Source of the DNA: Natronosalvus vescus
GTDB taxonomy: Archaea; Halobacteriota; Halobacteria; Halobacteriales; Natrialbaceae
Direction: 5' to 3'
DNA length: 64,000 nucleotides
NCBI RefSeq assembly: GCF_023973145.1
Contig: NZ_CP099546.1
Location: 2,852,001-2,916,000 of the forward strand
The notes under the pieces are model-generated. The model saw nothing but the letters and a program-made list of their open reading frames with translations. It was not told where the DNA came from and did no database searches. The translations under genes were made by a program, and so were the position numbers. How positions within the stretch are numbered: position 1 is the stretch's first letter; each line of letters begins with the position of its first letter. This document shows, one piece after another, positions 1 through 64,000 of this stretch.

Positions 1-208
1 CATTCCACGATGGTGCCATTGGAGCGAACAGCCTCGGAATACTAACCGGAATGGGAGTGGCTAATTCGCCTGTGGATGCGTTCAGGCGGAACTCAACCGT
101 TTTGTCGGGGTTAATACGACCCGATGTAAACGATCGACTCAGTAGAGCATAGTTAACCGAAGAGACGGTACGCGGGTTCAAAAGCGGTCGTGGGTGAGTA
201 TTGGAGCC

Positions 209-1393
209 ATGCAGCCGCCTACAGCAATCGTTCTCGCAGCGGGTGAAGGGAGACGGCTTCGCCCACTGACGAAATATCGACCGAAGCCGATGCTTCCGGT
301 CGCGACCAAGCCAATCCTGGAGCGCGTGTTCGATCAGTTGATCGGCGTCGGGATCACCGACATCGTCGTCGTCGTTGGATACAGACGTAACCGCGTCCAA
401 TCGTACTTCGGATCCACGTACGGAGAGGCGTCGTTGACCTACGTCACACAGGAAAAGCAACTCGGGACGGGACACGCACTCGCTGTCGCCGAATCGGAAG
501 TAGATGGAACGGTTCTCGTATTGAACGGTGATCAGATTGCCGACGAGACGTTGCTCCATGACGTCATTTCGGCACACGACGCATCGGCGACCGCGACGCT
601 CGGGCTCTTGCGAAAATCGTCGATCGACGAGTACGGTGGTGTGATCCTCGAGGATGGTGTCGTCAGCGATATCGTCGAAGACCCACAAGACGATCGTGAG
701 TATCTGTTGAACGCGGGCGTGTACGCGTTTGAACCGGACGTGTTCGACATGTTGTACAACGGCGCGCCACGAATTGGAGAACGGTTGCTGATCGACGCGA
801 TCATGGAACTGTCCGGCGCCGGGCACGAAATTCGAGGCGTCGTTTCCGACGGGTTCTGGGTCGACGCGACGTATCCGTGGGATCTCCTCGAGGTCTCGTT
901 CGAACTCTTCGACGGAGGACTCGTCGACGGCGGGCACGCTATCGATGCGAGTACCGAACCGAATATTCACGAGACGGCTGTGTTGCGAGAGCCGGTAATT
1001 GTCGACGGCGATTGTGAGATTGGCCCTGGCGCAGTCGTCGGGCCGTACGCCTGTATAGGGGAGAACACGATCATCGAATCGAACGCGGTCGTAAAGCGAA
1101 GCGTTCTCGATTCGGATACCAGAGTGAACGCCAACGCGACCGTAATCGATTGTGTCACTGGCGTCGGTGTACAAATCGGTGCTGGGTCATCCATTCCTGG
1201 TGGGCCTGGAGACGTTCGAGTCGGGAACCGAGTCTTTGAGGACGAACCGCTCGGAGCACTCCTCGCGGATCGCGTCTGTGATCGCGGTGGTGTTCACTAT
1301 CTCTCTGGATCGATCGTTGGGCCTGAGTCCGTCATCTATACTGGTTCAGTCGTTCGCGGAACGATTGCGGAAGGAACGGAGGTACAATACTGA
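209..1393 (+). CDS. glmU: GlmU-like bifunctional sugar-1-phosphate nucleotidylyltransferase/acetyltransferase (copy 1)
   Basis: It probably makes UDP-GlcNAc or a related nucleotide sugar: the N-terminal Rossmann-like domain transfers UMP/dTMP to a sugar 1-phosphate and the C-terminal left-handed beta-helix may acetylate glucosamine 1-phosphate. Seen: the nucleotide-binding motif LAAGEGRRLRPLT near residue 9, PKPMLPV, a conserved LNGDQ, and from about residue 250 hexapeptide-type repeats rich in small and Ile/Val residues. The ATG at 209 gives the usual short lead before the GEG motif; an in-frame GTG at 194 would add five residues. Its TGA overlaps the ATG of glmS by one base (TGATG), so the pair is translationally coupled and forms a hexosamine operon. 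A diverged paralogue lies at 20119. The exact sugar cannot be told from sequence. Confidence 0.9.
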   Translation: MQPPTAIVLAAGEGRRLRPLTKYRPKPMLPVATKPILERVFDQLIGVGITDIVVVVGYRRNRVQSYFGSTYGEASLTYVTQEKQLGTGHALAVAESEVDGTVLVLNGDQIADETLLHDVISAHDASATATLGLLRKSSIDEYGGVILEDGVVSDIVEDPQDDREYLLNAGVYAFEPDVFDMLYNGAPRIGERLLIDAIMELSGAGHEIRGVVSDGFWVDATYPWDLLEVSFELFDGGLVDGGHAIDASTEPNIHETAVLREPVIVDGDCEIGPGAVVGPYACIGENTIIESNAVVKRSVLDSDTRVNANATVIDCVTGVGVQIGAGSSIPGGPGDVRVGNRVFEDEPLGALLADRVCDRGGVHYLSGSIVGPESVIYTGSVVRGTIAEGTEVQY

Positions 1394-3186
1394 TGTGCGG
1401 GATAATCGGTTATGCCGGGAAGCGAGAGGATGACAGCCTCGAGGTTCTGATGAACGGCCTCTCGGGCCTCGAGTACCGGGGATATGACTCTTCCGGGGTT
1501 GCAATCGCCAACTCAACGATAGAAGTATTCAAACGAGAAGGGCACCTGTCCGCCCTCGAGGAGACGCTTCCAGCGAGAACCGTCCCGGGAACGGTTGGTA
1601 TTGGCCACACGCGATGGAGTACACACGGCGAGCCCTCGGACAGGAACGCCCACCCGCACACTGATTGCCAGGACACCGTGGCCGTCGTTCACAACGGGAT
1701 CATCGAGAACTTTCAGTCGCTGCGCGACGATCTCGCGGCTGCGGGCCATACGTTCGACAGCGATACCGATACCGAGGTGGTTCCCCACCTGATCGAACAC
1801 GAACTCGGAAACGGTGCAAGTCACACGGAAGCGTTTCGGCGCGCGGTCGACCAACTCGAAGGGAGTTACGCGTTGGCAGCCGTCTTCGAGGGCGACCACA
1901 CGCTGTATGCTACGCGTCAGGAATCACCGCTCGTCGTGGGTCTCGGTGAGGACGGATGCTATCTCGCCAGCGACGTGCCGGCGTTCATCGAGTACACGGA
2001 CACCGTCGTGTATCTCGAGGACGGAGAGTTCGTCCAACTCGATCCGTCGGGCATGGAAGTCACGGATAGCCAGGGGAACGCCGTCGAAACGACGACCGAC
2101 ACGATTGAGTGGGATCCGGAGGATGCCGGGAAAAGCGGCTACGACCACTACATGCTCAAGGAGATCCACGAGCAACCGACGGCGATCCGCAAGTGTCTCA
2201 GAGGTCGGGTACAGGAATTAGAGGAATCGGTGTCGATCGATTCGTTGTCCGACGTGTCCGAACCAGGCGCGGTTCACTTCGTCGCCTGTGGAACCTCCTA
2301 CTACGCAGCGCTGTACGGCGCTCGCCTGTTTCGAGAACGCGGGATCTGGGCCCAGGCGTTTCTGGCCAGCGAGTACGATCCCGGGGTAATCCCGGTCGAC
2401 GATGATACGATGGTCGTCGGGGTGACCCAGAGTGGCGAGACTGCAGATACGCTGAGCGCGCTTCGGGGCGCAAACCGGGCCGGTGTCGAGACCATCGCGG
2501 TGACGAACGTCGTCGGTAGTTCGGCCGCTCGAGCGTGCGATCACACGCTGTTTATAAGGGCCGGGCCCGAGATTGGGGTGGCAGCTACGAAGACGTTTGC
2601 GAGCCAGCAGACGGCACTGGTGTTGCTCTCGAGTGCGCTCACCGGCTACGACGACCCCAATCTCCTCAGGGCGTTCCGGAAACTTCCCGATCAGATGCAA
2701 TCAATTCTTGATCGATCTCGAGCCGATGCGGTCGCAGAAGCGTACCGGGACGCCGACGCCTACTTCGTAATCGGTCGTGGGTACACCGAACCCGTCGCAT
2801 ACGAGGGTGCGTTGAAGATGAAGGAGATCACGTACAAACACGCCGAAGGGTTCGCCGCAGGAGAGCTCAAACACGGCCCGCTCGCCCTCGTGACGGAGCG
2901 GACACCGGTGTTCGCGCTGGTCTCTGACAATGGTATGGCCCGGAAGACGATCGGGAACGTCAAAGAAGTCGAGGCTCGCAGTGCCCCCGTCGTTGCAATC
3001 ACTGATGTCCCCGAGATGGTCGACCCGTACGCGGACTTCCTGCTCGAGGTACCGAAGACCCACGAGTGGTTAATGCCGATCCTGGCGAACGTGCATCTCC
3101 AGTTGGTTGCGTACTCGATTGCCAATCAGCTCGGACGATCGATCGATATGCCGCGGAATCTGGCAAAAAGCGTGACCGTCGAGTGA
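1393..3186 (+). CDS. glmS: Glutamine--fructose-6-phosphate aminotransferase (isomerizing), copy 1
   Basis: This cytoplasmic enzyme converts fructose 6-phosphate and glutamine to glucosamine 6-phosphate, the entry step of amino-sugar synthesis. Seen: the N-terminal MCGIIG with Cys2 as the Ntn amidotransferase nucleophile, GHTRWSTHG, HNGIIEN and the EYRGYDS motif; then two SIS sugar-isomerase domains with VACGTSYYA, TQSGETADT, and a C-terminus ending LAKSVTVE, the tail that forms part of the isomerase site. At 597 residues it has full family length. It is coupled to the GlmU-like gene upstream by a one-base overlap. A second intact GlmS lies at 23017-24831. Confidence 0.96.
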   Translation: MCGIIGYAGKREDDSLEVLMNGLSGLEYRGYDSSGVAIANSTIEVFKREGHLSALEETLPARTVPGTVGIGHTRWSTHGEPSDRNAHPHTDCQDTVAVVHNGIIENFQSLRDDLAAAGHTFDSDTDTEVVPHLIEHELGNGASHTEAFRRAVDQLEGSYALAAVFEGDHTLYATRQESPLVVGLGEDGCYLASDVPAFIEYTDTVVYLEDGEFVQLDPSGMEVTDSQGNAVETTTDTIEWDPEDAGKSGYDHYMLKEIHEQPTAIRKCLRGRVQELEESVSIDSLSDVSEPGAVHFVACGTSYYAALYGARLFRERGIWAQAFLASEYDPGVIPVDDDTMVVGVTQSGETADTLSALRGANRAGVETIAVTNVVGSSAARACDHTLFIRAGPEIGVAATKTFASQQTALVLLSSALTGYDDPNLLRAFRKLPDQMQSILDRSRADAVAEAYRDADAYFVIGRGYTEPVAYEGALKMKEITYKHAEGFAAGELKHGPLALVTERTPVFALVSDNGMARKTIGNVKEVEARSAPVVAITDVPEMVDPYADFLLEVPKTHEWLMPILANVHLQLVAYSIANQLGRSIDMPRNLAKSVTVE

Positions 3187-3316
3187 GGGTCGATCAAGAT
3201 CACTTGGAATCAGCCCCGAACCGGAAACTCTGGTACCGAAAATACTGGGAGGAGAGTCCGACTGCTGAAACCAGATCAAATGACGAAACGGTACTACACG
3301 ATATCGTCAGTGGCCA

Positions 3317-4213
3317 TCAATCAGTCTGGAACTCGAGGATCGATCCAGACAGGGTACCACCACCGCCACCGGCAATCGCTCGGAATTCGTATGCCGTGTC
3401 ACTCGAAAGACCGTCTATCTCTACGCAGAACGAATCCGACGAATTGAGCCGCTGGAACCCCGCCCAGTGCCACGATCCCGTTCCGGCTTCCTGCCACGTG
3501 AAGTAGACATCGACGGTATCGAGTCCGCCGTCGTCGATAATCTCGCCGTTGAGCGTCGCTGACGAACCGGTGACATTAGTTGCTGCTCTCGTTTGAACGG
3601 TGGGGGTCGATTCGTCCTGCTCGTCCGTTTGGAACTCGAGGATCGATCCTGATTGCGTGCCACCACCACTTCCGGTGATTGCACGGAACTCGTAGTCAGT
3701 TCCGCTCGCAAGGCCGTCTATCTCTACGCTGAACGAACCCGACGAACTGAGGCGCTGGAACCCCGCCCAGTGCCACGATCCCGTTCCGGCTTCCTGCCAC
3801 GTGAAGTAGACATCGACGGTATCGAGTCCACCGTCGTCGACGAGTTCGCCGTTGAGCGTCGCTGACGAACTGGTGACGTCGGTTGCCACCCTCGTTTGAA
3901 CGGTGAGGGTCGATTCGTCTTGCTCATCCGATTCATCGTCGTCAGCCGTTTCCTCCTCGTCGTCAGCGGATTCATCTTGCTTACTGGACTCACCACCGTA
4001 GCCATTCGATCCATATCCGCCCGCACCGTAGCCATCTGTTTGTTCAGCCGCGCCAGTCTGGGCTGCCAGCGGAACTGCCGCGACGCCGAGCAATTTGAGT
4101 GCCGATCGGCGACCGATGAACGACGTATCCGAACGCCCCTCGGACGTGGAATAATCAGTTTCGGGATCCTGCTCTGACGTGGTCTGTTCCGACGCTGGGG
4201 GTTTCTCAATCAC
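3317..4213 (-). CDS. Tat-exported protein with two tandem fibronectin-type-III-like repeats
   Basis: Probably an exported or surface protein of unknown function. Residues about 30-56 look like a Tat signal (GRRSALKLLGVAAVPLAA), although an unusually long acidic stretch precedes the twin arginine. A Gly/Tyr/Ser-rich then Asp/Glu-rich linker follows, and then two near-identical beta-sandwich-like units of 101 residues with the fibronectin hallmarks SSATLNGE, VYFTWQEAG and DYEFRA. The GTG start at 4213 has a TATA-like GATTAAAG about 25 bases upstream, fitting a leaderless transcript. The gene converges on glmS. Its 303-bp internal duplication is well conserved at the DNA level, so it is probably recent. 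No catalytic motif was seen; a binding or adhesive role is only a guess. Confidence 0.75.
   Translation of the reverse strand: MIEKPPASEQTTSEQDPETDYSTSEGRSDTSFIGRRSALKLLGVAAVPLAAQTGAAEQTDGYGAGGYGSNGYGGESSKQDESADDEEETADDDESDEQDESTLTVQTRVATDVTSSSATLNGELVDDGGLDTVDVYFTWQEAGTGSWHWAGFQRLSSSGSFSVEIDGLASGTDYEFRAITGSGGGTQSGSILEFQTDEQDESTPTVQTRAATNVTGSSATLNGEIIDDGGLDTVDVYFTWQEAGTGSWHWAGFQRLNSSDSFCVEIDGLSSDTAYEFRAIAGGGGGTLSGSILEFQTD
3328..3933. repeat. 303-bp tandem duplication coding for two Fn3-like units
   Basis: The segment beginning GGAACTCGAGGATCGATCC recurs exactly 303 bases further on (3328 and 3631), and most of the unit matches base for base. This equals 101 codons, so the reading frame is kept and each copy encodes one fibronectin-like unit. 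Confidence 0.85.
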
Positions 4214-4481
4214 GTCTTACGCACGGTAATAGTCGATTAAAGCAGGTCGGGTACACTGGTTCGGTTTTGAAGTCATTCATCAGTTCGCGAATTACATTGC
4301 GCCTGAATAATTGTCGTCGTTGATACGAAGCCGTACGTACTCGTCGCGAACGCCCACAGTGTTCCCACTCGGCTGTCACTTGTGTCCTGGTTCACCAACT
4401 GATCGTTTCTAAATTCGTGATTAGCCCACTAAACCTGGTGATGCTGCCTCCTTCACCACAATCCTCGAGTCTTCCTCGAGC

Positions 4482-4736
4482 ATGAAGACGTACGTGACCC
4501 ACCCGTTCTCGACGGAAGGTGACGCTCTCACGACTGTCGATCCTGCTGGCGGAGAAGTGACCACGAACAGGACGATTAGAGGAACAACTGGAACGATTTA
4601 CACACTGATCTTCGATACGGCTGGCGATCGGGTGTCCAATGACGTGCAGTGGCTGCTATTGGGGCGCGCCACTCCGCTCGAGGCCGAACAGCGGTTCCGA
4701 CGTGAGGGGGTCGAGGTGAGGATGGGGTCGTGTTGA
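4482..4736 (+). CDS. Short hypothetical protein, doubtful
   Basis: An 84-residue open frame beginning MKTYVTHPFSTEGD in the space between two minus-strand genes. No recognised motif. The central part is rich in Thr/Gly (TTNRTIRGTTGTIYTL) and could be a fragment of a secreted beta-rich protein. The surrounding 4214-4800 shows no other gene. It may be a spurious frame; coding is supported only by its length and by the lack of an overlapping gene. Confidence 0.2.
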   Translation: MKTYVTHPFSTEGDALTTVDPAGGEVTTNRTIRGTTGTIYTLIFDTAGDRVSNDVQWLLLGRATPLEAEQRFRREGVEVRMGSC

Positions 4737-4800
4737 AGGCTGGGATCGAGTGGATTCCCTCTCCATTGGTGGGAGGGGAACCAATTCTCGAGGCCGGATG

Positions 4801-5880
4801 TCACCCGTCTTCGTCCGGCTCGACGCCGACGTCGACCCAGAGATGGACAGTGTAGTCTGCGTTCTCGCTGGTTGGATCTGCTGGGACGTCGTCGACGTAC
4901 AGGAGCCATACGATCCGCGTGTCGTTCTCATCGATCGTCGGTGCAATGTCGTGGGTGTGAAGCCACGTTTCGTTGTGCGCTACCTGCGTGTGAAACCGCT
5001 GTAGCTCGCGCTGTTCGTGCACGATCGAGTCGTTGTCGACGGTTTCGACGTCCTGTTCGACGACGACGACGGTGTAGTTGACAGTTCGTTGTTCGTTGTT
5101 GCCGATGCCGAGGACGATCTCGGCGCTTTCACCCTGGGCGAACTCCGTGGGGTAGCCGGATGCCACGAGGTCGCCGTCGTCGTCCTCTGTCAGGATATAC
5201 AACTCGGAGAACTGTTCCCCCTGGGGCGGGACGGCGATGGCGAAGACGATGCTTCCGACGGCGAGCACGATCGAAGCCACCAGCAGGAGGTTCAGAAGTG
5301 CGTCAGCACGGGAATCCGCTTCGAACAGCTCTGCCCGTCCACGATGCCACCACTGCCGGTACGGAACGCGAAATCGCTCCTCAACCGGCAGTTCCCACCG
5401 ACGGTAGGCCGCAATTGCGGTTACCGGAAGCGTAAACCCGCTTACGGCGATCATGATCGGGGTGAGTCGGATCCCCAAGGGTGTGAAGTTCAGCCCGAGT
5501 CCGATCAACGGGACGATGGCAATGCTCAATCCAAACGACACGGCGACGCGTTCGATGCCGTCGATCCCGGGTCGAGGCACGTCGACCCAGCCGGCCACCA
5601 TCTGGTCGCTCGAGTCGGACGAATCTGCGTCCCTTTCGTGAGCAGTACCTGTAACGGGTTCGTCGCCCTGTTCCGGAAAGAGCGCAGCGATAAACGCGTA
5701 TCCGGGGACGAAGAGGATGAACACAAGGCCGACGGGTACCCTGAGCGGGGTCTCCCGAATCAACGGTGCGAAGACGGCAACGTTCGTAAGTACGACCATT
5801 CCAACAACCGCTGATAGATCTGCAGGGAGATGCCGTACGTGCCGGGGCAAGAGCAGCCACAGCGATCGGGCTGCGTTCAT
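4801..5880 (-). CDS. DUF1616 family membrane protein
   Basis: A 359-residue integral membrane protein. Seen: about four hydrophobic segments in the first 175 residues (VVGMVVLTNVAVFAPLI, VGLVFILFVPGYAFIAALF with the typical FVPGY, IAIVPLIGLGLNF, a TLPVTAIAAY helix), another near residue 205, then a C-terminal extracytoplasmic beta-rich domain (NYTVVVVEQD and so on). This architecture is that of haloarchaeal DUF1616 proteins, which from general knowledge are often found near S-layer and glycosylation genes. The biochemical function is unknown. A small zinc-ribbon gene sits 88 bp upstream on the same strand and may be co-transcribed. Confidence 0.8.
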   Translation of the reverse strand: MNAARSLWLLLPRHVRHLPADLSAVVGMVVLTNVAVFAPLIRETPLRVPVGLVFILFVPGYAFIAALFPEQGDEPVTGTAHERDADSSDSSDQMVAGWVDVPRPGIDGIERVAVSFGLSIAIVPLIGLGLNFTPLGIRLTPIMIAVSGFTLPVTAIAAYRRWELPVEERFRVPYRQWWHRGRAELFEADSRADALLNLLLVASIVLAVGSIVFAIAVPPQGEQFSELYILTEDDDGDLVASGYPTEFAQGESAEIVLGIGNNEQRTVNYTVVVVEQDVETVDNDSIVHEQRELQRFHTQVAHNETWLHTHDIAPTIDENDTRIVWLLYVDDVPADPTSENADYTVHLWVDVGVEPDEDG

Positions 5881-5968
5881 TTACGCCATCGTTTGACGAT
5901 CACCGGTAAAAATCGGCAGTTTGCACACGCCGGACGAGGTGTTCTGAGGGGATACTCTCCTGTGGACG

Positions 5969-6124
5969 TTACGCGAAACTGCGAAAGTTCGATCCACCGC
6001 ACTGACACTGTTCGCCGAGTCCGATGAGAAAGACCGACCCGTCCGTTTCGATCTCCGCACTGAAGATCGACTGACAGTGCTCACACTGTACGGCGGTCTT
6101 TTTCTGGATATTCTCCCGTTTCAT
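5969..6124 (-). CDS. 51-residue zinc-ribbon protein
   Basis: Translating the minus strand from the ATG at 6124 gives 51 residues starting MKRENIQKKTAVQCEHC and ending in TAA. It has a CEHC knuckle at residues 14-17 and a CQCGG knuckle near 40-44, separated by an acidic beta-like stretch, which is the layout of a small zinc ribbon. Such micro-proteins are common in haloarchaea and usually uncharacterised; a DNA, RNA or protein-contact role is inference. It lies 88 bp upstream of the DUF1616 gene on the same strand and is divergent from the first RND exporter. Confidence 0.65.
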   Translation of the reverse strand: MKRENIQKKTAVQCEHCQSIFSAEIETDGSVFLIGLGEQCQCGGSNFRSFA

Positions 6125-6349
6125 GGGCAACACAATCTACACCGGAATATCCCTTGATCGTAATTCCAAAATGAATAGGATCGATTTGGGAGAACGAGGC
6201 GTACCGTCCGCCGAAACCTCCCCTATCCCGCGACTTTCGATTTCTTCCGGGAGGGGTGTCAGTAGATATATGCTCGAGGCCTCGCAACGGGTCATCAGGA
6301 TGCTGGGGCGTGGCGTCGACCGGGTCGCAACTACTCGTGGTGATCGGCC

Positions 6350-9300
6350 GTGAGTGTCGGTGACCGACTGACCGCGGCCATCGTAACTCACAGCCGCCAC
6401 GTGCTCGTTCTCTGTCTCCTCACGACACTGATACTGGGTGCTGGCCTCCCCGCACTCGAGACCGACACCAGCCTCGAGCAGTTCCAGACGGAGACACCCG
6501 AGAGCGACGCCCTCGCCTACGCCGATCGACACTTCGACGAACGCGACGAGAACACGACGACGACGCAGGTCATCTTCCGGGAGGAAAACGCCCTCGAGCG
6601 GGACTCGCTGCTCGAGGGGCTCCGATTCCAGCAACAGCTCAGACACGACGACACCATCGGCCCGACGCTCGTCGACGATCACCCCACCGTCGGCGTCGAG
6701 AACGTTGTCGCGACGGCGATCATCCGTCTCGAGGAGGCCGACGAACTGCAGGAACGCGCGGATACACTCGAGCAGGAGGCTGCCGAACTCGAGGCCCGAA
6801 TCGACACACTCGAAGCACATCTCGAGCACGTCGCCTCGATCCAGGTCGAGTACGAGGCGTTGAACGCCTCCTACGAAGCGGGTGAGGTGAGCGAGGACGA
6901 GTACGAACGGCGGGCCGCCGAACTCGAGACCGACCTCGAGGAGACGGTGGCGAACGCAACCGCTGACCTCGACGACGAGCGGGCGAGCGAGTTCGAGCGA
7001 GCCGCAGCAAGCGTTCGGGCGATTGAGGCCGAAATCGCCGCCCTCGAACGCGAGTACGAAGCTGGCGACGTCGACGACTCGACGTACACCAGCCGACTCG
7101 AGCGTCTCGAATCCGACCGTGATGGGGCGATCGTCGACGGCTCGCGGTGGTTGTTCGTCGACGAGATCGAGGCGATGGCTCAGGCGACCGACGACCTCAA
7201 GGCCGAACGAGAGGCCCTCGAGCGTCTCGACCTGCCGCCGCTCGACGCCCAGATCGAAGCGCTCGAGGAGGCCGACGACGACGCGTTCGATCGGGCGATC
7301 ACAACCGTCCTTGCCGACGGCGGCCCCGGGAGCGAGCGTGCATTGCGGCTCCTACCGACCGGTGCGGAACCCGCGTCGCTCGAGTCGAGCGATCGAATGG
7401 TACTCGTCAGCCACTCGCTGGATCGAGGCTCGGGCCCATCCGGGGAACTGGGAGCGGACGTGATCGACGCCCAGCATGCCATCGACGCCCACATCGCTGA
7501 CCGCGGTGACGACCACCTGGTGTTCGGGTTCGGACTGGTCGCCGCGGAGGTGGATCGTGCGGCCGTCGATACCGTGATCCTCGTTGGACCGCTCGCGCTC
7601 GTGTTGGTCATCGGGGCGCTCGCAATGGCTTACCGGGACGTCCTCGATATTGTCCTCGGCGTTGCTGGGATGCTGGCCGTCCTCGTCTGGACGTTCGGTA
7701 TCATGGGCTGGACTGGAATTGCGTTCACTCAGGTATTCGTGGCCGTCCCCGTCCTGCTGGTCGGCCTCTCCATCGACTACGCGATCCACGTCTTCATGCG
7801 CTATCGGGAGGCTCGAGTTGGGGATGGCCAGAAGGCCCAAGTTGGGGACGATCTGGCGACTCGAGTTGGGGACGACAGCGATACCGGGGTCGGCGACTCG
7901 ATGACGGTCGCCCTGGCCGGCATCGCCACCGCGTTCGTCTGGGTGACGGCGACGGCGTCGATCGGCTTTCTCGCCACCCTCGTCAGCCCGATCGATCCGA
8001 TCAGGGAGTTCGGACTGGTCAGCGCACTCGGTATCGTGGCCTCGCTTTGCGTGTTTGGAGCGATGATCCCGGCGGCGAAGGTCGAACTCGACGATGCCCT
8101 CGAGGCACGTGGCATCGACCGCCGAATCCGGGCGATCGGTGGTGCCAGCCGCGTTGGCCGCATTCTGGCTAGCGGTGGGGTAGCTGCCCGCCGTGCCCCT
8201 GTTGTGGTACTCCTCTGTGCGTTGCTCGTCACCGCCGGCGGTGCCTACGGGGCAACCCACGTCGATACCACGTTCGACGAGGAGTCGTTTTTGACTGAGG
8301 AGCCGCCGTCCTGGACGACCCACCTCGGCCCGTTCGCTCCCGGCGAGTATCGGATGCAATCGACGCTGACCTATCTCGACGACAACTTTCAGCGTCAGGA
8401 CGGCCATGCCCAGATACTCCTCAGGGGCGACGTCACCGACGGCACGACCCTCCAGCGCGTCAGTCGAGCCGAAGAACGGGCACGCTCGAGCGAGGTCGTC
8501 TACGTCCTTCCCGACGGATCGGCCGACGTTCGGTCGCCGCTGACGGCAATGGAGGCCGCAGCCGCCGAGAGCGAGTCGTTCGATGCGACCTATCGGCTGG
8601 CCGACCGGACGGACGACGATGTCCCCGACCAGAACGTCCTCGGGCTCTACGACGCGGTTTTTGACGTCAACCCGGGTGGTGCCAGCGAAGTTATCTACCG
8701 AAGCGAGACCGGGGAGTACGAGGCGATCCGGCTCGTCGTCGGGATCGATACCGGCACCTCGAGCGCGGAGACGGCAGCGGAGATGCGCGAGATTGCGGCG
8801 ATTCTCGAGGGTGCAAGCGAAGGCGGAACAGCGACAGGTGAGTCGAGTCTCACAGATCTCGACGACCAGCGATGGGAGGCGACGGCGACTGGCGAACCGC
8901 TCGTGACCTACGCCCTCGAGCGAACCCTGTTTGCGAGCGTCGTTAACGGATTGCTTGTCGCACTGATCGCCGTCATGGGCGTCCTCACGGTCGCCTACCG
9001 GCTCACTGGGCGCGGTGCGATGCTCGGGGTCGTCACGGTGATTCCCGTCGTCATCGCCCTGGGTGCCACGCTGGGGACGATGGCGATGGTCGGAATCCCG
9101 TTCAACGTATTGACCGGGATGGTCACCAGCCTGACGATCGGCCTCGGGATCGCATACGCCGTTCACGTCACCGCACGCTACACCCAGGAACTCGAGGCCG
9201 GTCGCTCGGTTTGGCAGGCCCTCGACCGAACGCTGTCGATGACCGGCGGTGCCCTGACCGGGAGCGCGGTGACGACCATCTGTGGCTTCGGCGTCCTGGT

Positions 9301-9526
9301 CGTCTCGATCGTCCCGCTGCTCCGACAATTCGGCCTCGTCACCGCGATGACGATCGGTTACGCGTTTCTCGCGAGCGTGGTGGTGTTACCGACACTGCTC
9401 GCGCTGTGGACGCGATTCGTCGCCCCCGCACCGTACCGTCACGACGATTTTGCGTTCGATCGATCGTCCTGGCGAGGTCGACTCGCTCGAGTCGGTGATC
9501 GCGATACCGACGGTGACAGCGACTGA
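6350..9526 (+). CDS. RND superfamily (MMPL-type) transporter, copy 1
   Basis: A 1058-residue export permease of the RND/MMPL/SSD type with the expected 2 x 6 helix plan. There is one TM near residues 16-36, a large extracellular region, five TMs (about 400-590, including GLSIDYAIHVFMRYRE), a second leading TM near 615-640, a second extracellular domain, and five closing TMs (870-1030, including GLGIAYAVHVTARY). The first extracellular loop carries a long Glu-rich coiled coil (about 125-300) with two helix-turn-helix units resembling SHOCT motifs (AGEVSEDEYERRAAELE, AGDVDDSTYTSRLERLE). A cytoplasmic loop near residues 488-516 has a repeated RVGDD-type motif missing from the paralogue. GTG start. 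The substrate is unknown (lipid or hydrophobic export is usual in the family). The paralogue follows 250 bp downstream. Confidence 0.88.
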   Translation: MSVGDRLTAAIVTHSRHVLVLCLLTTLILGAGLPALETDTSLEQFQTETPESDALAYADRHFDERDENTTTTQVIFREENALERDSLLEGLRFQQQLRHDDTIGPTLVDDHPTVGVENVVATAIIRLEEADELQERADTLEQEAAELEARIDTLEAHLEHVASIQVEYEALNASYEAGEVSEDEYERRAAELETDLEETVANATADLDDERASEFERAAASVRAIEAEIAALEREYEAGDVDDSTYTSRLERLESDRDGAIVDGSRWLFVDEIEAMAQATDDLKAEREALERLDLPPLDAQIEALEEADDDAFDRAITTVLADGGPGSERALRLLPTGAEPASLESSDRMVLVSHSLDRGSGPSGELGADVIDAQHAIDAHIADRGDDHLVFGFGLVAAEVDRAAVDTVILVGPLALVLVIGALAMAYRDVLDIVLGVAGMLAVLVWTFGIMGWTGIAFTQVFVAVPVLLVGLSIDYAIHVFMRYREARVGDGQKAQVGDDLATRVGDDSDTGVGDSMTVALAGIATAFVWVTATASIGFLATLVSPIDPIREFGLVSALGIVASLCVFGAMIPAAKVELDDALEARGIDRRIRAIGGASRVGRILASGGVAARRAPVVVLLCALLVTAGGAYGATHVDTTFDEESFLTEEPPSWTTHLGPFAPGEYRMQSTLTYLDDNFQRQDGHAQILLRGDVTDGTTLQRVSRAEERARSSEVVYVLPDGSADVRSPLTAMEAAAAESESFDATYRLADRTDDDVPDQNVLGLYDAVFDVNPGGASEVIYRSETGEYEAIRLVVGIDTGTSSAETAAEMREIAAILEGASEGGTATGESSLTDLDDQRWEATATGEPLVTYALERTLFASVVNGLLVALIAVMGVLTVAYRLTGRGAMLGVVTVIPVVIALGATLGTMAMVGIPFNVLTGMVTSLTIGLGIAYAVHVTARYTQELEAGRSVWQALDRTLSMTGGALTGSAVTTICGFGVLVVSIVPLLRQFGLVTAMTIGYAFLASVVVLPTLLALWTRFVAPAPYRHDDFAFDRSSWRGRLARVGDRDTDGDSD

Positions 9527-9776
9527 TCTCGGTGGTCGACCAGTTTTTATCGATCCGGGCCGGCAGCAGTTGTGTTCCCAATGGGCGTCTGGGTTGGCGA
9601 CAGTCCAGTTCCCGGCAGGTTCCATCGATGAAGTACACAGGTGGGATGGCAGTACCGTCGTACGGATTGAATGTTAGTATTCGAATAACAACGACTATTT
9701 ACGCATCCGTTTAGTACGATCATCACAACAGAATGCTGTCCCCGATATTCTTCGAAACGTCCGGAGGGGCGATCGA

Positions 9777-12700
9777 ATGAGCGCCCCCGATCGAATCGCC
9801 GAGGCGATCACCACCTACAGCAAGACCATCCTCGTAGTCATGCTGGTGGTGACGCTCGTGATCGGTTCCGGTGCCACGATGGTCGACGACGACTCCTCCC
9901 TCGATCAGTTCGAAAGCGACTCTCCAGAACTCGAGGCCGCCGAGTACATCGGCGAGAACTTCACCGTCGAGGAAACCGAGAACACGACGACCGTTCAGGT
10001 GATCGTTCGCGGGGAGAACGTCCTCTCACAGGAGTCGCTGATCGACTCCCTCGAGTTCCAACAGGCGATTCGTGCCAACGAGTCGATCAACGCCACTCTC
10101 GCCGAAAACAACGCGATGACGGGCGTCGAGAACATCGTCGCCATCACGGCGATACGCGGCGACCAGGCCGACGAACTCGCCGAACGCGGGGCCGAACTCG
10201 AGGAACGAAGCGAGTCGCTCAACGAGACGAGCCAGCAACTCAGCGAGGCGCTCGAAACCGTCGTCGGGATCGAACGGGAGTACGCTGCCCTCAACACCTC
10301 CCACCAGGAGGGTGAGATCGACGAAGAGACGTACGAACAGGAGGCCGGCGAACTCGAGGATCGCCTCGATGAGACGATTGCTGACGCGACCGCCGACCTC
10401 GACGCCGAACAGACGGCGACGTTCGAGGCTACTGTCGCTGATCTTCGGACGGTCGTCAATAACGAGTACCACCTCGAGCGCCAGTACGAAGCCGGCGAGA
10501 TCAGCGACGACGAGTACGAGTCTCAGTCCGCCGAACTCGCCGAACAACGTGAGGGGCTGTTCGAACAGGGGACGTCAGGCGTCCTTGCCGACGAGTGGGA
10601 ACAGCTCGAAGCAGACAGCGAGGAACTCGAGGCCGATCAACGAGCGCTCCAGACCGCCGACGATCCGACCCTCGAGGAACAGATCGAGGCCATCGAGAAC
10701 CTCGACGACGAGGCGTACGAGGAACTCATCGCCGACGTCCTCTCTGACGATGGCGAGGATTCGGCTGCCCTGGCGCTCATGTCGACGGGCTACGAACCCG
10801 GCTCGACCGAAGCCGAAGCCCGGATGCTGTTTCTCACGCAACTGACCGACGGAACCGGTATGCCGGAGATGGGCGAAACCGACGACCCCGCCTTCGACGC
10901 CCAGCTCGTGTTACAGGATCTGGCGAACGCACACGTCGACAGCAACGACTACATCGTCTTCGGCTTCGGCATCATCGGCGACGAGATCGACCGATCGATG
11001 GGCGACAGCCTGGCAATCGTCGGGCCGCTGGCGCTGTTGTTCGTCGTCCTCGCACTCGCCATCGCCTACCGGGACGTCCTCGACATCGCCCTCGGCGTCC
11101 TCGGCATTCTCCTCGTGCTCGTCTGGACGTTCGGCTTCATGGGCTGGGCCGATATCGCGTTCAATCAGATGTTCGTCGCGGTGCCCGTCCTCCTGATCGG
11201 CCTCTCGATCGACTACGCGATCCACGTGTTCATGCGCCATCGCGAGCAACGCGAAGCCGCTGGCATCACCAGCGACGTTCGTGGTTCGATGGCGATTGCG
11301 CTTGCCGGCGTCGGCGTCGCACTGGTGTGGGTAACTGCGACGACCGTCATCGGCTTCCTCTCGAACCTCATCAGTCCGATCGCTCCGATCCGCGAGTTCG
11401 GCGTCGTGAGTTCGTTCGGCATCCTCGCGGCCCTCCTGATCTTCGGCGCGCTCGTCCCCGCGGCGAAAGTCGAACTCGATTCGCTCCTCGAGCGGGTCGG
11501 CCTCGACCGGCGAAAGCGCGCCTTTGGCACCGGCGGTGGTCGGTTCAGCAGCGTGCTGACGATCGGTGCGACGGCCGCGCGGAAAGCACCGCTCGTGATC
11601 CTCGTCGTCGCTCTCGTGTTCACCGCGGGCGGCGTCTACGGAGCCAGCCAGGTTGACACTTCCTTCAGCGAGGAGGATTTCCTTGCCGACAGCCCACCGG
11701 AGTGGGCACAACACCTGGGCCCGCTCGCTCCCGGTGAGTACCAGGCGAAATCGAACCTCGACTACGTCAACGAACACTTCCAGCGCCAGGACGTACGTGC
11801 CCAGATCCTCGTTCAGGGTGATATCACCGATCCGGAGACACTCGAGCGACTCGACCGCGCCGAACGCGAAGCCGCCGAGAGCGAGGACGTCGTTTACGTT
11901 CTGCCAAACGGCGAGGCCGACGTCGAGGGGCCAATTTCGAAGATGCGTGATGTGGCGGCGGTGAACGAGTCGTTCAACGAGACGTTCACCGCTGCTGGCG
12001 GTGGGCCGGACTCCGTTCCGACCCAGGATCTGGAGACCGTCTACGACGAGTTGCTCGCCACCGATCCGACGGCGGGCGAGTACGTCTACCGCACTGACGA
12101 CGGCGAGTACGAGGCCGTTCGGCTGGTGGTCGCCGTTCAGGGAACCGCCGAGTTCGGCGATATCACCGACGAGATGCGGGCGATTGCCGCCGGCATCGAC
12201 GACGACGGTACCGATCCACGCTGGACGGCCACGGCGACTGGCGATCCGGTCGTCAACTACGTCGTCGAGGGCGACCTGATGGCCACGGTGCTCGAGAGCC
12301 TCATGATCACACTCGTTGCCGTCGTCAGCTTCCTCTCGGTCGCCTACTGGGCCACCGGAAAAGGGGCGATGCTGGGTATCGTCACCCTCGTGCCGGTTGC
12401 TCTCGCCGTGAGCTGGATTCTCGGGACGATGTACCTCCTCGGGATGCCGTTCAACGTCCTCACGGGGATGATCACCAGCCTCACCATCGGCCTGGGCATC
12501 GCCTACAGCATCCACGTGAGTTCACGCTACACGCTCGAACTCGAGCGACAGGGTAGCGTCTGGGACGCGATGGAGACGACGGTCACTGGCACCGGCGGCG
12601 CGTTGCTCGGCAGTGCAGCGACGACCGTCGGCGGCTTCGGCGTTCTCAGTTTTGCCATCCTGCCGGTGTTGCGTCAGTTCGGGATTATCACCGGGTTGAC

Positions 12701-12887
12701 GATCATCTACGCGTTCCTCGCGAGCGTGATCGTCCTGCCGACGCTACTCGTCCTCTGGACGCGCTATTTCGGCCCCGACGTCTCGTTCGCACCGACGACT
12801 GCGTCACCCCGAGGGACGCCTGCGAGTGACGGTGGCCTCGAGTCCGACGACTCGAGCGAGGAATACACGGGAGGTTACGACCGATGA
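9777..12887 (+). CDS. RND superfamily (MMPL-type) transporter, copy 2
   Basis: A 1036-residue paralogue of the preceding gene with the same plan: signal-anchor helix, a loop with a Glu-rich coiled coil, RND permease block with GLSIDYAIHVFMRHRE, second loop, and second block with GLGIAYSIHVSSRY. The loop again has two SHOCT-like hairpins (EGEIDEETYEQEAGELE, AGEISDDEYESQSAELA). The ATGA at its 3' end overlaps the start of the TrmB-type regulator gene, so the regulator is probably co-translated and may control this exporter. An AT-rich TATTTACG element lies upstream of the start. Tandem paralogues may form a heteromeric exporter, since RND permeases are oligomers; that is inference. Confidence 0.88.
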   Translation: MSAPDRIAEAITTYSKTILVVMLVVTLVIGSGATMVDDDSSLDQFESDSPELEAAEYIGENFTVEETENTTTVQVIVRGENVLSQESLIDSLEFQQAIRANESINATLAENNAMTGVENIVAITAIRGDQADELAERGAELEERSESLNETSQQLSEALETVVGIEREYAALNTSHQEGEIDEETYEQEAGELEDRLDETIADATADLDAEQTATFEATVADLRTVVNNEYHLERQYEAGEISDDEYESQSAELAEQREGLFEQGTSGVLADEWEQLEADSEELEADQRALQTADDPTLEEQIEAIENLDDEAYEELIADVLSDDGEDSAALALMSTGYEPGSTEAEARMLFLTQLTDGTGMPEMGETDDPAFDAQLVLQDLANAHVDSNDYIVFGFGIIGDEIDRSMGDSLAIVGPLALLFVVLALAIAYRDVLDIALGVLGILLVLVWTFGFMGWADIAFNQMFVAVPVLLIGLSIDYAIHVFMRHREQREAAGITSDVRGSMAIALAGVGVALVWVTATTVIGFLSNLISPIAPIREFGVVSSFGILAALLIFGALVPAAKVELDSLLERVGLDRRKRAFGTGGGRFSSVLTIGATAARKAPLVILVVALVFTAGGVYGASQVDTSFSEEDFLADSPPEWAQHLGPLAPGEYQAKSNLDYVNEHFQRQDVRAQILVQGDITDPETLERLDRAEREAAESEDVVYVLPNGEADVEGPISKMRDVAAVNESFNETFTAAGGGPDSVPTQDLETVYDELLATDPTAGEYVYRTDDGEYEAVRLVVAVQGTAEFGDITDEMRAIAAGIDDDGTDPRWTATATGDPVVNYVVEGDLMATVLESLMITLVAVVSFLSVAYWATGKGAMLGIVTLVPVALAVSWILGTMYLLGMPFNVLTGMITSLTIGLGIAYSIHVSSRYTLELERQGSVWDAMETTVTGTGGALLGSAATTVGGFGVLSFAILPVLRQFGIITGLTIIYAFLASVIVLPTLLVLWTRYFGPDVSFAPTTASPRGTPASDGGLESDDSSEEYTGGYDR

Positions 12888-13669
12888 CGACAACGACCCC
12901 GACCGAGACCGACGCCATCGAGGCGTTCGAACGCCTGGGACTCACGAGTTACGAAGCGCGGGTGTTCATCGCCCTCCAGCAACTGGGTTCGGGCACCGCC
13001 CGTGACGTGGCGAGCATCACGGACGTTCCCCGCTCGCAGGTGTACAGCGTCGCCGAGAGCCTCGAGGATCGGGGCCTGCTGGAAGTTCAGCAGTCGAGCC
13101 CGATTCGGTACCGACCGGTGAGCATCGACGAGGCGCGTTCGACGCTTCGATCTCGCTTCGAGAACGAACAGGAGCGAGCGTTCGACTACGTGGAGCAGGT
13201 ACGGAGCGAACCCGGTGGCGAGGAAGAACAGGAGGACATCTGGACCGTTCGCGGACGCGCACGCATCGACGACCGGACGCTCGATCTGTGCTCGCGGGCC
13301 GAGGAACGCGTCGTCTTCGGAACCAGGCTGGAACCCCTCGTCACCGACGAACTCGAGGCCGTGCTCGAGAAACAGGCCGCGGCGGGACTGGAGGTCGCCG
13401 CTGTGAGTCGGACGCCAGCGGTTCGCAATCGGCTGGATCGTCTCGACGGAGTGACGGTGTTTTCGCCACCTTCACACCACCAGAGTGACGACCGATCGGG
13501 ACGGATCGTGATCGTCGACGACGATACGATTCTGTTGAGCGTCGTCGACGATGACGGCAGCGAGACGGCGTTCTGGAGCGCTGGCTCGCGCTTTGCCTCG
13601 GTGTTGATTCAGTTGATCGAAGCCGCCGATGGCGGTCACGCGCCGGTTGCACCCGATTCGACCGACTGA
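12884..13669 (+). CDS. TrmB-family winged-helix transcriptional regulator
   Basis: A 261-residue regulator. Residues about 15-75 form an archaeal TrmB-type winged helix (LGLTSYEARVFIALQQLGSG, then DVPRSQVYSVAESLEDRGLLEV), followed by a coiled-coil linker and a C-terminal ligand-binding-like domain with IVDDDTILLSVVDDDG. TrmB proteins respond to small molecules, often sugars, but this C-terminus is too generic to name a ligand. The start overlaps the RND copy 2 stop by four bases (ATGA), which ties it to the exporters. It is convergent with pelota. Confidence 0.88.
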   Translation: MTTTTPTETDAIEAFERLGLTSYEARVFIALQQLGSGTARDVASITDVPRSQVYSVAESLEDRGLLEVQQSSPIRYRPVSIDEARSTLRSRFENEQERAFDYVEQVRSEPGGEEEQEDIWTVRGRARIDDRTLDLCSRAEERVVFGTRLEPLVTDELEAVLEKQAAAGLEVAAVSRTPAVRNRLDRLDGVTVFSPPSHHQSDDRSGRIVIVDDDTILLSVVDDDGSETAFWSAGSRFASVLIQLIEAADGGHAPVAPDSTD

Positions 13670-13748
13670 CAGCCGTCTTTCGAACGCACTTTAGCTGCTC
13701 CTGATCATCACGACAGTCTTCGACCATCACCACTTCGTCGAACGCCGG

Positions 13749-14816
13749 TCACTCGAGCCGATATCGCAACAGGGCCGCGATTCCACCGAGATTCGAGAGC
13801 TGTTCGCCAGGCGGGAACTCACTCGAGAAGACCGTCACATCGCCGCCTTTCTGCTCGGCCGTCCGGACCACGTCGTCGACGTTTATCGCCCACTCGCCGT
13901 CGGCCCCTCGCTCCTTGCGCAGTTTCTCGTCGAGGATGAGCAGTTCGTCGATCGCGCCGTATTCGGCGGCTTGGGCGACGCTTTCGGGCCCGTAGGCGGC
14001 TTTCGCACCCTCGGCGATTCGCTTGGTGAGTTCGTCGATCGCCTCGGCTTCCGATTCGATCCGGGTCTCCTCCTGGACGTCCGCGACGGCCCCTCGTTTG
14101 AGCACTTCGTGGACGCCGCGGTCGCCGACACCGGCGGTGTCGACCATCGTCACCTGCTCGGCGACGTCGGGGTGGTTTCGCTCGAGGTACTTCAGAGCAT
14201 CCTGTTTCGTGAAGCCGGGGCCAGCGAGGATGATCGCATCGACCTCGAGCCGTGAGAGGATCTTCCCGAGGTCGGCGAATAGTTCCGACCGGTCGCGGGC
14301 GTACTCGCCTTTTCCCGTCGGGCCGCTGATCGACGCCCGTTCCTCGGTGCCGTACTGGGCGACGGTGTGAACGTGGGCCTCGCCTTCCTCGACGGTGGCG
14401 ATGGCGACATCGGGGTTTTCGGTCGCCTCGACGGCTTCCTCGAGGCGGGCGTTCTGGTCGGGTTTGAACCGCTTGTCGATCGAAATCTCGTCGCGCTCCT
14501 CGACGTTGAGTGTGTGGTGGAAGCCGAGTTGATCCTCCCGGGAGCAGGCGACGATTTCGCCGCCGACGCGCAGGCGGTTGGCGAACTTGTGGAACTCGAT
14601 ATCGTCGACGGCGATGGCGACCCACATATGCTCGCGTTCGCCGCCCGTATCACGTAACTGCTCGTCGTCGCGCTGGATCCGTCGGGTGGTGTCACCCGCG
14701 ACGCGGTCGCCGGGCTCGAGCACGTACTGGAGGTGCCAGAGGTCGTCGACGCTCTCGGGGACGACCGTCACCCGTTCGCGTCCGCCCTCGAGTGGCTCCC
14801 GGTCTTTGAGTTGCAT
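13749..14816 (-). CDS. pelA: mRNA surveillance protein pelota (Dom34)
   Basis: Pelota rescues stalled ribosomes together with aEF-1A and ABCE1, entering the empty A site like eRF1 but without the peptide-releasing GGQ. Seen over 355 residues: an N-terminal Sm-like domain starting [20 protein letters not shown], with the conserved [10 protein letters not shown]; an eRF1_2-like middle domain (about 130-250) with [15 protein letters not shown] and no GGQ; and an eRF1_3-like C-terminal domain with [18 protein letters not shown]. Length is normal for archaeal pelota. It lies 98 bp downstream of the aminotransferase gene on the same strand. Confidence 0.95.
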
Positions 14817-14914
14817 ACGCGAGCGATTATCGGGGTGGGGGTAAGTGCGTGACGGATCCGCTGGCTCGGTTCTGCGGTTCTGATCGTGGGTACGTGGGTA
14901 CGGTGCGTTCGGGG

Positions 14915-16072
14915 CTAGCCGATCTGACGATCGATCGCGTTCGCCACCTCGAGAATCGTCCTCGGATCGATGTGCTGGTGAACCGGGAGGACGACGACCT
15001 CGGCCGCGAGTCGGTGTGCCGTCTCGTAGTCGGGGTTATCGCGAACGTTCGCGGACAGTCGCGGCCATGTGTGGGTGCCGTCGACGCCGTAGTCCTCGAG
15101 CAACCGACGGAGCTGTGTAGGGTGTTTCGTGCGGACGGGACAGACGTGTGGGCACACACCCGTGGGAAGCGACTCGAAGACGAGTTCGACGTCTGGCCGT
15201 TTTTCGAAGAGGGAGGCCCAGGCCCGGTAGTTCGAGCGGCGGGCCGACCGGATCTCGATCGGGTCGGCCTCCTGTACGAGGTACGCGGAAAGCCGCGACA
15301 TTGGCGCTTTCGAGGACTCGTATCGCCGTCTTGGGTCGGTCGCTGGCCCGGACAGGCCGTTGTTCGCAACCAGCCGATGGACGGACTCCTTGACCGTTCG
15401 ATTCGCGTCGAGAAGGCCGGTTGCCAGCGATTTGACCACGAACTGCAGGTCGGCCGCGTGAACGGTGTCTTCGACGCCAGCCAACGCGGATCCCTCGAAA
15501 TGTTCGGCTACGGACGGGTTAGAGAGATACAACAGCGCGCCGTCCGGAATCGGTAACAGCTTCCACAGGCTCGTAAAGCCGATATCTCCTCGCGTGCCGA
15601 GTAATCGACCGTCGTCGAAGCTCAACGCACCGTGGGCGTTGTCGTCGATGTGATAGCAGTCGTGGCGGGCGGCGAGGGAGGCCACCTCCTCGAGTCCAGG
15701 CTGTGGGAAGCCAAAGTAGTTTACCGACATGATCGCCAGCGTTTGGTCGTCGATGCGGGCTTCGAGGTCGCCGAAATTGGGGGCGAGGTCGTCGGTGATC
15801 GCGTACTGTCTGGGTTCGAGGCCGCAGTCGACGATCGGTTCGACGACGGCGTCGGGGAGGTAGGCGGGAAGTACTACGTTTTCCCACGTCTCCACCGTGT
15901 CCGGTTCGGCGGTCGCTGCACGTACCAACGTGGTCAACCCGTCGTGCAGCGCGGCCTTCCCGGAACCGTAGTAGAGAACGGGGTCGGCGTGTTGTCGGAC
16001 GAACGAGTCGATGTCGGTCGTTCTCGAGTCGTCGGTTGACCACTCGAGCAGTGACGGATTTGCGCTGATCAT
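14915..16072 (-). CDS. DegT/DnrJ/EryC1-type PLP aminotransferase-like protein
   Basis: A 385-residue fold-type I PLP protein resembling sugar aminotransferases. Seen: the substrate/PLP loop [13 protein letters not shown], the PLP-contact region [10 protein letters not shown] (the position of the usual EDAA/ED.AH motif), and [16 protein letters not shown], where the Lys is the likely Schiff-base residue. In the family these enzymes aminate keto-sugars for surface glycans. The central FTSLWK differs from the common FS..K, so the substrate could be unusual. It is divergent across 258 bp from the phosphodiesterase/FemAB-like pair, suggesting a common surface-polymer job (inference). Confidence 0.78.
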
Positions 16073-16330
16073 CGGTTCGTTCGGTCGAATCGCAGATCGA
16101 TCCGGGGAACGACACCAGCAGAACGGGGGACATCGAACGGTGCACCAGTCATCGGTTCTACTGACTGTCAGCCAGTCGCTTAGTGATGGTGGGGTTACTG
16201 CTCGAGCAGGCGTGATAACGGCGGGCTACAGTCACGTTCTATTCTATATTTTCTGAATAGATTTCAAGAACTCTGAACATAGAGAAAAAAGCAGTTGCAT
16301 AACAAAGCTGCCGACAACGAATTCCCGGGC

Positions 16331-17944
16331 ATGGAAACGGATCGTCCCAGATTGCTCGTCGTCGGTCTCGACGCTGGTTGTCTCCACGTGCTCAAACCAA
16401 TTTTCGAGGCGGGCCAGGCTCCAACGCTGCGCCGACTGTTTGAAGTCGGAACCCACGGCCCGCTCGAATCCCAGCTGCCGCCGTGGACGGCGAGCGCCTG
16501 GCCGTCGATGTACACCGGACAGAACCCGGGCAAACACGGCGTCTACGACTTTCTCAGCTTCGAAGGCTACGACTGGGACGTCGTCAACGCGTCGCACGTC
16601 CGCGCACGCCCGGTGTGGGAACTTCTGAGCGATCACGGCTTCTCGAGCGTGGTGGTCAACGTGCCGGTGACCCATCCCACTCGATCGTTCGACGGCGCGT
16701 TGATCCCCGGGATGACCGCGCCCGAGTCGCCGCCGTGTCATCCCGAAGGGATTCTCGAGGAGGTGGAGGACGCCATCGGTGACTACCGAGTGTACCCCCA
16801 GAGCGGGCCCGAACCAAACCAGTCGATCGAGAGCTACGAACGCACCATCGAGGGGCGTGGAAAGGCGTTCAGGTATCTCGTGGATCGGTTCGAGCCCGAT
16901 TTCGGCTTCGTCCAGTTCCAGCAGACCGACTCGGTGTTTCACGAACGCCCCGGCGACAAACAGGCTATCGAAGCGGTCTACCGGGCAGTCGACGATCAGC
17001 TCGCCCGGACGATCCTCGAGTTCGATCCGGACAACGTCCTCGTCGTCAGCGATCACGGCATCGGCCCCGTCGAGGGCTGGGAGTTCCGGGTCAACGAGTT
17101 CCTCCGTGAACGGGGCGACGTCGTCGCCAAAAGCGGCGGTGAGGGGATGCCGACGTGGTCGCGCGCCTGGGAGAACGACCTGCTGGAGGGAGAGTCCGCG
17201 GGGGAGCACGACACGAGCCTTCTCGAGCAGGGGATGAACCTGGCAGCTCGTGTGGGAATCACCACCCAGCGGGTCGCTAACGCGCTCGATACGGTCGGGT
17301 TGAAGGAACCGATCGGTCGACGAGTGCCGAACGACGTGATCCGCGCCGCGAGCGAACAGGTCGATTTCCCCAACTCGAGAGCCTACCTCCGTTCGAAGAG
17401 CGAACTCGGTGTTCGCATCAACCTCGAGGGCCGCGAGCCGAACGGCATCGTTCCCGAAGCCGAGTACGAGTCCTACCGCGTCGACCTCATCGACGACCTC
17501 TCGAGCGTCCGGACGCCAGACGGCGAACCGATGTTCGAGGCCGTCGAGCCACGGGAGGCCGTCTTCGACGGGCCGGAACTCGAGTTGGCACCGGACATCA
17601 TCACCGTGCCGGCGGACTTCGACAACGCGATTGTCGAGGGGCTCGAGGGCGAGCAGTTCGGCGACCCGATCGAACCCTGGAACCACAAACGAACGGGCGT
17701 GGTCGCGGCCGCCGGGGCGGACTTCGACGAGAGCGCGTCCCTGTCGGGGGCGACGATTTTCGACGTCGCGCCGACGATATGCTCGTTCTTCGACGTGGGG
17801 ATCGACCAGGAGATGGACGGCTCCGTCCTTCCGATCGTCGACGCCAGCGAACGCACGAGCTACCCGAGCTACGAACCAAAGCCGATCACCGCTACGGAGG
17901 ACGGGGCGGTCGAAGATCGACTGGCAGACCTGGGGTATCTGTAA
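16331..17944 (+). CDS. Alkaline phosphatase superfamily protein (type I phosphodiesterase/nucleotide pyrophosphatase-like)
   Basis: A 537-residue metal-dependent hydrolase or transferase of the alkaline phosphatase fold. Seen: the N-terminal metal Asp in LLVVGLDAG, the nucleophile region PPWTASAWPSMYTGQNPGKHG with a Thr nucleophile, GMTAPESPP, FVQFQQTDSVFHE, the metal-binding SDHGIGP, and NHKRTGVVAAAG near the end. No clear signal peptide, so it is probably cytoplasmic, like many archaeal members that act on phosphorylated isoprenoid or nucleotide substrates (inference). ATG 16331 starts right at the conserved domain; an in-frame ATG at 16295 would add 12 polar residues. A TATA-like TCTATATTTTC lies near 16240. 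The FemAB-like gene follows after two bases. Confidence 0.82.
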   Translation: METDRPRLLVVGLDAGCLHVLKPIFEAGQAPTLRRLFEVGTHGPLESQLPPWTASAWPSMYTGQNPGKHGVYDFLSFEGYDWDVVNASHVRARPVWELLSDHGFSSVVVNVPVTHPTRSFDGALIPGMTAPESPPCHPEGILEEVEDAIGDYRVYPQSGPEPNQSIESYERTIEGRGKAFRYLVDRFEPDFGFVQFQQTDSVFHERPGDKQAIEAVYRAVDDQLARTILEFDPDNVLVVSDHGIGPVEGWEFRVNEFLRERGDVVAKSGGEGMPTWSRAWENDLLEGESAGEHDTSLLEQGMNLAARVGITTQRVANALDTVGLKEPIGRRVPNDVIRAASEQVDFPNSRAYLRSKSELGVRINLEGREPNGIVPEAEYESYRVDLIDDLSSVRTPDGEPMFEAVEPREAVFDGPELELAPDIITVPADFDNAIVEGLEGEQFGDPIEPWNHKRTGVVAAAGADFDESASLSGATIFDVAPTICSFFDVGIDQEMDGSVLPIVDASERTSYPSYEPKPITATEDGAVEDRLADLGYL

Positions 17945-17946
17945 CG

Positions 17947-18963
17947 ATGGGAATCGACATCGAACACCTGGATCCACACGAGGATGGCGACGAGTGGGAT
18001 CGATACGTCGACCGAGCCGATCGGACGCACCCGTTCTACTACGCCGATGCCCTCTCTCTGCAGGCTGGGGATACGGAGACGACCGTCCACTTGCTCGTCG
18101 GCTTCAAAGGACAGGAGGTGGTCGGTCTCTTTCCGGTGTTCGCCTATCGGAAGGGGCCGGTTACCGGCGTGTTCTCCCCGGCACCGTACTCGTGGGTACA
18201 CTACCTCGGCCCAGTCATGTGCAACCTCGCAAAGCTCAAACAGCGGAAAGCCGACCGGCGCGCGAAGGCGTTTCTCGAGGGCTGTCTGGAGTGGATCGAA
18301 GACGAACTCTCGCCGGTGTACACGAAGTTCGACGCGGTGGCGGTCGACGACATTCGCCCGTTCACCTGGAGCGGCTACGAGATCGAACCCGAACCGACCT
18401 ACGTGGTCGATCTCGACTGTGACGAATCCACGCTACTCGACCGGTTCAGCAGCGACGCCAGACAGAACATCCGCGCCGCCGACGAGTTCGAGGGCCAGTA
18501 CACCATCGAGGAGGGATCGATCGACGACATCGACCGAATCGTCGAGCAGGTTCGCGCTCGATACGAGAGCCAGGGTCGCTCGTTTCACCTGTCGACGTCG
18601 TTCGTCCGATCGCTCTACGAGGTGCTCCCCCCTGGATCGATCCGGCCGTACGTCTGTCGTATCGACGGCACGTTTCAGGGCGGCATTCTCGTCGTTGACG
18701 GGGACACGACCAGATATCGCTGGCAAGGTGGGGTCAAACTTGAGACAGACCTCGACCTGTCGATCAACGACCTGCTCGACTGGCACGTGATGTCGACCGG
18801 CCTCGAGGCAGGATTCGAGGAGTACGATCTGGTGGGTGCCGGCGTACCGAGCATCAACCGGTACAAGGCGAAGTTCAACCCGCGGTTAGAGACGTACTAC
18901 ACCGTGACGACGGGTACGTACGGTGTCGACATGCTGATCGATCGATACCGGAAACGGAAGTAG
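17947..18963 (+). CDS. GNAT/FemAB-like (BioF2-like) acyltransferase
   Basis: A 338-residue protein with the double-GNAT layout of FemAB-like enzymes. It has an N-terminal half with FYYADALSL and FPVFAYRKGP, a central SDARQNIRAADEFEG (the R.nI/A region where FemAB members bind the donor), and a second half with GGILVVDGDT, the W-rich RWQGGV and NRYKAKFNP near the end. In bacteria FemAB enzymes add amino acids to peptidoglycan; archaea lack it, so the acceptor here is unknown and a surface glycan or lipid is a guess. Start: ATG 17947, two bases after the phosphodiesterase stop, so the two genes are an operon. The same frame is open further upstream but lies inside the preceding gene. Confidence 0.78.
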   Translation: MGIDIEHLDPHEDGDEWDRYVDRADRTHPFYYADALSLQAGDTETTVHLLVGFKGQEVVGLFPVFAYRKGPVTGVFSPAPYSWVHYLGPVMCNLAKLKQRKADRRAKAFLEGCLEWIEDELSPVYTKFDAVAVDDIRPFTWSGYEIEPEPTYVVDLDCDESTLLDRFSSDARQNIRAADEFEGQYTIEEGSIDDIDRIVEQVRARYESQGRSFHLSTSFVRSLYEVLPPGSIRPYVCRIDGTFQGGILVVDGDTTRYRWQGGVKLETDLDLSINDLLDWHVMSTGLEAGFEEYDLVGAGVPSINRYKAKFNPRLETYYTVTTGTYGVDMLIDRYRKRK

Positions 18964-19086
18964 GGATGTAACGCCCACTAGGCGGCAGCGACTTTTCTCT
19001 CCGAAAGAAAGGGGTAGATGACAGGGATGGAGCGTTCATCGGCGATCGACCCGAGCTGAGAGGGAGTGACGCGGCAGCCAGGACGA

Positions 19087-19359
19087 TCAGGCAGTTGTTC
19101 GCGCTCGAGAGACGCGGTAGATCGACCGGCGGGCGTCTCGCAGCGAGGCGCGGCTGTCGATACAGTCTGCGGCCTCGAGTTTCGTCACCGCATAGCGCAC
19201 CGTCCGCGAGCAGAGACGGGATTCGGTGGCGATTTCGGACTGGGTCATCGGGCCTTCGTACTCGAGCACCTTGTAGACGAGTTTGGCGCTCGGCGGAAGC
19301 TCTTCGAGGGAGGGCTGTGCGTTCGGTTCGTCACTACTGGCGTCGTTTGAGACACTCAT
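19087..19359 (-). CDS. Small winged-helix (MarR-like) DNA-binding protein
   Basis: A 90-residue protein starting MSVSNDASSDEP with a single winged helix: LPPSAKLVYKVLEYEGPMTQSEIATESRLCSRTVRYAVTKL is the helix-turn-helix core, followed by a wing with RRSIYRV. It belongs with the small haloarchaeal MarR/TFE-like regulators found in many copies per genome. The ATG at 19359 starts just before the acidic N-terminal tail; longer in-frame starts add only Arg-rich residues. Targets unknown. Convergent with the FemAB-like gene. Confidence 0.8.
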   Translation of the reverse strand: MSVSNDASSDEPNAQPSLEELPPSAKLVYKVLEYEGPMTQSEIATESRLCSRTVRYAVTKLEAADCIDSRASLRDARRSIYRVSRARTTA

Positions 19360-19615
19360 TGAACTGGGTTCGATGTGGAGCGACCACGCGTTGTGCAGCG
19401 ACCACGACGGCCGGAATGAACGGCCGACATCGTTTCGACGGCGTGTGGGGTGCCTGCTGGCCGTCGGTGCCGAGTTCCTTCGTGGCACCGTGTCGGCGCG
19501 GTCGTGACCGGCGTCATTGTCGTGATGGTCGTGGTCGTGATTGTGATCGAGCCTCGTGATTTCGACGGCGGATCTCGGGGAGTGAACGATCGGTCACTGT
19601 GGCGAGTCGGCTCGG

Positions 19616-19819
19616 TTACCGGTGTTCTTTCGGGATGAAGTCGGCCGTCTTCATCTCACGGTAGGTCGCACAGTCAGGGCAAGCGTGGACGGTGTCGCGA
19701 TTGTCGCCGAACACTCGAGCGAACTGGCGGGTAACCTGTGTCCCACAGTTCCGACACTGCGGGGCGGTCGTCGTCTCTTGCGTCGCCATCGGCGTCCAGT
19801 GGGATGGTTCGGTTGACAT
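19616..19819 (-). CDS. DUF7563-type small zinc-finger protein
   Basis: A 67-residue protein with two cysteine knuckles, CRNCG and CPDC, bracketing the family signature VTRQFARVFGDN, and a C-terminal TYREMKTADF. This pattern matches haloarchaeal DUF7563 zinc-finger proteins of unknown function. I chose the ATG at 19819 because the strand reads AAGGAGAG a few bases upstream; an internal Met (19789) is an alternative closer to the usual family start. It faces away from the second GlmU-like gene across a 299-bp space holding an inverted repeat. Confidence 0.8.
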   Translation of the reverse strand: MSTEPSHWTPMATQETTTAPQCRNCGTQVTRQFARVFGDNRDTVHACPDCATYREMKTADFIPKEHR

Positions 19820-19897
19820 CAATCTCTCCTTATCATACCACTGTATTTACTATAGGCTGCATAATGGGCTAAATGAACGATATCGTCGACACAATGG

Positions 19898-19927
19898 TTC
19901 ACAATGTGCACTGTGAAATTGTTCACA
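19898..19927. promoter_or_regulatory. Inverted repeat, possible operator
   Basis: TTCACA at 19898 and TGTGAA at 19912 form an inverted repeat around GTGCAC, and a third TTCACA follows at 19922. The site lies between the divergent DUF7563 and GlmU-like genes, where either promoter could use it. The binding protein is unknown. Confidence 0.45.
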
Positions 19928-20118
19928 AAATGGGACTGTCACCGCCCCAAGCGTGCATAATACGATCTTACCCACTGTGTAATGGAAGATTATCTGGCCC
20001 AGCGTCGGGTCGAGCGGCGGCCTGATTTCCACCGGGGCGTTCCACCCCCGGCAGCCGGCGACCGGCGACCGTATATCCCCTATAGTTATCCGTAAAATCG
20101 TCGAACGCATAGGTACTG

Positions 20119-21300
20119 ATGAAAGCTGTTATTCTCGCTGCCGGAGAGGGGACGCGAATCCGTCCGCTCTCACACGCGCTGCCAAAGCCGATGCTCCCCG
20201 TCGCCGACCGGCCGTTGCTCGGACACACCGTCGACACGGCCATCGACGCCGGTGCCGAGGAAATCGTGCTGGTGATCGGGTACGAAGCGGATACCGTTCG
20301 ATCACACTTCGGCGAGACGTATCGCGGCGTCCCGATTCACTACGCCGTCCAGGAAGAACAGCGTGGCACCGCCCACGCGGTCAACACCGCTCGAGAACAC
20401 CTCGACGGCCCGTTTGCCGTCCTCAACGGCGACAACCTCTACGACCAGGCGGCCGTCGACCAACTGTTCGCCCGCTGTCCCGCCGTTTGCGCCATCGAAG
20501 TCGAGGAGCCACAGCACTACGGCGTCCTCAGCACCAGCGGCGAGCGGGTAACCGGTATCGTCGAAAAGCCCGCCGATCCGCCAACGAACCTCGCCAATGC
20601 CGGGGCCTACGCTTTCCCGGCGGCTGCGACGGAGTGGCTCGAGGTCGCCGAAAGTGAGCGCGGCGAGTACGAGATCACCGACGTGCTCGCGACGGTCATC
20701 GAAGAGTACGACGTCTCGCCGGTGATCCTCGAGCGGTGGCTCGACGTCGGCCGCCCGTGGGAACTGCTCGAGGCCAACGAGTGGAAACTGGGCGAGCTCG
20801 AGCGTCGCATCGACGGCTCGGTACACGAGGATGCCGTTATCGAGGGCGATGTCGTCGTCGAGGACGGCGCGACGGTTCGCGCTGGCGTGGTCATCGAGGG
20901 GCCTGCGCTTATCCGCGAGGGAGCTACTGTAGGGCCGAACGCCTACGTTCGGGGTGCGACGCTCGTCGATGCGGGCGCAAAGGTCGGTCACGCCGTCGAG
21001 GTGAAAAACAGTGTCCTTTCAGCGGGTGCAACTATTGGCCACCTCTCGTACGTTGGTGATAGCGTCCTTGGCCGAGACGTAAACTTCGGTGCCGGGACGA
21101 CCGTGGCGAACCTCCGACACGACGACGACGATATCCGGTTTACGGTGAAAGGTGAACGGGTTTCGACCGGCCGTCGAAAGCTCGGCGTGGTTGCCGGTGA
21201 TGAGACCAAAACTGGCATTAACACCAGCCTAACACCTGGTCTGAAGCTCTCTCCGGGGGCGACGAGTCATCCGGGCGAGACGGTCGATCGCGATCGCTGA
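20119..21300 (+). CDS. glmU: GlmU-like bifunctional sugar-1-phosphate nucleotidylyltransferase/acetyltransferase (copy 2)
   Basis: A 393-residue enzyme with an N-terminal nucleotidyltransferase domain (MKAVILAAGEGTRIRPLSHA, PKPMLPVADRP, AVLNGDN near residue 107) and a C-terminal left-handed beta-helix from about residue 235 (AVIEGDVVVEDGATVRAGV, VKNSVLSAGATIGHLSYVGD). The GHLSYVGDS and FGAGTTVANLRHD stretches resemble the acetyltransferase active region of true GlmU and are clearer than in copy 1. Likely product is UDP-GlcNAc. It stands alone, not coupled to a GlmS; the second GlmS gene lies 1.7 kb downstream on the other strand. An inverted repeat upstream may regulate it. Confidence 0.9.
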   Translation: MKAVILAAGEGTRIRPLSHALPKPMLPVADRPLLGHTVDTAIDAGAEEIVLVIGYEADTVRSHFGETYRGVPIHYAVQEEQRGTAHAVNTAREHLDGPFAVLNGDNLYDQAAVDQLFARCPAVCAIEVEEPQHYGVLSTSGERVTGIVEKPADPPTNLANAGAYAFPAAATEWLEVAESERGEYEITDVLATVIEEYDVSPVILERWLDVGRPWELLEANEWKLGELERRIDGSVHEDAVIEGDVVVEDGATVRAGVVIEGPALIREGATVGPNAYVRGATLVDAGAKVGHAVEVKNSVLSAGATIGHLSYVGDSVLGRDVNFGAGTTVANLRHDDDDIRFTVKGERVSTGRRKLGVVAGDETKTGINTSLTPGLKLSPGATSHPGETVDRDR

Positions 21301-21330
21301 CCCCTCCAACTGGCGGAACAGTAGCGTACA

Positions 21331-21420
21331 ATTGTTGAGCCTTGTCACACACCGTTCGGGATTGTTGCTCGTTGTTACACCCTGTCCGCAATTGTTGAGC
21401 CGTGTCACACGGTACGTTTT
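21331..21420. repeat. Three head-to-tail 30-bp repeats
   Basis: Units start at 21331, 21361 and 21391, each beginning ATTGTTG; copies 1 and 3 share ATTGTTGAGC then TGTCACAC, and copy 2 is more diverged. The first 20 bases of each unit are conserved and the last 10 vary. The array fills part of the 392-bp gap between the GlmU-like gene and aIF-1A. Apart from it I see no gene in 21301-21692. No spacer-like unique inserts, so not a CRISPR. Confidence 0.7.
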
Positions 21421-21692
21421 CGACAGGTGAAACGGTACCAATGACAAACTACAGTTTCGATAGTATATGGTGCGGTATCTATAGCGAAATACTTTGGATA
21501 CTGTAGCCTGGATCCGAGTTCGATATCGGGCGAGTCTCGAGTTCGGACACGTCGTCTCTTGACGGCGACCACGTTCGACGCGTCAACACCAATAGTTGAC
21601 CATTGTTTCCCCCTAAAACCGTATTTCCGCAGTTCGGGATGCGATATCATGGGACACCGATACGTTATACCGCTGGAGAACGTAGTTGACCT

Positions 21693-21980
21693 GTGAGCGA
21701 CGAATCACAACAACGACGAAATCTCCGTATGCCCAACGACGACGAGTTATTCGCCGTCGTCACCGAACACCTCGGTGGAAACCATGTCCGACTGCAGTGT
21801 GAGGACGGTAAAACCCGCCTCGGACGCATCCCCGGTCGGATGAAGTACCGAACCTGGATCAACGAGGACGACATCGTCGTCGCCGAACCCTGGGACTGGC
21901 AGGACGAGAAGGCGACGATCGAATGGCGCTACACCGGACAGGACGCAGACCAGCTGCGTCGCGAAGGGCATATCGACTGA
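21693..21980 (+). CDS. eif1A: Translation initiation factor aIF-1A
   Basis: A 95-residue S1/OB-fold protein that binds the ribosomal A site of the small subunit during initiation. Seen: the archaeal/eukaryal signature [38 protein letters not shown], and the C-terminal [14 protein letters not shown] followed by QLRREGHI, all typical of archaeal IF-1A. GTG start, consistent with the family's acidic N-terminus. Haloarchaea often carry more than one copy, so this may not be the only one. Confidence 0.95.
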
Positions 21981-22153
21981 TTCGTCTCTGCGGATGTTAC
22001 TGTTGACACACCTCTCGAGAGTCCTCTCTCGGTGACCACGGGGGCACTCGAGACGCCTGTGAGACCTCACTGTCCCGTCGCCGAACCGACCAAGCTGAAA
22101 TATTCGTTTGAGCGTGCCCAAAGCACTTACTTGCCGTGTTCGTCGTCGAATAC

Positions 22154-22916
22154 ATGAACCGCGTGACACGTCGATCCGTTCTCGGTATCGGCACGACCAC
22201 CCTCCTCGCTAGCGCCGCTGGGTGTCTGAGTCGGGACGACGGCACGTCGAACTCCGGAACGCCGGCGGACGGTTCCGATGACGATGACGAGAATGGTGGC
22301 AGTTTCGCGAACGCGAGCGATCCATGGACGTACGAAACCAGCGTCTTCCTCGAGACCGTCGCCGAGGGACTGGTGCTCGGCCAGGAGGATTTCAGGGAAG
22401 GAACCGGCGGTCTCGTCGCCCTCGACGTCGACACCGGCGAGCATCGGTGGGGGTACGGCGAATCGGGCGGCTACACGGGAGTTCTTCGGGTTGCTCGTCG
22501 ACGACGGCATCTACGTCACCCAGGGGTACGACGTGCTGGCGCTCGAGCCGAGCGACGGGTCGGTTCGCTGGACGGAATCACGCGCGGATCGAGGGGCTTT
22601 GCTCGTCACCGAGAATGGCGTCTTCTTCGCCACTGACGTGGACGAGATCCGGGCTCGGAATCATGACACCGACCAGGACGAGACTGACCGGTGGACGACG
22701 GCGATTGACGACGAGATCAAACGACTGCAAGCTAGCGACGACGGTTTGTACGTCGTGACCGAATCTGGGCTCACTCGAGTCAGCTGGGACGGCGAGATCG
22801 ACGCCTCAGCCGATATCGAAGCGATCCGAAGTGTCTTCGTTGCCGACGATCGCGTGATCGTCGCCACACGAGAGGAAACCTACGGGCTCGGGTTGGATCT
22901 CGAGTTGCCGGTGTGA
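22154..22916 (+). pseudogene. Frameshifted PQQ-type beta-propeller lipoprotein
   Basis: The ATG at 22154 opens a Tat/lipobox N-terminus (RRSVLGIGTTTLLASAAGC, then an Asp-rich linker) and a propeller-like segment (GGLVALDVDTGEHRWGYG) typical of PQQ-like repeats. Around 22470-22490 the meaningful sequence jumps to another frame, where it continues with FFGLLVDDGIYVTQGYDVLALEPSDGSVRW and further blades to 22916. So one indel separates two halves that fit together. It is either a real pseudogene or one sequencing error. Even joined, at about 253 residues it is short for a complete eight-blade propeller. An intact version would be an exported, membrane-anchored protein of unknown function. Confidence 0.75.
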
Positions 22917-23016
22917 GCGTCGTCGATATTCTGGCCAGTATGATCGCCGTCGATATATTCACCAGTATGGCCGGCTTCGGTCTCCGTCAGCCGTCAGAAA
23001 AACCCCGGCTACTGCC

Positions 23017-24831
23017 TCACTCGACCGTCACGCTCTTCGCCAGGTTCCGGGGCTTGTCGATCGGCCGGCCCAGGGCATCTGCAGCGTGATACGAGAGCAA
23101 CTGTAACTGGACGTTCGCCAGCAATCCGGCGAGGTCGGGGTCGACGGCCGGGATATCGAGGTGGGCATCCGCGATGTCGACCGCCCGATGACCAGCGGGG
23201 CAGACGGCGACCAGCGGCGCGCCGCGGGTCTGGGCCTCCTCGGCGTTGTTGAGAACCTTCTCGTCCTCGTCGCCGGTGAAGATTGCGAACACGGGCGTTT
23301 CGGGGGTCACGAGCGCCAGTGGCCCGTGTTTGAGTTCACCCGAGGCGAACCCCTCGGCGTGTTCGTACGTGATCTCCTTGAACTTCAACGCGCCCTCGAG
23401 CGCGACTGGGAAGCCAAGCCCCCGACCGATGAAGAAGTACGACTCGGCACCGAGATACTGCTCGGCGAGTGCTTTTGCAGTGCCGTCCTCGAGGATCGAA
23501 CTGAAGGTGTCCGGCAGGCCGCTGAGGTCGTTGTACAGCGCCCGCCGATCCTCACAGGTTCCATCGAGGTCGTCGATGATGCATTGCGCGAGTAACAGGA
23601 GCATCACGGCCTGGGAGGAGAACGTCTTGGTCGCGGCGACACCGATCTCCGGCCCGGCCCGGATGAGCAAGACGTCGTCGGCGAGGCGGGCTGCCGTCGA
23701 ACCGACGACGTTGGTCACGGTCAGCAACCGTGCGCCGTCCGCTTCGGCCCGGCGCATCGCGTTGAGCGTATCCGCCGTCTCCCCGCTTTGGGTCACGGCG
23801 ATCACGAGCGTGTTCTCGTCGACCGGCGGGGCGCTCACCCCGTACTCGTTGGCGAGGTGCGCACTCGTCTGGATGCCACACTGGTTCATCGCGATCGAGC
23901 CGTACAGCGCGGCGTGATATGAAGTACCACAGGCGACGAACTGAATCCGTTCGATTCCGTCGAACGCCCCCGGCGGGAACGACTCGAGGGCCACTTCGCC
24001 AGGTTCGTCGCCCTGGATTCGACCCTCGATGGCCTGGGCCAGCGAGGTCGGTTGCTCGTGGATTTCCTTGAGCATGAAGTGGTCGTACTCGCCCTTTCCG
24101 GCCTGTTCGGGATCCCACGCGACGGTTTCGGGTTGGCGGTCGATCGCGTGTCCCTCGAGCGTGGTGAACTCCACTCCGTCGGGTCGGACGACGACGACGT
24201 CGCCATCCTCGAGGTAGACCACGTCGTCGGTGTACTCGAGGAACGCGGGCACGTCGCTGGCGAGGAAGAATCCGTCGTCGTCGAGGCCGACGACAAGGGG
24301 CGACCCCTGCCGGGCGGCGTACAGCACGTGCTCGTTCGCGACCATCGCGGCGACGGCATAGCTCCCTTCGAGGTCGTCGATTGCTCGGCGGAACGCCGTC
24401 TCGGCTGACGCACCCTCGTCGAGGTAGTACTGAATCAGGTGGGGGATGACCTCGGTGTCGGTGTCGCTCTCGAACTCGTGGCCGAGTTCCTGCAACGACG
24501 ATTTGAGCGTCGCGTAGTTCTCGATGATGCCGTTGTGGACGACGGCAACGTCTCGCGTCGAGTCGGTGTGGGGGTGTGCGTTCTCGTCAGTCGGCGGCCC
24601 GTGGGTACTCCAGCGGGTGTGACCGATACCAACCTCGCCGCTGAGGAGGTCGCTGTCGATCGCTTGCTTCAGCTCAGCGACTTTACCCGATTGCTTCTGT
24701 ATCTTGATACCGGAACCGTTCTGGACGGCGACGCCGGCGGAGTCGTAGCCGCGATACTCGAGGTTCTCGAGGCCGGTCAACAGGGTATCGATCGCTTCGT
24801 CGGTTCCGACACGGCCGATGATGCCACACAT
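23017..24831 (-). CDS. glmS: Glutamine--fructose-6-phosphate aminotransferase (isomerizing), copy 2
   Basis: A 604-residue complete GlmS. It has MCGIIG with Cys2 nucleophile, GHTRWSTHG, HNGIIENY, SDTDTEVIPHL for the glutaminase half, two SIS domains with VACGTSYHAALYG and TQSGETADT, and the C-terminal PRNLAKSVTVE. It shares the general design of copy 1 but differs throughout, so this is an old duplication or separate acquisition, not a recent copy. It converges with the frameshifted lipoprotein gene and is divergent from the CPA2 antiporter across 755 bp. Confidence 0.96.
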   Translation of the reverse strand: MCGIIGRVGTDEAIDTLLTGLENLEYRGYDSAGVAVQNGSGIKIQKQSGKVAELKQAIDSDLLSGEVGIGHTRWSTHGPPTDENAHPHTDSTRDVAVVHNGIIENYATLKSSLQELGHEFESDTDTEVIPHLIQYYLDEGASAETAFRRAIDDLEGSYAVAAMVANEHVLYAARQGSPLVVGLDDDGFFLASDVPAFLEYTDDVVYLEDGDVVVVRPDGVEFTTLEGHAIDRQPETVAWDPEQAGKGEYDHFMLKEIHEQPTSLAQAIEGRIQGDEPGEVALESFPPGAFDGIERIQFVACGTSYHAALYGSIAMNQCGIQTSAHLANEYGVSAPPVDENTLVIAVTQSGETADTLNAMRRAEADGARLLTVTNVVGSTAARLADDVLLIRAGPEIGVAATKTFSSQAVMLLLLAQCIIDDLDGTCEDRRALYNDLSGLPDTFSSILEDGTAKALAEQYLGAESYFFIGRGLGFPVALEGALKFKEITYEHAEGFASGELKHGPLALVTPETPVFAIFTGDEDEKVLNNAEEAQTRGAPLVAVCPAGHRAVDIADAHLDIPAVDPDLAGLLANVQLQLLSYHAADALGRPIDKPRNLAKSVTVE

Positions 24832-25586
24832 CAGCGGCTCACCTCGTGTGGAACCATCGTTAGCTGACAGTCGCGGCTGGCCGCTGTTCGCTGGGCTTTT
24901 CGGCGAGGAGAGAAAAGATCTGTCCGGCCGGTGGTGTGCGGGGCGGTTGCGACCGCTGAAGAGGGGGATCCGCTACGGGTTACTCGACGCGGTATTCGGT
25001 GCACTGACATACCCACTCAAAGTGGCGCTCGGCCCATTACTATAGATTCACTAACGGCAGTGATAGCCTCCCCGTACCTGCACCGAACGATGAGCCATTG
25101 CGTCAGGTCGTGCAACCGTCTTCGTGTGACCGCGTATCCACCGAAACGGTTTCTTTCACGAGTTGGGACGTGGTTCGAGAGGTGAAGGCAAGTGTTTCTC
25201 GACGTATGGTCACCAATCTCGGAATTGTCTCCGGTTTGGGTCGGGCTACTGTCGAGAAACGAGTGCAAACAACCGGTCAGTCAGCCCGTCGTTTCACGGG
25301 CTCCTCTATCGCGTCAGACGAGCCACGGTGGGCACAGCGAACAGGTTCCAACTGGGTTCTCGTGACGATTGGCTCCCGGTCTGACTCGAGATCTCCACTG
25401 ACCTTCACTCGAGATCCCATTGCTCCGCCACGAGGAAAGCCCACGACTTATTAGTCACCCGGACAGTACCACAAAATAGAACGCAACGCAATCGTCGACG
25501 TCGTTCTGCGTACGGCGTTAGTCGGAGGCAGTAGAGATGAGTAGGAACGTGCGCCGGTATCGTCTACCCCAGCCCAAAAGATCGTC
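24832..25586. other. 755-bp intergenic region without a convincing gene
   Basis: Divergent space between glmS copy 2 and the antiporter. It holds a perfect 7-bp stem hairpin (AGCCCGT-6-ACGGGCT, 25281-25300) and a short direct repeat, ACTCGAGATC (near 25385 and 25407). Short open frames here have no recognisable composition or motif. It may hold promoters, a small RNA or gene remains. Confidence 0.5.
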
Positions 25587-27650
25587 ATGATACTCCCGTT
25601 TCTCCCGGTCTCACCGGTCGGTCTCTCGCTCGAGGAGCCGGTGCTGGTGTTTACGATCGCGATGATCGTCTTCCTCGGCGGGCCGCTGGTCGTCAAACAC
25701 TTCGGCCAGCCAGGGATCGTCGGCATCGTCCTCGTCGGGGCGATCATCGGGCCCGATGCCCTCGAGATCGTCGAACACACCGACGCGATCATTCTGCTCG
25801 GCGAGGTCGGCCTCATCTACCTGCTGTTCACCGTCGGCCTCGAACTCGACTTGCGGGGCTTTTCGGACGCGCCAGAGAACGCCGCCCTTTTCGGACTGAC
25901 GAGCTTCTTCCTTCCGTTCACCGTGGGGACGGTTGCCGCCATGACGATTCTCGGGTTCGACCTGCTGGCGGCACTGTTGCTGGCGGCCGTGTTCGCCTCG
26001 CACACGCTGCTCGCCTACCCGATCGTCAACCAGCTCAACGTCACGAAAAACCGGGCGGTCACCGCCGTCTTCGGTGGCATCCTCTTTACGGACACGCTCG
26101 CGCTCATCGTCCTCGCGATCGTCACCGGGGCGATCGACGGCGAACTGACCGTCTGGCTGTTCCTCTCGGTGTTCGCCAGCCTGGTCGTCCTGTTCGGTGC
26201 CATCTGGTTCCTGATCCCACCGCTGTCCCGACGGTTCTTCCAGACCTTCAGCCAGGAGAGCTACTTCGAATTCCTGTTCGTGATGGTCGCACTGTTCGCC
26301 GCCGCGAGCCTCGCCGAAGTACTCGATATCGCCCCCATTCTCGGTGCGTTCGTCGCCGGCCTCGCGCTGAACCGGCTCATCCCACAGGGTGGCACGCTCA
26401 TCAATCGGATCGAGTTCGTCGGCAACGCGTTTTTCATTCCGTTCTTCCTCCTGCACGTCGGGATGCTCGTCAATCCCACAGTCATCGTCGCCGGGCTCGA
26501 GACGATCCAGATCGCCGCCGTCGTCACCGTCGTCATGCTCACGACGAAGTGGGCGGCCGCGTGGCTGGTTTCGACCGTCCAGGGCTACGACGCCAACGAA
26601 CGCGGCGTCATCTTCGGCCTCTCGACCGGCCAGGCTGCCGCTGCGCTGGCGATCACCCTCGTCGGCGTCGACGCCGGGGTCTTCGGCGACCAAGTGTTGA
26701 ACGCCGTCGTCTTGCTCTTGCTCGTCACCGCCCTGGTCAGTCCGTGGCTCACCGAGCGAGCCGCGACCAAACTCGCCCTCGAGCGGGAGGTCGAACAGGG
26801 CGAAGACAGCGTGCTCGATCCGAACATTCTGTTGCCGCTCTCTCACCACGCCGAGATGCAAGAGCGATTGCTCGAGTTGGCGTTCGTCCTGAAAGGCCAG
26901 CGCGGTACGGAACCGGTGCACGTGCTGACGGTGGTGCAACGCGACCGGAACGTTCGAACCGAGGAACAGATCGCAGCCGTCAGCGAGGATCTCGATCGGG
27001 TCGCCGAAATCGGTGGCGCGGCCGAGGTGCCGGTACACACCGAAACGCGCGTGAGCCACAACGTCGCCAGCGGCATCGTCCAGGGGGCCCTCGAGGTGCA
27101 GGCGAACCAGATCCTGATGGGCTGGGACGCCAAACGCTCGTTCAGCCATCGGATTTTCGGCAGTATCATCGATCAGGTGCTCGAGCGAACCTCGCTTCCG
27201 GTGTTGATCAGCCGACTCGGCCACCCGATCAACACGACGAAAGAGATCACCGTCGTCGTCCCGATCGGTGCCGACCACCACGAGGGGTTCTACGAGGCCG
27301 TGCACATCACGAAACGGCTCGCCGCGAGCCTCGGCGTCCCGTTGTCCGTCCTCATCGTGGAGGGACGCACCCACCAGGTCGACCGGCTCTTCGAACTCGT
27401 CGAGGAGGACGTCTCGGCCGAGTTCGATGCCGTCGACCAGTGGGGTGACTTGCTCCCGACGCTCGAGTCGCGCGCGGGCGAAGATGATCTGATTATTGCC
27501 ATCGCGCCGCGCAAGGGCGACGTCGGTTGGCACCCGGAACTGGCGGATTTGCCGGGTCGACTCGCAGAACTCCCACCGGAGTCGTTCATCACGATCCATC
27601 CGCGTCAGGGCGAACCGGAGTACGACCGGCGGTACCTGCGACTCGAGTGA
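25587..27650 (+). CDS. CPA2-family cation:proton antiporter with C-terminal Usp-like domains
   Basis: A 687-residue membrane antiporter of the Kef/NapA type. Residues 1-390 hold about a dozen TM helices, with GQPGIVGIVLVGAIIGPDAL (typical CPA2 helix 2), the FTVGLELDL motif, and ASHTLLAYPI. Residues from about 405 form a soluble tail with two universal-stress-like folds (GTEPVHVLTVVQ and QILMGWDAKRSFSHRIFGS, the latter close to the Usp G-2X-G-9X-G motif). Such tails probably gate transport in response to nucleotides. The Na+ or K+ specificity cannot be assigned; salt and pH homeostasis is the expected role. Followed 92 bp later by a SHOCT-type membrane protein. Confidence 0.9.
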   Translation: MILPFLPVSPVGLSLEEPVLVFTIAMIVFLGGPLVVKHFGQPGIVGIVLVGAIIGPDALEIVEHTDAIILLGEVGLIYLLFTVGLELDLRGFSDAPENAALFGLTSFFLPFTVGTVAAMTILGFDLLAALLLAAVFASHTLLAYPIVNQLNVTKNRAVTAVFGGILFTDTLALIVLAIVTGAIDGELTVWLFLSVFASLVVLFGAIWFLIPPLSRRFFQTFSQESYFEFLFVMVALFAAASLAEVLDIAPILGAFVAGLALNRLIPQGGTLINRIEFVGNAFFIPFFLLHVGMLVNPTVIVAGLETIQIAAVVTVVMLTTKWAAAWLVSTVQGYDANERGVIFGLSTGQAAAALAITLVGVDAGVFGDQVLNAVVLLLLVTALVSPWLTERAATKLALEREVEQGEDSVLDPNILLPLSHHAEMQERLLELAFVLKGQRGTEPVHVLTVVQRDRNVRTEEQIAAVSEDLDRVAEIGGAAEVPVHTETRVSHNVASGIVQGALEVQANQILMGWDAKRSFSHRIFGSIIDQVLERTSLPVLISRLGHPINTTKEITVVVPIGADHHEGFYEAVHITKRLAASLGVPLSVLIVEGRTHQVDRLFELVEEDVSAEFDAVDQWGDLLPTLESRAGEDDLIIAIAPRKGDVGWHPELADLPGRLAELPPESFITIHPRQGEPEYDRRYLRLE

Positions 27651-27742
27651 TCGTCGAGTGACCGCAGCGTTCACTCGTGTGTGTTTTGAGAGTCGTCGAC
27701 GAGGCCGTATTCTTCTTGTACACGGTTCCCTTCTCCTTCCGT

Positions 27743-28186
27743 ATGAGCGGCCCGATTGAACGACTCCAGGAAAATATTACGTCTGCCACCGCGTTACTCG
27801 TCATCGGGTTGAGTATCGTCGCCTATGGGCTGAGCATCCCGTATGCATGGGTATTCTTCGTCGTTGGACTCTTCGTCATCGTTCCACTCGTTGGATTGCT
27901 GTTCGGTGCGGACGACTGGCGCAAGTGGGATCCGCTCAGCGACGAATTTTGGGACGACATCTTCGAGGACGAGCCAGCGGAGGCAACCGAATCGCCACCC
28001 CCTGACGACGAAGCGACGACTGAAGACGCACTGGAGACGTTGCGCGACCGATACGCGCGTGGTGAGCTTACGGACGAGCAATTCGAGCGAAAACTCGAGT
28101 TGCTCGTCGAAACCGAGTCGCTGGAGAACGTCGAAGATTGGTACACGAACCGGGAGCGGGGCGACCGGTTGACCGAGCGCGAGTAG
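27743..28186 (+). CDS. Two-TM membrane protein with C-terminal SHOCT domain
   Basis: A 147-residue protein starting MSGPIERLQEN. Two hydrophobic helices (about 16-33 and 36-55), an acidic linker with DEFWDDIFEDEP, then a SHOCT domain, ETLRDRYARGELTDEQFERKLELL, near residues 100-123. SHOCT domains are short oligomerisation or binding modules of unclear role. ATG 27743 begins just ahead of the first helix. It lies between the antiporter and a TnpB transposon. Confidence 0.85.
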   Translation: MSGPIERLQENITSATALLVIGLSIVAYGLSIPYAWVFFVVGLFVIVPLVGLLFGADDWRKWDPLSDEFWDDIFEDEPAEATESPPPDDEATTEDALETLRDRYARGELTDEQFERKLELLVETESLENVEDWYTNRERGDRLTERE

Positions 28187-28242
28187 GTGACGAGACGCAC
28201 TCACCAATTCGACGCCGGGTCTAAAAACTCGACGGAATCTAC

Positions 28243-29660
28243 AGGCGGTTCAAGGCGAGTGCCTCGGGGCTTGACCCCGAGGGTGAAGCCGACAACGCCT
28301 AACCTATCAACGCTAATCCATACCTTTACAACACCCAAGTACGTCGATTAGGGTATGGAAAAGTCGCTTACGAAGACACTCGTCTTCCAACTCCAATCCG
28401 ATGACAAGCGACTTCTCTCCGACGCGTATAATGAAGCTCGGTGGGTGTACAACCAGACCATCCAATTAGCGAAAAACGGGATGGACTGGGACGACATCTC
28501 ACCACGTCTTGAAGACGAGGCAGACCTCGTGAAGAACACCACGCAACGCATTGTCGCTAAAGCACTTGATGCACTTCAGCAGTCCTACAACCGCGACGAC
28601 TACAACACACCCAGTCACGAGAAAACTGGGCCATACCCGTTGCGAATGAACTTCACCGAGGGGTACAATCTCACACGCAAAGACAACGGGATACACTACC
28701 GAATCAGTGCCAAGCCGTACAATCCGGTGAAAGGTACACTTCGTGGCGCACCAGACAACCTCGAACTCCTCGAACAAGCCCTCGAACGTGACGAGTGGCG
28801 TGTCGGAACCGCCGAAGCGATGGCACGCAACGGAAATCACGAACTACACGTCAACGTTACTCATCTCGAAGCCACGGTTCAAGACAAACACGACGCTCAG
28901 ACCATTGTAGGCGTAGACATCAACGAAGATTGCGTGGCTCTTTCAGCCCTTCGTGATGACGACATCGTTGATTCCGTGGTTATCGACTACCCGGAAATCA
29001 AGAAAGAGCGCCATCGGTACTTCACGATGCGTAAGCGAATGCAGAACGTTGGGCAGACAGCGTTCGACCGTATATTCGAGAACAAAGAGGAACGATACGT
29101 TCACGACCAACTCCACCAAGTCTCCCGGCGAATTGTGGTGTGGGTTCAGCAATTCGTGTCGCCGCTCGTTGTGTTTGAAGACCTCAAGCATATGCGAGAT
29201 TCGATTGATTACGGTACTCGGATGAATCGTCGGTTGCACTCCCTGCCGTTTCACAAACTCCGCTCGTTCGTCACGTACAAAGCGGCGTTCGAGGGGATTC
29301 CGAACGATGACATCGACCCGGCGTACACCAGCCAGACGTGTTCTTTCTCAAAGTGTGAGCATACGACTCGGTCGAATCGCCGGAAGAAGCGGTTCAAGTG
29401 CAACGCGTGTGGTCGGCAAGACCACGCTGACCGAAACGCGGCAGTGAATATTGCGAAGAAAGGATTGGAGAAGTTGAATCGAAATGTGCCTGCTCTCAAC
29501 ACGCTTCCGGTTGTTCGGAAACTGCGACGGCAGGCATCGGGCTGTGTGAACCAGCCGACCGTGACCCACGCAACCGTTCGAGGCCACCAAGCCGATGGTC
29601 GCGTGGGAGTGTCCGATTAAACCACGGGAAGCCTCGGGGCTTGACCCCGAGGCGGTTCAC
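28243..29660 (+). mobile_element. IS200/IS605-type (IS1341-like) transposon, TnpB only, copy 1
   Basis: A 1418-bp element defined by comparison with the copy at 39025-40443. The left end starts AGGCGG directly after TCTAC (28238-28242); the right end finishes TTCAC at 29660. Both ends carry the same hairpin, CCTCGGGG-CTTGA-CCCCGAGG (28262-28282 and 29632-29652). No target duplication and no tnpA, so it depends on a transposase from elsewhere or is stranded. The right end lies in the stop codon of the HTH-10 regulator gene. Confidence 0.85.
28355..29620 (+). CDS. tnpB: RNA-guided endonuclease TnpB (transposon copy 1)
   Basis: A 421-residue TnpB, the ancestor-type relative of Cas12. Characterised family members cut DNA using an RNA from the transposon's right end. 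The RuvC residues are intact: Asp188 in IVGVDIN, Glu275 in VVFEDL, Asp359 in HADRNAAVNI. The zinc ribbon is complete (Cys329, Cys334, Cys349, Cys352). An N-terminal helical region with NEARWVYNQT matches the OrfB N-terminal domain. Near-identical to the protein at 39138. The last 60 residues are basic and poorly conserved, as expected where the gene overlaps the RNA. Nothing suggests inactivation. Confidence 0.93.
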   Translation: MEKSLTKTLVFQLQSDDKRLLSDAYNEARWVYNQTIQLAKNGMDWDDISPRLEDEADLVKNTTQRIVAKALDALQQSYNRDDYNTPSHEKTGPYPLRMNFTEGYNLTRKDNGIHYRISAKPYNPVKGTLRGAPDNLELLEQALERDEWRVGTAEAMARNGNHELHVNVTHLEATVQDKHDAQTIVGVDINEDCVALSALRDDDIVDSVVIDYPEIKKERHRYFTMRKRMQNVGQTAFDRIFENKEERYVHDQLHQVSRRIVVWVQQFVSPLVVFEDLKHMRDSIDYGTRMNRRLHSLPFHKLRSFVTYKAAFEGIPNDDIDPAYTSQTCSFSKCEHTTRSNRRKKRFKCNACGRQDHADRNAAVNIAKKGLEKLNRNVPALNTLPVVRKLRRQASGCVNQPTVTHATVRGHQADGRVGVSD

Positions 29661-29676
29661 AGCGACGTTTCACACA
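29560..29676 (+). ncRNA. Predicted TnpB guide (omega/re) RNA, copy 1
   Basis: By analogy with known TnpB systems, the guide RNA should overlap the 3' end of tnpB and the right-end hairpin (29632-29652) and finish with about 16 bases of flank beyond the element (from 29661, AGCGACGTTTCACACA). The hairpin is seen; the RNA and its bounds are inferred. Confidence 0.35.
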
Positions 29677-30346
29677 GCTCGTTCATCGCCCGACGCAACC
29701 GCTGTGAGACGGCCGACTTCGAAATTCCCAACATCTCGGCGAGTTCGTCCTGTGAGATGCCTCGAGGCACGTCGAAATACCCCTCCTCGTACGCGACGGT
29801 GAGCAGGCGTTCCTGTTTTTCCGTCAGCCCGACCACGGTGGTGTCCTCGGGGTTCGCCAGCCGCAGATGGTTGACGTGAAACGAGATACCGAGTCCTTTG
29901 CAGGCGCGGTTGAACGCCACCAACCCGTCCCGATCAGGGAACTGAAGCCGCGCGATCCACCCCGTCTTTCCGCCGGTGAGGCTCAGAATGCGCCCGTCGA
30001 ATTCGGCAATCCGACTCGTGAACCGTACCGTCTCGGTACACACGGTGGCGCGGTAGACCCGTTTCCGTGGGTACCGATCGACGAGTGTCGGTTCTCGTAT
30101 CGTCGTATCGTTCGCGAGTGCGGCCTCGAACTCCGAGAACGGGACGGATTCTGCCCCGAAGAAGATGACCGTTCGTCCGTCCTCGAGGTCGCTCCAGTAC
30201 TCGATCTCGACCCGGCCGCTCGAGAGCTCACGGAGGGTCGGCCGAAGTACCAGTGCTTCGTGATCGAGTTCGAGTTCGGCAACGATACTGCCCCCCGCCT
30301 GTGAATGAAGTGAGATCTGATCGGTCTCGGATGGCTTGGTGCTCAT
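29657..30346 (-). CDS. HTH-10 (Bat-type) transcriptional regulator
   Basis: A 229-residue regulator. The N-terminal three quarters is a sensor-like domain of the bacterioopsin-activator type (IEYWSDLEDGRTVIFFG, FTSRIAEFDGRIL). The C-terminus (about 165-220) is an HTH-10 domain: GLTEKQERLLTVAYEEGYFDVPRGISQDELAEMLGISKSAVSQRLRRA. The signal sensed is unknown. The ATG at 30346 is preferred; a longer start at 30367 adds seven residues. The stop codon is odd: TGA is supplied by the right end of the TnpB transposon inserted there, and the flank beyond the transposon implies that the original stop was TAG at the same place, leaving the protein unchanged. A second HTH-10 gene lies 281 bp upstream. Confidence 0.87.
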   Translation of the reverse strand: MSTKPSETDQISLHSQAGGSIVAELELDHEALVLRPTLRELSSGRVEIEYWSDLEDGRTVIFFGAESVPFSEFEAALANDTTIREPTLVDRYPRKRVYRATVCTETVRFTSRIAEFDGRILSLTGGKTGWIARLQFPDRDGLVAFNRACKGLGISFHVNHLRLANPEDTTVVGLTEKQERLLTVAYEEGYFDVPRGISQDELAEMLGISKSAVSQRLRRAMNELCETSL

Positions 30347-30380
30347 CGTTCGATCACCGTAATCCATTGTTCGAGAGAGT

Positions 30381-30485
30381 AATCGACGCTTATCGACAAC
30401 GCATACATCAAGCGTGCATTTCGACCCGAGTCACTTGGTGGTGGACGCTAAATACACTCAGGTGGTGATTAATCGACGCTAAACG
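30381..30485. repeat. Three GACGCTWA repeats upstream of the HTH-10 gene
   Basis: AATCGACGCTTA at 30381, GTGGACGCTAAA at 30441 and AATCGACGCTAAA at 30471 share GACGCT(T/A)A in the same orientation. They lie between the two HTH-10 genes, upstream of the shorter one, and could be regulator sites. No gene is seen in 30347-30627. Confidence 0.35.
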
Positions 30486-30627
30486 TATTCATTGATACGA
30501 TATCTTGACTGTCTGTCCTCCCTGAGTAACACGGACTTTCCGCCAGCGACATAGCGTAACAGCGCGATTATCGCCCGGTAATTATCTGTTTCACTCGGTA
30601 CGCACCTCGTGTTCACGTCCGAGTCCG

Positions 30628-33600
30628 CTACTCGAGCCACCCCTCCTCGAAGAGCAGTTCGAATAGCTTTCGCTCGGCCGTCCTGAGGTGGCGCGTGAAC
30701 GTCGGCTGTGAGACGTCGAGCAACTCGGCCACCTCGCCACCAGTTCGATCGCGGGGCCACTCGAAGTAGCCCGCGTGGTAGGTGACCCGGAGCGTCTCGA
30801 GCTGTCGGTCGGTCAACTGCTCGCGGAGGTGCTCGCTGAAGGTTCCGTCCCGATTGCTCTCCGCCGAGACGACCCGTTTCGACCGGAGTTCGATGTCCGG
30901 GTACCGTTTCTCGAGGCGGTCGGCGAACGTCCGAATGCTGGTTCCGGGGGCGACGTCGATCACGATTCGCGGACGATGATCCGTGGCGTCGATTCGTGTG
31001 AGTTTCCCGCCGTGGGTTCCCACGACCGACCCGATATTCGACTCCCGAATCGCCGTTTCGAGGTGGAGTCGATCACCGCGGGAACGCGAGAGGGTGCCAC
31101 CCTCGAGACCGTCGATGTCCTCGAGGGCCGCCCCTACGGTCTCTCTGTCGAGTTCTCCATCGTCCATACCCAGCGAGAGCACGGCGCTCGCGCCAGAGTC
31201 GGTGTGACTCAATGTGAGCAGATCCACCCGACACCGACAGCCCACGGCAAGGTCGATCAGTGGATCGTCGACCGACTCGCGTGCAGTGGCGTCGCTGGAC
31301 GGTGATCGATCCGTCGAAGCACGGTCGGCCCCCTCCTCCGTCACGTCGTGTGCGGGCAGGGCGAACTCGAGTTCGAGTCGATCCTCGCTGGTTACGAACT
31401 GCCGATACTCCTCGAGAGCGTTGGCGAGCGTCAGTGTCGTCCGAAGTGCCTCGAGACCGGTGAGCGTCGAATCGGCTGGTGGGTCGGTGATGGCGAGCGC
31501 CAGGACTCCGTACTGTCGCTCGTCGAAAACGAGTGGGAGGGAGGCAACGACCCGTCCGCCTCGCTCTTCTCGAGTGTCCCCGTCGCCGTCCTGTCCGGGC
31601 CGATCGATCCCTGCGTCTCGCTCAGTCCAGGTGTCCGCTTGTTCGACGGTCACTGTCCTCGAACCGACGACTGACTCGAGCGAGTCGACGTCCGTTTCCG
31701 AGATCGTCCCCCTCCCGTCGACGAACGGGGAGACGGATCCACCCGCAGTTGCTCGCGTGCGATACTGCCCGTCCTCGAGGTCGATCGATCCGATCCAGAC
31801 GCCCGTCACCCACGTGAGGGCTGCCAGGTCGTCACAGATCGCGGACTCGAGGTGTTCCCGGTTGCTTCCGGCAGCCATCCGCTCGTCGATCGTTGTGACG
31901 ACCGCTTCCAGTTCCCGTTGCCGGTCGAGTTGGGCTTCGATCCCTTCGAGTCGATTTTCGAGCCCATCCCGATTCCGGGCATTCTCGAGCGTTTCGAGCC
32001 GATCCGTCACGACTGCAGCGAGGATGGAGAGCGCGTCGACGTCGACCGGATCGAGAGTCCGCAGTCCGAGGCCGGTCGCGAAGACGATTCCCTGGTCGCC
32101 GAGTGGAACGAGTAGTACGTGTTCGGTGTGCAGTCCCACCCGTTCGAAGAGGGAATCGAACGCCGTCGAGTCAGCGAGTCCCATCGCCGGACCGATGAGT
32201 TCCCGCGGATCGAGTGCGGGTACCGTCACCGTCTCGAGCGTCGGCAGCGACAGTGGCGGGTCGGAATCGGACGGTTTGACGGCCGCGGGGTGGAGTCGAT
32301 CACCCTCGCGAAGATAGACCCCGACAGCCGAGGAGGGGGTGGTTTGCAACACGCCATCGGCAGCGATCGCGGCGAGACGGGAGGGCCGTGTCGTCGTCCG
32401 AACGTCGTGAGCCACGCCCGCGAGCGTCGAGACCGTCGTGGTATCGACCGTCGGTGACCCACCGTCGAGCAGTCCGAGGGCGTACCGATCAGCATCGACG
32501 GAGACGACAGCGGCAGACAGCGTTCGATCACCGTCAGCGGTGTGTACCGTCGCTGTGAACGTCCCCGCTCGCCCAACGGGGGTGGCCGCCGTTCGGCTGT
32601 GAACCCGCTCGCGGGTTCGGTCATCGATCAGTGCCTCGAGGGACTGGCCGATATGCTCCCCATCTGTCGGCCCGAGCAGACGGCGTCCAGCCTCGTTTAT
32701 CGCCTGCAGGTGCCCGGTGTTTCGATCGACGAGCAGCACGCCGATACCGAGCGCGTCGACGACCGTCTCGAGCGTCCGTGACTGCTGGAGCGGTTCTGCA
32801 GGTGTCGCTGAGGTGAGTGTGATTGCCATGACGCCGCTCGACGTCGGGGCCGCGAGCCACTCGAGTTCGTCGGCTTCTGCGTGGTCGATACCGGAACGTT
32901 CCGTCTCGCCTTGCTTGTCGAAGCGGGGAGTGGTGAAACGAACCGGTGACTCGGTCTGGCGGCACTGCTTGAGACTGTCGGAAAACCGCTCTCGTATCCT
33001 CGCCGGAAGCACGTCCCAGAGGGTGGCATCCGCCCTCCCCGGCTCGAACCGTGAGGACGCGGCCCTGGATGCGGCCACCAGGTTCCAGGTGTCGTCGACG
33101 GCGAGTGCGGGTCGGTCGACCGATTCGACCCAATGGACGAGGTCGTCCGTCGGTGGTGCAGCTGCCGGTGATAGAACGAGATCGATTTTCCCGTCAGTAT
33201 CCGATTCAATTTCTCCGTCGGCATCCGTTTTTGGGCTCGCTATCGCGGTCACGGTTTGGCGAATCCAGGAGCCATCGGCGTGTCTGAATCGGGCGACTGC
33301 CGTCGACTGCGTTCTCCCGTGCGGTGAGACCGCGTCGACGGTCTGACGTACCGCCGATCGATCGGCGGGATTGACCATCTCCTCGATGCGTTGTCCCTGT
33401 ATCTCGCTCGGGAGGCGGCCCAGAGTCGGCTCGATGGCTGCCCCTGCGGCGATGACGGTGTTTCCGTCGCCGAGACGGAGCCAGGCGATCGGCCCGGACT
33501 CGAGGAACCGACGGGCGATGTCGGCTGACTCGAGCGAGGATGCGGTTCGCTGGCGCTCGTCGCTGCGATCCTTCTCGGCCCCCTCAATCACGTCCTCGGA

Positions 33601-34002
33601 TCCTTTCAGTACTGTCCGTACGCGTGCGCGAACGACTGCCGGATCGGCCCCCGGATCGAGGACGTCCGTCGCGCCCGCCCCGAGGGCTGCCCTCGCCTCG
33701 GGTGGCGATACTAGCGCGAGGATCGGACACTCGGCGACCTGCTGTATCCGCTCGCGGTCGCCTGGAGAGAGTTCCGCGAACGGATACACCAGACAGCAGA
33801 CCGTTGTTTCCCGCCCAACGTCGAGGGCCGACTCGACATCGGCGACCCGACGGACGGCCCGTTCACCCAGGGCGTCTGTGAGCATCTGCGTCGCCGTCGC
33901 TGTCGGATCGACTACGAGTACAGGTGTCGTCTCACGGCGCTCGAGGGGCGTCCGTTCGCTCACGGCAGTCCACTGTTCGAGTACGAACCAGCGTGCGGCC
34001 AT
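30628..34002 (-). CDS. Multi-domain PAS/GAF sensor regulator of the bacterioopsin-activator (Bat) HTH-10 type
   Basis: A 1124-residue soluble sensor-regulator. Approximate order: receiver-like domain (25-135, but the usual phosphorylatable Asp position reads LVYPFAEL, so probably not phosphorylated), PAS (165-285), PAS-like (295-400), PAS (415-520), GAF (540-680), coiled coil, GAF (715-865), bacterioopsin-activator domain (890-1060), then an HTH-10 (LTDRQLETLRVTYHAGYFEWPRDRTGGEVAELLDVS). Bat of Halobacterium responds to light and oxygen; the cue here is unknown. ATG 34002 is the longest start; a GTG at 33963 (VSERTPLERR) also fits, with the AT-rich CTTAATG just upstream serving as TATA box. 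Confidence 0.87.
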   Translation of the reverse strand: MAARWFVLEQWTAVSERTPLERRETTPVLVVDPTATATQMLTDALGERAVRRVADVESALDVGRETTVCCLVYPFAELSPGDRERIQQVAECPILALVSPPEARAALGAGATDVLDPGADPAVVRARVRTVLKGSEDVIEGAEKDRSDERQRTASSLESADIARRFLESGPIAWLRLGDGNTVIAAGAAIEPTLGRLPSEIQGQRIEEMVNPADRSAVRQTVDAVSPHGRTQSTAVARFRHADGSWIRQTVTAIASPKTDADGEIESDTDGKIDLVLSPAAAPPTDDLVHWVESVDRPALAVDDTWNLVAASRAASSRFEPGRADATLWDVLPARIRERFSDSLKQCRQTESPVRFTTPRFDKQGETERSGIDHAEADELEWLAAPTSSGVMAITLTSATPAEPLQQSRTLETVVDALGIGVLLVDRNTGHLQAINEAGRRLLGPTDGEHIGQSLEALIDDRTRERVHSRTAATPVGRAGTFTATVHTADGDRTLSAAVVSVDADRYALGLLDGGSPTVDTTTVSTLAGVAHDVRTTTRPSRLAAIAADGVLQTTPSSAVGVYLREGDRLHPAAVKPSDSDPPLSLPTLETVTVPALDPRELIGPAMGLADSTAFDSLFERVGLHTEHVLLVPLGDQGIVFATGLGLRTLDPVDVDALSILAAVVTDRLETLENARNRDGLENRLEGIEAQLDRQRELEAVVTTIDERMAAGSNREHLESAICDDLAALTWVTGVWIGSIDLEDGQYRTRATAGGSVSPFVDGRGTISETDVDSLESVVGSRTVTVEQADTWTERDAGIDRPGQDGDGDTREERGGRVVASLPLVFDERQYGVLALAITDPPADSTLTGLEALRTTLTLANALEEYRQFVTSEDRLELEFALPAHDVTEEGADRASTDRSPSSDATARESVDDPLIDLAVGCRCRVDLLTLSHTDSGASAVLSLGMDDGELDRETVGAALEDIDGLEGGTLSRSRGDRLHLETAIRESNIGSVVGTHGGKLTRIDATDHRPRIVIDVAPGTSIRTFADRLEKRYPDIELRSKRVVSAESNRDGTFSEHLREQLTDRQLETLRVTYHAGYFEWPRDRTGGEVAELLDVSQPTFTRHLRTAERKLFELLFEEGWLE

Positions 34003-34047
34003 TAAGTAGGCCCACCGTATTCACCGGTAGCGATGGATTGGACTCGG

Positions 34048-35516
34048 TAAACTACCCTACCCTACTTCGCTCACCCCATACGGGGTTCGCTCGTTGAGGG
34101 TAGGGCTTTGATGTGGACTCCCGGCAATCAGTCGCCAGCAATAGGCTGGTAACTCTCGCCGTTCAACATCCCACCATTCACACGCACGTCTACTGGTGCG
34201 TCTCCGCTCCCCGACTTGGGCGAGGAACGGAGTCTGTGTTTCTGCTTTCGGGCGTATCGTATCCCGATATTTTTCGCCGCGTTATAGTCCGCGTTGACCT
34301 CGTAGCCGCACTTCTGGCACTCGAAGTGTTCTCCGTGGCGGTTCGCTTCGTGCGTGAACCCGCAGTCCGTCCGAGAACAGCGTTGGGACGTGTGGTTCGG
34401 CGCAACTTGCTTCACCGTGACGCCACGTTCCGGTGCCTTGTATTCGACGTACTCGATAAGGCGTCGGAACGCCCAGAGGTGGTGCCATTTAGCCTGTGGA
34501 AGCCGCTCACGGATGTCCGTTAAGTCCTCGAACACGATCACGTCGCACCCGTTCTCAACAGCTTCCGTAACAATCTCGTTGGCGACGGTGTGGATGTACT
34601 GTTTGCGCCACGCTTCTTCGCGTTTGCCGAGGCGCAGAAGCGCATTGTGCGCGGCTTGCGTGCCGTGCTGTTGCATCTCACCACGCCGTTTCTCGAACTC
34701 GCGGCACCAATGGTCGTAGTCGTTCCCCTGACAAAAGCGGCCGGTTGAGGAAACAGCGAGGCTGTTGACGCCGAGGTCGATACCGAGGACTGTTTGGTGC
34801 CCGGTATCTGTCGAAACCTCGGATTCGTCGTCATCGTACTTCCGGGTCGTAATGTGGAAGTAGAACTCGTCGGTCGCCTTGTCGTATTGCAGTGTACTCG
34901 CCCGGAACTCGTAGTCCTGCGAGAGAACATACTGCTCGTAGGGGGTCGGACTGTCTGCCGGAAGTTCAAAGTCGCACTCGACACGCCCGTTGACGGTGGA
35001 GAGCGAGACTTTGTTCCGGTAGAACGTGGCACTTCGCTTATCGTAGACCATGCTCCACGACGTGAACTCCGGCTGGCTCACACGCTTGCCCTGTTTCCAC
35101 CGTTCGACGCATCCTTTGACGGCTTGGACGGCGCGTCGGATGGCTTCTTGGACGAGGTTCGCGGTGAGATCGGTTTCCTCTCGCAGCTCCGCGTAGAGTG
35201 CGTCTCGCGCAGTTGAGTTCGCAGTGATGCAGTTCGTGTAGGAGTTCCCGTCCCAACAGACCTCACCAGCACGATTCGCACAGTAGAGGAACTGTCGAGC
35301 GGATTCGTGGAGGTCGTCGCGGCGCTCATCCGGAACGACGAGTTTGACCGGCGCTGTTCGACGAACCTCCATGTTTCAGATTGCTGTCTAACGGTACTTA
35401 TATGCTTGGGAGGCGGGTAGCTACCGTCGTGCGGTTGCGTCGTCCGTTGTCGGTTTCCTCTCCGACCTACTCGCTCGCTACACTCGCTCCTTGAGGTCGG
35501 AGGCTCCACCTCGATT
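34048..35516 (-). mobile_element. IS200/IS605-type transposon, TnpB only (lineage 2)
   Basis: On the minus strand the element ends with a long hairpin: CCCTACCCT pairs with AGGGTAGGG around an inner ACCCCGTATGGGGT, and the strand finishes GGTAGTTTAC at 34048. Upstream of tnpB a second palindrome (CTCCGACCT/AGGTCGGAG, about 35455-35500) marks the left end; the exact left border is uncertain. The GGTAGTTNAC finish is shared with the elements ending at 38911 and 59194. Confidence 0.65.
34128..35372 (-). CDS. tnpB: RNA-guided endonuclease TnpB (lineage 2)
   Basis: A 414-residue TnpB of a different lineage from the copies at 28355 and 39138. Catalytic residues intact: Asp199 in VLGIDLG, Glu282 in VIVFEDL, Asp362 in NADYNAAKNI. 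Zinc ribbon complete (Cys332, Cys337, Cys352, Cys355). The N-terminus MEVRRTAPVKLVVPDERRDDL is typical of haloarchaeal OrfB. No tnpA next to it. It sits between the large HTH-10 gene and the ccdA operon, whose last gene ends 161 bp away. Confidence 0.92.
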   Translation of the reverse strand: MEVRRTAPVKLVVPDERRDDLHESARQFLYCANRAGEVCWDGNSYTNCITANSTARDALYAELREETDLTANLVQEAIRRAVQAVKGCVERWKQGKRVSQPEFTSWSMVYDKRSATFYRNKVSLSTVNGRVECDFELPADSPTPYEQYVLSQDYEFRASTLQYDKATDEFYFHITTRKYDDDESEVSTDTGHQTVLGIDLGVNSLAVSSTGRFCQGNDYDHWCREFEKRRGEMQQHGTQAAHNALLRLGKREEAWRKQYIHTVANEIVTEAVENGCDVIVFEDLTDIRERLPQAKWHHLWAFRRLIEYVEYKAPERGVTVKQVAPNHTSQRCSRTDCGFTHEANRHGEHFECQKCGYEVNADYNAAKNIGIRYARKQKHRLRSSPKSGSGDAPVDVRVNGGMLNGESYQPIAGD

Positions 35517-35533
35517 TATGCTGAAACAGCCGT

Positions 35534-36208
35534 TCAGAGTACGTCGAGCACGAAGAACGCCAGATACAGCTGTCCGAGGCCGGCCACGATCATGATCCCA
35601 CCGGCGACTCGCTTGAGCGTACCCGTGTGAGCGGTGAGCCACCCCGACCCGGCGACCAGCCCCATCCCGGTTGCGACGGTCAGTGAGATCATGAGGAGGG
35701 TGACGGTGCCGACGTATGCCAGGATGACGAGGAGCCCACTGACTGCCGACAGCGAGAGGGCACTCCCCAGGACACCGATAAACAGCGGTGCGACACAGCC
35801 AGCGGCCGCGAGGGCGTACCCCGCCCCGAATACGCCGAACCCGAGGACGCTCGAGCGTCGCTGTGGGAGCGCGATCGTCAGTGAGGGGGCTCGGTCGAAC
35901 ACGACGAGGACGCCGAAGACGACCAGGATCGCGCCCACGATCGGTTCGAAAAGGACGATGTTCTCGAGTTGTGAGTGCCCGACGACGAACGTCGCGCCGA
36001 GGAGGACGAGGAAGGTGGCGATGACGCCGACGCCGGCGATGAGACCTCTGGAGAGCGAGCCACCGAGTGTCGCCTCGCCACCCTCGGTTTGACTCACGTA
36101 GTAGCCGACGTAGCCGGGCAACAGCGGGTACGCACAGGGAGAAAAGAACGTCGCAACACCGGCTCCGATCGCAAACGCGAGCGTCGGAACGAGAGTGAGA
36201 TCCACCAT
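35534..36208 (-). CDS. ccdA: CcdA-like thiol-disulfide transporter membrane protein
   Basis: A 224-residue membrane protein with about six TM helices that in the family carries reducing equivalents from cytoplasmic thioredoxin to extracytoplasmic thiol proteins. Seen: the N-terminal signature GVATFFSPCAYPLLPGYVGYY with the reactive Cys in SPCAYPLLPG, and a second Cys in ALAAAGCVAPLFIG, the pair expected for CcdA. It is the last gene of a tight operon: the TlpA-like gene ends one base upstream, giving it an obvious partner to reduce. Confidence 0.92.
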   Translation of the reverse strand: MVDLTLVPTLAFAIGAGVATFFSPCAYPLLPGYVGYYVSQTEGGEATLGGSLSRGLIAGVGVIATFLVLLGATFVVGHSQLENIVLFEPIVGAILVVFGVLVVFDRAPSLTIALPQRRSSVLGFGVFGAGYALAAAGCVAPLFIGVLGSALSLSAVSGLLVILAYVGTVTLLMISLTVATGMGLVAGSGWLTAHTGTLKRVAGGIMIVAGLGQLYLAFFVLDVL

Positions 36209-36209
36209 C

Positions 36210-36743
36210 TTAGAGCGCCCGTTCGATGCCGTCGATCAGTTCGTCGGCGGTTTTGACGCCGGCATCAGACCAGCGCTCGACGCCGTGTTCGTCGATTGCC
36301 ACCGCGTACGGATAGCCCGAGAGGCCGTAACGCTCGGCGAGTTCAGCGGTTCGATCTCGTGCAATCGTCCACTGTCCATCGTGTTCGCCCCACCAGTCGG
36401 CGATGTCGTCGTCTGGTGCGTTCTCGAGCGTCACCGATACGAACGTTACCGTGTCGCCGAGGTGGTCGTGGGCGTCAGCCAGCGCGGGCATCTGCTCGAC
36501 ACATGGCGGACACCAGGTTCCAAAGAAGTCGATAAACGTCGGCTGCTCGAGCGACGGGAGTGCGATCGTTCCCGGTTCGCTCCCCCGGGCGTCGACAGTC
36601 TCGAGCTCGAGTTGGTCGACATCCGGGCCGAACCGATGCTGGAGTGACGACTGGATCGACGAGGCGCCGCCCATGGCGACGGCTCCCCCAGCAGCGAGGA
36701 TGCCGAGACTGCCGATGCCAGCGAGGAGTTCCCGTCGGCGCAT
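36210..36743 (-). CDS. TlpA-like exported thioredoxin-fold oxidoreductase
   Basis: A 177-residue extracytoplasmic thiol reductase. It has a Tat-type signal (MRRRELLAGIGSLGILAAGG), then a thioredoxin fold with FFGTWCPPCVEQMP (CPPC redox site) and the cis-Pro segment GLSGYPYAVAID. The protein probably reduces SCO1 or other extracellular Cys pairs, receiving electrons from CcdA encoded one base downstream. The SCO1-like gene ends one base upstream; the three genes form one transcription unit. Confidence 0.9.
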   Translation of the reverse strand: MRRRELLAGIGSLGILAAGGAVAMGGASSIQSSLQHRFGPDVDQLELETVDARGSEPGTIALPSLEQPTFIDFFGTWCPPCVEQMPALADAHDHLGDTVTFVSVTLENAPDDDIADWWGEHDGQWTIARDRTAELAERYGLSGYPYAVAIDEHGVERWSDAGVKTADELIDGIERAL

Positions 36744-36744
36744 G

Positions 36745-37566
36745 CTAGTTGCCAGTTACTGCCCGTACGTCCTCGAGCACCTTCGAGGTGTCGACCATCG
36801 CACCGCGAGGGTAGGAACGTTCGACGACGCCGTGTTCGTTGACGAGCAGGATCAGGTTGATGTGGGTGAAGGTGTACTCGCCGTGATCGTGGTCGTCGTC
36901 GGTGTGGCTGTTGTGGTCGTCGTTTCCGTCGTGGCCGTCGTGGTCACCGTGATCGTCGTTCTCATCGTCATCGTGACCGTCGTGATCATCACCGTCTTCC
37001 ACCCGATCGATGAGCATCCCAATCTCGTCCTCGAGCAACGCCTTCCCGTCCTCGTAGTTCTCAGGCCGGAGGAAGTGCCAGTTTCCGGCCTCGAAATCGA
37101 CGCCCTGTTGTTCTCCATACTCCTCGAGCACGTCTGCCGTGTCGCGTTCGGGATCGAACGTCATCGCCAGCAGCGAGAGGTCGTCGTCGTAGCCGCGTTC
37201 GATCGAATCGGCCTGGGCGCGACGCAGGCGCAACAGTAGCGCCGGACAGGCCCCGTCGGGACACGACGTGAAAAAGAAGGTCATGAGGTAGGCTTTCTCG
37301 CCTTCGAAATCGCTCGAGGAGATGGTCTCGCCGGACAACGGGTCTGGGAGCGAAAAGTCCGGCATCTCGTGTCCGTGGATTGGGTGGATCGGGTCGCCAC
37401 GATCCTCCGTCGGTGGGTCGAGCACGGTCTGACCGTCCCCCCAGTTACCCCGGCCTGGTTCCTCGCCGCCGAGCGCCGACGTCGTCTCCTCGAGCGTTCC
37501 AAGACAACCCGCCAGTCCTGCGAGGCCTGCCGTGGTCAGTCCGCCGAGGTACGTCCGTCTGTCCAT
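36745..37566 (-). CDS. SCO1/SenC-type copper chaperone lipoprotein with His/Asp-rich insert
   Basis: A 273-residue exported protein likely to deliver copper to cytochrome oxidase or act as a thiol reductase. It has a Tat/lipobox N-terminus (MDRRTYLGGLTTAGLAGLAGC), then a SCO thioredoxin fold. The metal/redox site reads TSCPDGACP, with four residues between the cysteines where SCO proteins usually have three. The conserved distal His is in FTHINLILLV. Before that His lies a long insert of about 40 residues made of Asp and His (DHDGHDDDENDD and so on), a plausible metal-binding stretch. ATG 37566 is chosen because the signal starts there. First gene of the sco-tlpA-ccdA operon; divergent from a second metal-type lipoprotein. 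Confidence 0.88.
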   Translation of the reverse strand: MDRRTYLGGLTTAGLAGLAGCLGTLEETTSALGGEEPGRGNWGDGQTVLDPPTEDRGDPIHPIHGHEMPDFSLPDPLSGETISSSDFEGEKAYLMTFFFTSCPDGACPALLLRLRRAQADSIERGYDDDLSLLAMTFDPERDTADVLEEYGEQQGVDFEAGNWHFLRPENYEDGKALLEDEIGMLIDRVEDGDDHDGHDDDENDDHGDHDGHDGNDDHNSHTDDDHDHGEYTFTHINLILLVNEHGVVERSYPRGAMVDTSKVLEDVRAVTGN

Positions 37567-37658
37567 ATTCGATGCCAGGGGCCAGTCGATGAAAGGCTCG
37601 TTGGTTCGGCGGTCGAAAAACCGACAGTGGTTTTTTGTACTCGTTCTAAAACAGTGGT
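37567..37658. promoter_or_regulatory. Divergent promoter region of the SCO1 and P19-like genes
   Basis: Only 92 bp separate the two start codons. The plus strand has the AT-rich GTGGTTTTTTGTACTC stretch about 30-40 bases ahead of ATG 37659. Shared control of both lipoprotein genes is likely; I cannot identify the regulator. Confidence 0.4.
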
Positions 37659-38876
37659 ATGCCCCTCTCTCGGCGAGATCTGTTGTATACCACCGCGATC
37701 GGTGGGTCGCTGGGGTTCGCCGGCTGTCTCGAACGCCTGGGCTTCGAGGAACAGTCGGCCTGGGACACCCCACCCATGGTCGACGATCGTCCAGACGCCG
37801 TCTATATCCCGTCTTCGTCCGAGGAGATGGGTGTCTACGGACGGGCAAGCGACGGCGAGTACGTCGTCGAACTCTCCTTTACGTTCCCCCACCGGTTCTG
37901 GCTCGTCGCCGGTGATCGCGAACGCGTCGACGTCCAACCCGACGACACCCTCCACCTGATGATGACCGTCTGGGACGACGTCACCGGTGTCGTCCTCCCC
38001 GTCGATATGGGGCTGGAGATCGTCGACGCCGACGGCGATCTTGTCCACGGTGACACCCCGTGGTCGATGCTCTCCCAGCGGATGGGGTTTCACTACGGCG
38101 ACAACGTCACCCTCCCGGGCGAGGGTAGGTACACTGCACGCATGTCCGTTGGCCCCGTCACGACCCGTCGGACGGGCGACCTCGAGGGTCGCCTCGAGTC
38201 GCTGTCGACGCTGGAGGTGGACTTCGAGTACGCCCGATCGGATATCCACGATCTCTCGTTGAATCTGACCGACGAGGACGAACGGGGGACTCGAGGGGCG
38301 TTGCCGTTGATGGATCACAGTGACCACGGCGATCACGCTGGCGAGAGCAACGGAGATCGGGATGAATCCGATGGTCATGACAGTGACGACGACAGTCACA
38401 GCGATCACGACGACCACGGTGACCACGACGACAGTCACAGCGATCACGACGACCACGGTGACCACACCGATCACCCCACATCCCGCGGCCCAGCCGTCGA
38501 CAGCCTCCACGGTACGCTCCTCGGCACCGAAACGACCGGTGACGCTGCCATCGCCGCGCTCGTGACCGATCTCGAGCGATTCAGTGAGAACGGCGACCCG
38601 TATCTGGCCGTCTGTCCCCGAACGCCCTACAACGACGTCATCCTCCCGTTTATGTCGCTCTCGACGACGTTCGAGGCAGAGGGCTCGACGCTGCTCGAGT
38701 CCCGTCTCGTCGAAACGATCGATCACGAGTTCGGCCATCACTACGGGCTTGCTGCTGGTGAACTCGAGCAGGCCGATCGAGTCACCGTCACCGTCGACAC
38801 GCCGCCGCAGGTCTCGCGCCACGACGGGTACGAGACGGCCTTCTTCGAGTTCGATCCGATCACGTTCGAGCTGTAG
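37659..38876 (+). CDS. P19/Tp34-like (DUF7350-type) metal-binding lipoprotein with His-rich insert
   Basis: A 405-residue Tat lipoprotein (MPLSRRDLLYTTAIGGSLGFAGC). Residues about 70-205 resemble the P19/Tp34 iron-uptake family: LPVDMGLEIVDADGDLV, MGFHYGDNVTLPGEGRYTARM. A His/Asp-rich insert (about 225-275) follows, then a second beta domain (about 280-405). The family binds Cu/Fe at the cell surface to support metal uptake; for this protein metal binding is strongly suggested and iron versus copper is open. Divergent from SCO1, whose product carries a similar His/Asp stretch, so the two may share metal. The insert contains a perfect 39-bp tandem repeat. Confidence 0.78.
   Translation: MPLSRRDLLYTTAIGGSLGFAGCLERLGFEEQSAWDTPPMVDDRPDAVYIPSSSEEMGVYGRASDGEYVVELSFTFPHRFWLVAGDRERVDVQPDDTLHLMMTVWDDVTGVVLPVDMGLEIVDADGDLVHGDTPWSMLSQRMGFHYGDNVTLPGEGRYTARMSVGPVTTRRTGDLEGRLESLSTLEVDFEYARSDIHDLSLNLTDEDERGTRGALPLMDHSDHGDHAGESNGDRDESDGHDSDDDSHSDHDDHGDHDDSHSDHDDHGDHTDHPTSRGPAVDSLHGTLLGTETTGDAAIAALVTDLERFSENGDPYLAVCPRTPYNDVILPFMSLSTTFEAEGSTLLESRLVETIDHEFGHHYGLAAGELEQADRVTVTVDTPPQVSRHDGYETAFFEFDPITFEL
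38388..38465 (+). repeat. 39-bp tandem repeat coding DDSHSDHDDHGDH twice
   Basis: The 39-base unit starting GACGACAGTCACAGCGATC occurs at 38388 and again at 38427 without change, encoding 13 residues each time. The frame is kept, so copy number could vary by slippage without breaking the gene. Confidence 0.85.
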
Positions 38877-38925
38877 TGATGATGGGCCCGTCGATTTCCG
38901 TTGAACGTCCGTGAACTACCCCACC

Positions 38926-39019
38926 CTACCGCTCGCCTGACGGCTCGCGCTTGAGGGTGGGGCTTCCTGTTTCAACGACGCGCTTTGCAGATACGAACGT
39001 ATCCACAGGGAGTGCAGTC
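38926..39019 (-). pseudogene. tnpB: C-terminal fragment of the tnpB interrupted by the copy 2 transposon
   Basis: Reading the minus strand downwards from 39019 gives TALPVDTFVSAKRVVETG, then SPTLKREPSGER and a TAG at 38926-38928. This is the expected C-terminus of the lineage-3 TnpB whose body lies at 40444-41583; the two are separated only by the transposon at 39025-40443. The element's own right-end hairpin (GCCCCACCCT with AGGGTGGGG) follows and ends GGTAGTTCAC at 38911. Confidence 0.8.
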
Positions 39020-39024
39020 TCTAC

Positions 39025-40443
39025 AGGCGGTCAAGGCAGAGTGCCTCGGGGCTTGACCCCGAGGGTGAATGCCGACAACGCCTAACCTATCAACGCTAAT
39101 CCATACATTTACAACACCCAAGTACGTCGATTAGGGTATGGAAAAGTCGCTTACGAAGACACTCGTCTTCCAACTCCAATCCGATGACAAGCGACTTCTC
39201 TCCGACGCGTATAATGAAGCTCGGTGGGTGTACAATCAGACCATCCGATTAGCAAAAGATGGGATGGACTGGGGCGACATTTCGCCACGTCTTGAAGACG
39301 ATGCCGACCTCGTGAAGAACACCACGCAACGAATCGTCGCCAAGGCACTTGATGCAGTTCAGCAGTCCTACGACCGCGACGACTACAACACGCCCAGTCA
39401 CGAGAAGACTGGGCCGTACCCGTTGCGGATGAACTTCACTGAAGGCTACAATCTCACGCTCGAAGACGACGGCATACACTATCGCATCAGTGCCAAGCCG
39501 TACAATCCGGTGAACGGCAAGCTTCGTGGCGCACCAGACACCCTCGAACTCCTCGAACACGCCCTCGAAAGTGACGAATGGCGGGTGGGAACCGCTGAAG
39601 CGATGACTCGCAACGGCAACCACGAACTCCACGTCAACGTCACTGACCTCGAAGCAACAGTCCAAGACAAGACTGACGCTCACACCATCGTGGGTGTGGA
39701 CATTAATGAGGGCTGTGTAGCTCTTGCCGCCCTTCGTGATGACGACATCGTTGATTCCGTGGTTATCGACTACCCGGAAATCAAGAAAGAGCGCCATCGG
39801 TACTTCACGATGCGTAAGCGAATGCAGAACGTTGGGCAGACAGCGTTCGACCGTATATTCGAGAACAAAGAGGAGCGATACGTTCACGACCAACTCCATC
39901 AAGTCTCCCGACGGGTCGTGGAGTGGGTTCAGCAATTCGAGTCGCCGCTCGTTGTGTTTGAAGACCTCAAGCATATGCGAGATTTGATTGATTACGGTAC
40001 TCGGATGAATCGTCGGTTGCACTCACTACCGTTTCACAAACTCCGTTCGTTCGTCGCGTACAAAGCGGCGTTCGAGGGGATTCCAAGCGATGACATCGAC
40101 CCGGCGTACACCAGCCAGACGTGTTCTTTTACTGAGTGTGAGCATACGGCTCGGTCGAATCGTCGGAAGAAGCGGTTCAAGTGCAACGCGTGTGGTCGGC
40201 AAGACCACGCTGACCGGAACGCGGCAGTGAATATTGCGAAGAAAGGATTGGAGAAGTTGAATCGAAATGTGCCTGCTCTCAACACGTTGCCGACTGTTCG
40301 GAAACTGCGACGGCAGACATCGGGCTGTGTGAATCAGCCGACCGTGACCCACCCGACCGTTCGAGGCTATCAGACCGATGGTCGCATGGGTGTGTCCGAC
40401 TAATCCACGGGAAGCCTCGGGGCTTGACCCCGAGGCGATTCAC
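39025..40443 (+). mobile_element. IS200/IS605-type transposon, TnpB only, copy 2, nested in another tnpB
   Basis: A 1419-bp element nearly identical to 28243-29660. It begins AGGCGG after TCTAC (39020-39024) and ends TTCAC at 40443, with the same CCTCGGGG hairpin at 39044-39064 and 40415-40435. It splits a tnpB gene of an unrelated lineage on the other strand; removing it and keeping one TCTAC restores that reading frame. Confidence 0.88.
39138..40403 (+). CDS. tnpB: RNA-guided endonuclease TnpB (transposon copy 2)
   Basis: 421 residues, same length as the protein at 28355 and differing at scattered positions (for example NGCVALAAL-type changes near Asp188 and YDRDDYN for YNRDDYN). RuvC residues are intact (IVGVDIN, VVFEDL, HADRNAAVNI) and the zinc-ribbon cysteines are kept (TCSFTEC, FKCNAC). 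Long stretches of DNA in the middle of the gene are identical between the copies while the ends differ more, which would fit recent movement or gene conversion. The 3' part overlaps the predicted guide RNA. Confidence 0.93.
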   Translation: MEKSLTKTLVFQLQSDDKRLLSDAYNEARWVYNQTIRLAKDGMDWGDISPRLEDDADLVKNTTQRIVAKALDAVQQSYDRDDYNTPSHEKTGPYPLRMNFTEGYNLTLEDDGIHYRISAKPYNPVNGKLRGAPDTLELLEHALESDEWRVGTAEAMTRNGNHELHVNVTDLEATVQDKTDAHTIVGVDINEGCVALAALRDDDIVDSVVIDYPEIKKERHRYFTMRKRMQNVGQTAFDRIFENKEERYVHDQLHQVSRRVVEWVQQFESPLVVFEDLKHMRDLIDYGTRMNRRLHSLPFHKLRSFVAYKAAFEGIPSDDIDPAYTSQTCSFTECEHTARSNRRKKRFKCNACGRQDHADRNAAVNIAKKGLEKLNRNVPALNTLPTVRKLRRQTSGCVNQPTVTHPTVRGYQTDGRMGVSD

Positions 40444-41583
40444 AGGCGTTGGTTCGGAGTATCCCACTCCTACATCTCCGAGGCCGCGAGAAAGAATGTT
40501 CCACGCCGCATTCGCGTCCCTGTCCGCCTCAAACCCACACGCCGGACAGGAGTGTTCACGAACCCACAACGGCTTCTCCGTCGAGACGCCGCAGGACGCG
40601 CACTCCTTGGTCGTCCCTCTCGGGTCGACCTCCACGAAGTGCGTTCCTTCGCGTTCGCACTTGTATTCGAGCAACGAGAGGAACGTTTGCCACCCCGCAG
40701 ACGCCGTGTTGCGGCTGTTCGACGGCGACTCCATCATCCCCTTCACGTTCAGGTCTTCGACCGCTACGAGGTCGTACTCCCGAGCGTAGTACGCCGAGAG
40801 TTTGTGCAAGAAGTCCCGCCGCTTCCGTTTCAGGCCGGCGTAACACTCCGCCACGCGCCGCCGTTGCTTCTCGTAGTTGTTCGACCCGTGTTGCTTCCGC
40901 GAGAGTGTCCGCTGTTCGCGTTCCAAGCGTTCACGTTCGTTCGAGAGGTCGAGCGACCCGACCGCCGTGCCGTCGGTGTCGTGGGCGTACTTGAGAATCC
41001 CTACGTCGATACCAACCACGTCGGTCAGTTTGTCGGATTTCTCGGGTGGTTCGCGATCCACTTCAACGCCGAACGTGGCGAACCACTCGCCCGTCGGCTC
41101 TTTCTTGAGCGTGATCTGCTTGAGTTTCGCGTTGTCAGGGGTGGCGCGGTGAAGCCGTATCGGTATGTCCGCGAGTTTCGAGAGTGACAGCACAGTCTGA
41201 CCGCCCTTCTTGTCGAGCTTGAAGCCAGACTGACTGTACGTAAAACTACGGAACTCCCGTGGTGGCTTCCACGTGAGTTGACCGACGCCGTAGCCGTTCT
41301 CCTTGAGTTTGGAGAGGCCTTTGACGTTCTGCTCGATTCGCATGACCGCCGTTTGCAGAACTGTCGAGTACACGTCTGAAAGGGCCTCCCACCAATCTTT
41401 CAGAGACGGGACTTCGTCCCGGATGGATCGAACACGCTGATTGAGCGTGCCTGACCCCTCAGGGATTTGGTCAAAGCGGTAGAGCGCGTGATTGTACAGT
41501 TGCCTACAAATGTCTCGGTGGCGGTTCAACTCCTCGCGGTGGGCGTCGGACGGATTGAGACGGTACTTGTAGGCGTAGTACAT
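40279..41583 (-). pseudogene. tnpB: Interrupted TnpB (lineage 3), N-terminal part fused to transposon sequence
   Basis: The open frame starts MYYAYKYRLNPSDAHREEL. It keeps Asp193 (VVGIDVG), Glu276 (LVAVEDLNV), Asp356 (RDANAAWNIL) and zinc-ribbon cysteines 328, 331, 346 and 349. Native sequence runs to about residue 381 (GYSEPTPV); the next 53 residues come from the right end of transposon copy 2 read backwards. The true last 31 residues are found at 38926-39019. All catalytic parts precede the break, so the truncated protein could still fold, but the element has lost its own right end next to the gene and hence its guide RNA. Confidence 0.85.
40343..40459 (+). ncRNA. Predicted TnpB guide (omega/re) RNA, copy 2
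   Basis: Expected, by analogy, to span the 3' end of tnpB, the hairpin at 40415-40435 and about 16 bases of flank from 40444 (AGGCGTTGGTTCGGAG). That flank belongs to the interrupted lineage-3 tnpB. Only the hairpin and flank are seen directly. Confidence 0.35.
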
Positions 41584-41586
41584 CCG

Positions 41587-41718
41587 TTACTCTCGTTCCT
41601 CGATTAGTTCGTCAAGTTTCTCACGGACGAACGATGAGAGGTTGAGGTGTTGGCCCTCTATCCACTCGTCTTGATCCTCCCGGATGGTGATTGTCTTCCG
41701 TTTCACCGTAATGCACAC
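41587..41718 (-). CDS. Small ribbon-helix-helix protein preceding TnpB
   Basis: The minus strand from a GTG at 41718 reads 43 residues: VCITVKRKTITIREDQDEW, then a helix-rich stretch with LSSFVREKLDELIEERE and a TAA. The pattern of a short beta strand (KRKTITI) followed by two helices with SSFVREKLDE is that of a ribbon-helix-helix DNA binder. It ends three bases before the lineage-3 tnpB start, so it is likely co-transcribed and may repress the element. The internal GTG at 41706 is an equally possible start. Confidence 0.6.
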   Translation of the reverse strand: MCITVKRKTITIREDQDEWIEGQHLNLSSFVREKLDELIEERE

Positions 41719-42106
41719 TATGCACGCCACACGCATAATAACTTCGGTGAACGTTGGCCTGTGGGCCGAGCATCAAACGTGCTTGAGAAATGTGCGGCGC
41801 TGTATCCCCTCCCTGCTCACGCCTTCGGCGCTCGCTGAGGAAGGGGGCTTAGCGCCTACTTTCAGCTAAACGGTGTGAACGATGAGAACGGCGGGATATC
41901 CCACCCGTGTATTAACCACTACAGGCCACGTCCGGTATCGAGCGTGTAGGAAGAGGGGGATACACACTTTCGAACGTCCAGTTTGCGTGACTCTACGTTC
42001 GTACTCACTGTTCGCACGAGGAAATTCGTAACCGTCACGTAAAACTCGAGGTTGCAACCACCTAATTCCTCCATAACAAACACCACTGGAGGTGAAGCTG
42101 TCCGGT
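41719..42106. other. Left part of the lineage-3 transposon and intergenic space
   Basis: Near 41800-41840 CCCCTCCCT and AGGAAGGGGG flank an inner GCCTTCGGC-type palindrome, like the left-end hairpins of the other TnpB elements. Past about 41870 I see no gene until 42107. GGAGGTGA at 42088-42095 is the ribosome-binding site of the next gene. Confidence 0.5.
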
Positions 42107-42307
42107 ATGTCACAATCGAATCAACCGCGGGTGACCGTTGGCTGTCCCGCCTGTGCCACCCCCGTTTCAGCCCCCGTTCCCGGCGGTCCAGGCCTTCGCG
42201 GCGTCGAACACGGTCGCGAAAGCGAGTGGGAGGAGTCACATCGATTGAACGGACTCGAGACCACCTGTCGAAACTGCGGCCATCAGGTCGAACTCTACTA
42301 TTACTGA
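42107..42307 (+). CDS. Small CPxC zinc-ribbon protein
   Basis: A 66-residue protein starting MSQSNQPRVTVGCPACATPV, with a second knuckle CRNCGHQVELYYY at the end; the four cysteines fit one zinc site. Haloarchaea encode many such micro-proteins, mostly of unknown function. The start at 42107 is supported by GGAGGTGA at 42088-42095 upstream. It precedes the RNase H-like gene by 75 bp. Confidence 0.75.
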   Translation: MSQSNQPRVTVGCPACATPVSAPVPGGPGLRGVEHGRESEWEESHRLNGLETTCRNCGHQVELYYY

Positions 42308-42382
42308 TCGTCTCTCGTCGAGCACGGACGCGCCCCTCCGCGAACCCACACGTTTTTGCGGACAGCCGACCCCACATCGGAC

Positions 42383-43153
42383 GTGTACATCGAGAACAGC
42401 TTTCTTCCCGTCCGCGGGGTCGGTGAGACCACCGAACGCCGCCTCTGGGAACACGGCATTACCCACTGGGACGAGTTCGACGGCAGCGTCGTCGGGCCAA
42501 CGGTCGCCGACCGCATCGAGGCGTTCATCGAGGACGGCCGGCGTCACCTCGAGGCCGGGGACGTCTCGCCGTTCGCCGAGGCGCTCCCGGCGGCGAGTAG
42601 CTGGCGATTCTACGAGAACGTTCGCGAGGACGTCTGTTACCTCGACATCGAGACGACGGGGCTCGACGCGGCCCGCCACGACGTGACGACCGTGAGCCTC
42701 CACCGGCGGGGCGACACCAGGACATTCGTCAACGGGCAGGATCTCACCGCCGACGCGCTCCGGGCCGAACTGGCAGCATCCTCGGCGCTCGTCACCTTCA
42801 ACGGTCAGCGCTTCGACGTGCCCTTCCTCGAGACGGCTCTCGACATCGAGATCGCGCTCCCACACATCGACCTCATGTATCCGTGTCGAAAGCTCGACCT
42901 GACGGGTGGGCTCAAACGGATCGAGCGCGACCTCGGGATCGAGCGCGACCAGCCCGACATCAGCGGTCGCGACGCCGTTCGGCTCTGGCATCAGTACGAA
43001 CGCGGCGACGACGATGCCCTCGAGACACTCGTCCAGTACAATCAGGCCGACACCGCAAACCTCGAGCCGTTGATGGAAACCGTCGCCAACCAACTGCACG
43101 AGACCGTCTTCGAGCGAGTCTGTGGCGAGACAGTCGCTGGCCGGCATCGGTAG
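42383..43153 (+). CDS. RNase H-like (YprB-type) 3'-5' exonuclease-like protein
   Basis: A 256-residue protein. N-terminal helices (SFLPVRGVGETTERRLWEHG, resembling a helix-hairpin-helix) precede an RNase H-like exonuclease domain. That domain carries YLDIETTGLD (two acidic metal ligands), LVTFNGQRFDVPFLE, HIDLMYPCRK, and a final QYNQADTANLEPL that supplies the last Asp. This is the DEDD pattern of YprB-like nucleases; the substrate is unknown. I take GTG 42383 as start; longer frames begin with weak TTG. A thioesterase gene follows after seven bases. Confidence 0.8.
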   Translation: MYIENSFLPVRGVGETTERRLWEHGITHWDEFDGSVVGPTVADRIEAFIEDGRRHLEAGDVSPFAEALPAASSWRFYENVREDVCYLDIETTGLDAARHDVTTVSLHRRGDTRTFVNGQDLTADALRAELAASSALVTFNGQRFDVPFLETALDIEIALPHIDLMYPCRKLDLTGGLKRIERDLGIERDQPDISGRDAVRLWHQYERGDDDALETLVQYNQADTANLEPLMETVANQLHETVFERVCGETVAGRHR

Positions 43154-43160
43154 GGTCACC

Positions 43161-43553
43161 ATGTCCGATCCCCTTACCACCTATCACACCGATATCGACG
43201 TTCGCCTCCGCGACGTCGACTTCATGGGCCACGTCAACAACGCCGTCTACGCGACCTACCTCGAGCAAGCTCGTGCCGGATTCTTTCGGGACGTCCTCGA
43301 GGTGTCTCTGGATCAGGTCGATACGGTGCTCGCCCGTCTCGAACTCGAGTATCACCGGCCGATCGAGGCCGAACAGCGTGTGGGCGTCGAGCTCAGGGTG
43401 CCCGAACTCGGTACTTCGAGCATTCCGATGTCGTACACGATCACTGCCGACGGTGCATCCGCGGCGACCGGCAAGACGGTACAGGTCGTCGTCGACCGGG
43501 AAACGGGGGCGTCACGCCCGATTCCGGACGCCTGGCGCGAGCGGCTCGAATGA
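43161..43553 (+). CDS. Hot-dog fold acyl-CoA thioesterase
   Basis: A 130-residue 4-hydroxybenzoyl-CoA thioesterase/FadM-type protein. It has the active-site motif RLRDVDFMGHVNNAVYATYLEQAR, where the Asp and the GHVNN loop form the catalytic and CoA-binding region, and the closing VVVDRETGASRPIPDAWR. It should hydrolyse an acyl-CoA in the cytoplasm; the chain is unknown. ATG 43161 lies seven bases after the exonuclease stop, suggesting an operon without an obvious shared pathway. Confidence 0.88.
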   Translation: MSDPLTTYHTDIDVRLRDVDFMGHVNNAVYATYLEQARAGFFRDVLEVSLDQVDTVLARLELEYHRPIEAEQRVGVELRVPELGTSSIPMSYTITADGASAATGKTVQVVVDRETGASRPIPDAWRERLE

Positions 43554-43684
43554 TAATCTGCGTACACGGGATCCTCTGTCGAGCCTCTTGTTCGTGACGT
43601 CGGACGGTTGTACTACTGGTGTGAACGTGTCGTCGGTGCTCTCGGTCGCTCGTCTGAACGAGCAGACGTACCCGTCACGGCCGT

Positions 43685-43939
43685 CTAGTCGAGAATATCG
43701 ACGGTACCGTCGCTTTTGACGACGATATCGTACCCACAGAACCGAAAGGCAACTTCACCCGGGCTTCGAAGGGTACCGTCCTCTCGAGGTGCAAAGAGGG
43801 AATCGAGTGCTTCTGGATTGAGAACGTCGTACAGTGCGTCGTACTCTGGTGGCTCGATATCGATCGGATCGACACCTTCTTCGTCGGCTACCGCTTCGAC
43901 AATTCGGAAACTAAGAGGGGGTTGTTCCTGTGTGTCCAT
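43685..43939 (-). CDS. HalOD1 output-domain protein
   Basis: An 84-residue protein beginning MDTQEQPPLSFRIVEAVADEEGVDPIDIEPPEY, a clear HalOD1 domain, with GEVAFRFCGYDIVVKSDGTVDI at the end. HalOD1 proteins are small haloarchaeal output modules thought to act in signal transduction; none has a firm biochemical role. A TATA-like TATAAA near 44030 on the upstream side would start a transcript ahead of ATG 43939. Convergent with the thioesterase. Confidence 0.87.
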   Translation of the reverse strand: MDTQEQPPLSFRIVEAVADEEGVDPIDIEPPEYDALYDVLNPEALDSLFAPREDGTLRSPGEVAFRFCGYDIVVKSDGTVDILD

Positions 43940-44335
43940 TCGGTCGGCTGAGAGTAGCATTGCAGGATGCTTTTCACGCCCAGATATAAATCCTGTGGCC
44001 TCAATGCCTTCTTGCAGCACAATAGTGTACTATAAACGCCAAATTAATACTTCAATGTATATATTGGGCATGGAAATACAATTGAAACTACGAATTATTC
44101 GACACCGAGAACGTCTACCTGCCCAAATCGACCGTTCCAATCCGATATTGAAGTTCACCGTTCGGTGCCTGAAACAACGAGTGAACGTTCTCGATCAAAA
44201 CAATTACAAGTATTACCGGTTCAGAACCGGGCCGCTCGTGACAGTACCTCCGTCGTCATCGCATTCAGCAGGAACGAACCCGAGCCCACATCCGAATGGA
44301 GGGGGCGAGTCCCACGAGAGTCGAGACGATAACAG
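43940..44335. other. Intergenic, AT-rich, no gene seen
   Basis: Between the HalOD1 gene and tRNA-Thr. AT-rich around 44030-44110, with TATAAA and TATATATT promoter-like elements. An open frame crosses it, but its composition is not gene-like. Confidence 0.5.
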
Positions 44336-44409
44336 AGCCAGGGCCGGGATTTGAACCCGGGAACTCTCGATTACAAGTCGAGTGCATGTACCGCCCATGC
44401 TCCCCTGGC
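44336..44409 (-). tRNA. tRNA-Thr (anticodon TGT)
   Basis: The minus strand folds as a 74-base tRNA: acceptor GCCAGGG with CCCTGGC, D-stem GCAT/ATGC with GG in the loop, anticodon stem CTCGA/TCGAG around CTTGTAA (anticodon TGT), variable AGTTC, T-arm CCGGG-TTCAAAT-CCCGG, discriminator T. CCA is not encoded. The base at position 8 is G, not the near-universal T, and the first D-loop base is G, not A. No intron. Confidence 0.85.
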
Positions 44410-44421
44410 GCGGTCTGTGAG

Positions 44422-44934
44422 TTATCCCTCATCCTTTGAGTGTGTATCGTTTTTCATCGACCCCTCGAGTCGACGTTCGAAACCGATTCGAAACGGTGTA
44501 TATCCTGCTTGCCGGTAAAACTGCCTGGCCGCTTCATTGGCTGCCATCGCCTCGAGGGAGATCACGTCGACGCCTCGCTCGACGAGGTCGGACTCGACCG
44601 CCTCCAGGAGCCGCGAACCGAGACCCTGTCCCCGGAGGGCAGGGTCGACGTACAGGTTCGAGAGCAAGCCACGCGTACAATCGAGGTCGAGGGATCCGTG
44701 TTCGACCGAAAACGAGGCGAAGCCGACGATCGAACCACGATGCCGCGCGACGAGCAGTCCGCCATCTACCTGGTGGGCTCTGAGCAGCGCCTGCATCGTT
44801 TCCCGGTTCGATTCAGCGTGCACGTGCGAGCCGTGCTGGCGTTGATTGATGGCCAACCGTACCCATAGCTCGGTGATCGCCTCGAGATCGTCGGGCGTCG
44901 CCGGTTCGATCGTGATGTCGTCGGTGTCCGTCAT
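44422..44934 (-). CDS. GNAT-family N-acetyltransferase
   Basis: A 170-residue single-domain GNAT. The acetyl-CoA pyrophosphate loop is LYVDPALRGQGLGSRLLEAVE (R/Q-x-x-G-x-G/A type), with the N-terminal IEPATPDDLEAITELWVRL and the C-terminal NEAARQFYRQAGYTPF typical of RimI-like enzymes. The acceptor is unknown. Its stop is 12 bases from the 5' end of tRNA-Thr on the same strand. Confidence 0.9.
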   Translation of the reverse strand: MTDTDDITIEPATPDDLEAITELWVRLAINQRQHGSHVHAESNRETMQALLRAHQVDGGLLVARHRGSIVGFASFSVEHGSLDLDCTRGLLSNLYVDPALRGQGLGSRLLEAVESDLVERGVDVISLEAMAANEAARQFYRQAGYTPFRIGFERRLEGSMKNDTHSKDEG

Positions 44935-45058
44935 TCGTCGTCTCCTCCCGATAGTCGGTGCGTGTCACTCGAGCACGCGAACCAATATAATCGCTGTCGA
45001 ACCGGAACTGGTGCATCTTCGCCAGCCGTTCGCTCGCCCACCACACGCAGGGTGTCGG

Positions 45059-45643
45059 CTACACCTGCCGGCAGTCAGTACAGACGAGCTGACCGTTTGC
45101 CTCCTGTAGCGACTCGGCCAGGGTGCCACACGCCTCACAGACGCCCTGTGTCGAGAACTCGTCGTTCCCGTCTGTGGCGTACTCGGTCGCGAGACCGGCA
45201 CCTTCGCCGCCAGGATTCGAAACGGCCCCCTCGCTCGCAGCCGGTTTAGCAGTTGCCCCCTGGAACGATCCCGCGACGACGATGACGTCACGCTGGGTGA
45301 GGACACCGGCGATGCCGTCGCCGTTCTCGACGACGAGATTTCGGATGTTCTCCCGTGCCATCATATCCGCCGCGTCCGTGAGCGAGTGATCGGCGTCGAT
45401 GGTCAACACGGGCGCGGACATGACGTCACCAACTGTCGTTTCGGCAGGATCGTCCTCGCGTTCGACGACGCCGAGGACGTCCCACTCGGTCATGATGCCG
45501 ACGGCTGTCGATCCCCGGACGACGAGCACGCAGCCGGCGCGCTCTTCTCGCATCAACGTCACCGCCCCGTGAACGGTGTCTGACTCGCTTACACCGACGT
45601 ACTCAGTCGTCAGGGCTTCCCTGACCGACAGATCCGATTCCAT
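45059..45643 (-). CDS. CBS-domain protein with C-terminal zinc ribbon
   Basis: A 194-residue protein with two CBS motifs (SVREALTTEYVGVSESDTVHGAV and TTVGDVMSAPVLTIDADHSLTDAADMM), forming one Bateman module that commonly binds adenosyl ligands. After a linker comes a zinc ribbon (CEACGTLAESLQEANGQLVCTDC). It is probably a cytoplasmic energy- or nucleotide-sensing regulator; the partner is unknown. ATG 45643 is preferred over the in-frame GTG at 45655. Confidence 0.87.
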   Translation of the reverse strand: MESDLSVREALTTEYVGVSESDTVHGAVTLMREERAGCVLVVRGSTAVGIMTEWDVLGVVEREDDPAETTVGDVMSAPVLTIDADHSLTDAADMMARENIRNLVVENGDGIAGVLTQRDVIVVAGSFQGATAKPAASEGAVSNPGGEGAGLATEYATDGNDEFSTQGVCEACGTLAESLQEANGQLVCTDCRQV

Positions 45644-45752
45644 GTTCGAATACACTTCACAAACGACCTAAAAGGTACCTCCGGCACGTTTATACAGTCA
45701 CACACTGAAGATTTGATTTCTGTCCCGACCCGGCCGCGTCGGTCACTCTGGT

Positions 45753-46514
45753 CTACTTGTGCAGTTCGGCGCGCGTACTGTTCGCTCGACAGCGCTCGAG
45801 GGCGTGTTTTGCCTCGTATCCGGCTTCGTGCGCGGTCGCGCCGGTACCGATGCCAACCTGTAACTCGACCTCGACGTCCGACTGGACGTGATCGATCGCA
45901 TCGAGGTAATCCGCGCGCTCGAGGTCGGGGCAGACGACGATGACGTTGTCGCCGCCGACGAAAAACGAGAGGCTGTCGTGGGCGTGGCGCATGTAGCGCA
46001 TGAGCGAGGCGTAGCCCTGTTCGATCTCGATGAAGCTATCGAAGGCGTTGAGTTCGTCGGTGTACTCGCCGGTCGCGTCGATGACGTCGAAGTGTGCGAT
46101 CTGGACGTCGTCGTTCGTTCGGTGGGCATCGTCGATCGTTCGGCCGTCGAGGATCTGTCGACGGTGTTCGTCCTGGGCGCTGCCGGCGTCCTGGATCAGG
46201 CCGGTGGCGTCGGAGAGCGCCTGCACCGGCGTCGTGCCCGTCGCCACGCCGAGACTGAGCGTGACCGGATACCGGTTACCGACGGATTCTTGCAAGAGCG
46301 CGTGATCCTCGAAATCAAGCCCGTTGGTGACGGCGATCATGTTGTCGAAACGGGTGAAAAAGACGTAGCCGTCCCGGTTGCCGACGAATTGCGAGATGTC
46401 CGCATAGAGGCGTGACTGGAGCGTCTGTAAGTCGGCCTCGCGTCGCGGCTCGGGGGTCACTGTCCACGGCCCGTAGTTATCGATCTGGAAGAGAGTCACC
46501 TGCGTGTTCGTCAC
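45753..46514 (-). CDS. arfA: GTP cyclohydrolase III (archaeal ArfA type)
   Basis: A 253-residue enzyme that makes the formamidopyrimidine FAPy-nucleotide from GTP at the start of archaeal riboflavin/F420 (deazaflavin) synthesis. Seen: the N-terminal TQVTLFQIDNYGPWTVTPEPRRE signature, YVFFTRFDNMIAVTNG, and SLSFFVGGDNVIVVCP, with the GGDN metal-binding turn related to GGDEF cyclases. GTG 46514 (VTNTQVTLFQ) is the family-like start; a longer frame adds unrelated residues. No other riboflavin gene adjoins it. Confidence 0.92.
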   Translation of the reverse strand: MTNTQVTLFQIDNYGPWTVTPEPRREADLQTLQSRLYADISQFVGNRDGYVFFTRFDNMIAVTNGLDFEDHALLQESVGNRYPVTLSLGVATGTTPVQALSDATGLIQDAGSAQDEHRRQILDGRTIDDAHRTNDDVQIAHFDVIDATGEYTDELNAFDSFIEIEQGYASLMRYMRHAHDSLSFFVGGDNVIVVCPDLERADYLDAIDHVQSDVEVELQVGIGTGATAHEAGYEAKHALERCRANSTRAELHK

Positions 46515-46697
46515 AGTACCTGATCGTTTCGAACGGTATCGTATAAACGATACGTAATCCAGATTCGTGATGACGTCCAGCATTCGCTCGCGAGCGCTAT
46601 CATCTCCTTCAATAGCGCTGTCATCATCCGCAAAATCACTCTCGTGCCTGCAATGGTTCGTCTCGGATCCCGCGCTCGAGGTGACGTGGGTGAGAAC

Positions 46698-47018
46698 TCA
46701 GGCCGATTTCTTCTCCGGGTCGGCGCCGACGGGGTGGTAGTCCCAGAAGTTTCCGGCGCGCATGGCCCGGCCGACGGCTTTGTGCATGTCCGTGATCGTC
46801 TCGAACTCTGCCTGGTCGACGTACTCGAAGATGTCGCTGAGGGCGACGACTTTCTTGGAGTTGATCCGGATTGGCTCGGTGCCGTGGGCCTCGACGAATT
46901 CGTCGCGCGAGAGCGGGAAATCCTCGTCCTCGTCGACCTTCTTCGCGATGATCGCCATATCGAACTTCCGCATCCCTTCGCTGCCCTCCTCGCCGTCGGG
47001 GTCGTGTGGCCAGTCCAT
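46698..47018 (-). CDS. DUF5785-type conserved haloarchaeal protein
   Basis: A 106-residue acidic protein starting MDWPHDPDGEEGSEGMRKFDMAIIAKKVDE and carrying FVEAHGTEPIRINSKKVVALSDIFEYV. It matches a widely conserved haloarchaeal family of unknown function; the central part resembles a small RHH or adaptor-like fold but I cannot assign a role. It lies 82 bp upstream of mct on the same strand. Confidence 0.75.
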   Translation of the reverse strand: MDWPHDPDGEEGSEGMRKFDMAIIAKKVDEDEDFPLSRDEFVEAHGTEPIRINSKKVVALSDIFEYVDQAEFETITDMHKAVGRAMRAGNFWDYHPVGADPEKKSA

Positions 47019-47100
47019 ACTGGAGCGTGTGCGCGGGGGTTGCAAAAGGATTTCTCCTCGGCGGCGATGGAACAGTGCTCGAGCCGTCCCCCAGACTCGC

Positions 47101-48273
47101 TCAATCAGACTCGGCTGGCTGCTGTGGCTCCTCGAGCAGTTCCGTCCGGTGTTCGTCGAGAAGCGGTGCCCGGCCGCGCGGTCGCGGTGGCGTCTCGCTC
47201 ATCTTGATCGGACTGCCGGCGATGTCGACGGGTCGGTCAGCCCCCGGCTGATCGACGGAGACGAGCATCTCGCGGGCGTGGACGTGCGGGTCGTCGAAGA
47301 TGTCGTCCGTGTTCTGCACCGGCGCTACCGGGACGGATCCCTCGAGCGTCTCACAGATGTCGTCGCTCGAGCGCTCGCGTGTCCACGCGCGAATCTCTTC
47401 CCGAAGTGCGTCGCGGTGAGCGAGGCGACGGTCGGGGTTTGGATAGTCGGTGGCCAGATCCGGTCGTTCCATCGCCTCACAGAGGGCCTTCCAGTGGTTG
47501 GTGCCGAAGGCGGCGATGACGACGTAGCCATCAGCGGCCTCGAAAGCGTCGTAGGGGAACAGCGTCGGGTGGGAGTTGCCTTGTCGGGTCGGCGCCGCCC
47601 CGGTGTAGGAGTGCTGGTAGATGGCTCTCTCGGTCATGCTTATCATCGCGTCGTACATCGCGGTGTCCACGTACTGTCCCTCGCCCGTCCGGTCGCGGTG
47701 ATGGAGCGCCGCTAGGATGCCGACGCAGTTGAGCGTGGCCGTAAAGAGGTCGCCGATGCCGGGGCCGACTTTCGTCGGAGGGCTGTCCTCGAAGCCGGTG
47801 ATCTCCATCACGCCCCCGAGCGCCTGCGCGATAATGTCGAAGGAGGGCTGACCCTGTCGGTGGGTTTCACCGGTTCGTGGATCACCGAAGCCACGAATCG
47901 AGGAGTAGATGAGTTCGGGGTTTTGCGCGCGCAGGGTTTCGTAACCCAGGTCGAATCGTTCCATCGTGCCCGCCCGGAAGTTTTCGACGACAACGTCGGC
48001 TTCCGTAACGAGCGAGAGGAATTCCTCGCGCCCGCGTTCGGAGTCGAAATCGATCTCGAGACTGCGTTTACCCCGGTTGACGCTCTGGAAGTAGCCGCCG
48101 TAGGCTTCGGCGTCGGGATCGTCGACAAACGGCGGGTTTGGGCGAATCAGATCGCCACCAGGTCGTTCGACTTTGACCACGTCGGCCCCCATATCGGCGA
48201 GCAACATCGTACAGTACGGGCCGGCAAGCACCTGCGTCAGATCCAGCACGCGAAGTCTCGAGAGCGCTCCCAT
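47101..48273 (-). CDS. mct: Family III CoA-transferase, probably succinyl-CoA:mesaconate CoA-transferase
   Basis: A 390-residue CaiB/BaiF family III CoA-transferase. Seen: VLDLTQVLAGPYCTMLLADMGADVVKVE at the N-terminus, KRSLEIDFDSERG, and the catalytic Asp175 in VGPGIGDLFTATLN that carries CoA. Its place beside glutamate mutase, methylaspartate ammonia-lyase and mesaconyl-CoA hydratase supports a role in activating mesaconate with CoA from succinyl-CoA in the methylaspartate cycle (acetate/acetyl-CoA assimilation). It is divergent from mamA across 151 bp, so the two sides probably share control. Confidence 0.9.
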   Translation of the reverse strand: MGALSRLRVLDLTQVLAGPYCTMLLADMGADVVKVERPGGDLIRPNPPFVDDPDAEAYGGYFQSVNRGKRSLEIDFDSERGREEFLSLVTEADVVVENFRAGTMERFDLGYETLRAQNPELIYSSIRGFGDPRTGETHRQGQPSFDIIAQALGGVMEITGFEDSPPTKVGPGIGDLFTATLNCVGILAALHHRDRTGEGQYVDTAMYDAMISMTERAIYQHSYTGAAPTRQGNSHPTLFPYDAFEAADGYVVIAAFGTNHWKALCEAMERPDLATDYPNPDRRLAHRDALREEIRAWTRERSSDDICETLEGSVPVAPVQNTDDIFDDPHVHAREMLVSVDQPGADRPVDIAGSPIKMSETPPRPRGRAPLLDEHRTELLEEPQQPAESD

Positions 48274-48424
48274 AGCCTCACGTCACGGACGGGTGTGAAA
48301 AACGTTTACTATAAATCATGACAGTGTTATTTTCTCTCACGGAAAGTGTGTTAGGGCGTATTAGGAGTAATATCATGATCAACCATTAACTTTAAACACC
48401 GGTCTATCATGGTTGTGCACACTC

Positions 48425-48865
48425 ATGTCCCGTACGGTCGTTCTCGGGGTCATCGGTTCCGACGCCCACGTCGTCGGCATCACGATCCTCGAGCAGGCGT
48501 TCAGTGCAGCTGGATTCACGGTCATCAACCTCGGCGTTCAGACCTCCCAGGCGGAGTTCGCCGAGGCCGCAGTCGCCCACGACGCCGAGGCCGTACTGGT
48601 CTCCTCGCTCTACGGCCACGCCGAGCAGGACTGTCAGGGCTTTCAAGAGGTTCTCGAGGCCCACGGGGTCGACGCCGTCACCTACATCGGCGGCAACCTC
48701 GCGGTCGGTCAGGACGACTTCGAACAGACCCGCGAGACGTTCGAAGCCCTCGGGTTCGACCGCGTCTTTGACTCCGAGACTGAGCCAGCGGAGGCCATCG
48801 CAGCCCTGAAGCGAGACCTCCAGATCACGACGAGCGAACAGGAGCGGGCCACCGTGACATCGTAG
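48425..48865 (+). CDS. mamA: Glutamate (methylaspartate) mutase, small cobalamin-binding subunit
   Basis: A 146-residue B12-binding subunit with the signature GVIGSDAHVVGITILEQAF: Asp13, His15 and Gly18 form the DxHxxG motif whose His is the lower cobalt ligand. Further on are VSSLYGHAEQD and YIGGNLAVG. With the large subunit it interconverts L-glutamate and 3-methylaspartate using adenosylcobalamin. Start: ATG 48425; an in-frame start at 48413 adds four residues. The stop codon TAG abuts the ATG of mamB. This gene is also called glmS in bacteria, a name I avoid because of the hexosamine genes here. Confidence 0.93.
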   Translation: MSRTVVLGVIGSDAHVVGITILEQAFSAAGFTVINLGVQTSQAEFAEAAVAHDAEAVLVSSLYGHAEQDCQGFQEVLEAHGVDAVTYIGGNLAVGQDDFEQTRETFEALGFDRVFDSETEPAEAIAALKRDLQITTSEQERATVTS

Positions 48866-50311
48866 ATGATACGCGACGAACGCATTCCAGCCGACGAGTT
48901 GCAACGCATCGACGAACAGCTTCGGAGTGAGTGGCCGACGGGCGACGCCGTCGACTTCGAGGAGGCGGTCCGCTATCACGAGTCGCTGCCCGCGCACAAA
49001 CGGTTTGCCGAGGTTCTCGAGACTGCCGACCAACCGCTGTTACAGCCTCGAGCAGGGGTGCCACGTTTAGGGGATCAGATCGAGTTGCTTCGCTACCTCC
49101 AAGAAGAAGGCGAAGCCGACCTGTTACCGACGACGATCGACTCCTACACGCGCGACAACGAGTACGGAAAGGCGCAGGAAGGCCTCGAGAATGCTCGGGA
49201 GTCGGGCGAGGACACGCTCAACGGCTTCCCGGCCGTAAACCACGGCGTCGACGGCTGTCGGGAGTTGATCAATGCCGTCGACGCGCCGATCGAGGTGCGC
49301 CACGGTACCCCCGACGCGCGCCTGTTGGCGGCGATCACCTTCGCCGGCGGCTTCCAGAGCTTCGAGGGCGGACCGATATCGTACAACATCCCCTACACTA
49401 AACGCCACGATCTGGCGACGACCATCGAACACTGGCAGTTCGTCGATCGGCTCGCCGGGGCTTACACCGAACGCGGCGTGCGGATCAACCGCGAGCCGTT
49501 CGGGCCGCTAACGGGGACGCTCGTTCCACCCAGTATCGCCATCACCGTGATGTTGCTCGAGGGGCTGCTCGCGGCGACCCAGGGCGTCCGCTCGCTCACG
49601 CTCGGGTACGGACAGGTGGGGAACGTCGTCCAGGACGTCGCCGCTCTGCGTGCGCTCCGGTCGCTGGGCGAGGCGTACCTCCCCGAAGAGGTCCGCGTGA
49701 CGACGGTCTTCCACGAGTGGATGGGCGGTTTTCCGCCTGACGAAGCCCGTGCCAGCGGCGTCATCGGGCTGGGCGGAATAACGGCCGCGATCGCCCAGCC
49801 GGACAAGGTCATCACGAAGTCCCCACAGGAGTTCCAGGGCGTTCCGACGAAGGAGGCCAACGCGGCCGGCCTCCGCACGACCAGACAGATCATCGATATG
49901 GCTATCGAACAACGAATCGACATCGACGGCATCGAGGACGAACAGGCGCTGATCGAACGCGAAACGCGACAACTCGTGGACAGCGTCTTCGATCACGGCG
50001 ACGATGACGTCGCACGGGGAACCATCTTGGCGTTCGAATCAGGGGCCCTCGACGTCCCATTCGCACCCAGCGACAGTGCACACGGGGCCGTCCTACCAGC
50101 TCGAGACGACGACGGCCGCGTTCGTATCCTCGAGTTCGGCGACCTCGCACTCGAAGACGACGTCAAGGAGATCCACGGTGCGCGTCTCGCTCGACGTGCA
50201 GAAACCGAAGGGCGAAAGCGTTCGTTCAGGATGGTCGCCGACGACGTCGACGCGATCAGTGACGGTCGCCTTATCGGTCGCCCGAACGGAGGTGAACGGC
50301 GTGCAGATTGA
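48866..50311 (+). CDS. mamB: Glutamate (methylaspartate) mutase, large catalytic subunit (E)
   Basis: The 481-residue TIM-barrel catalytic subunit. Seen: PLLQPRAGVPRLGDQIELLRYLQ, NGFPAVNHGVDGCRELIN, EVRHGTPDARLLAAI, ISYNIPYTKR, and TLGYGQVGNVVQDVAALRAL, matching GlmE across its length. It shuffles the glycyl group of glutamate by a radical mechanism with AdoCbl bound to MamA. It starts right after the mamA stop, and its last 11 bases overlap the likely start of mal. It has no separate MutL-type chaperone nearby. Confidence 0.94.
   Translation: MIRDERIPADELQRIDEQLRSEWPTGDAVDFEEAVRYHESLPAHKRFAEVLETADQPLLQPRAGVPRLGDQIELLRYLQEEGEADLLPTTIDSYTRDNEYGKAQEGLENARESGEDTLNGFPAVNHGVDGCRELINAVDAPIEVRHGTPDARLLAAITFAGGFQSFEGGPISYNIPYTKRHDLATTIEHWQFVDRLAGAYTERGVRINREPFGPLTGTLVPPSIAITVMLLEGLLAATQGVRSLTLGYGQVGNVVQDVAALRALRSLGEAYLPEEVRVTTVFHEWMGGFPPDEARASGVIGLGGITAAIAQPDKVITKSPQEFQGVPTKEANAAGLRTTRQIIDMAIEQRIDIDGIEDEQALIERETRQLVDSVFDHGDDDVARGTILAFESGALDVPFAPSDSAHGAVLPARDDDGRVRILEFGDLALEDDVKEIHGARLARRAETEGRKRSFRMVADDVDAISDGRLIGRPNGGERRAD
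50288..50295 (+). promoter_or_regulatory. Ribosome-binding site fixing the mal start
   Basis: GGAGGTGA lies inside the end of mamB, five bases before GTG 50301. It favours this start over the open frame's many upstream candidates. Confidence 0.7.
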
Positions 50312-51605
50312 GGCCCTCCGGGCCACGCCGGGCGTCGCCGGCTTCTACGCGGACGACCAGCGAGCGATCAAGAACGGCGCCACGTCGGATGGCTTCGCCT
50401 ACGAGGGCACCCCGCTCACCGACGGCTTTCGGGCAATCCGTCAGGCGGGCGAGGCGCTGCTCGTTGACCTCGAGTTGAGCGACGGGACGGTCGTCCGGGG
50501 CGACTGCGCTGCCGTTCAATATTCCGGAGCCGGCGGGCGAGATTCATTGTTTGGCGCTGATGCGTACGCGCCAGTTCTCAACGGGCCCGTGGCCGACGCG
50601 CTCGTTGGCCGCGACCCACGAGTGTTCGGCGAGAACGCGGCCGTTCTCGAGTCACTCCGTGTGGATTCCGGATCTGGCTGCGGCAACGAACGCGGACGGC
50701 TCCACACCGCAGTCAGGTACGGCGTCTCTCAGGCGCTGCTCGCGGCGGCCGCCCGAACCAGACGAACCACGATGACCGACGTCCTCGCCGACCACCTCGG
50801 AACGGAGCCGTCGACCGAGCCGATTCCGGTCTTCGGACAGTCCGGCGACGACAGACGGACGAACGCCGAGAAGATGCTCATCAAGGGCGTGCCCGTCCTC
50901 CCACATGGCCTGTTCAACAGCCGCTCGAAGATGGGTACCACCGGGGAGAGACTCCAGCAATACCTCGAGTGGCTGCACGACCGAACGGCCGACCTCGGCC
51001 CGGAGGGGTACGAACCGCGCTTTCACGTCGACGTCTACGGCATGATCGGCGAACTGTTCGGTGCGCCGTTCGACAGCGACGAGGTGCTCGAATACGTCGC
51101 CAGCCTCGACGCGGCGACCGGGTCGATTCCGCTCCAGCTCGAGGGGCCGATGGACGTCGGCACCCGTGAGGATCAGATTCACGCGATGTGTGAACTGCGC
51201 GAGGGACTGGCCGACGCGGGCATCGACGTCGACATCGTCGCCGACGAGTGGTGTAACACGCTCGAGGACGTTCGGGCGTTCGTCGACGCCGGGGCGGCGG
51301 ACGTCGTCCAGGTGAAAACACCTGACCTCGGTGGGATTCACCGAAGCGGCGAGGCGGTTCGCTACTGCCGTGGAACCGACACTCGAGCCTATCTGGGCGG
51401 CACCTGCAACGAGACGAACGTCTCAGCCCGCGCCTGCGCGCACGTCGCGCTCGCGACGAACGCCGCCCAGGTGCTGGCCAAACCCGGCATGGGCTTCGAC
51501 GAGGGCTACATGATCGTCGAAAACGAGATGCGCCGAACGTTGGCGCGACGCCGGGAGTCGCCCGCTGGATCGAGCGACGCCGAGGGGGTCACCGCCGATG
51601 ACTGA
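50301..51605 (+). CDS. mal: Methylaspartate ammonia-lyase
   Basis: A 434-residue enolase-superfamily enzyme converting 3-methylaspartate to mesaconate and ammonia. Seen: LRATPGVAGFYADDQRAIKNGA (lid region), FHVDVYGMIGELFG with the catalytic His, LQLEGPMD and VADEWCN for metal binding, and VVQVKTPDLGGI with the catalytic Lys, then GGTCNETNVSARACAHVA. GTG 50301 is chosen from the GGAGGTGA ahead of it and the family-like N-terminus; the frame stays open far upstream inside mamB. It overlaps mch by eight bases. Confidence 0.94.
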   Translation: MQIEALRATPGVAGFYADDQRAIKNGATSDGFAYEGTPLTDGFRAIRQAGEALLVDLELSDGTVVRGDCAAVQYSGAGGRDSLFGADAYAPVLNGPVADALVGRDPRVFGENAAVLESLRVDSGSGCGNERGRLHTAVRYGVSQALLAAAARTRRTTMTDVLADHLGTEPSTEPIPVFGQSGDDRRTNAEKMLIKGVPVLPHGLFNSRSKMGTTGERLQQYLEWLHDRTADLGPEGYEPRFHVDVYGMIGELFGAPFDSDEVLEYVASLDAATGSIPLQLEGPMDVGTREDQIHAMCELREGLADAGIDVDIVADEWCNTLEDVRAFVDAGAADVVQVKTPDLGGIHRSGEAVRYCRGTDTRAYLGGTCNETNVSARACAHVALATNAAQVLAKPGMGFDEGYMIVENEMRRTLARRRESPAGSSDAEGVTADD

Positions 51606-52725
51606 GTACGAGTGGACGGATCCGGACACCTTCGCGTCCGTCCTCGAGCGCGTGGAAACTCGCGAGAAAGGCCACTTCTTCGAGGATTTCGAGGAGGGGG
51701 AAACGATCGAGCACGACCCCGGCCTTCGATTGACCCGCTGGGGAAACGAACTGTGGACGAGCCAGACGCTGAACCACGATCCGTTCTACTGGCGGGCGGA
51801 CGCCGCTCGAGAGCGTGGTCAGGAGGAGACGCCGATCCATCCCGACTACCTGCTCGCCGCGACCCTCGGCTGCACGGTCGAGGATCTGAGCGAGAAAGGC
51901 GGCTACTTCCTCGGCCGGACGAACGTGCAGTTTCCGACCGACCCCGTCGCTCCCGGTATCGACCTGCGCGTCGAGAGCGAGGTGCTCGAGACCACGCGCT
52001 CGAACTCGCGACCCGAGTACGGGATCGTTACCTGGCACACGCGCGGCTACGACGCCGACACCGACCGAACGCTCTGTGCCTACGAGCGGACGAACATGAT
52101 TCCACGACGGGAGCCGACCGAGGGCCTCGAGACCGACGGTGGTCGTGCGGACTCGAGCGACAATGTGAGTGGTTCCGATGGGAGTGATTCGAGCGATGAA
52201 CCCGACGACCAGCGGACGCTCCCGGAGACGTTCGTTATCCCCGAGGGCACCGCCTTCGAGGACTTCGAGGCGGCTCTCGAGCGCGCCCCCGACCGAGATA
52301 CCGCGGTCGCCTACCGACACGAACGCGGCCGGACGATGGACGACCTGACGGTCGCTGGACTCCCGCTCGCCACGTTGAACACGGCGAAACAACACCACAA
52401 CGTCGACGTCATGGCGGACTCCCCCTCCGGCGATATCGTCACCTACGGGGACGTCACCCGGTCAACGGCGCTCGGGCACGCCCGCTCGGACGAGCAGACG
52501 CTCCGGGAAGTGCGCTTTACGGACGAACGCTTCCACACGTTCGTCACCCCCGGCGACACAGTCTACTGTTTCACGCGCGTGCTCGAGACCAGCCGCGAGA
52601 CGACGACGGCGAACGAGCGAGCCGGCACCGTCCACTTCGAACACGTCGCGTTCAACCAGCACGACGAACCGGTGTACTCTGGCCGCCGAACCGCAGAGAT
52701 CGCGACTCGAGATGCCAGCAACTGA
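51598..52725 (+). CDS. mch: Mesaconyl-CoA (2-methylfumaryl-CoA) hydratase
   Basis: A 375-residue double hot-dog (MaoC-like) hydratase that adds water to mesaconyl-CoA to form beta-methylmalyl-CoA. Seen: an N-terminal KGHFFEDFEEGETIEHDPGLRL, typical of MaoC-type Mch, QTLNHDPFYW, and a second hot-dog unit with MADSPSGDIVTYGD near residues 271-285. A Ser/Asp-rich linker lies between the domains (about 180-205). The start overlaps mal by eight bases. The gene ends within a 20-bp tandem repeat. Confidence 0.92.
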   Translation: MTEYEWTDPDTFASVLERVETREKGHFFEDFEEGETIEHDPGLRLTRWGNELWTSQTLNHDPFYWRADAARERGQEETPIHPDYLLAATLGCTVEDLSEKGGYFLGRTNVQFPTDPVAPGIDLRVESEVLETTRSNSRPEYGIVTWHTRGYDADTDRTLCAYERTNMIPRREPTEGLETDGGRADSSDNVSGSDGSDSSDEPDDQRTLPETFVIPEGTAFEDFEAALERAPDRDTAVAYRHERGRTMDDLTVAGLPLATLNTAKQHHNVDVMADSPSGDIVTYGDVTRSTALGHARSDEQTLREVRFTDERFHTFVTPGDTVYCFTRVLETSRETTTANERAGTVHFEHVAFNQHDEPVYSGRRTAEIATRDASN

Positions 52726-52767
52726 CGCGATATTCCACCAAGTGACGCGAGATGCCACGAACTGAGA
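52708..52767. repeat. Three imperfect 20-bp tandem repeats at the end of mch
   Basis: Units start at 52708, 52728 and 52748, each roughly CGAGATGCCACGAACTGACG. The first holds the last codons and TGA of mch; the other two lie in the short space before mcl (52726-52789). Confidence 0.6.
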
Positions 52768-52789
52768 CAATACGAATTGACAGCCACAC

Positions 52790-53866
52790 ATGACAGCTAA
52801 CACCACCAACAGCACCAGCAGCACAAACACCACCATCACCACCTGCAGAACCTTCCAGACCGCACCGGCGGCCGTTCCGCGAGACGACACGGCGAAGTAC
52901 CTCCGTTCGGGGCTCACCGCCGAGGGGTTTCAGGCACCCGACTGGCTCGTGCCCGACCTCGAGGACGGCACGGCTCTCGACATGAAATCCGAGGGACTCG
53001 AGAACGTCTGTGACCTCGTTCCCGATCACGACTTTCCCGGCGAGATCTGGCCGCGCGTCCAGTGGAGCTACGACGACGAGGGCTTCCGCGAGCAGGGTCG
53101 GAGGGAAATCGATACGCTCCTCGCCGAGCTCGGGACGAAAATCGACGGCGTCGTCGTCCCGAAGGTTGGCCGCCGCGCGGACGTCGAGCGCGCGCTCACA
53201 GCCGTCGCCGACGCGGAATCGGACGCGGGGCTCCAGGACGGCTCCATCGACCTCTCGGTCATCGTCGAGACCGCCCGCGCCAGATCCGACCTTCGAGAGA
53301 TTGCCCGACTCGGTGCGGACTCGAGACTTACCGCACTCGTCTTCGGGCCCGTCGACTACACGGCCGAACTCGGCGGCCGCGACCTCGGTGATGGCCGCCC
53401 GCAGTGGGACGGCCTGCTCGAGGCGATGTCGAACGAGGCGAGCGCGAACGACCTGCTCGCGATCGGCGGCCCCTTCGACGACCTCTTTCGGGAACGATCG
53501 GGCGTGACGATCTACAACGCAGACGGCTACGCCGATCAGGTCGAGCGCGAGGCCCGGATCGGGCTGGACGGGTCGTGGTCGCTGTACCCCAAACAGACGA
53601 TCCAGGCCAACCGGATCCACATGCCCACGGCGACGGAACTCGAGCGGGACGTCCACAGGATCGAGGCGTTCAACGAGGCGAAAGCCGCGGGAACGGGAGC
53701 GGTGACGATCGACGGCCAGATGGTCGACGAGGCGACGTTCAAGAATTTCCGGAACACGGTCGAGACCGTTCGTGCGATCCACCGAACGCGCCCCGAACAG
53801 ACGACCGAACTGTACGACGACGGGGTGCTCAAGCGGGCACTGGATCTCGACGTATCGTATCGGTGA
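52790..53866 (+). CDS. mcl: HpcH/HpaI-family lyase, probably beta-methylmalyl-CoA/malyl-CoA lyase
   Basis: A 358-residue CitE-like TIM-barrel lyase. Seen: AKYLRSGLTAEGFQAPDWLVPDLEDGTAL with the acidic metal-binding pair, PRVQWSYDDEG, GVVVPKVGRRADVERAL, VIVETARARSDLREIA, and FGPVDYTAELG. In the methylaspartate cycle it splits beta-methylmalyl-CoA into glyoxylate and propionyl-CoA. The Thr/Ser/Asn-rich first 25 residues look like a tail not needed for the fold, so a later start is possible. Closes the mamA-mamB-mal-mch-mcl operon. Confidence 0.9.
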   Translation: MTANTTNSTSSTNTTITTCRTFQTAPAAVPRDDTAKYLRSGLTAEGFQAPDWLVPDLEDGTALDMKSEGLENVCDLVPDHDFPGEIWPRVQWSYDDEGFREQGRREIDTLLAELGTKIDGVVVPKVGRRADVERALTAVADAESDAGLQDGSIDLSVIVETARARSDLREIARLGADSRLTALVFGPVDYTAELGGRDLGDGRPQWDGLLEAMSNEASANDLLAIGGPFDDLFRERSGVTIYNADGYADQVEREARIGLDGSWSLYPKQTIQANRIHMPTATELERDVHRIEAFNEAKAAGTGAVTIDGQMVDEATFKNFRNTVETVRAIHRTRPEQTTELYDDGVLKRALDLDVSYR

Positions 53867-53899
53867 GGCGGTCGGGACGGTGTTTGTCGGCCACCGCGG

Positions 53900-54691
53900 C
53901 TACTCGTCGAGTACCGCACTCGAGTCGTCCCGCGGTCGGTACGCGAGTCCCTGGATCGTCTCCGTCAACGAGAGGAATCTGTCGGCGTTGTTCGAGATGC
54001 CGTGTGCCGTGACTGCGTGTTGGGAGAGTGAGGCCGACACCGACGCCTCGAGCAGTCGCTGACAGTCGTCCGGACTTAACCACATCGCACGGGCGTATCG
54101 TTCTCCCGACCCGTCGCGTTCGGCACAGACGGCCTGGAGTTCGTCCGCCGACAGCAGCCAGCCAATTCGGAGGTTCACGACCTCGAGGCCGTGGCGGCTG
54201 GCGTAGTACGCGCCCATCGCCTCGCCGAACACCTTGCTCACGCCGTAGTAGCTATCGGGGCTGGGCGAATCGTCGGGACGGACGACCAACGGATTGCCCT
54301 GGGTCGTCTCGACCCGGGTCGGTTCCACGACGTTGTCGGCGTTGACCGCGTGATTCGAACTGGCGAAGACGACACGCTCGAGTCCGTTCTCGAGGGCCGC
54401 CTCGAACGCGTTGTACGCGCCGTCGATGTTCGGTTCCCGAACCTCGTTCCAGTCGGCCGTGGGCGACGGGTTCGCCGCCAGGTGAACCAGGACGTCGGCT
54501 CCCTCGAGTGCATCGACGAAGGCGTCGTAGTCGGCGACCTCGAGCGTCTCGGTGTCGAGATCGTCGTGTTCGCTGTGGCTGAAGAGCCGACACTCGTACT
54601 CGGAAAGCGCCTCGATCGTCTGTCGGCCAACGCTGCCTGAAGCACCCGTGATGGCGACCGTGCGGTCGGTCGACTGGGCGTCTGCTGACAT
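53900..54691 (-). CDS. Extended SDR: NAD-dependent epimerase/dehydratase
   Basis: A 263-residue Rossmann enzyme. Seen: the NAD motif VAITGASGSVGRQTIE, DVLVHLAANPSP, the catalytic Ser region FASSNHAVNADN and SYYGVSKVFGEAM, with the YxxxK pair. The fold and length resemble uronate or glucose-6-phosphate dehydrogenases of haloarchaea; I cannot decide the substrate. Convergent with mcl, 33 bp apart. ATG 54691 precedes the domain with a ten-residue lead. Confidence 0.87.
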   Translation of the reverse strand: MSADAQSTDRTVAITGASGSVGRQTIEALSEYECRLFSHSEHDDLDTETLEVADYDAFVDALEGADVLVHLAANPSPTADWNEVREPNIDGAYNAFEAALENGLERVVFASSNHAVNADNVVEPTRVETTQGNPLVVRPDDSPSPDSYYGVSKVFGEAMGAYYASRHGLEVVNLRIGWLLSADELQAVCAERDGSGERYARAMWLSPDDCQRLLEASVSASLSQHAVTAHGISNNADRFLSLTETIQGLAYRPRDDSSAVLDE

Positions 54692-54913
54692 GCCTCTAGC
54701 GACGACCGTACGTCCGAAATAGGGTGGGTCGGCGCGTGCCGGTGTGCGGTGTGAGGTATCACGGGCTGGTGGCCTCTCGAGATTGACTGCCCAGTGCCAC
54801 ATCCTCCATATGCCGTTCGAAGTCTGTCGAGCGTCCCTGGTGATCGGTCACATCCCGCTCGCTCGAGTCCTCAAGTTCCGTCCTCACATCCACTCCGATT
54901 CCCCGGATGACCG

Positions 54914-56209
54914 CTACAGGTCGATCGCGTCCGGATCGGGCGTCGGCAGCGACCGATGCTGGCGGGGCGGAACCAGGTAGTTCGCCCGCCGCAACACCGT
55001 CATATACTGCTGGATGCCGTTGTTCGTCACCGGACCAATCGCAGACTGGTCGGCGATGTCCGACCCCGTCATCGCCTCGCGGGTCGCGACGAAATCCTCG
55101 ATGTTCCGCTGGTGGGAGAGAAAGTGCAGGCCCGCCTCACCGTCGTCAGTCGAATTAAAATCCCGACGGAGGATGATCGGCTCGCCGTCTTCGCGCGCAC
55201 GCGCGGACTTCTGTGCGTGACCGACCATCCCATGCTCGTGGGCGTCCTCGAGCGTGCGTTCTGCGCAGTCCTCGACTTGGCTCGAGTCGCCGAGGTTGTC
55301 CCCAGCGCCCTCGATTCGCCCTTCGTCGGCGTGGGCCGGACAGAACATCTTGCGCTCGCGAATTTCGCGGCTGTCCTGTTCGTACCACTGGTTGAGCGAG
55401 AGACGAATCCACGAGAGGTGAGTCGTCGTCCCGCCGGCGAACGGCCCTTCCTGAATCGTCACCCGATCCTCGGAGGCCTGGTTCTTCTTGAAGCCCGACT
55501 TGAAGCCCATAAACAGCGGTGCGTCCTCGGAGACGGGTTCACTGTCGGGAATCCCGCGAATGCCCTCCTGGTTCTCCGCTGGCAGTCCCGGCCCGATGAA
55601 TCCTGTCCGCCGTTCAGCAATGTCGAAGATGCCCGCGAGCGTGTCCGCGACGTCGACGCCGTTGACTTCATCGAGGTCGCCCGTGAGGGCTTCCTCGGCG
55701 CTCAAAATGACGGATCCACGGTCGCTCGCGAGGTGAATGATCGCGTCGTACGCGTCGAATTCTGGACTCTCGATCGGCGAGAGCGCTCTCGGTTCCGGGA
55801 GGGCGACGCTGTCCGGCAATGGCTCGTCGAAGCGTTCGAAGTACGACGGCCCGTAGCAGACGGTGAACAACAGCCCGTCGCTCCCGCGTTCGTAGGCCCG
55901 CTCGAGGGTTTCGAAGGCCGCCTCGACGCGTTCGCGTTCGGCTGGTGTGGGGCCGTCGCCGACGTACTCGAGGTGGAGACAGACGTGGTGTTCGGGGGCG
56001 ACCGAGTTACCGTGCTCGTCCGTTCGCTCGAACGCCGTCCAGGCGTGCTGGCGATCGGGCAGCGTCTCGAGTTCCTCGGGTGGGACTCCCTGTGGCGGCT
56101 CGTCCCCCGACTCTCGATCCAGACAGGCAGCGAGTGCGCTTGCCCCGCCGATGGCGACGGCGCTCCGGACGAACGCCCGGCGCGAAATCGTACGCGACGA
56201 CCGACTCAT
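54914..56209 (-). CDS. DyP-like (DUF7405-type) Tat-exported protein lacking the catalytic Asp
   Basis: A 431-residue exported protein. Tat/lipobox N-terminus SRRAFVRSAVAIGGASALAAC. The rest resembles dye-decolorising peroxidases: GLLFTVCYGPSYFERF (N-terminal ferredoxin-like half), FAGGTTTHLSWIRLSLNQWYEQD (like the DyP G-G-S/T..R.i.m.l..W motif), a possible proximal heme His331 in GHAQKSA, then ILRRDFN and GLHFLSHQRNIEDF. At the GxxDG site it reads GFKSG (235-239), so the proton-accepting Asp is replaced by Ser. It may be a heme protein with another chemistry or non-catalytic. Divergent from the SRPBCC gene. Confidence 0.78.
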   Translation of the reverse strand: MSRSSRTISRRAFVRSAVAIGGASALAACLDRESGDEPPQGVPPEELETLPDRQHAWTAFERTDEHGNSVAPEHHVCLHLEYVGDGPTPAERERVEAAFETLERAYERGSDGLLFTVCYGPSYFERFDEPLPDSVALPEPRALSPIESPEFDAYDAIIHLASDRGSVILSAEEALTGDLDEVNGVDVADTLAGIFDIAERRTGFIGPGLPAENQEGIRGIPDSEPVSEDAPLFMGFKSGFKKNQASEDRVTIQEGPFAGGTTTHLSWIRLSLNQWYEQDSREIRERKMFCPAHADEGRIEGAGDNLGDSSQVEDCAERTLEDAHEHGMVGHAQKSARAREDGEPIILRRDFNSTDDGEAGLHFLSHQRNIEDFVATREAMTGSDIADQSAIGPVTNNGIQQYMTVLRRANYLVPPRQHRSLPTPDPDAIDL

Positions 56210-56391
56210 ATCGATCCCTCGGGTCTGGTGGCTAATGGGGGTTGTGGTGCACGTGTCGGAACCTGCGAAAAAGCGCCCAGCGAAAGTGCGCCCAGCGAGA
56301 AAGCGGTCGTAGACTGTCCAATCCGTCGAACACTTCGGATACCCTGGTACAACCGATACGCGTTTCGTCACTGGACGTGTCTGATGGGAGC

Positions 56392-56838
56392 ATGGAACAG
56401 ATCGAGACGTTCGAAACGATCGATGCCCCGCCCGATGTCGTCTGGGACGTCCTGCTCGAGTTCGACGCCTATCCCGAGTGGAATCCGTTCATCCGTGCGA
56501 TCGAGGGGAGCCCGATCGAAGGCGAACGCCTCACCGTCGAGATCCAGCCGCCAGGTTCACGCATTACGACGGTTCGCCCTGAGGTGCTGTTCGTCGAGGA
56601 GAACCGCCGACTCGTCTGGGTTGGGCACCTGCTCGTCCCCTACGCGTTCGACGGCTACCACGAATTTCACCTCGAGCCGATCGAGGAGGGGAGGAAGACC
56701 ATGCTCTTACAACGTGAGACGTTCCGCGGTGCGCTGGTGCCGATCCTGTTCGACGGCGACCGGATTGAACGCGGATTCAGGGGAATGAACGAGGCGATCA
56801 AGGCTCGAGCGGAGTCTCGCGTGCGTGCAACCGCCTGA
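56392..56838 (+). CDS. SRPBCC (START-like) ligand-binding protein
   Basis: A 148-residue helix-grip protein: EQIETFETIDAPPDVVWDVLLEFDAYPEWNPFI is the classic polyketide-cyclase/SRPBCC N-terminus, followed by GSRITTVRPEVL and a long C-terminal helix from GFRGMNEAIKARAE. Such proteins hold hydrophobic ligands in a cavity; the ligand here is unknown. Convergent with the HAD gene. Confidence 0.9.
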   Translation: MEQIETFETIDAPPDVVWDVLLEFDAYPEWNPFIRAIEGSPIEGERLTVEIQPPGSRITTVRPEVLFVEENRRLVWVGHLLVPYAFDGYHEFHLEPIEEGRKTMLLQRETFRGALVPILFDGDRIERGFRGMNEAIKARAESRVRATA

Positions 56839-56887
56839 CCGCTCGATTGAGATTCGATTACGCCCCTGCACGCCGTTACGTCTCGGT

Positions 56888-57550
56888 CTATTGAAGTTCC
56901 GACAGTTCTCGAAGCGACGTAATTTCGTGAGTCGGGTCGCCGTGATAACCGAACTCTGCGAACGAATACCCCTCCCGGTGTGATCGGCGGATGAACGCCG
57001 AATCAATCTCGAGTGCTTCTGCGACCGCGACGTCGACCCAGCTATCCCCGACGTACAGCGGGTTCGAACATCCCATCTCGTCGATCGCTCGATCGAGGTA
57101 GTACGGCGTCGGCTTCTTGCGTTCGATACCTTTCACCGTCGGTTCGCGGCCATAGTAGGGATCGAACGCCTCGAGTTCGAAGTGGTCGACGATGTTTTCG
57201 ATCGTCTCGTGCTGGTTGTTGCTGACGATCCCCATCGGTCTCGAGATCGACTCGAGCGCCGTCACGTCGTCGTAAAGCGTCTTCCGGCCGGCACGAATCT
57301 CCTCGTACTGGACGTCGATCGCTGCCCGTTCGCGTGCTTCCCACAGCGTGGACGGTTCCAGCTCGTACCGGTCGGTGATCGCCTCGAGTTCATCGACCGT
57401 GGGTGAGATCAGTGTGTTAAGTTCGTCGTCGGTCGGGTCGGTGACGCCGTGGCGCTCGAACGCCTGCGACATCGCCCGACGAAGCGCCTCGTAGCTGGTC
57501 GGCGTCGTCAACACGCCGTCGTTATCGAAGACGACTGCGTCGTATTGCAT
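56888..57550 (-). CDS. HAD-superfamily hydrolase (phosphoglycolate phosphatase-like)
   Basis: A 220-residue HAD subfamily IA phosphatase. Motif I FDNDGVLTTP with Asp9 as the nucleophile (second residue Asn, then Asp, in place of the common DxD order DND), cap helices with SYEALRRAM, motif II in GIVSNNQH, motif III Lys in KKPTPYYLDRAI, and motif IV GDSWVDVAVAEAL. Small phosphate-ester substrate, not assignable. A TnpB transposon lies on its upstream side. Confidence 0.88.
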   Translation of the reverse strand: MQYDAVVFDNDGVLTTPTSYEALRRAMSQAFERHGVTDPTDDELNTLISPTVDELEAITDRYELEPSTLWEARERAAIDVQYEEIRAGRKTLYDDVTALESISRPMGIVSNNQHETIENIVDHFELEAFDPYYGREPTVKGIERKKPTPYYLDRAIDEMGCSNPLYVGDSWVDVAVAEALEIDSAFIRRSHREGYSFAEFGYHGDPTHEITSLRELSELQ

Positions 57551-57913
57551 TCGCGTGGGAGTACGGGTCGAAGGGTTTTCGGACTTACGGGCACACTCGA
57601 GTGTGGTTTCCGTGGCGCTCCAACGCGAGTTCGTAGCGCTCTACCAGAACACTCGCGCTGACGACCAGCCGAGAGTTCAACTAAGCGGTAGCGCGGAGTC
57701 GCCTTCTGCTCACGGCTTCGCCGTTCGAACGGTCAGCGGAACCTTTGGTTCCGCGTTATCCTCAAAAGCGAGCGAAGCGAGCGGTAGGGAGGGGAGGAGC
57801 GTGTTCGTATAGTCGTTCGAAAGGCGGGCCTTTCGTGATGACGAGAGACTCTGTCTCTCGAACCACTGTGCAAAACGATAGTCTATAAATAGCCATTGGA
57901 CTATATTGAATAT
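57551..57913. other. Upstream flank and left end of the lineage-4 TnpB transposon
   Basis: No gene. From about 57690 there are several short palindromes (GGCTTCGCC, GGAACCTTTGGTTCC, GAGCGAAGCGAGC, CGAAAGGCGGGCCTTTCG), as expected of a transposon left end. The exact border is not fixed. Confidence 0.5.
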
Positions 57914-59194
57914 GTGGCAGACGACTACGTACATCGGACGGCAATCACCCGCCTCTCGATAGACGGCGAGCAACGCGACTTGCTCGAAGAGACCATCACC
58001 GAGTGGAAACGGGGCTGCCAACTCGCCACAGACCTCGCGTGGGGATGTTGCAACGCCAAGAGCGACGTGCAACCCCTCGCCTACGACGCTGTGCGCGAAG
58101 AGACTGACCTCGGTAGTCAGCACGCGATTCTCGCCACCCACCAAGCCGCACAAGCCATCACCGGCTGTATCGAACGCCGGTCAAAGCGCAAGAAAGTCAG
58201 CAAACCGACGTTCACTGCGCCGACCGTAAAATACGATACACGGACGATGACGGTGTTCGATGACGACACTGTCTCCCTCTCCACGACGGGGAGCCGGGTT
58301 CGATGTTCGCTTGACCTTCCCGACGTCGACAATGGCTATCAGCGACAGTACCTCGACTCGGACGAATGGAGCGTCACGGAAAGCACGCTCACCGCCCGAG
58401 ACGGTGAGTTCTTCCTGCATATCGGCTTCCGCCGGTACAAGAACGACACCGAACGAAATACCGCCGAGGACGGGACGATCCTCGGGGTTGACCTCGGTAT
58501 CGAAAACCTCGCTGTCACCAGCACCGCCTACTTCTTCAGCGGGCGGAAGCTAACCCACCGGCTCCGCGAGTTCGAGAAGGTACGCGCCGGATTACAACAG
58601 ACCGGAACGCGAAGTGCTCACCGAACACTCGTACAGTCGAGTGGCCGGGAACTTCGTTACGTCCGCGACGTGCTTCATCGGGCGTCAAACGCGCTGATAG
58701 ACGAAGCACTCCGCTACGACTGTGACGTAATCGCGTTCGAGGATCTAACCCACATCCGCGACCGCACGGGCGCGTCGTGGGGGCACAAGTGGGCGTTCCG
58801 AACCCTCTATGAGTACGTCGAGTACAAAGCCGAAGCCGTCGGTATCTCGGTGAAGCAAGTCGGGTCGGCGTACACGTCGAAGCGGTGTTCTGAGTGCGGA
58901 TTTACCGCAAGCGAGAATCGCTCGTCGCGTAACGAGTTCCGATGCGTGAAGTGTGGGTCGGAAGCGAACGCCGATTACAATGCGGCGAAGAACATCGGTA
59001 TGCGGTATGTCCGTCGAGGCCAACAGTCGTCTCGGCGGATGGGCGACAGTCAACTCGCCCTGAAGTCTGGAACGGTGACGCCGAAGCGCGGATTTACCGC
59101 CTACCCCGATGGGTTCGAGGCCGAGTTCACGGACAAGCCCCACCCTCCACGAGCGAGGCCGTCAGGCCGAGCGAAGTAGGGTGGGGTAGTTGAC
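57690..59194 (+). mobile_element. IS200/IS605-type transposon, TnpB only (lineage 4)
   Basis: The right end is a hairpin, CCCCACCCT with AGGGTGGGG around GGCCGTCAGGCC, finishing GGTAGTTGAC at 59194; it matches the ends at 34048 and 38911. The left border near 57690 is approximate. No tnpA. Confidence 0.65.
57914..59179 (+). CDS. tnpB: RNA-guided endonuclease TnpB (lineage 4)
   Basis: A 421-residue TnpB. It has the N-terminus VADDYVHRTAITRL, typical of a haloarchaeal OrfB group, the RuvC residues ILGVDLG, VIAFEDL and NADYNAAKNI, and a zinc ribbon (CSECG, CVKCG). GTG 57914 is taken as start; the TTG at 57896 is weaker. The last codons (PHPPRARPSGRAK) are encoded by the transposon's terminal hairpin, so the gene and the predicted guide RNA overlap. 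Catalytic residues intact. Confidence 0.92.
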   Translation: MADDYVHRTAITRLSIDGEQRDLLEETITEWKRGCQLATDLAWGCCNAKSDVQPLAYDAVREETDLGSQHAILATHQAAQAITGCIERRSKRKKVSKPTFTAPTVKYDTRTMTVFDDDTVSLSTTGSRVRCSLDLPDVDNGYQRQYLDSDEWSVTESTLTARDGEFFLHIGFRRYKNDTERNTAEDGTILGVDLGIENLAVTSTAYFFSGRKLTHRLREFEKVRAGLQQTGTRSAHRTLVQSSGRELRYVRDVLHRASNALIDEALRYDCDVIAFEDLTHIRDRTGASWGHKWAFRTLYEYVEYKAEAVGISVKQVGSAYTSKRCSECGFTASENRSSRNEFRCVKCGSEANADYNAAKNIGMRYVRRGQQSSRRMGDSQLALKSGTVTPKRGFTAYPDGFEAEFTDKPHPPRARPSGRAK

Positions 59195-59350
59195 ATACGA
59201 ACCCGCAGTCAACACCGGTGATGGACGGACACTCGCGTCTACGCGTTCGCACCCGGAGCCCCTTGCTGGCAGGTTCCGCGTTCGGTTCCGAGCATCGGTA
59301 CCCGTTGGCCGGCCCCGACCAACCGGGAGTCCGCAACTCGAGGGTGACTG

Positions 59351-59896
59351 ATGGGTCATAGAGCGCTCGTCGCCTACCGCCGCCCCGATCACCTCTACGA
59401 TCTTCGCTACAGTCACTGGGGTGGTGACGACCTCGACGTCCTCGAGTATCTCTCGGCGGAGACGCCGCTGGCCCGTAGTCGGATCGACTCGGAACTCCTG
59501 GCCGACTCCGTGTCGCTCGACGGCGTCTTGGCCGACTTCCTCGACCCCTGTGGCTACGAGGCCCTGATCCTCGTGTCGCCCACCTTCACGATCCGAGCCT
59601 ATCGCGTCCTCTGGCTCGAGTGGGGCGACGGCCGCGATCAGGGGCGCGGCGCACTGGTCGAGGTCGAGCCGGGCGACTGTGATCTGACCGTCCGAACCTG
59701 GTTTCGTGCCACCAAAACGGCAGTCGCGGACGTCGTCGAAATGGGCGTCCTCTCGAGACGTGCGGCCCAGTCGTACCTCGAGGCGCGTATCGCCGAGGAC
59801 GAAAACGGCTACTTCTACACGTACGGGGCGACGGCGGCTGACGAGGATACAACTGATGCGTTCGATGGGTTTCTGGGTAACAATTTGTGTGAGTGA
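59351..59896 (+). CDS. DUF6735-type haloarchaeal protein
   Basis: A 181-residue protein with the N-terminus MGHRALVAYRRPDHLYDLRYSHWGG, a signature of a conserved haloarchaeal family of unknown function, and ALVEVEPGDCDLTVRTWFRATK in the middle. The aromatic, acidic composition and absence of a signal suggest a cytoplasmic protein. No catalytic motif recognised. Confidence 0.75.
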   Translation: MGHRALVAYRRPDHLYDLRYSHWGGDDLDVLEYLSAETPLARSRIDSELLADSVSLDGVLADFLDPCGYEALILVSPTFTIRAYRVLWLEWGDGRDQGRGALVEVEPGDCDLTVRTWFRATKTAVADVVEMGVLSRRAAQSYLEARIAEDENGYFYTYGATAADEDTTDAFDGFLGNNLCE

Positions 59897-60095
59897 CGTG
59901 AGTCTGCAGTTCTGGACATGACAGTGAATTCTCAGGACGCCCAGCTCACGATTCTCGAGCGCTCAACCCCAGCTGTTTACCGTCCCGGACTTCGGAAAAG
60001 GTCGGAATCCGAGTGGGTTGGGGCAGATTTGGCTGCCGCGCTCCGCTGCGCTCCGCGCCCGCGTCCATCGAGTTTGTGTGCGGAGTCCATAACCA

Positions 60096-61145
60096 ATGGC
60101 TGTCACACAACCACGAAAAGTATCCGAGCTATTCATCCGAGAACGCGAAGGAGAACGGGCAAAGGCAACAATCTACAAAGACAGAGACGTACTCAACCAG
60201 TTCACCACCTGGTGCGAAAACAACCAGATAGATTCAATCCGGGATCTCGATGGAACCGTTCTGCTCGAGTACAAACTGTTCCTGCAAGACGATCCGAACA
60301 AAGCTGACTCCACCATCCGGAATCACTTCAGCACGCTCAGAACATACTTCAGATTCTGCCGACGGATTGACGCAACTCGGGAGGATCAACACCTCTATGA
60401 GAAGCTGAAAACCCCTGACTTTGCTAAAGGAGAGCTGTCTCGGGACGATATGATGGAAACAGAACGAGTCAAAGAGCTACTGGAATACTTGCGGAAGTTC
60501 GAATATGCCAGCAGTCGTCATACTATGTTCATCGTGTTCTGGCATACAGGGTGTCGGCGTGGTGCTCTCCGAGGACTGGATCTACATGACTACGAGAGAG
60601 TCAAGCAACGAGAACACGGCAAACACGGGGTTCTCAAATTCAGGCACCGTCCTGATACGGATACGCCGTTAAAGAACAAAGCCTCTGGACAGCGGGAAGT
60701 GATTGTTTGGCCCAGCATCGGGGAAATCATTGAAGACTACATCGATACCAAACGTATCAAAATAGAAGATGAAAATGGCAGGAAGCCGCTGATAACCAGT
60801 AGTATGGGGCGGTATGCGATTTCATCAATTCAAAGGCAGATCTACGGGGTTACTCGACCCTGCTACTACTCAAACAGTTGTCCGCACGGACGAGAAATAG
60901 AGAACTGTGAGGCGTATAATTACAACAAATCAAACAAGTGCCCGTCGTCGTTGTCTCCACACCCAATGCGTCGGACGGCAATCACGTACCATTTGGAAGA
61001 AAAAGACTGGACATACGAAGCGGCATCAGGCCGATTCGACGTGTCGCAGAAAATCTTGGACGAACACTACGACGAGTCTACCGATGAAGGGAGAATGAAA
61101 ACTCGAGCATCAATGCACTTCGACGGTGATCAGGGGGTAATCTGA
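60096..61145 (+). CDS. Tyrosine recombinase/integrase
   Basis: A 349-residue site-specific recombinase. N-terminal SAM-like core-binding domain (about 1-110), catalytic domain with Arg154 (HTGCRRGALRGL), Lys region near residue 195, His289-x-x-Arg292 (HPMRRTAI) and the nucleophile Tyr325 (LDEHYDES). A cysteine group (256, 262, 271, 282) may bind zinc. Its codons are visibly AT-richer than those of genes before 59.9 kb, and it is likely to mark the edge of an integrated element. I found no tRNA or clear att repeat beside it. Confidence 0.92.
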   Translation: MAVTQPRKVSELFIREREGERAKATIYKDRDVLNQFTTWCENNQIDSIRDLDGTVLLEYKLFLQDDPNKADSTIRNHFSTLRTYFRFCRRIDATREDQHLYEKLKTPDFAKGELSRDDMMETERVKELLEYLRKFEYASSRHTMFIVFWHTGCRRGALRGLDLHDYERVKQREHGKHGVLKFRHRPDTDTPLKNKASGQREVIVWPSIGEIIEDYIDTKRIKIEDENGRKPLITSSMGRYAISSIQRQIYGVTRPCYYSNSCPHGREIENCEAYNYNKSNKCPSSLSPHPMRRTAITYHLEEKDWTYEAASGRFDVSQKILDEHYDESTDEGRMKTRASMHFDGDQGVI

Positions 61146-61192
61146 CGTGCTCTAAACCACCCTTACAGCAGTCCAAGTAGATTCGTTGAACT

Positions 61193-61609
61193 CTACTCGT
61201 AGTAATCCAGTTGCTCTACCACGTCAGCAAACGCAACGTTTTCTTGCACCTGATTGATTTCTATCCGGACTCGTTCTCCTTTCTCTGTATCCGACACAAT
61301 AACCACGTAGCCGCGCTCAACACGTGCAATACCGTCTCCTTGTTCTCCTATGCCCTCAATATCAACCACACGCGTTTCACCTGTTTCCACGGGCGGCTCC
61401 AGCGAGCTCTCTTTCTGTTCCGGTTCCCGTTCTGGTTGTGGCTTCTCGATTGATTCATCAAGGGTAGACAACACCGCAACTCGGTACGGGATTCCTTCAT
61501 CTACATCGCCGAGCCGGAGTTCTTGTTCCGGAATCTCAATAATATATGATCCATCTCGTTCTTCAATGCGTCCTGAAAACATGCACAGAAGCTGGTCAGA
61601 AATCTCCAT
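61193..61609 (-). CDS. TRAM-domain protein
   Basis: A 138-residue protein with a C-terminal TRAM beta-barrel (about 75-134: TRVVDIEGIGEQGDGIARVERGYVVIVSDTEKGERVRIEI), an RNA-binding fold. The N-terminal part (MEISDQLLCMFSGRIEERDGSYIIEIPEQEL) is also found in haloarchaeal TRAM proteins. It could be an RNA chaperone or modification helper; which is not known. Convergent with the integrase, 47 bp apart. AT-rich like its neighbours. Confidence 0.9.
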   Translation of the reverse strand: MEISDQLLCMFSGRIEERDGSYIIEIPEQELRLGDVDEGIPYRVAVLSTLDESIEKPQPEREPEQKESSLEPPVETGETRVVDIEGIGEQGDGIARVERGYVVIVSDTEKGERVRIEINQVQENVAFADVVEQLDYYE

Positions 61610-62089
61610 TGAACAGATCTCACCTCGAAAATCAGGTTACGAGTCCTTGAGTCTACCGTCGGTGACACTGCCGCGTTTTCGCTGTGTCCATATTTGACAG
61701 CAAGAAACCGGGCATCAGAGCGCCGTCCTTGAATTCGAATTTTGTGTTCAGCGGGAATGCGCCCACTCTTGCCACACCTCCTCAGATGACTGCGTTGCAA
61801 TCCTTGTTCGGTGATGTGTTTCAGGGGTCGTGCTGAATACAGGGCGCGAATGTGGCACTCGGCAGGATCGACCATCGCAAAGATGAAAGTTCAGTACAGA
61901 GTCGGTACTGAGCGCCACCACTGCCCCGAGTGTCCGATGTTCTTCCGGAGTACTGGCGACCTTTAGACCCACTACAACGGAGAACTCGGTTCCGTGACTG
62001 AATTCGCTGAGCGGTTAGGACAGCTGGGTTTGTAGCGGTTGGTAAGTGACAATTTGCAACTCGTGTGAAAACAACCCTCGACTGTCAGT
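61610..62089. other. 480-bp region with a doubtful open frame
   Basis: On the minus strand an ATG at 61875 opens a frame (MVDPAECHIRALYSARPLKHITEQ) that runs past the TRAM start, and a GTG at 61972 opens another frame ahead of it. The two might be halves of a decayed gene, but I recognise neither. No promoter or RNA identified. Confidence 0.4.
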
Positions 62090-62299
62090 TCACCTATGAC
62101 CTAGTAACTTCATGAAAAACAAGAATACGATAACCGAGAGTACGCCCATGACAAACAAAAGTGTAATATGTCTGAGTATAACTCTGGCAAGCGCATATAA
62201 CGAAGGGGCATCAGAGTGCATCACGATATATTCTACAGCAGTCACAGTTGCGCTATTCACGACAAGGTTCTCTACAACATTTACAGCACTCATTGTCAT
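62090..62299 (-). CDS. Small single- or double-TM membrane protein, uncertain
   Basis: 69 residues, MTMSAVNVVENLVVNSATV then a hydrophobic helix LLFVMGVLSVIVFLFFMKLL near the C-terminus. A membrane micro-protein of this kind is plausible in the AT-rich element but nothing identifies it. Confidence 0.35.
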   Translation of the reverse strand: MTMSAVNVVENLVVNSATVTAVEYIVMHSDAPSLYALARVILRHITLLFVMGVLSVIVFLFFMKLLGHR

Positions 62300-62837
62300 T
62301 GCATATGACCGGTTAGATTACATATGAGTTCAGTAATACCGATCCCTGTGAGGATGGCTCGTCGCTTCATATATGGTTTCTTAGAGTCACCAGCAAGTAC
62401 TTTCTGGTGAGCTAATAATAACATGCTCTAAATTGGTACAGTGATGGCGTCTCAACCCCACAGGTCAAAGTAAAAGATGCGATTCTGTATTGCTAAACTC
62501 ATGCTCTGAGTCGGTCAAGTCGTTTCTGATAGGGATCAGGTAGTTCGTTCAGCTTTTGCTGAACTCACAGCGTGAATGTGTTATCGGGTGAACCTGACAC
62601 TACGGCTGAGACAGACCGGTCAGTACAGAGTATAGATGCAGCACATTGACCTCGTTTATTTCAATCACATTGGGTGGAACCAACCGATATGTACGGGTGC
62701 TTACCGATCACCGTTGGCTCTATCAGTTCCTATTAGTACTGGAACTGATGCGCTGAATTGAAGGCCCGAATGAATGTTGCATGAGTTGAGTTCGATTTGC
62801 TAAGAGTGGCGATCAGTCAGTACAGGTAATTTTCAGA
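62300..62837. other. 538-bp AT-rich intergenic region
   Basis: No open frame of useful length on either strand, and no hairpin or RNA gene recognised. Composition matches the surrounding AT-rich element. Confidence 0.5.
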
Positions 62838-63575
62838 TTACCGATTGGAAAGAGCCATGTTAATCGACTCACAGAGACTGGGTTCTAATCCGCTATCCCG
62901 GTACCCTGCGGCGAGATTGACATCTACGGCCCAGTATCGGTTTTCGTTATCTTTGACGAGATCAACCCCAACGCCCCGGAGATCGAGTCGGTTGACGAGA
63001 CGACGCAAACGTCGAGTAAGCGTCAGTCTGGGGCGTACATGAGTGAGGAATCGTTTGGGGCCATAGAGCTTCGAGGTAACGAGCTTGGCCGCCGTCTGGA
63101 CTCGTGTTCCATCGTTTACCGCGTAGTATTTGTAATCGACAGGCTTCGTGTGGATCAACTGTTGATAGAAATCTCCCTCGCCGTTCAGTTCGGGATCGCC
63201 ATGCCAGATGTAGTAGGGTTTTGCAACGTACTCAAACTCGGGTTTCTCGAAGGATAGTCTAGGAGTCCGAAATCCGACCGCCTCGAGCGCTCGTAGCCCA
63301 ATTAGTCGTGAACTCAACGCCATCGTTGCGACGAGGTTGTTCCACAGGGGCGTTCCCGTTTGTCGTGCATACCTGAGAGCGGAGAGATTGAATGGGAAAA
63401 CCTGCTTATTGACGAGCAAAGCAAGATCGTCGATGTGACTCGGAGAGAGTTCGGATCGCGGCTCAAAGAACCGAACGGTATATCCCGATTTCCGAAGTTG
63501 GCTGGCGACGGCAGTGAAGACCGGCTGATCACCCTTACAAAGAATCCCGATTTGCTCCGCGTTAGCCGTCTTCAT
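62838..63575 (-). CDS. ATP-grasp-like (RimK-type) protein
   Basis: A 245-residue protein. N-terminal MKTANAEQIGILCKGD..VFTAVASQLRKSGYTVRFFE, a Rossmann-like pre-ATP-grasp half; then YARQTGTPLWNN, LRALEAVGFRTP, and a C-terminal half with YVAKPYYIWHGDPELNG (ATP-binding Lys and loop) and YWAVDVNLAAGYRDSGLE (final acidic/Asn metal ligand, as ExN in the family). Length is near the lower end of ATP-grasp proteins. It would ligate an amine or acid with ATP; substrate unknown. It is GC-poorer than the 5' genes. Confidence 0.75.
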   Translation of the reverse strand: MKTANAEQIGILCKGDQPVFTAVASQLRKSGYTVRFFEPRSELSPSHIDDLALLVNKQVFPFNLSALRYARQTGTPLWNNLVATMALSSRLIGLRALEAVGFRTPRLSFEKPEFEYVAKPYYIWHGDPELNGEGDFYQQLIHTKPVDYKYYAVNDGTRVQTAAKLVTSKLYGPKRFLTHVRPRLTLTRRLRRLVNRLDLRGVGVDLVKDNENRYWAVDVNLAAGYRDSGLEPSLCESINMALSNR

Positions 63576-64000
63576 CGATAGCAGATGTATGTGTGTCAGA
63601 CAGAATAATCCTCCGTGCAGTTTCGCCCCCTGCTACTGCAGTCAAAACAATCAGCAACTGCTTCGGCCGCACTGAGCGATCACTACCTTCGTGCAACATT
63701 CGCGCTCTGTATTTAGCAAATCTAATCTATCAACTACTGTAGAGATATGATGCGAAATAATGAGTTGAGTTGATAACCCCTATCAAAAAAACTTCCAAGA
63801 CCAAGTCCGCAATGGGCGCAGCAAAAAGCGAACCTCACGCGCGGTTCCTACTTGATGATAAGGGCCGTAGTGGCGCGGCGCTTCCAGCTGGAAAATTCTG
63901 CTGGCAAAGGTTCCAAAGACAGAATACGGTTGGAAACAGTTATCATTCCAGTCTTCTTCGGTATAATCGCACTACGGCTCGACGGCTAAGGCAGTGACTT
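63576..64000. other. Window end, no gene supported
   Basis: AT-rich sequence with several short open frames but no convincing start or motif; the region continues beyond the window. Confidence 0.45.

Follow-up and report, generated by a model that had tools for sequence, protein, structure and literature searches.

Among described systems, the mycobacterial transporters MmpL4, MmpL5 and MmpL10 come closest to the two exporters considered here: they combine the same RND/MMPL core with an outer-loop insert of antiparallel helices that is likewise long and, in the available parts of the two reports, lies in the second periplasmic domain (residues 493-682 of MmpL5 and 480-734 of MmpL10; PMC12501195, PMC12183618). 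HVO_A0467 of Haloferax volcanii, also a haloarchaeal 12-TM RND permease for which coiled-coil regions are mentioned, is similar by description; its partner HVO_A0466 is a secreted Ig-like protein and that paper contains no occurrence of TrmB (PMC11349517), whereas the partner of our second exporter is a TrmB-family regulator. The SHOCT module (PF09851), according to the accessible portion of its description (PMC3581485), consists of two helices round a glycine turn that is free of indels, with conserved acidic and aromatic positions; it lies near the C-terminus in 89.2% of cases, a single module did not cause a reporter protein to oligomerise, and the main text names neither MMPL nor RND nor gas vesicles. 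TrmB-family regulators carry an N-terminal winged helix and use an inverted repeat at the TATA box and start point (PMC4158304, excerpts). Gene pairs translated by termination-reinitiation share an ATGA or GTGA stop-start overlap (PMC6728339, PMC12548453, excerpts of both), and coupling at such overlaps was found in 13 of 14 tested pairs (PMC6728339). Short uORFs as a means of ribosome delivery are mentioned in general terms in the excerpts of PMC12548453, and 16 uORFs of 15-31 aa have been found in 97 long leaders of H. volcanii (PMC4983044).

The locus analysed here lies in a window of 64,000 nucleotides from Natronosalvus vescus and comprises three forward-strand genes: exporter E1 (6350-9526, GTG start, 1058 aa) and exporter E2 (9777-12887, 1036 aa), both supported by ORF, Pfam and AlphaFold evidence and 49% identical over 1066 columns, and a 261-aa TrmB-family regulator (12884-13669; ORF, Pfam and sequence). 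A preliminary description had the regulator overlapping the second exporter by four bases and fused to the exporters; the overlap is present as ATGA at 12884-12887, and TrmB turned out to be a separate gene. E1 and E2 exceed the Pfam gathering score of MMPL (PF03176; 72.9 and 94.4 bits versus 20.5), and their AlphaFold models show an RND fold built of two halves and carrying two outer porter loops, matched in Foldseek and VIA by NPC1L1/NCR1, Patched, MmpL4/5 and HpnN (VIA Z of 40.6 to NCR1 over 731 residues at an rmsd of 4.0, with VIA restricted to chains ranked by Foldseek). Scores for the HAE3 subfamily TIGR00921 (203.2 and 247.7 bits) stay below the NCBIfam cut-off of 351.9 bits. In MmpL3, TM4 and TM10 each carry an Asp-Tyr pair, a feature that does not define the superfamily as a whole; in our set of 86 family exporters, from which locus L123 was excluded for lack of a complete exporter ORF, the pair is not found in both helices, D479 being present in 86/86 but position 909 being Ala in 86/86. 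In the genome's third RND paralogue, Asp stands at both positions. Both proteins are best explained as members of an RND/MMPL exporter family that occurs across the haloarchaea and in which outer loop 1 has received a helical stalk as an insert.

In the AlphaFold models this stalk occupies outer loop 1, between TM1 and TM2. It spans residues 116-292 of E1 (6695-7225, forward strand), with helices at 116-176, 182-204, 209-237, 243-263 and 266-292, and residues 117-293 of E2 (10125-10655, forward strand), with helices at 117-177, 183-205, 210-238, 244-268 and 271-293; over residues 121-300 the block pLDDT is 88-95 in E2 and 79-95 in E1. Whereas the MmpL coiled coil belongs to the second periplasmic domain, that of E1 and E2 sits in the first outer loop and bears SHOCT-like turns. 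Helical hairpins, which the preliminary description had placed in an extracellular coiled coil, are predicted in both proteins, with both motifs modelled as helix-turn-helix turns within the confident helical stalk. From the sequence, the internal duplication and the predicted helices, which are observed, we infer a geometry in which a long ascending helix leads into an inserted hairpin, from which a further helix descends, and in which an internal duplication of 61 aa would bring the two SHOCT-like turns together at one end of the stalk. Judging from the models, this end is most likely the outermost part of a head made of four helices.

Two copies per loop of the motif (A/E)G(E/D)(I/V)(S/D)(D/E)xxY, as originally described, are present at residues 177 and 238 of E1 and 178 and 239 of E2; when each 206-aa coil segment was shuffled 20,000 times, two copies never arose and one copy arose at a frequency of at most 0.0001. 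Based on motif, spacing and profile comparisons, the hairpins map to 6836-6937 and, 61 aa further on, 7019-7120 in E1, and to 10266-10367 and 10449-10550 in E2, all on the forward strand. Aligned in register, the hairpin units share 33% identity, compared with 10% when shifted, and the spacing is 61 aa in 23/23 two-hairpin exporters. The strict motif occurs twice in only 3/86 exporters and once in 6/86; all other hairpin counts use a wider regular expression, by which 49 exporters have no hairpin, 14 have one and 23 have two (three of the 14, at L098, L108 and L113 near residue 305, match by chance outside the coil and were retained in the counts). Judged by sequence, the hairpins are dispensable in the family. 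A link between hairpins and TrmB was rejected, as none appeared in independent pairs on the tree. Among solved structures, the hairpin profile gave two weak matches, the best being chain 9lm9_A (bvFP-Pfr16.v14; E 0.013). The SHOCT module that had been named at 27743 is a real one, although 27743 is an alternative start and the gene spans 27677-28186, with its hairpin at 28025-28105.

Upstream of E2-type exporters we found an inverted repeat, GTTNNTA-N6-TANNAAC, in 67/86 cases (shuffles: mean 1.4, maximum 4; the motif was discovered in the same 86-exporter set), with a gap of 6 in 85/86 sites. Ahead of E2, a first operator candidate, GTTAGTATTCGAATAACAAC (9673-9692), matches 10/10 specified bases, and a second (9710-9729), 37 bp past the first and at the expected transcription start, matches 8/10; a TATA-like box, TATTTA, reads between them on the forward strand (9696-9701). 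As an exact pattern the repeat is weak: the genome of 3.84 Mb holds a single match, the one at E2, and likewise a single match to a backward control, and 47/61 family genomes have a match versus 28/61 for that control (table count). The regulator exceeds the cut-off for the TrmB winged helix (PF01978; 72.3 versus 25.6 bits) and does not reach the NCBIfam TrmB equivalog cut-offs. It differs from described TrmB-family regulators in its candidate operator sequence and in its place behind an RND exporter (PMC4158304, excerpts). Directly past the inverted repeat begins a mini-ORF, mostly of 15 codons. The one ahead of E2 (9733-9780, forward strand; 15 codons, MLSPIFFETSGGAIE; sequence and frame conservation) overlaps the E2 ATG by 4 nt with its TGA, and one of 17 codons ahead of E1 (6300-6353, forward strand; sequence and class-wide pattern) likewise overlaps the E1 GTG by 4 nt. 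For the latter, longer same-frame readings of 27 and 60 codons exist. With exporter starts set by alignment, the overlap is 4 nt in 75/86 exporters and 1 nt in four more, so that 79/86, together with the E2-TrmB junction, show the stop-start overlap of termination-reinitiation; the background is 35/422 for other genes in the loci and 19/279 for genes with at least 120 nt upstream. The third RND paralogue has no such mini-ORF. Unlike in the known termination-reinitiation pairs, a mini-ORF of about 15 codons takes the upstream place here (PMC6728339, PMC12548453, excerpts).

The hairpins could be mere helix caps, good ones that turn up in any long antiparallel bundle, unrelated to SHOCT, GvpG or DUF1707 and lacking a specific role. 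Such a reading would fit their SHOCT scores (11.6 and 15.8 bits, or 17.4 and 19.5 in a genome search, against a gathering score of 27 bits), the loss of the motif in many relatives and the fact that SHOCT, GvpG, DUF1707 and VbhA models all match them, as expected of a common local structure. Yet hhalign against SHOCT gave a Prob of about 94-95 at both turns and below 16 in windows elsewhere in the coil, 14 with a reversed profile and a maximum of 25 in 50 column shuffles, indicating a similarity specific to the turns rather than to generic coil, and a reciprocal genome search with the hairpin profile returned, after the exporters, mainly SHOCT and GvpG genes; we consider bare helix caps a somewhat doubtful account. 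Neither of the outcomes named beforehand as refuting the hairpins, loops lacking helical hairpins or profile scores at the level of generic coil, came about. The resemblance to SHOCT seen at the outset stands for the turns, where AlphaFold and hhalign recover a pair of helices joined by a turn that is free of indels and shows the conserved pattern, but the hairpins are sub-threshold, duplicated, outside the cell and, at about residues 163-260 of about 1050, internal rather than C-terminal. GvpG (PF05120) has the same hairpin, and its profile, in a stretch within positions 24-67, aligns with each of the four exporter hairpins and with the genome's SHOCT genes; E2 scores 33.0 bits over two stretches and E1 23.7 against a cut-off of 30.6. 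E1 and E2 are nevertheless exporters of 1036-1058 aa and not GvpG, a small protein of gas-vesicle gene clusters. The genome has its own GvpG candidate at 1047720. Hairpin-mediated pairing of E1 and E2 into a heteromeric twin exporter, as suggested earlier, could draw on the two hairpins that both proteins share with identical spacing, on the retention of tandem exporters in 5/80 loci plus the present window, and on at least one regular-expression match in 10/12 exporters of tandem loci. However, 16/23 two-hairpin exporters are the sole exporter of their locus (counted at the locus only), 2/12 exporters in tandem loci have no hairpin, the E2 partners at the Natrialbaceae tandem loci L090 and L093 lack the motif while E1 has one or two, and a SHOCT fusion stayed monomeric (PMC3581485, excerpts). 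Because most two-hairpin exporters stand alone in their locus, we dropped the pairing, which appears very unlikely. By analogy with the mycobacterial MmpL coiled coils, the stalk would most likely serve homo-oligomer assembly or an outlet crossing the space under the S-layer.

For the control region, the inverted repeat might belong to another regulator or be an initiator element, with TrmB acting elsewhere, given that it differs from the TrmB motifs TACT-N3-AGTA, TATCAC-N5-GTGATA and TACT-N7-8-GAGTA (PMC4158304, excerpts) and that the known haloarchaeal-type motif TACT-N7-AGTA occurs in 0/86 upstream regions. We regard this as unlikely, since the repeat is nearly missing where TrmB is missing, including upstream of E1 in the same genome: it is found for 65/69 exporters with an adjacent TrmB versus 2/17 without (Fisher p 2e-11), a co-occurrence that corresponds to about five changes on the tree, with 2.4 independent pairs going the same way versus 0.1 the other, which is not significant. 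The mini-ORFs, in turn, could be an unselected by-product of a GC-rich genome and a frequent ATGAGC start, as a start codon followed by A yields TGA in frame +2 for free and the peptides show no conservation, on which ground a conserved mini-ORF peptide was rejected. But even among genes with A after the start codon, a mini-ORF with the 4-nt overlap is found for 75/77 exporters versus 30/148 other genes, and the ATG past the operator keeps its frame in 50/52 cases although the distance takes 14 values from 15 to 167 nt and has changed at least 17 times along the tree, so that a by-product has very little probability. The twin-exporter regulator unit of the preliminary description did not hold up either: operator and TrmB track E2 only, E1 has no operator and no TrmB of its own, and a TrmB in an E1+E2 operon was rejected.

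On balance, we favor an explanation in which the exporters are hairpin-bearing and stalked, E2 and TrmB form one self-repressing unit supplied with ribosomes by termination-reinitiation, and E1, a tandem copy that has diverged, has a mini-ORF of its own but lacks the operator. Judging by position and co-occurrence, the most likely binding site of TrmB is the GTTNNTA-N6-TANNAAC repeat that flanks the TATA box and start point, and a ligand, once bound, would lift repression of the E2-TrmB unit. The transcript would begin almost directly at the mini-ORF of about 15 codons; ribosomes would translate it, terminate at the start codon of the exporter and re-initiate at that codon, as the conserved frame points to, and a second re-initiation at TrmB would follow via the same 4-nt overlap. 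Tentatively, and with slightly less confidence than in the explanation as a whole, we propose that the exporter-linked TrmB switches this haloarchaeal exporter family via its own operator class, and that the near-leaderless mini-ORF, kept only for its frame, may act as a ribosome landing pad, where leaderless entry is followed by two hand-overs, first from the mini-ORF to the exporter and then to the regulator, so that exporter and regulator would be made in a fixed ratio.

As the stalk illustrates, the helical extension of an RND exporter can sit on the first rather than the second outer loop, and the location of a SHOCT-like turn outside the cell bears on the purpose of SHOCT-like hairpins. 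One operator, one regulator and one mini-ORF would make a compact, testable model of exporter control in haloarchaea, and a mini-ORF conserved for its frame and not for its peptide would offer a natural test case for the cooperation of leaderless initiation and termination-reinitiation in archaea.

We found that each of the two tandem RND/MMPL exporters, E1 (6350-9526) and E2 (9777-12887), carries two copies of the SHOCT-like turn motif (A/E)G(E/D)(I/V)(S/D)(D/E)xxY in its first outer loop, as the preliminary description had claimed, and that this occurrence lies beyond chance. In AlphaFold models derived from 54 and 40 aligned sequences, E2 was predicted to form helices at 117-177, 183-205, 210-238, 244-268, and 271-293 (block pLDDT 88-95), with an almost identical layout in E1 (79-95), and the turns at 178-182 and 239-243 coincided exactly with the motifs. 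From the helix lengths we infer a stalk with a long ascending helix, then an inserted hairpin, then a descending pair, which would put the two turns at the same end of a head of four helices. The two hairpin units represent an internal duplication, with a spacing of 61 in 23/23 two-hairpin exporters; aligned in register, the units are 33% identical across 55 residues, against 10% when shifted. Among the 86 exporters compared from haloarchaeal loci, a wider motif pattern matched twice in 23, once in 14 (3 of these by chance), and not at all in 49, with at least 17 changes in hairpin number on the tree. The loop-1 insert was highly variable (loci L107, L133, L104, and others), some exporters having long coils in place of hairpins; exporter ORFs ranged from 896 to 1665 aa, some with starts set too far upstream.

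The proposed resemblance to SHOCT held for the turns, where the profile match was specific, but not for the exporters as a whole, which ranked 11th and 12th of 13 in a Pfam SHOCT search of the whole genome (with 19.5 and 17.4 bits short of the 27-bit cut-off, which nine places exceeded) and by name are not SHOCT proteins. Profile-profile comparison of the hairpins with the genome's own SHOCT modules yielded Prob 95; along the coil, the match peaked at the two turns only and stayed below 16 in windows away from them, with controls of 14 (reversed) and at most 25 (50 column shuffles). A hairpin-profile search of the genome returned its own four copies first and then eight other places with E no higher than 10, four of them SHOCT search matches and one GvpG, and the GvpG profile matched all four E1/E2 hairpins, the genome's SHOCT genes, and 26/26 hairpins tested. 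SHOCT, GvpG, and the exporter turns thus have one small helical hairpin in common, either by descent or by convergence. In the hairpin regions (10266-10550 in E2, 6836-7120 in E1), Pfam GvpG scored above cut-off on E2 (33.0 bits), and it matched 19/40 relatives at E up to 1, a likely cause of haloarchaeal RND proteins being mislabeled as gas-vesicle proteins. The genome also holds a GvpG-like gene (54.7 bits, above cut-off) among apparent gas-vesicle genes (region L156, genome 1045500-1049500), and a 174-aa zinc-ribbon-like protein (region L154:340-864) with a turn resembling the exporter hairpins (E 0.10). Behind the window's SHOCT gene lies a 421-aa transposon-type protein (28355-29620), TnpB/OrfB-like by eye.

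The suggestion that the hairpins pair E1 with E2 was not borne out, as 16/23 two-hairpin exporters reside in single-exporter loci. Among working analogues, the mycobacterial MmpL coiled coil comes closest to the stalk; it lies in the second outer domain rather than the first, drives MmpL10 oligomerization (PMC12183618), and is required for MmpL5 function (PMC12501195). A SHOCT module, in turn, did not oligomerize its carrier protein (PMC3581485). Together with the single-exporter loci, this analogy and the monomeric carrier lead us to favor, tentatively, a homo-oligomeric stalk.

E1 lies directly ahead of E2 (49% identity), and E2 shares ATGA at 12884-12887 with the start of the TrmB-family gene (12884-13669), confirming the four-base overlap reported earlier. 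E2 found a match in 193/194 genomes of the class, making the family near-universal there. Judged by ORF, TrmB follows the exporter in 62/80 named loci and 5/80 contain two exporters in tandem; E1 orthologues occurred in a named Natronosalvus (L070) and two Natrialbaceae archaea (L090, L093). Hence, E1 and E2 appear to stem from a tandem duplication that took place locally in a widespread unit of one exporter plus TrmB. The 3.84-Mb, one-contig genome encodes a third, shorter RND gene elsewhere, and upstream of E1 lies a DUF1616 membrane protein (389 bits; 4801-5880, minus strand). In TM10, the Asp of the Asp-Tyr pair is replaced by Ala in 86/86 exporters (E1 aa 935, E2 aa 909), while the TM4 Asp is retained; the third paralogue has Asp in both. 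Given these residues, only one side of the exporters in this family may be coupled to protons or ions.

Upstream of E2-type exporters, we observed an inverted repeat, GTTNNTA-N6-TANNAAC, in 67/86 regions (matching 9 or more of the 10 specified bases), compared to 1.4 regions on average and never more than 4 across 50 shuffles; the gap was 6 in 85/86 sites. A second copy occurred 34-40 bp away in 13/67, nine of them at 37. The proximal copy sits ~10 bp behind a TATA-like stretch, where a repressor would be placed (compare PMC4158304). E2 has candidate copies at 9673-9692 (10 of 10 specified bases) and 9710-9729 (8 of 10). This operator accompanied 65/69 exporters with an adjacent TrmB versus 2/17 without, although each of the two states shows only some five changes on the tree, and the independent pairs are too few for significance. 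The exact pattern is not rare, with one match and one control match in the genome itself, and 47/61 family genomes containing it versus 28/61 for the backward control.

One to nine bases behind the operator, a short frame begins with an ATG and ends in a stop that overlaps the exporter start codon. With exporter starts fixed by alignment, such mini-ORFs (8-60 codons) overlapped by 4 nt in 75/86 exporters and by 1 nt in 4 more, against 35/422 other genes of the same loci, 19/279 genes with at least 120 nt free upstream, and 27/279 of the latter when any start within the first 20 codons was allowed. Where the ATG stood just behind the operator, the frame was kept in 50/52 exporters (4-nt overlap in 46), across 14 distances and at least 17 tree changes, while the peptides compared among exporters revealed no likeness. 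E2 has its mini-ORF at 9733-9780 (MLSPIFFETSGGAIE), and E1 one of 17 codons at 6300-6353 despite lacking the operator; no such ORF precedes the third RND gene. In titles and abstracts of the open-access literature, searched by subject rather than by operator sequence, we found no description of this operator or mini-ORF. The E2-TrmB junction is an overlap of the same kind, and genes overlapping in this way are translationally coupled in H. volcanii and E. coli (PMC6728339); ribosome delivery by short uORFs is named as a general idea in PMC12548453. The mini-ORF would deliver ribosomes to the exporter, and TrmB would bind the inverted repeat and repress, while the stalk tip would serve homo-oligomer assembly or provide an outlet beneath the S-layer.
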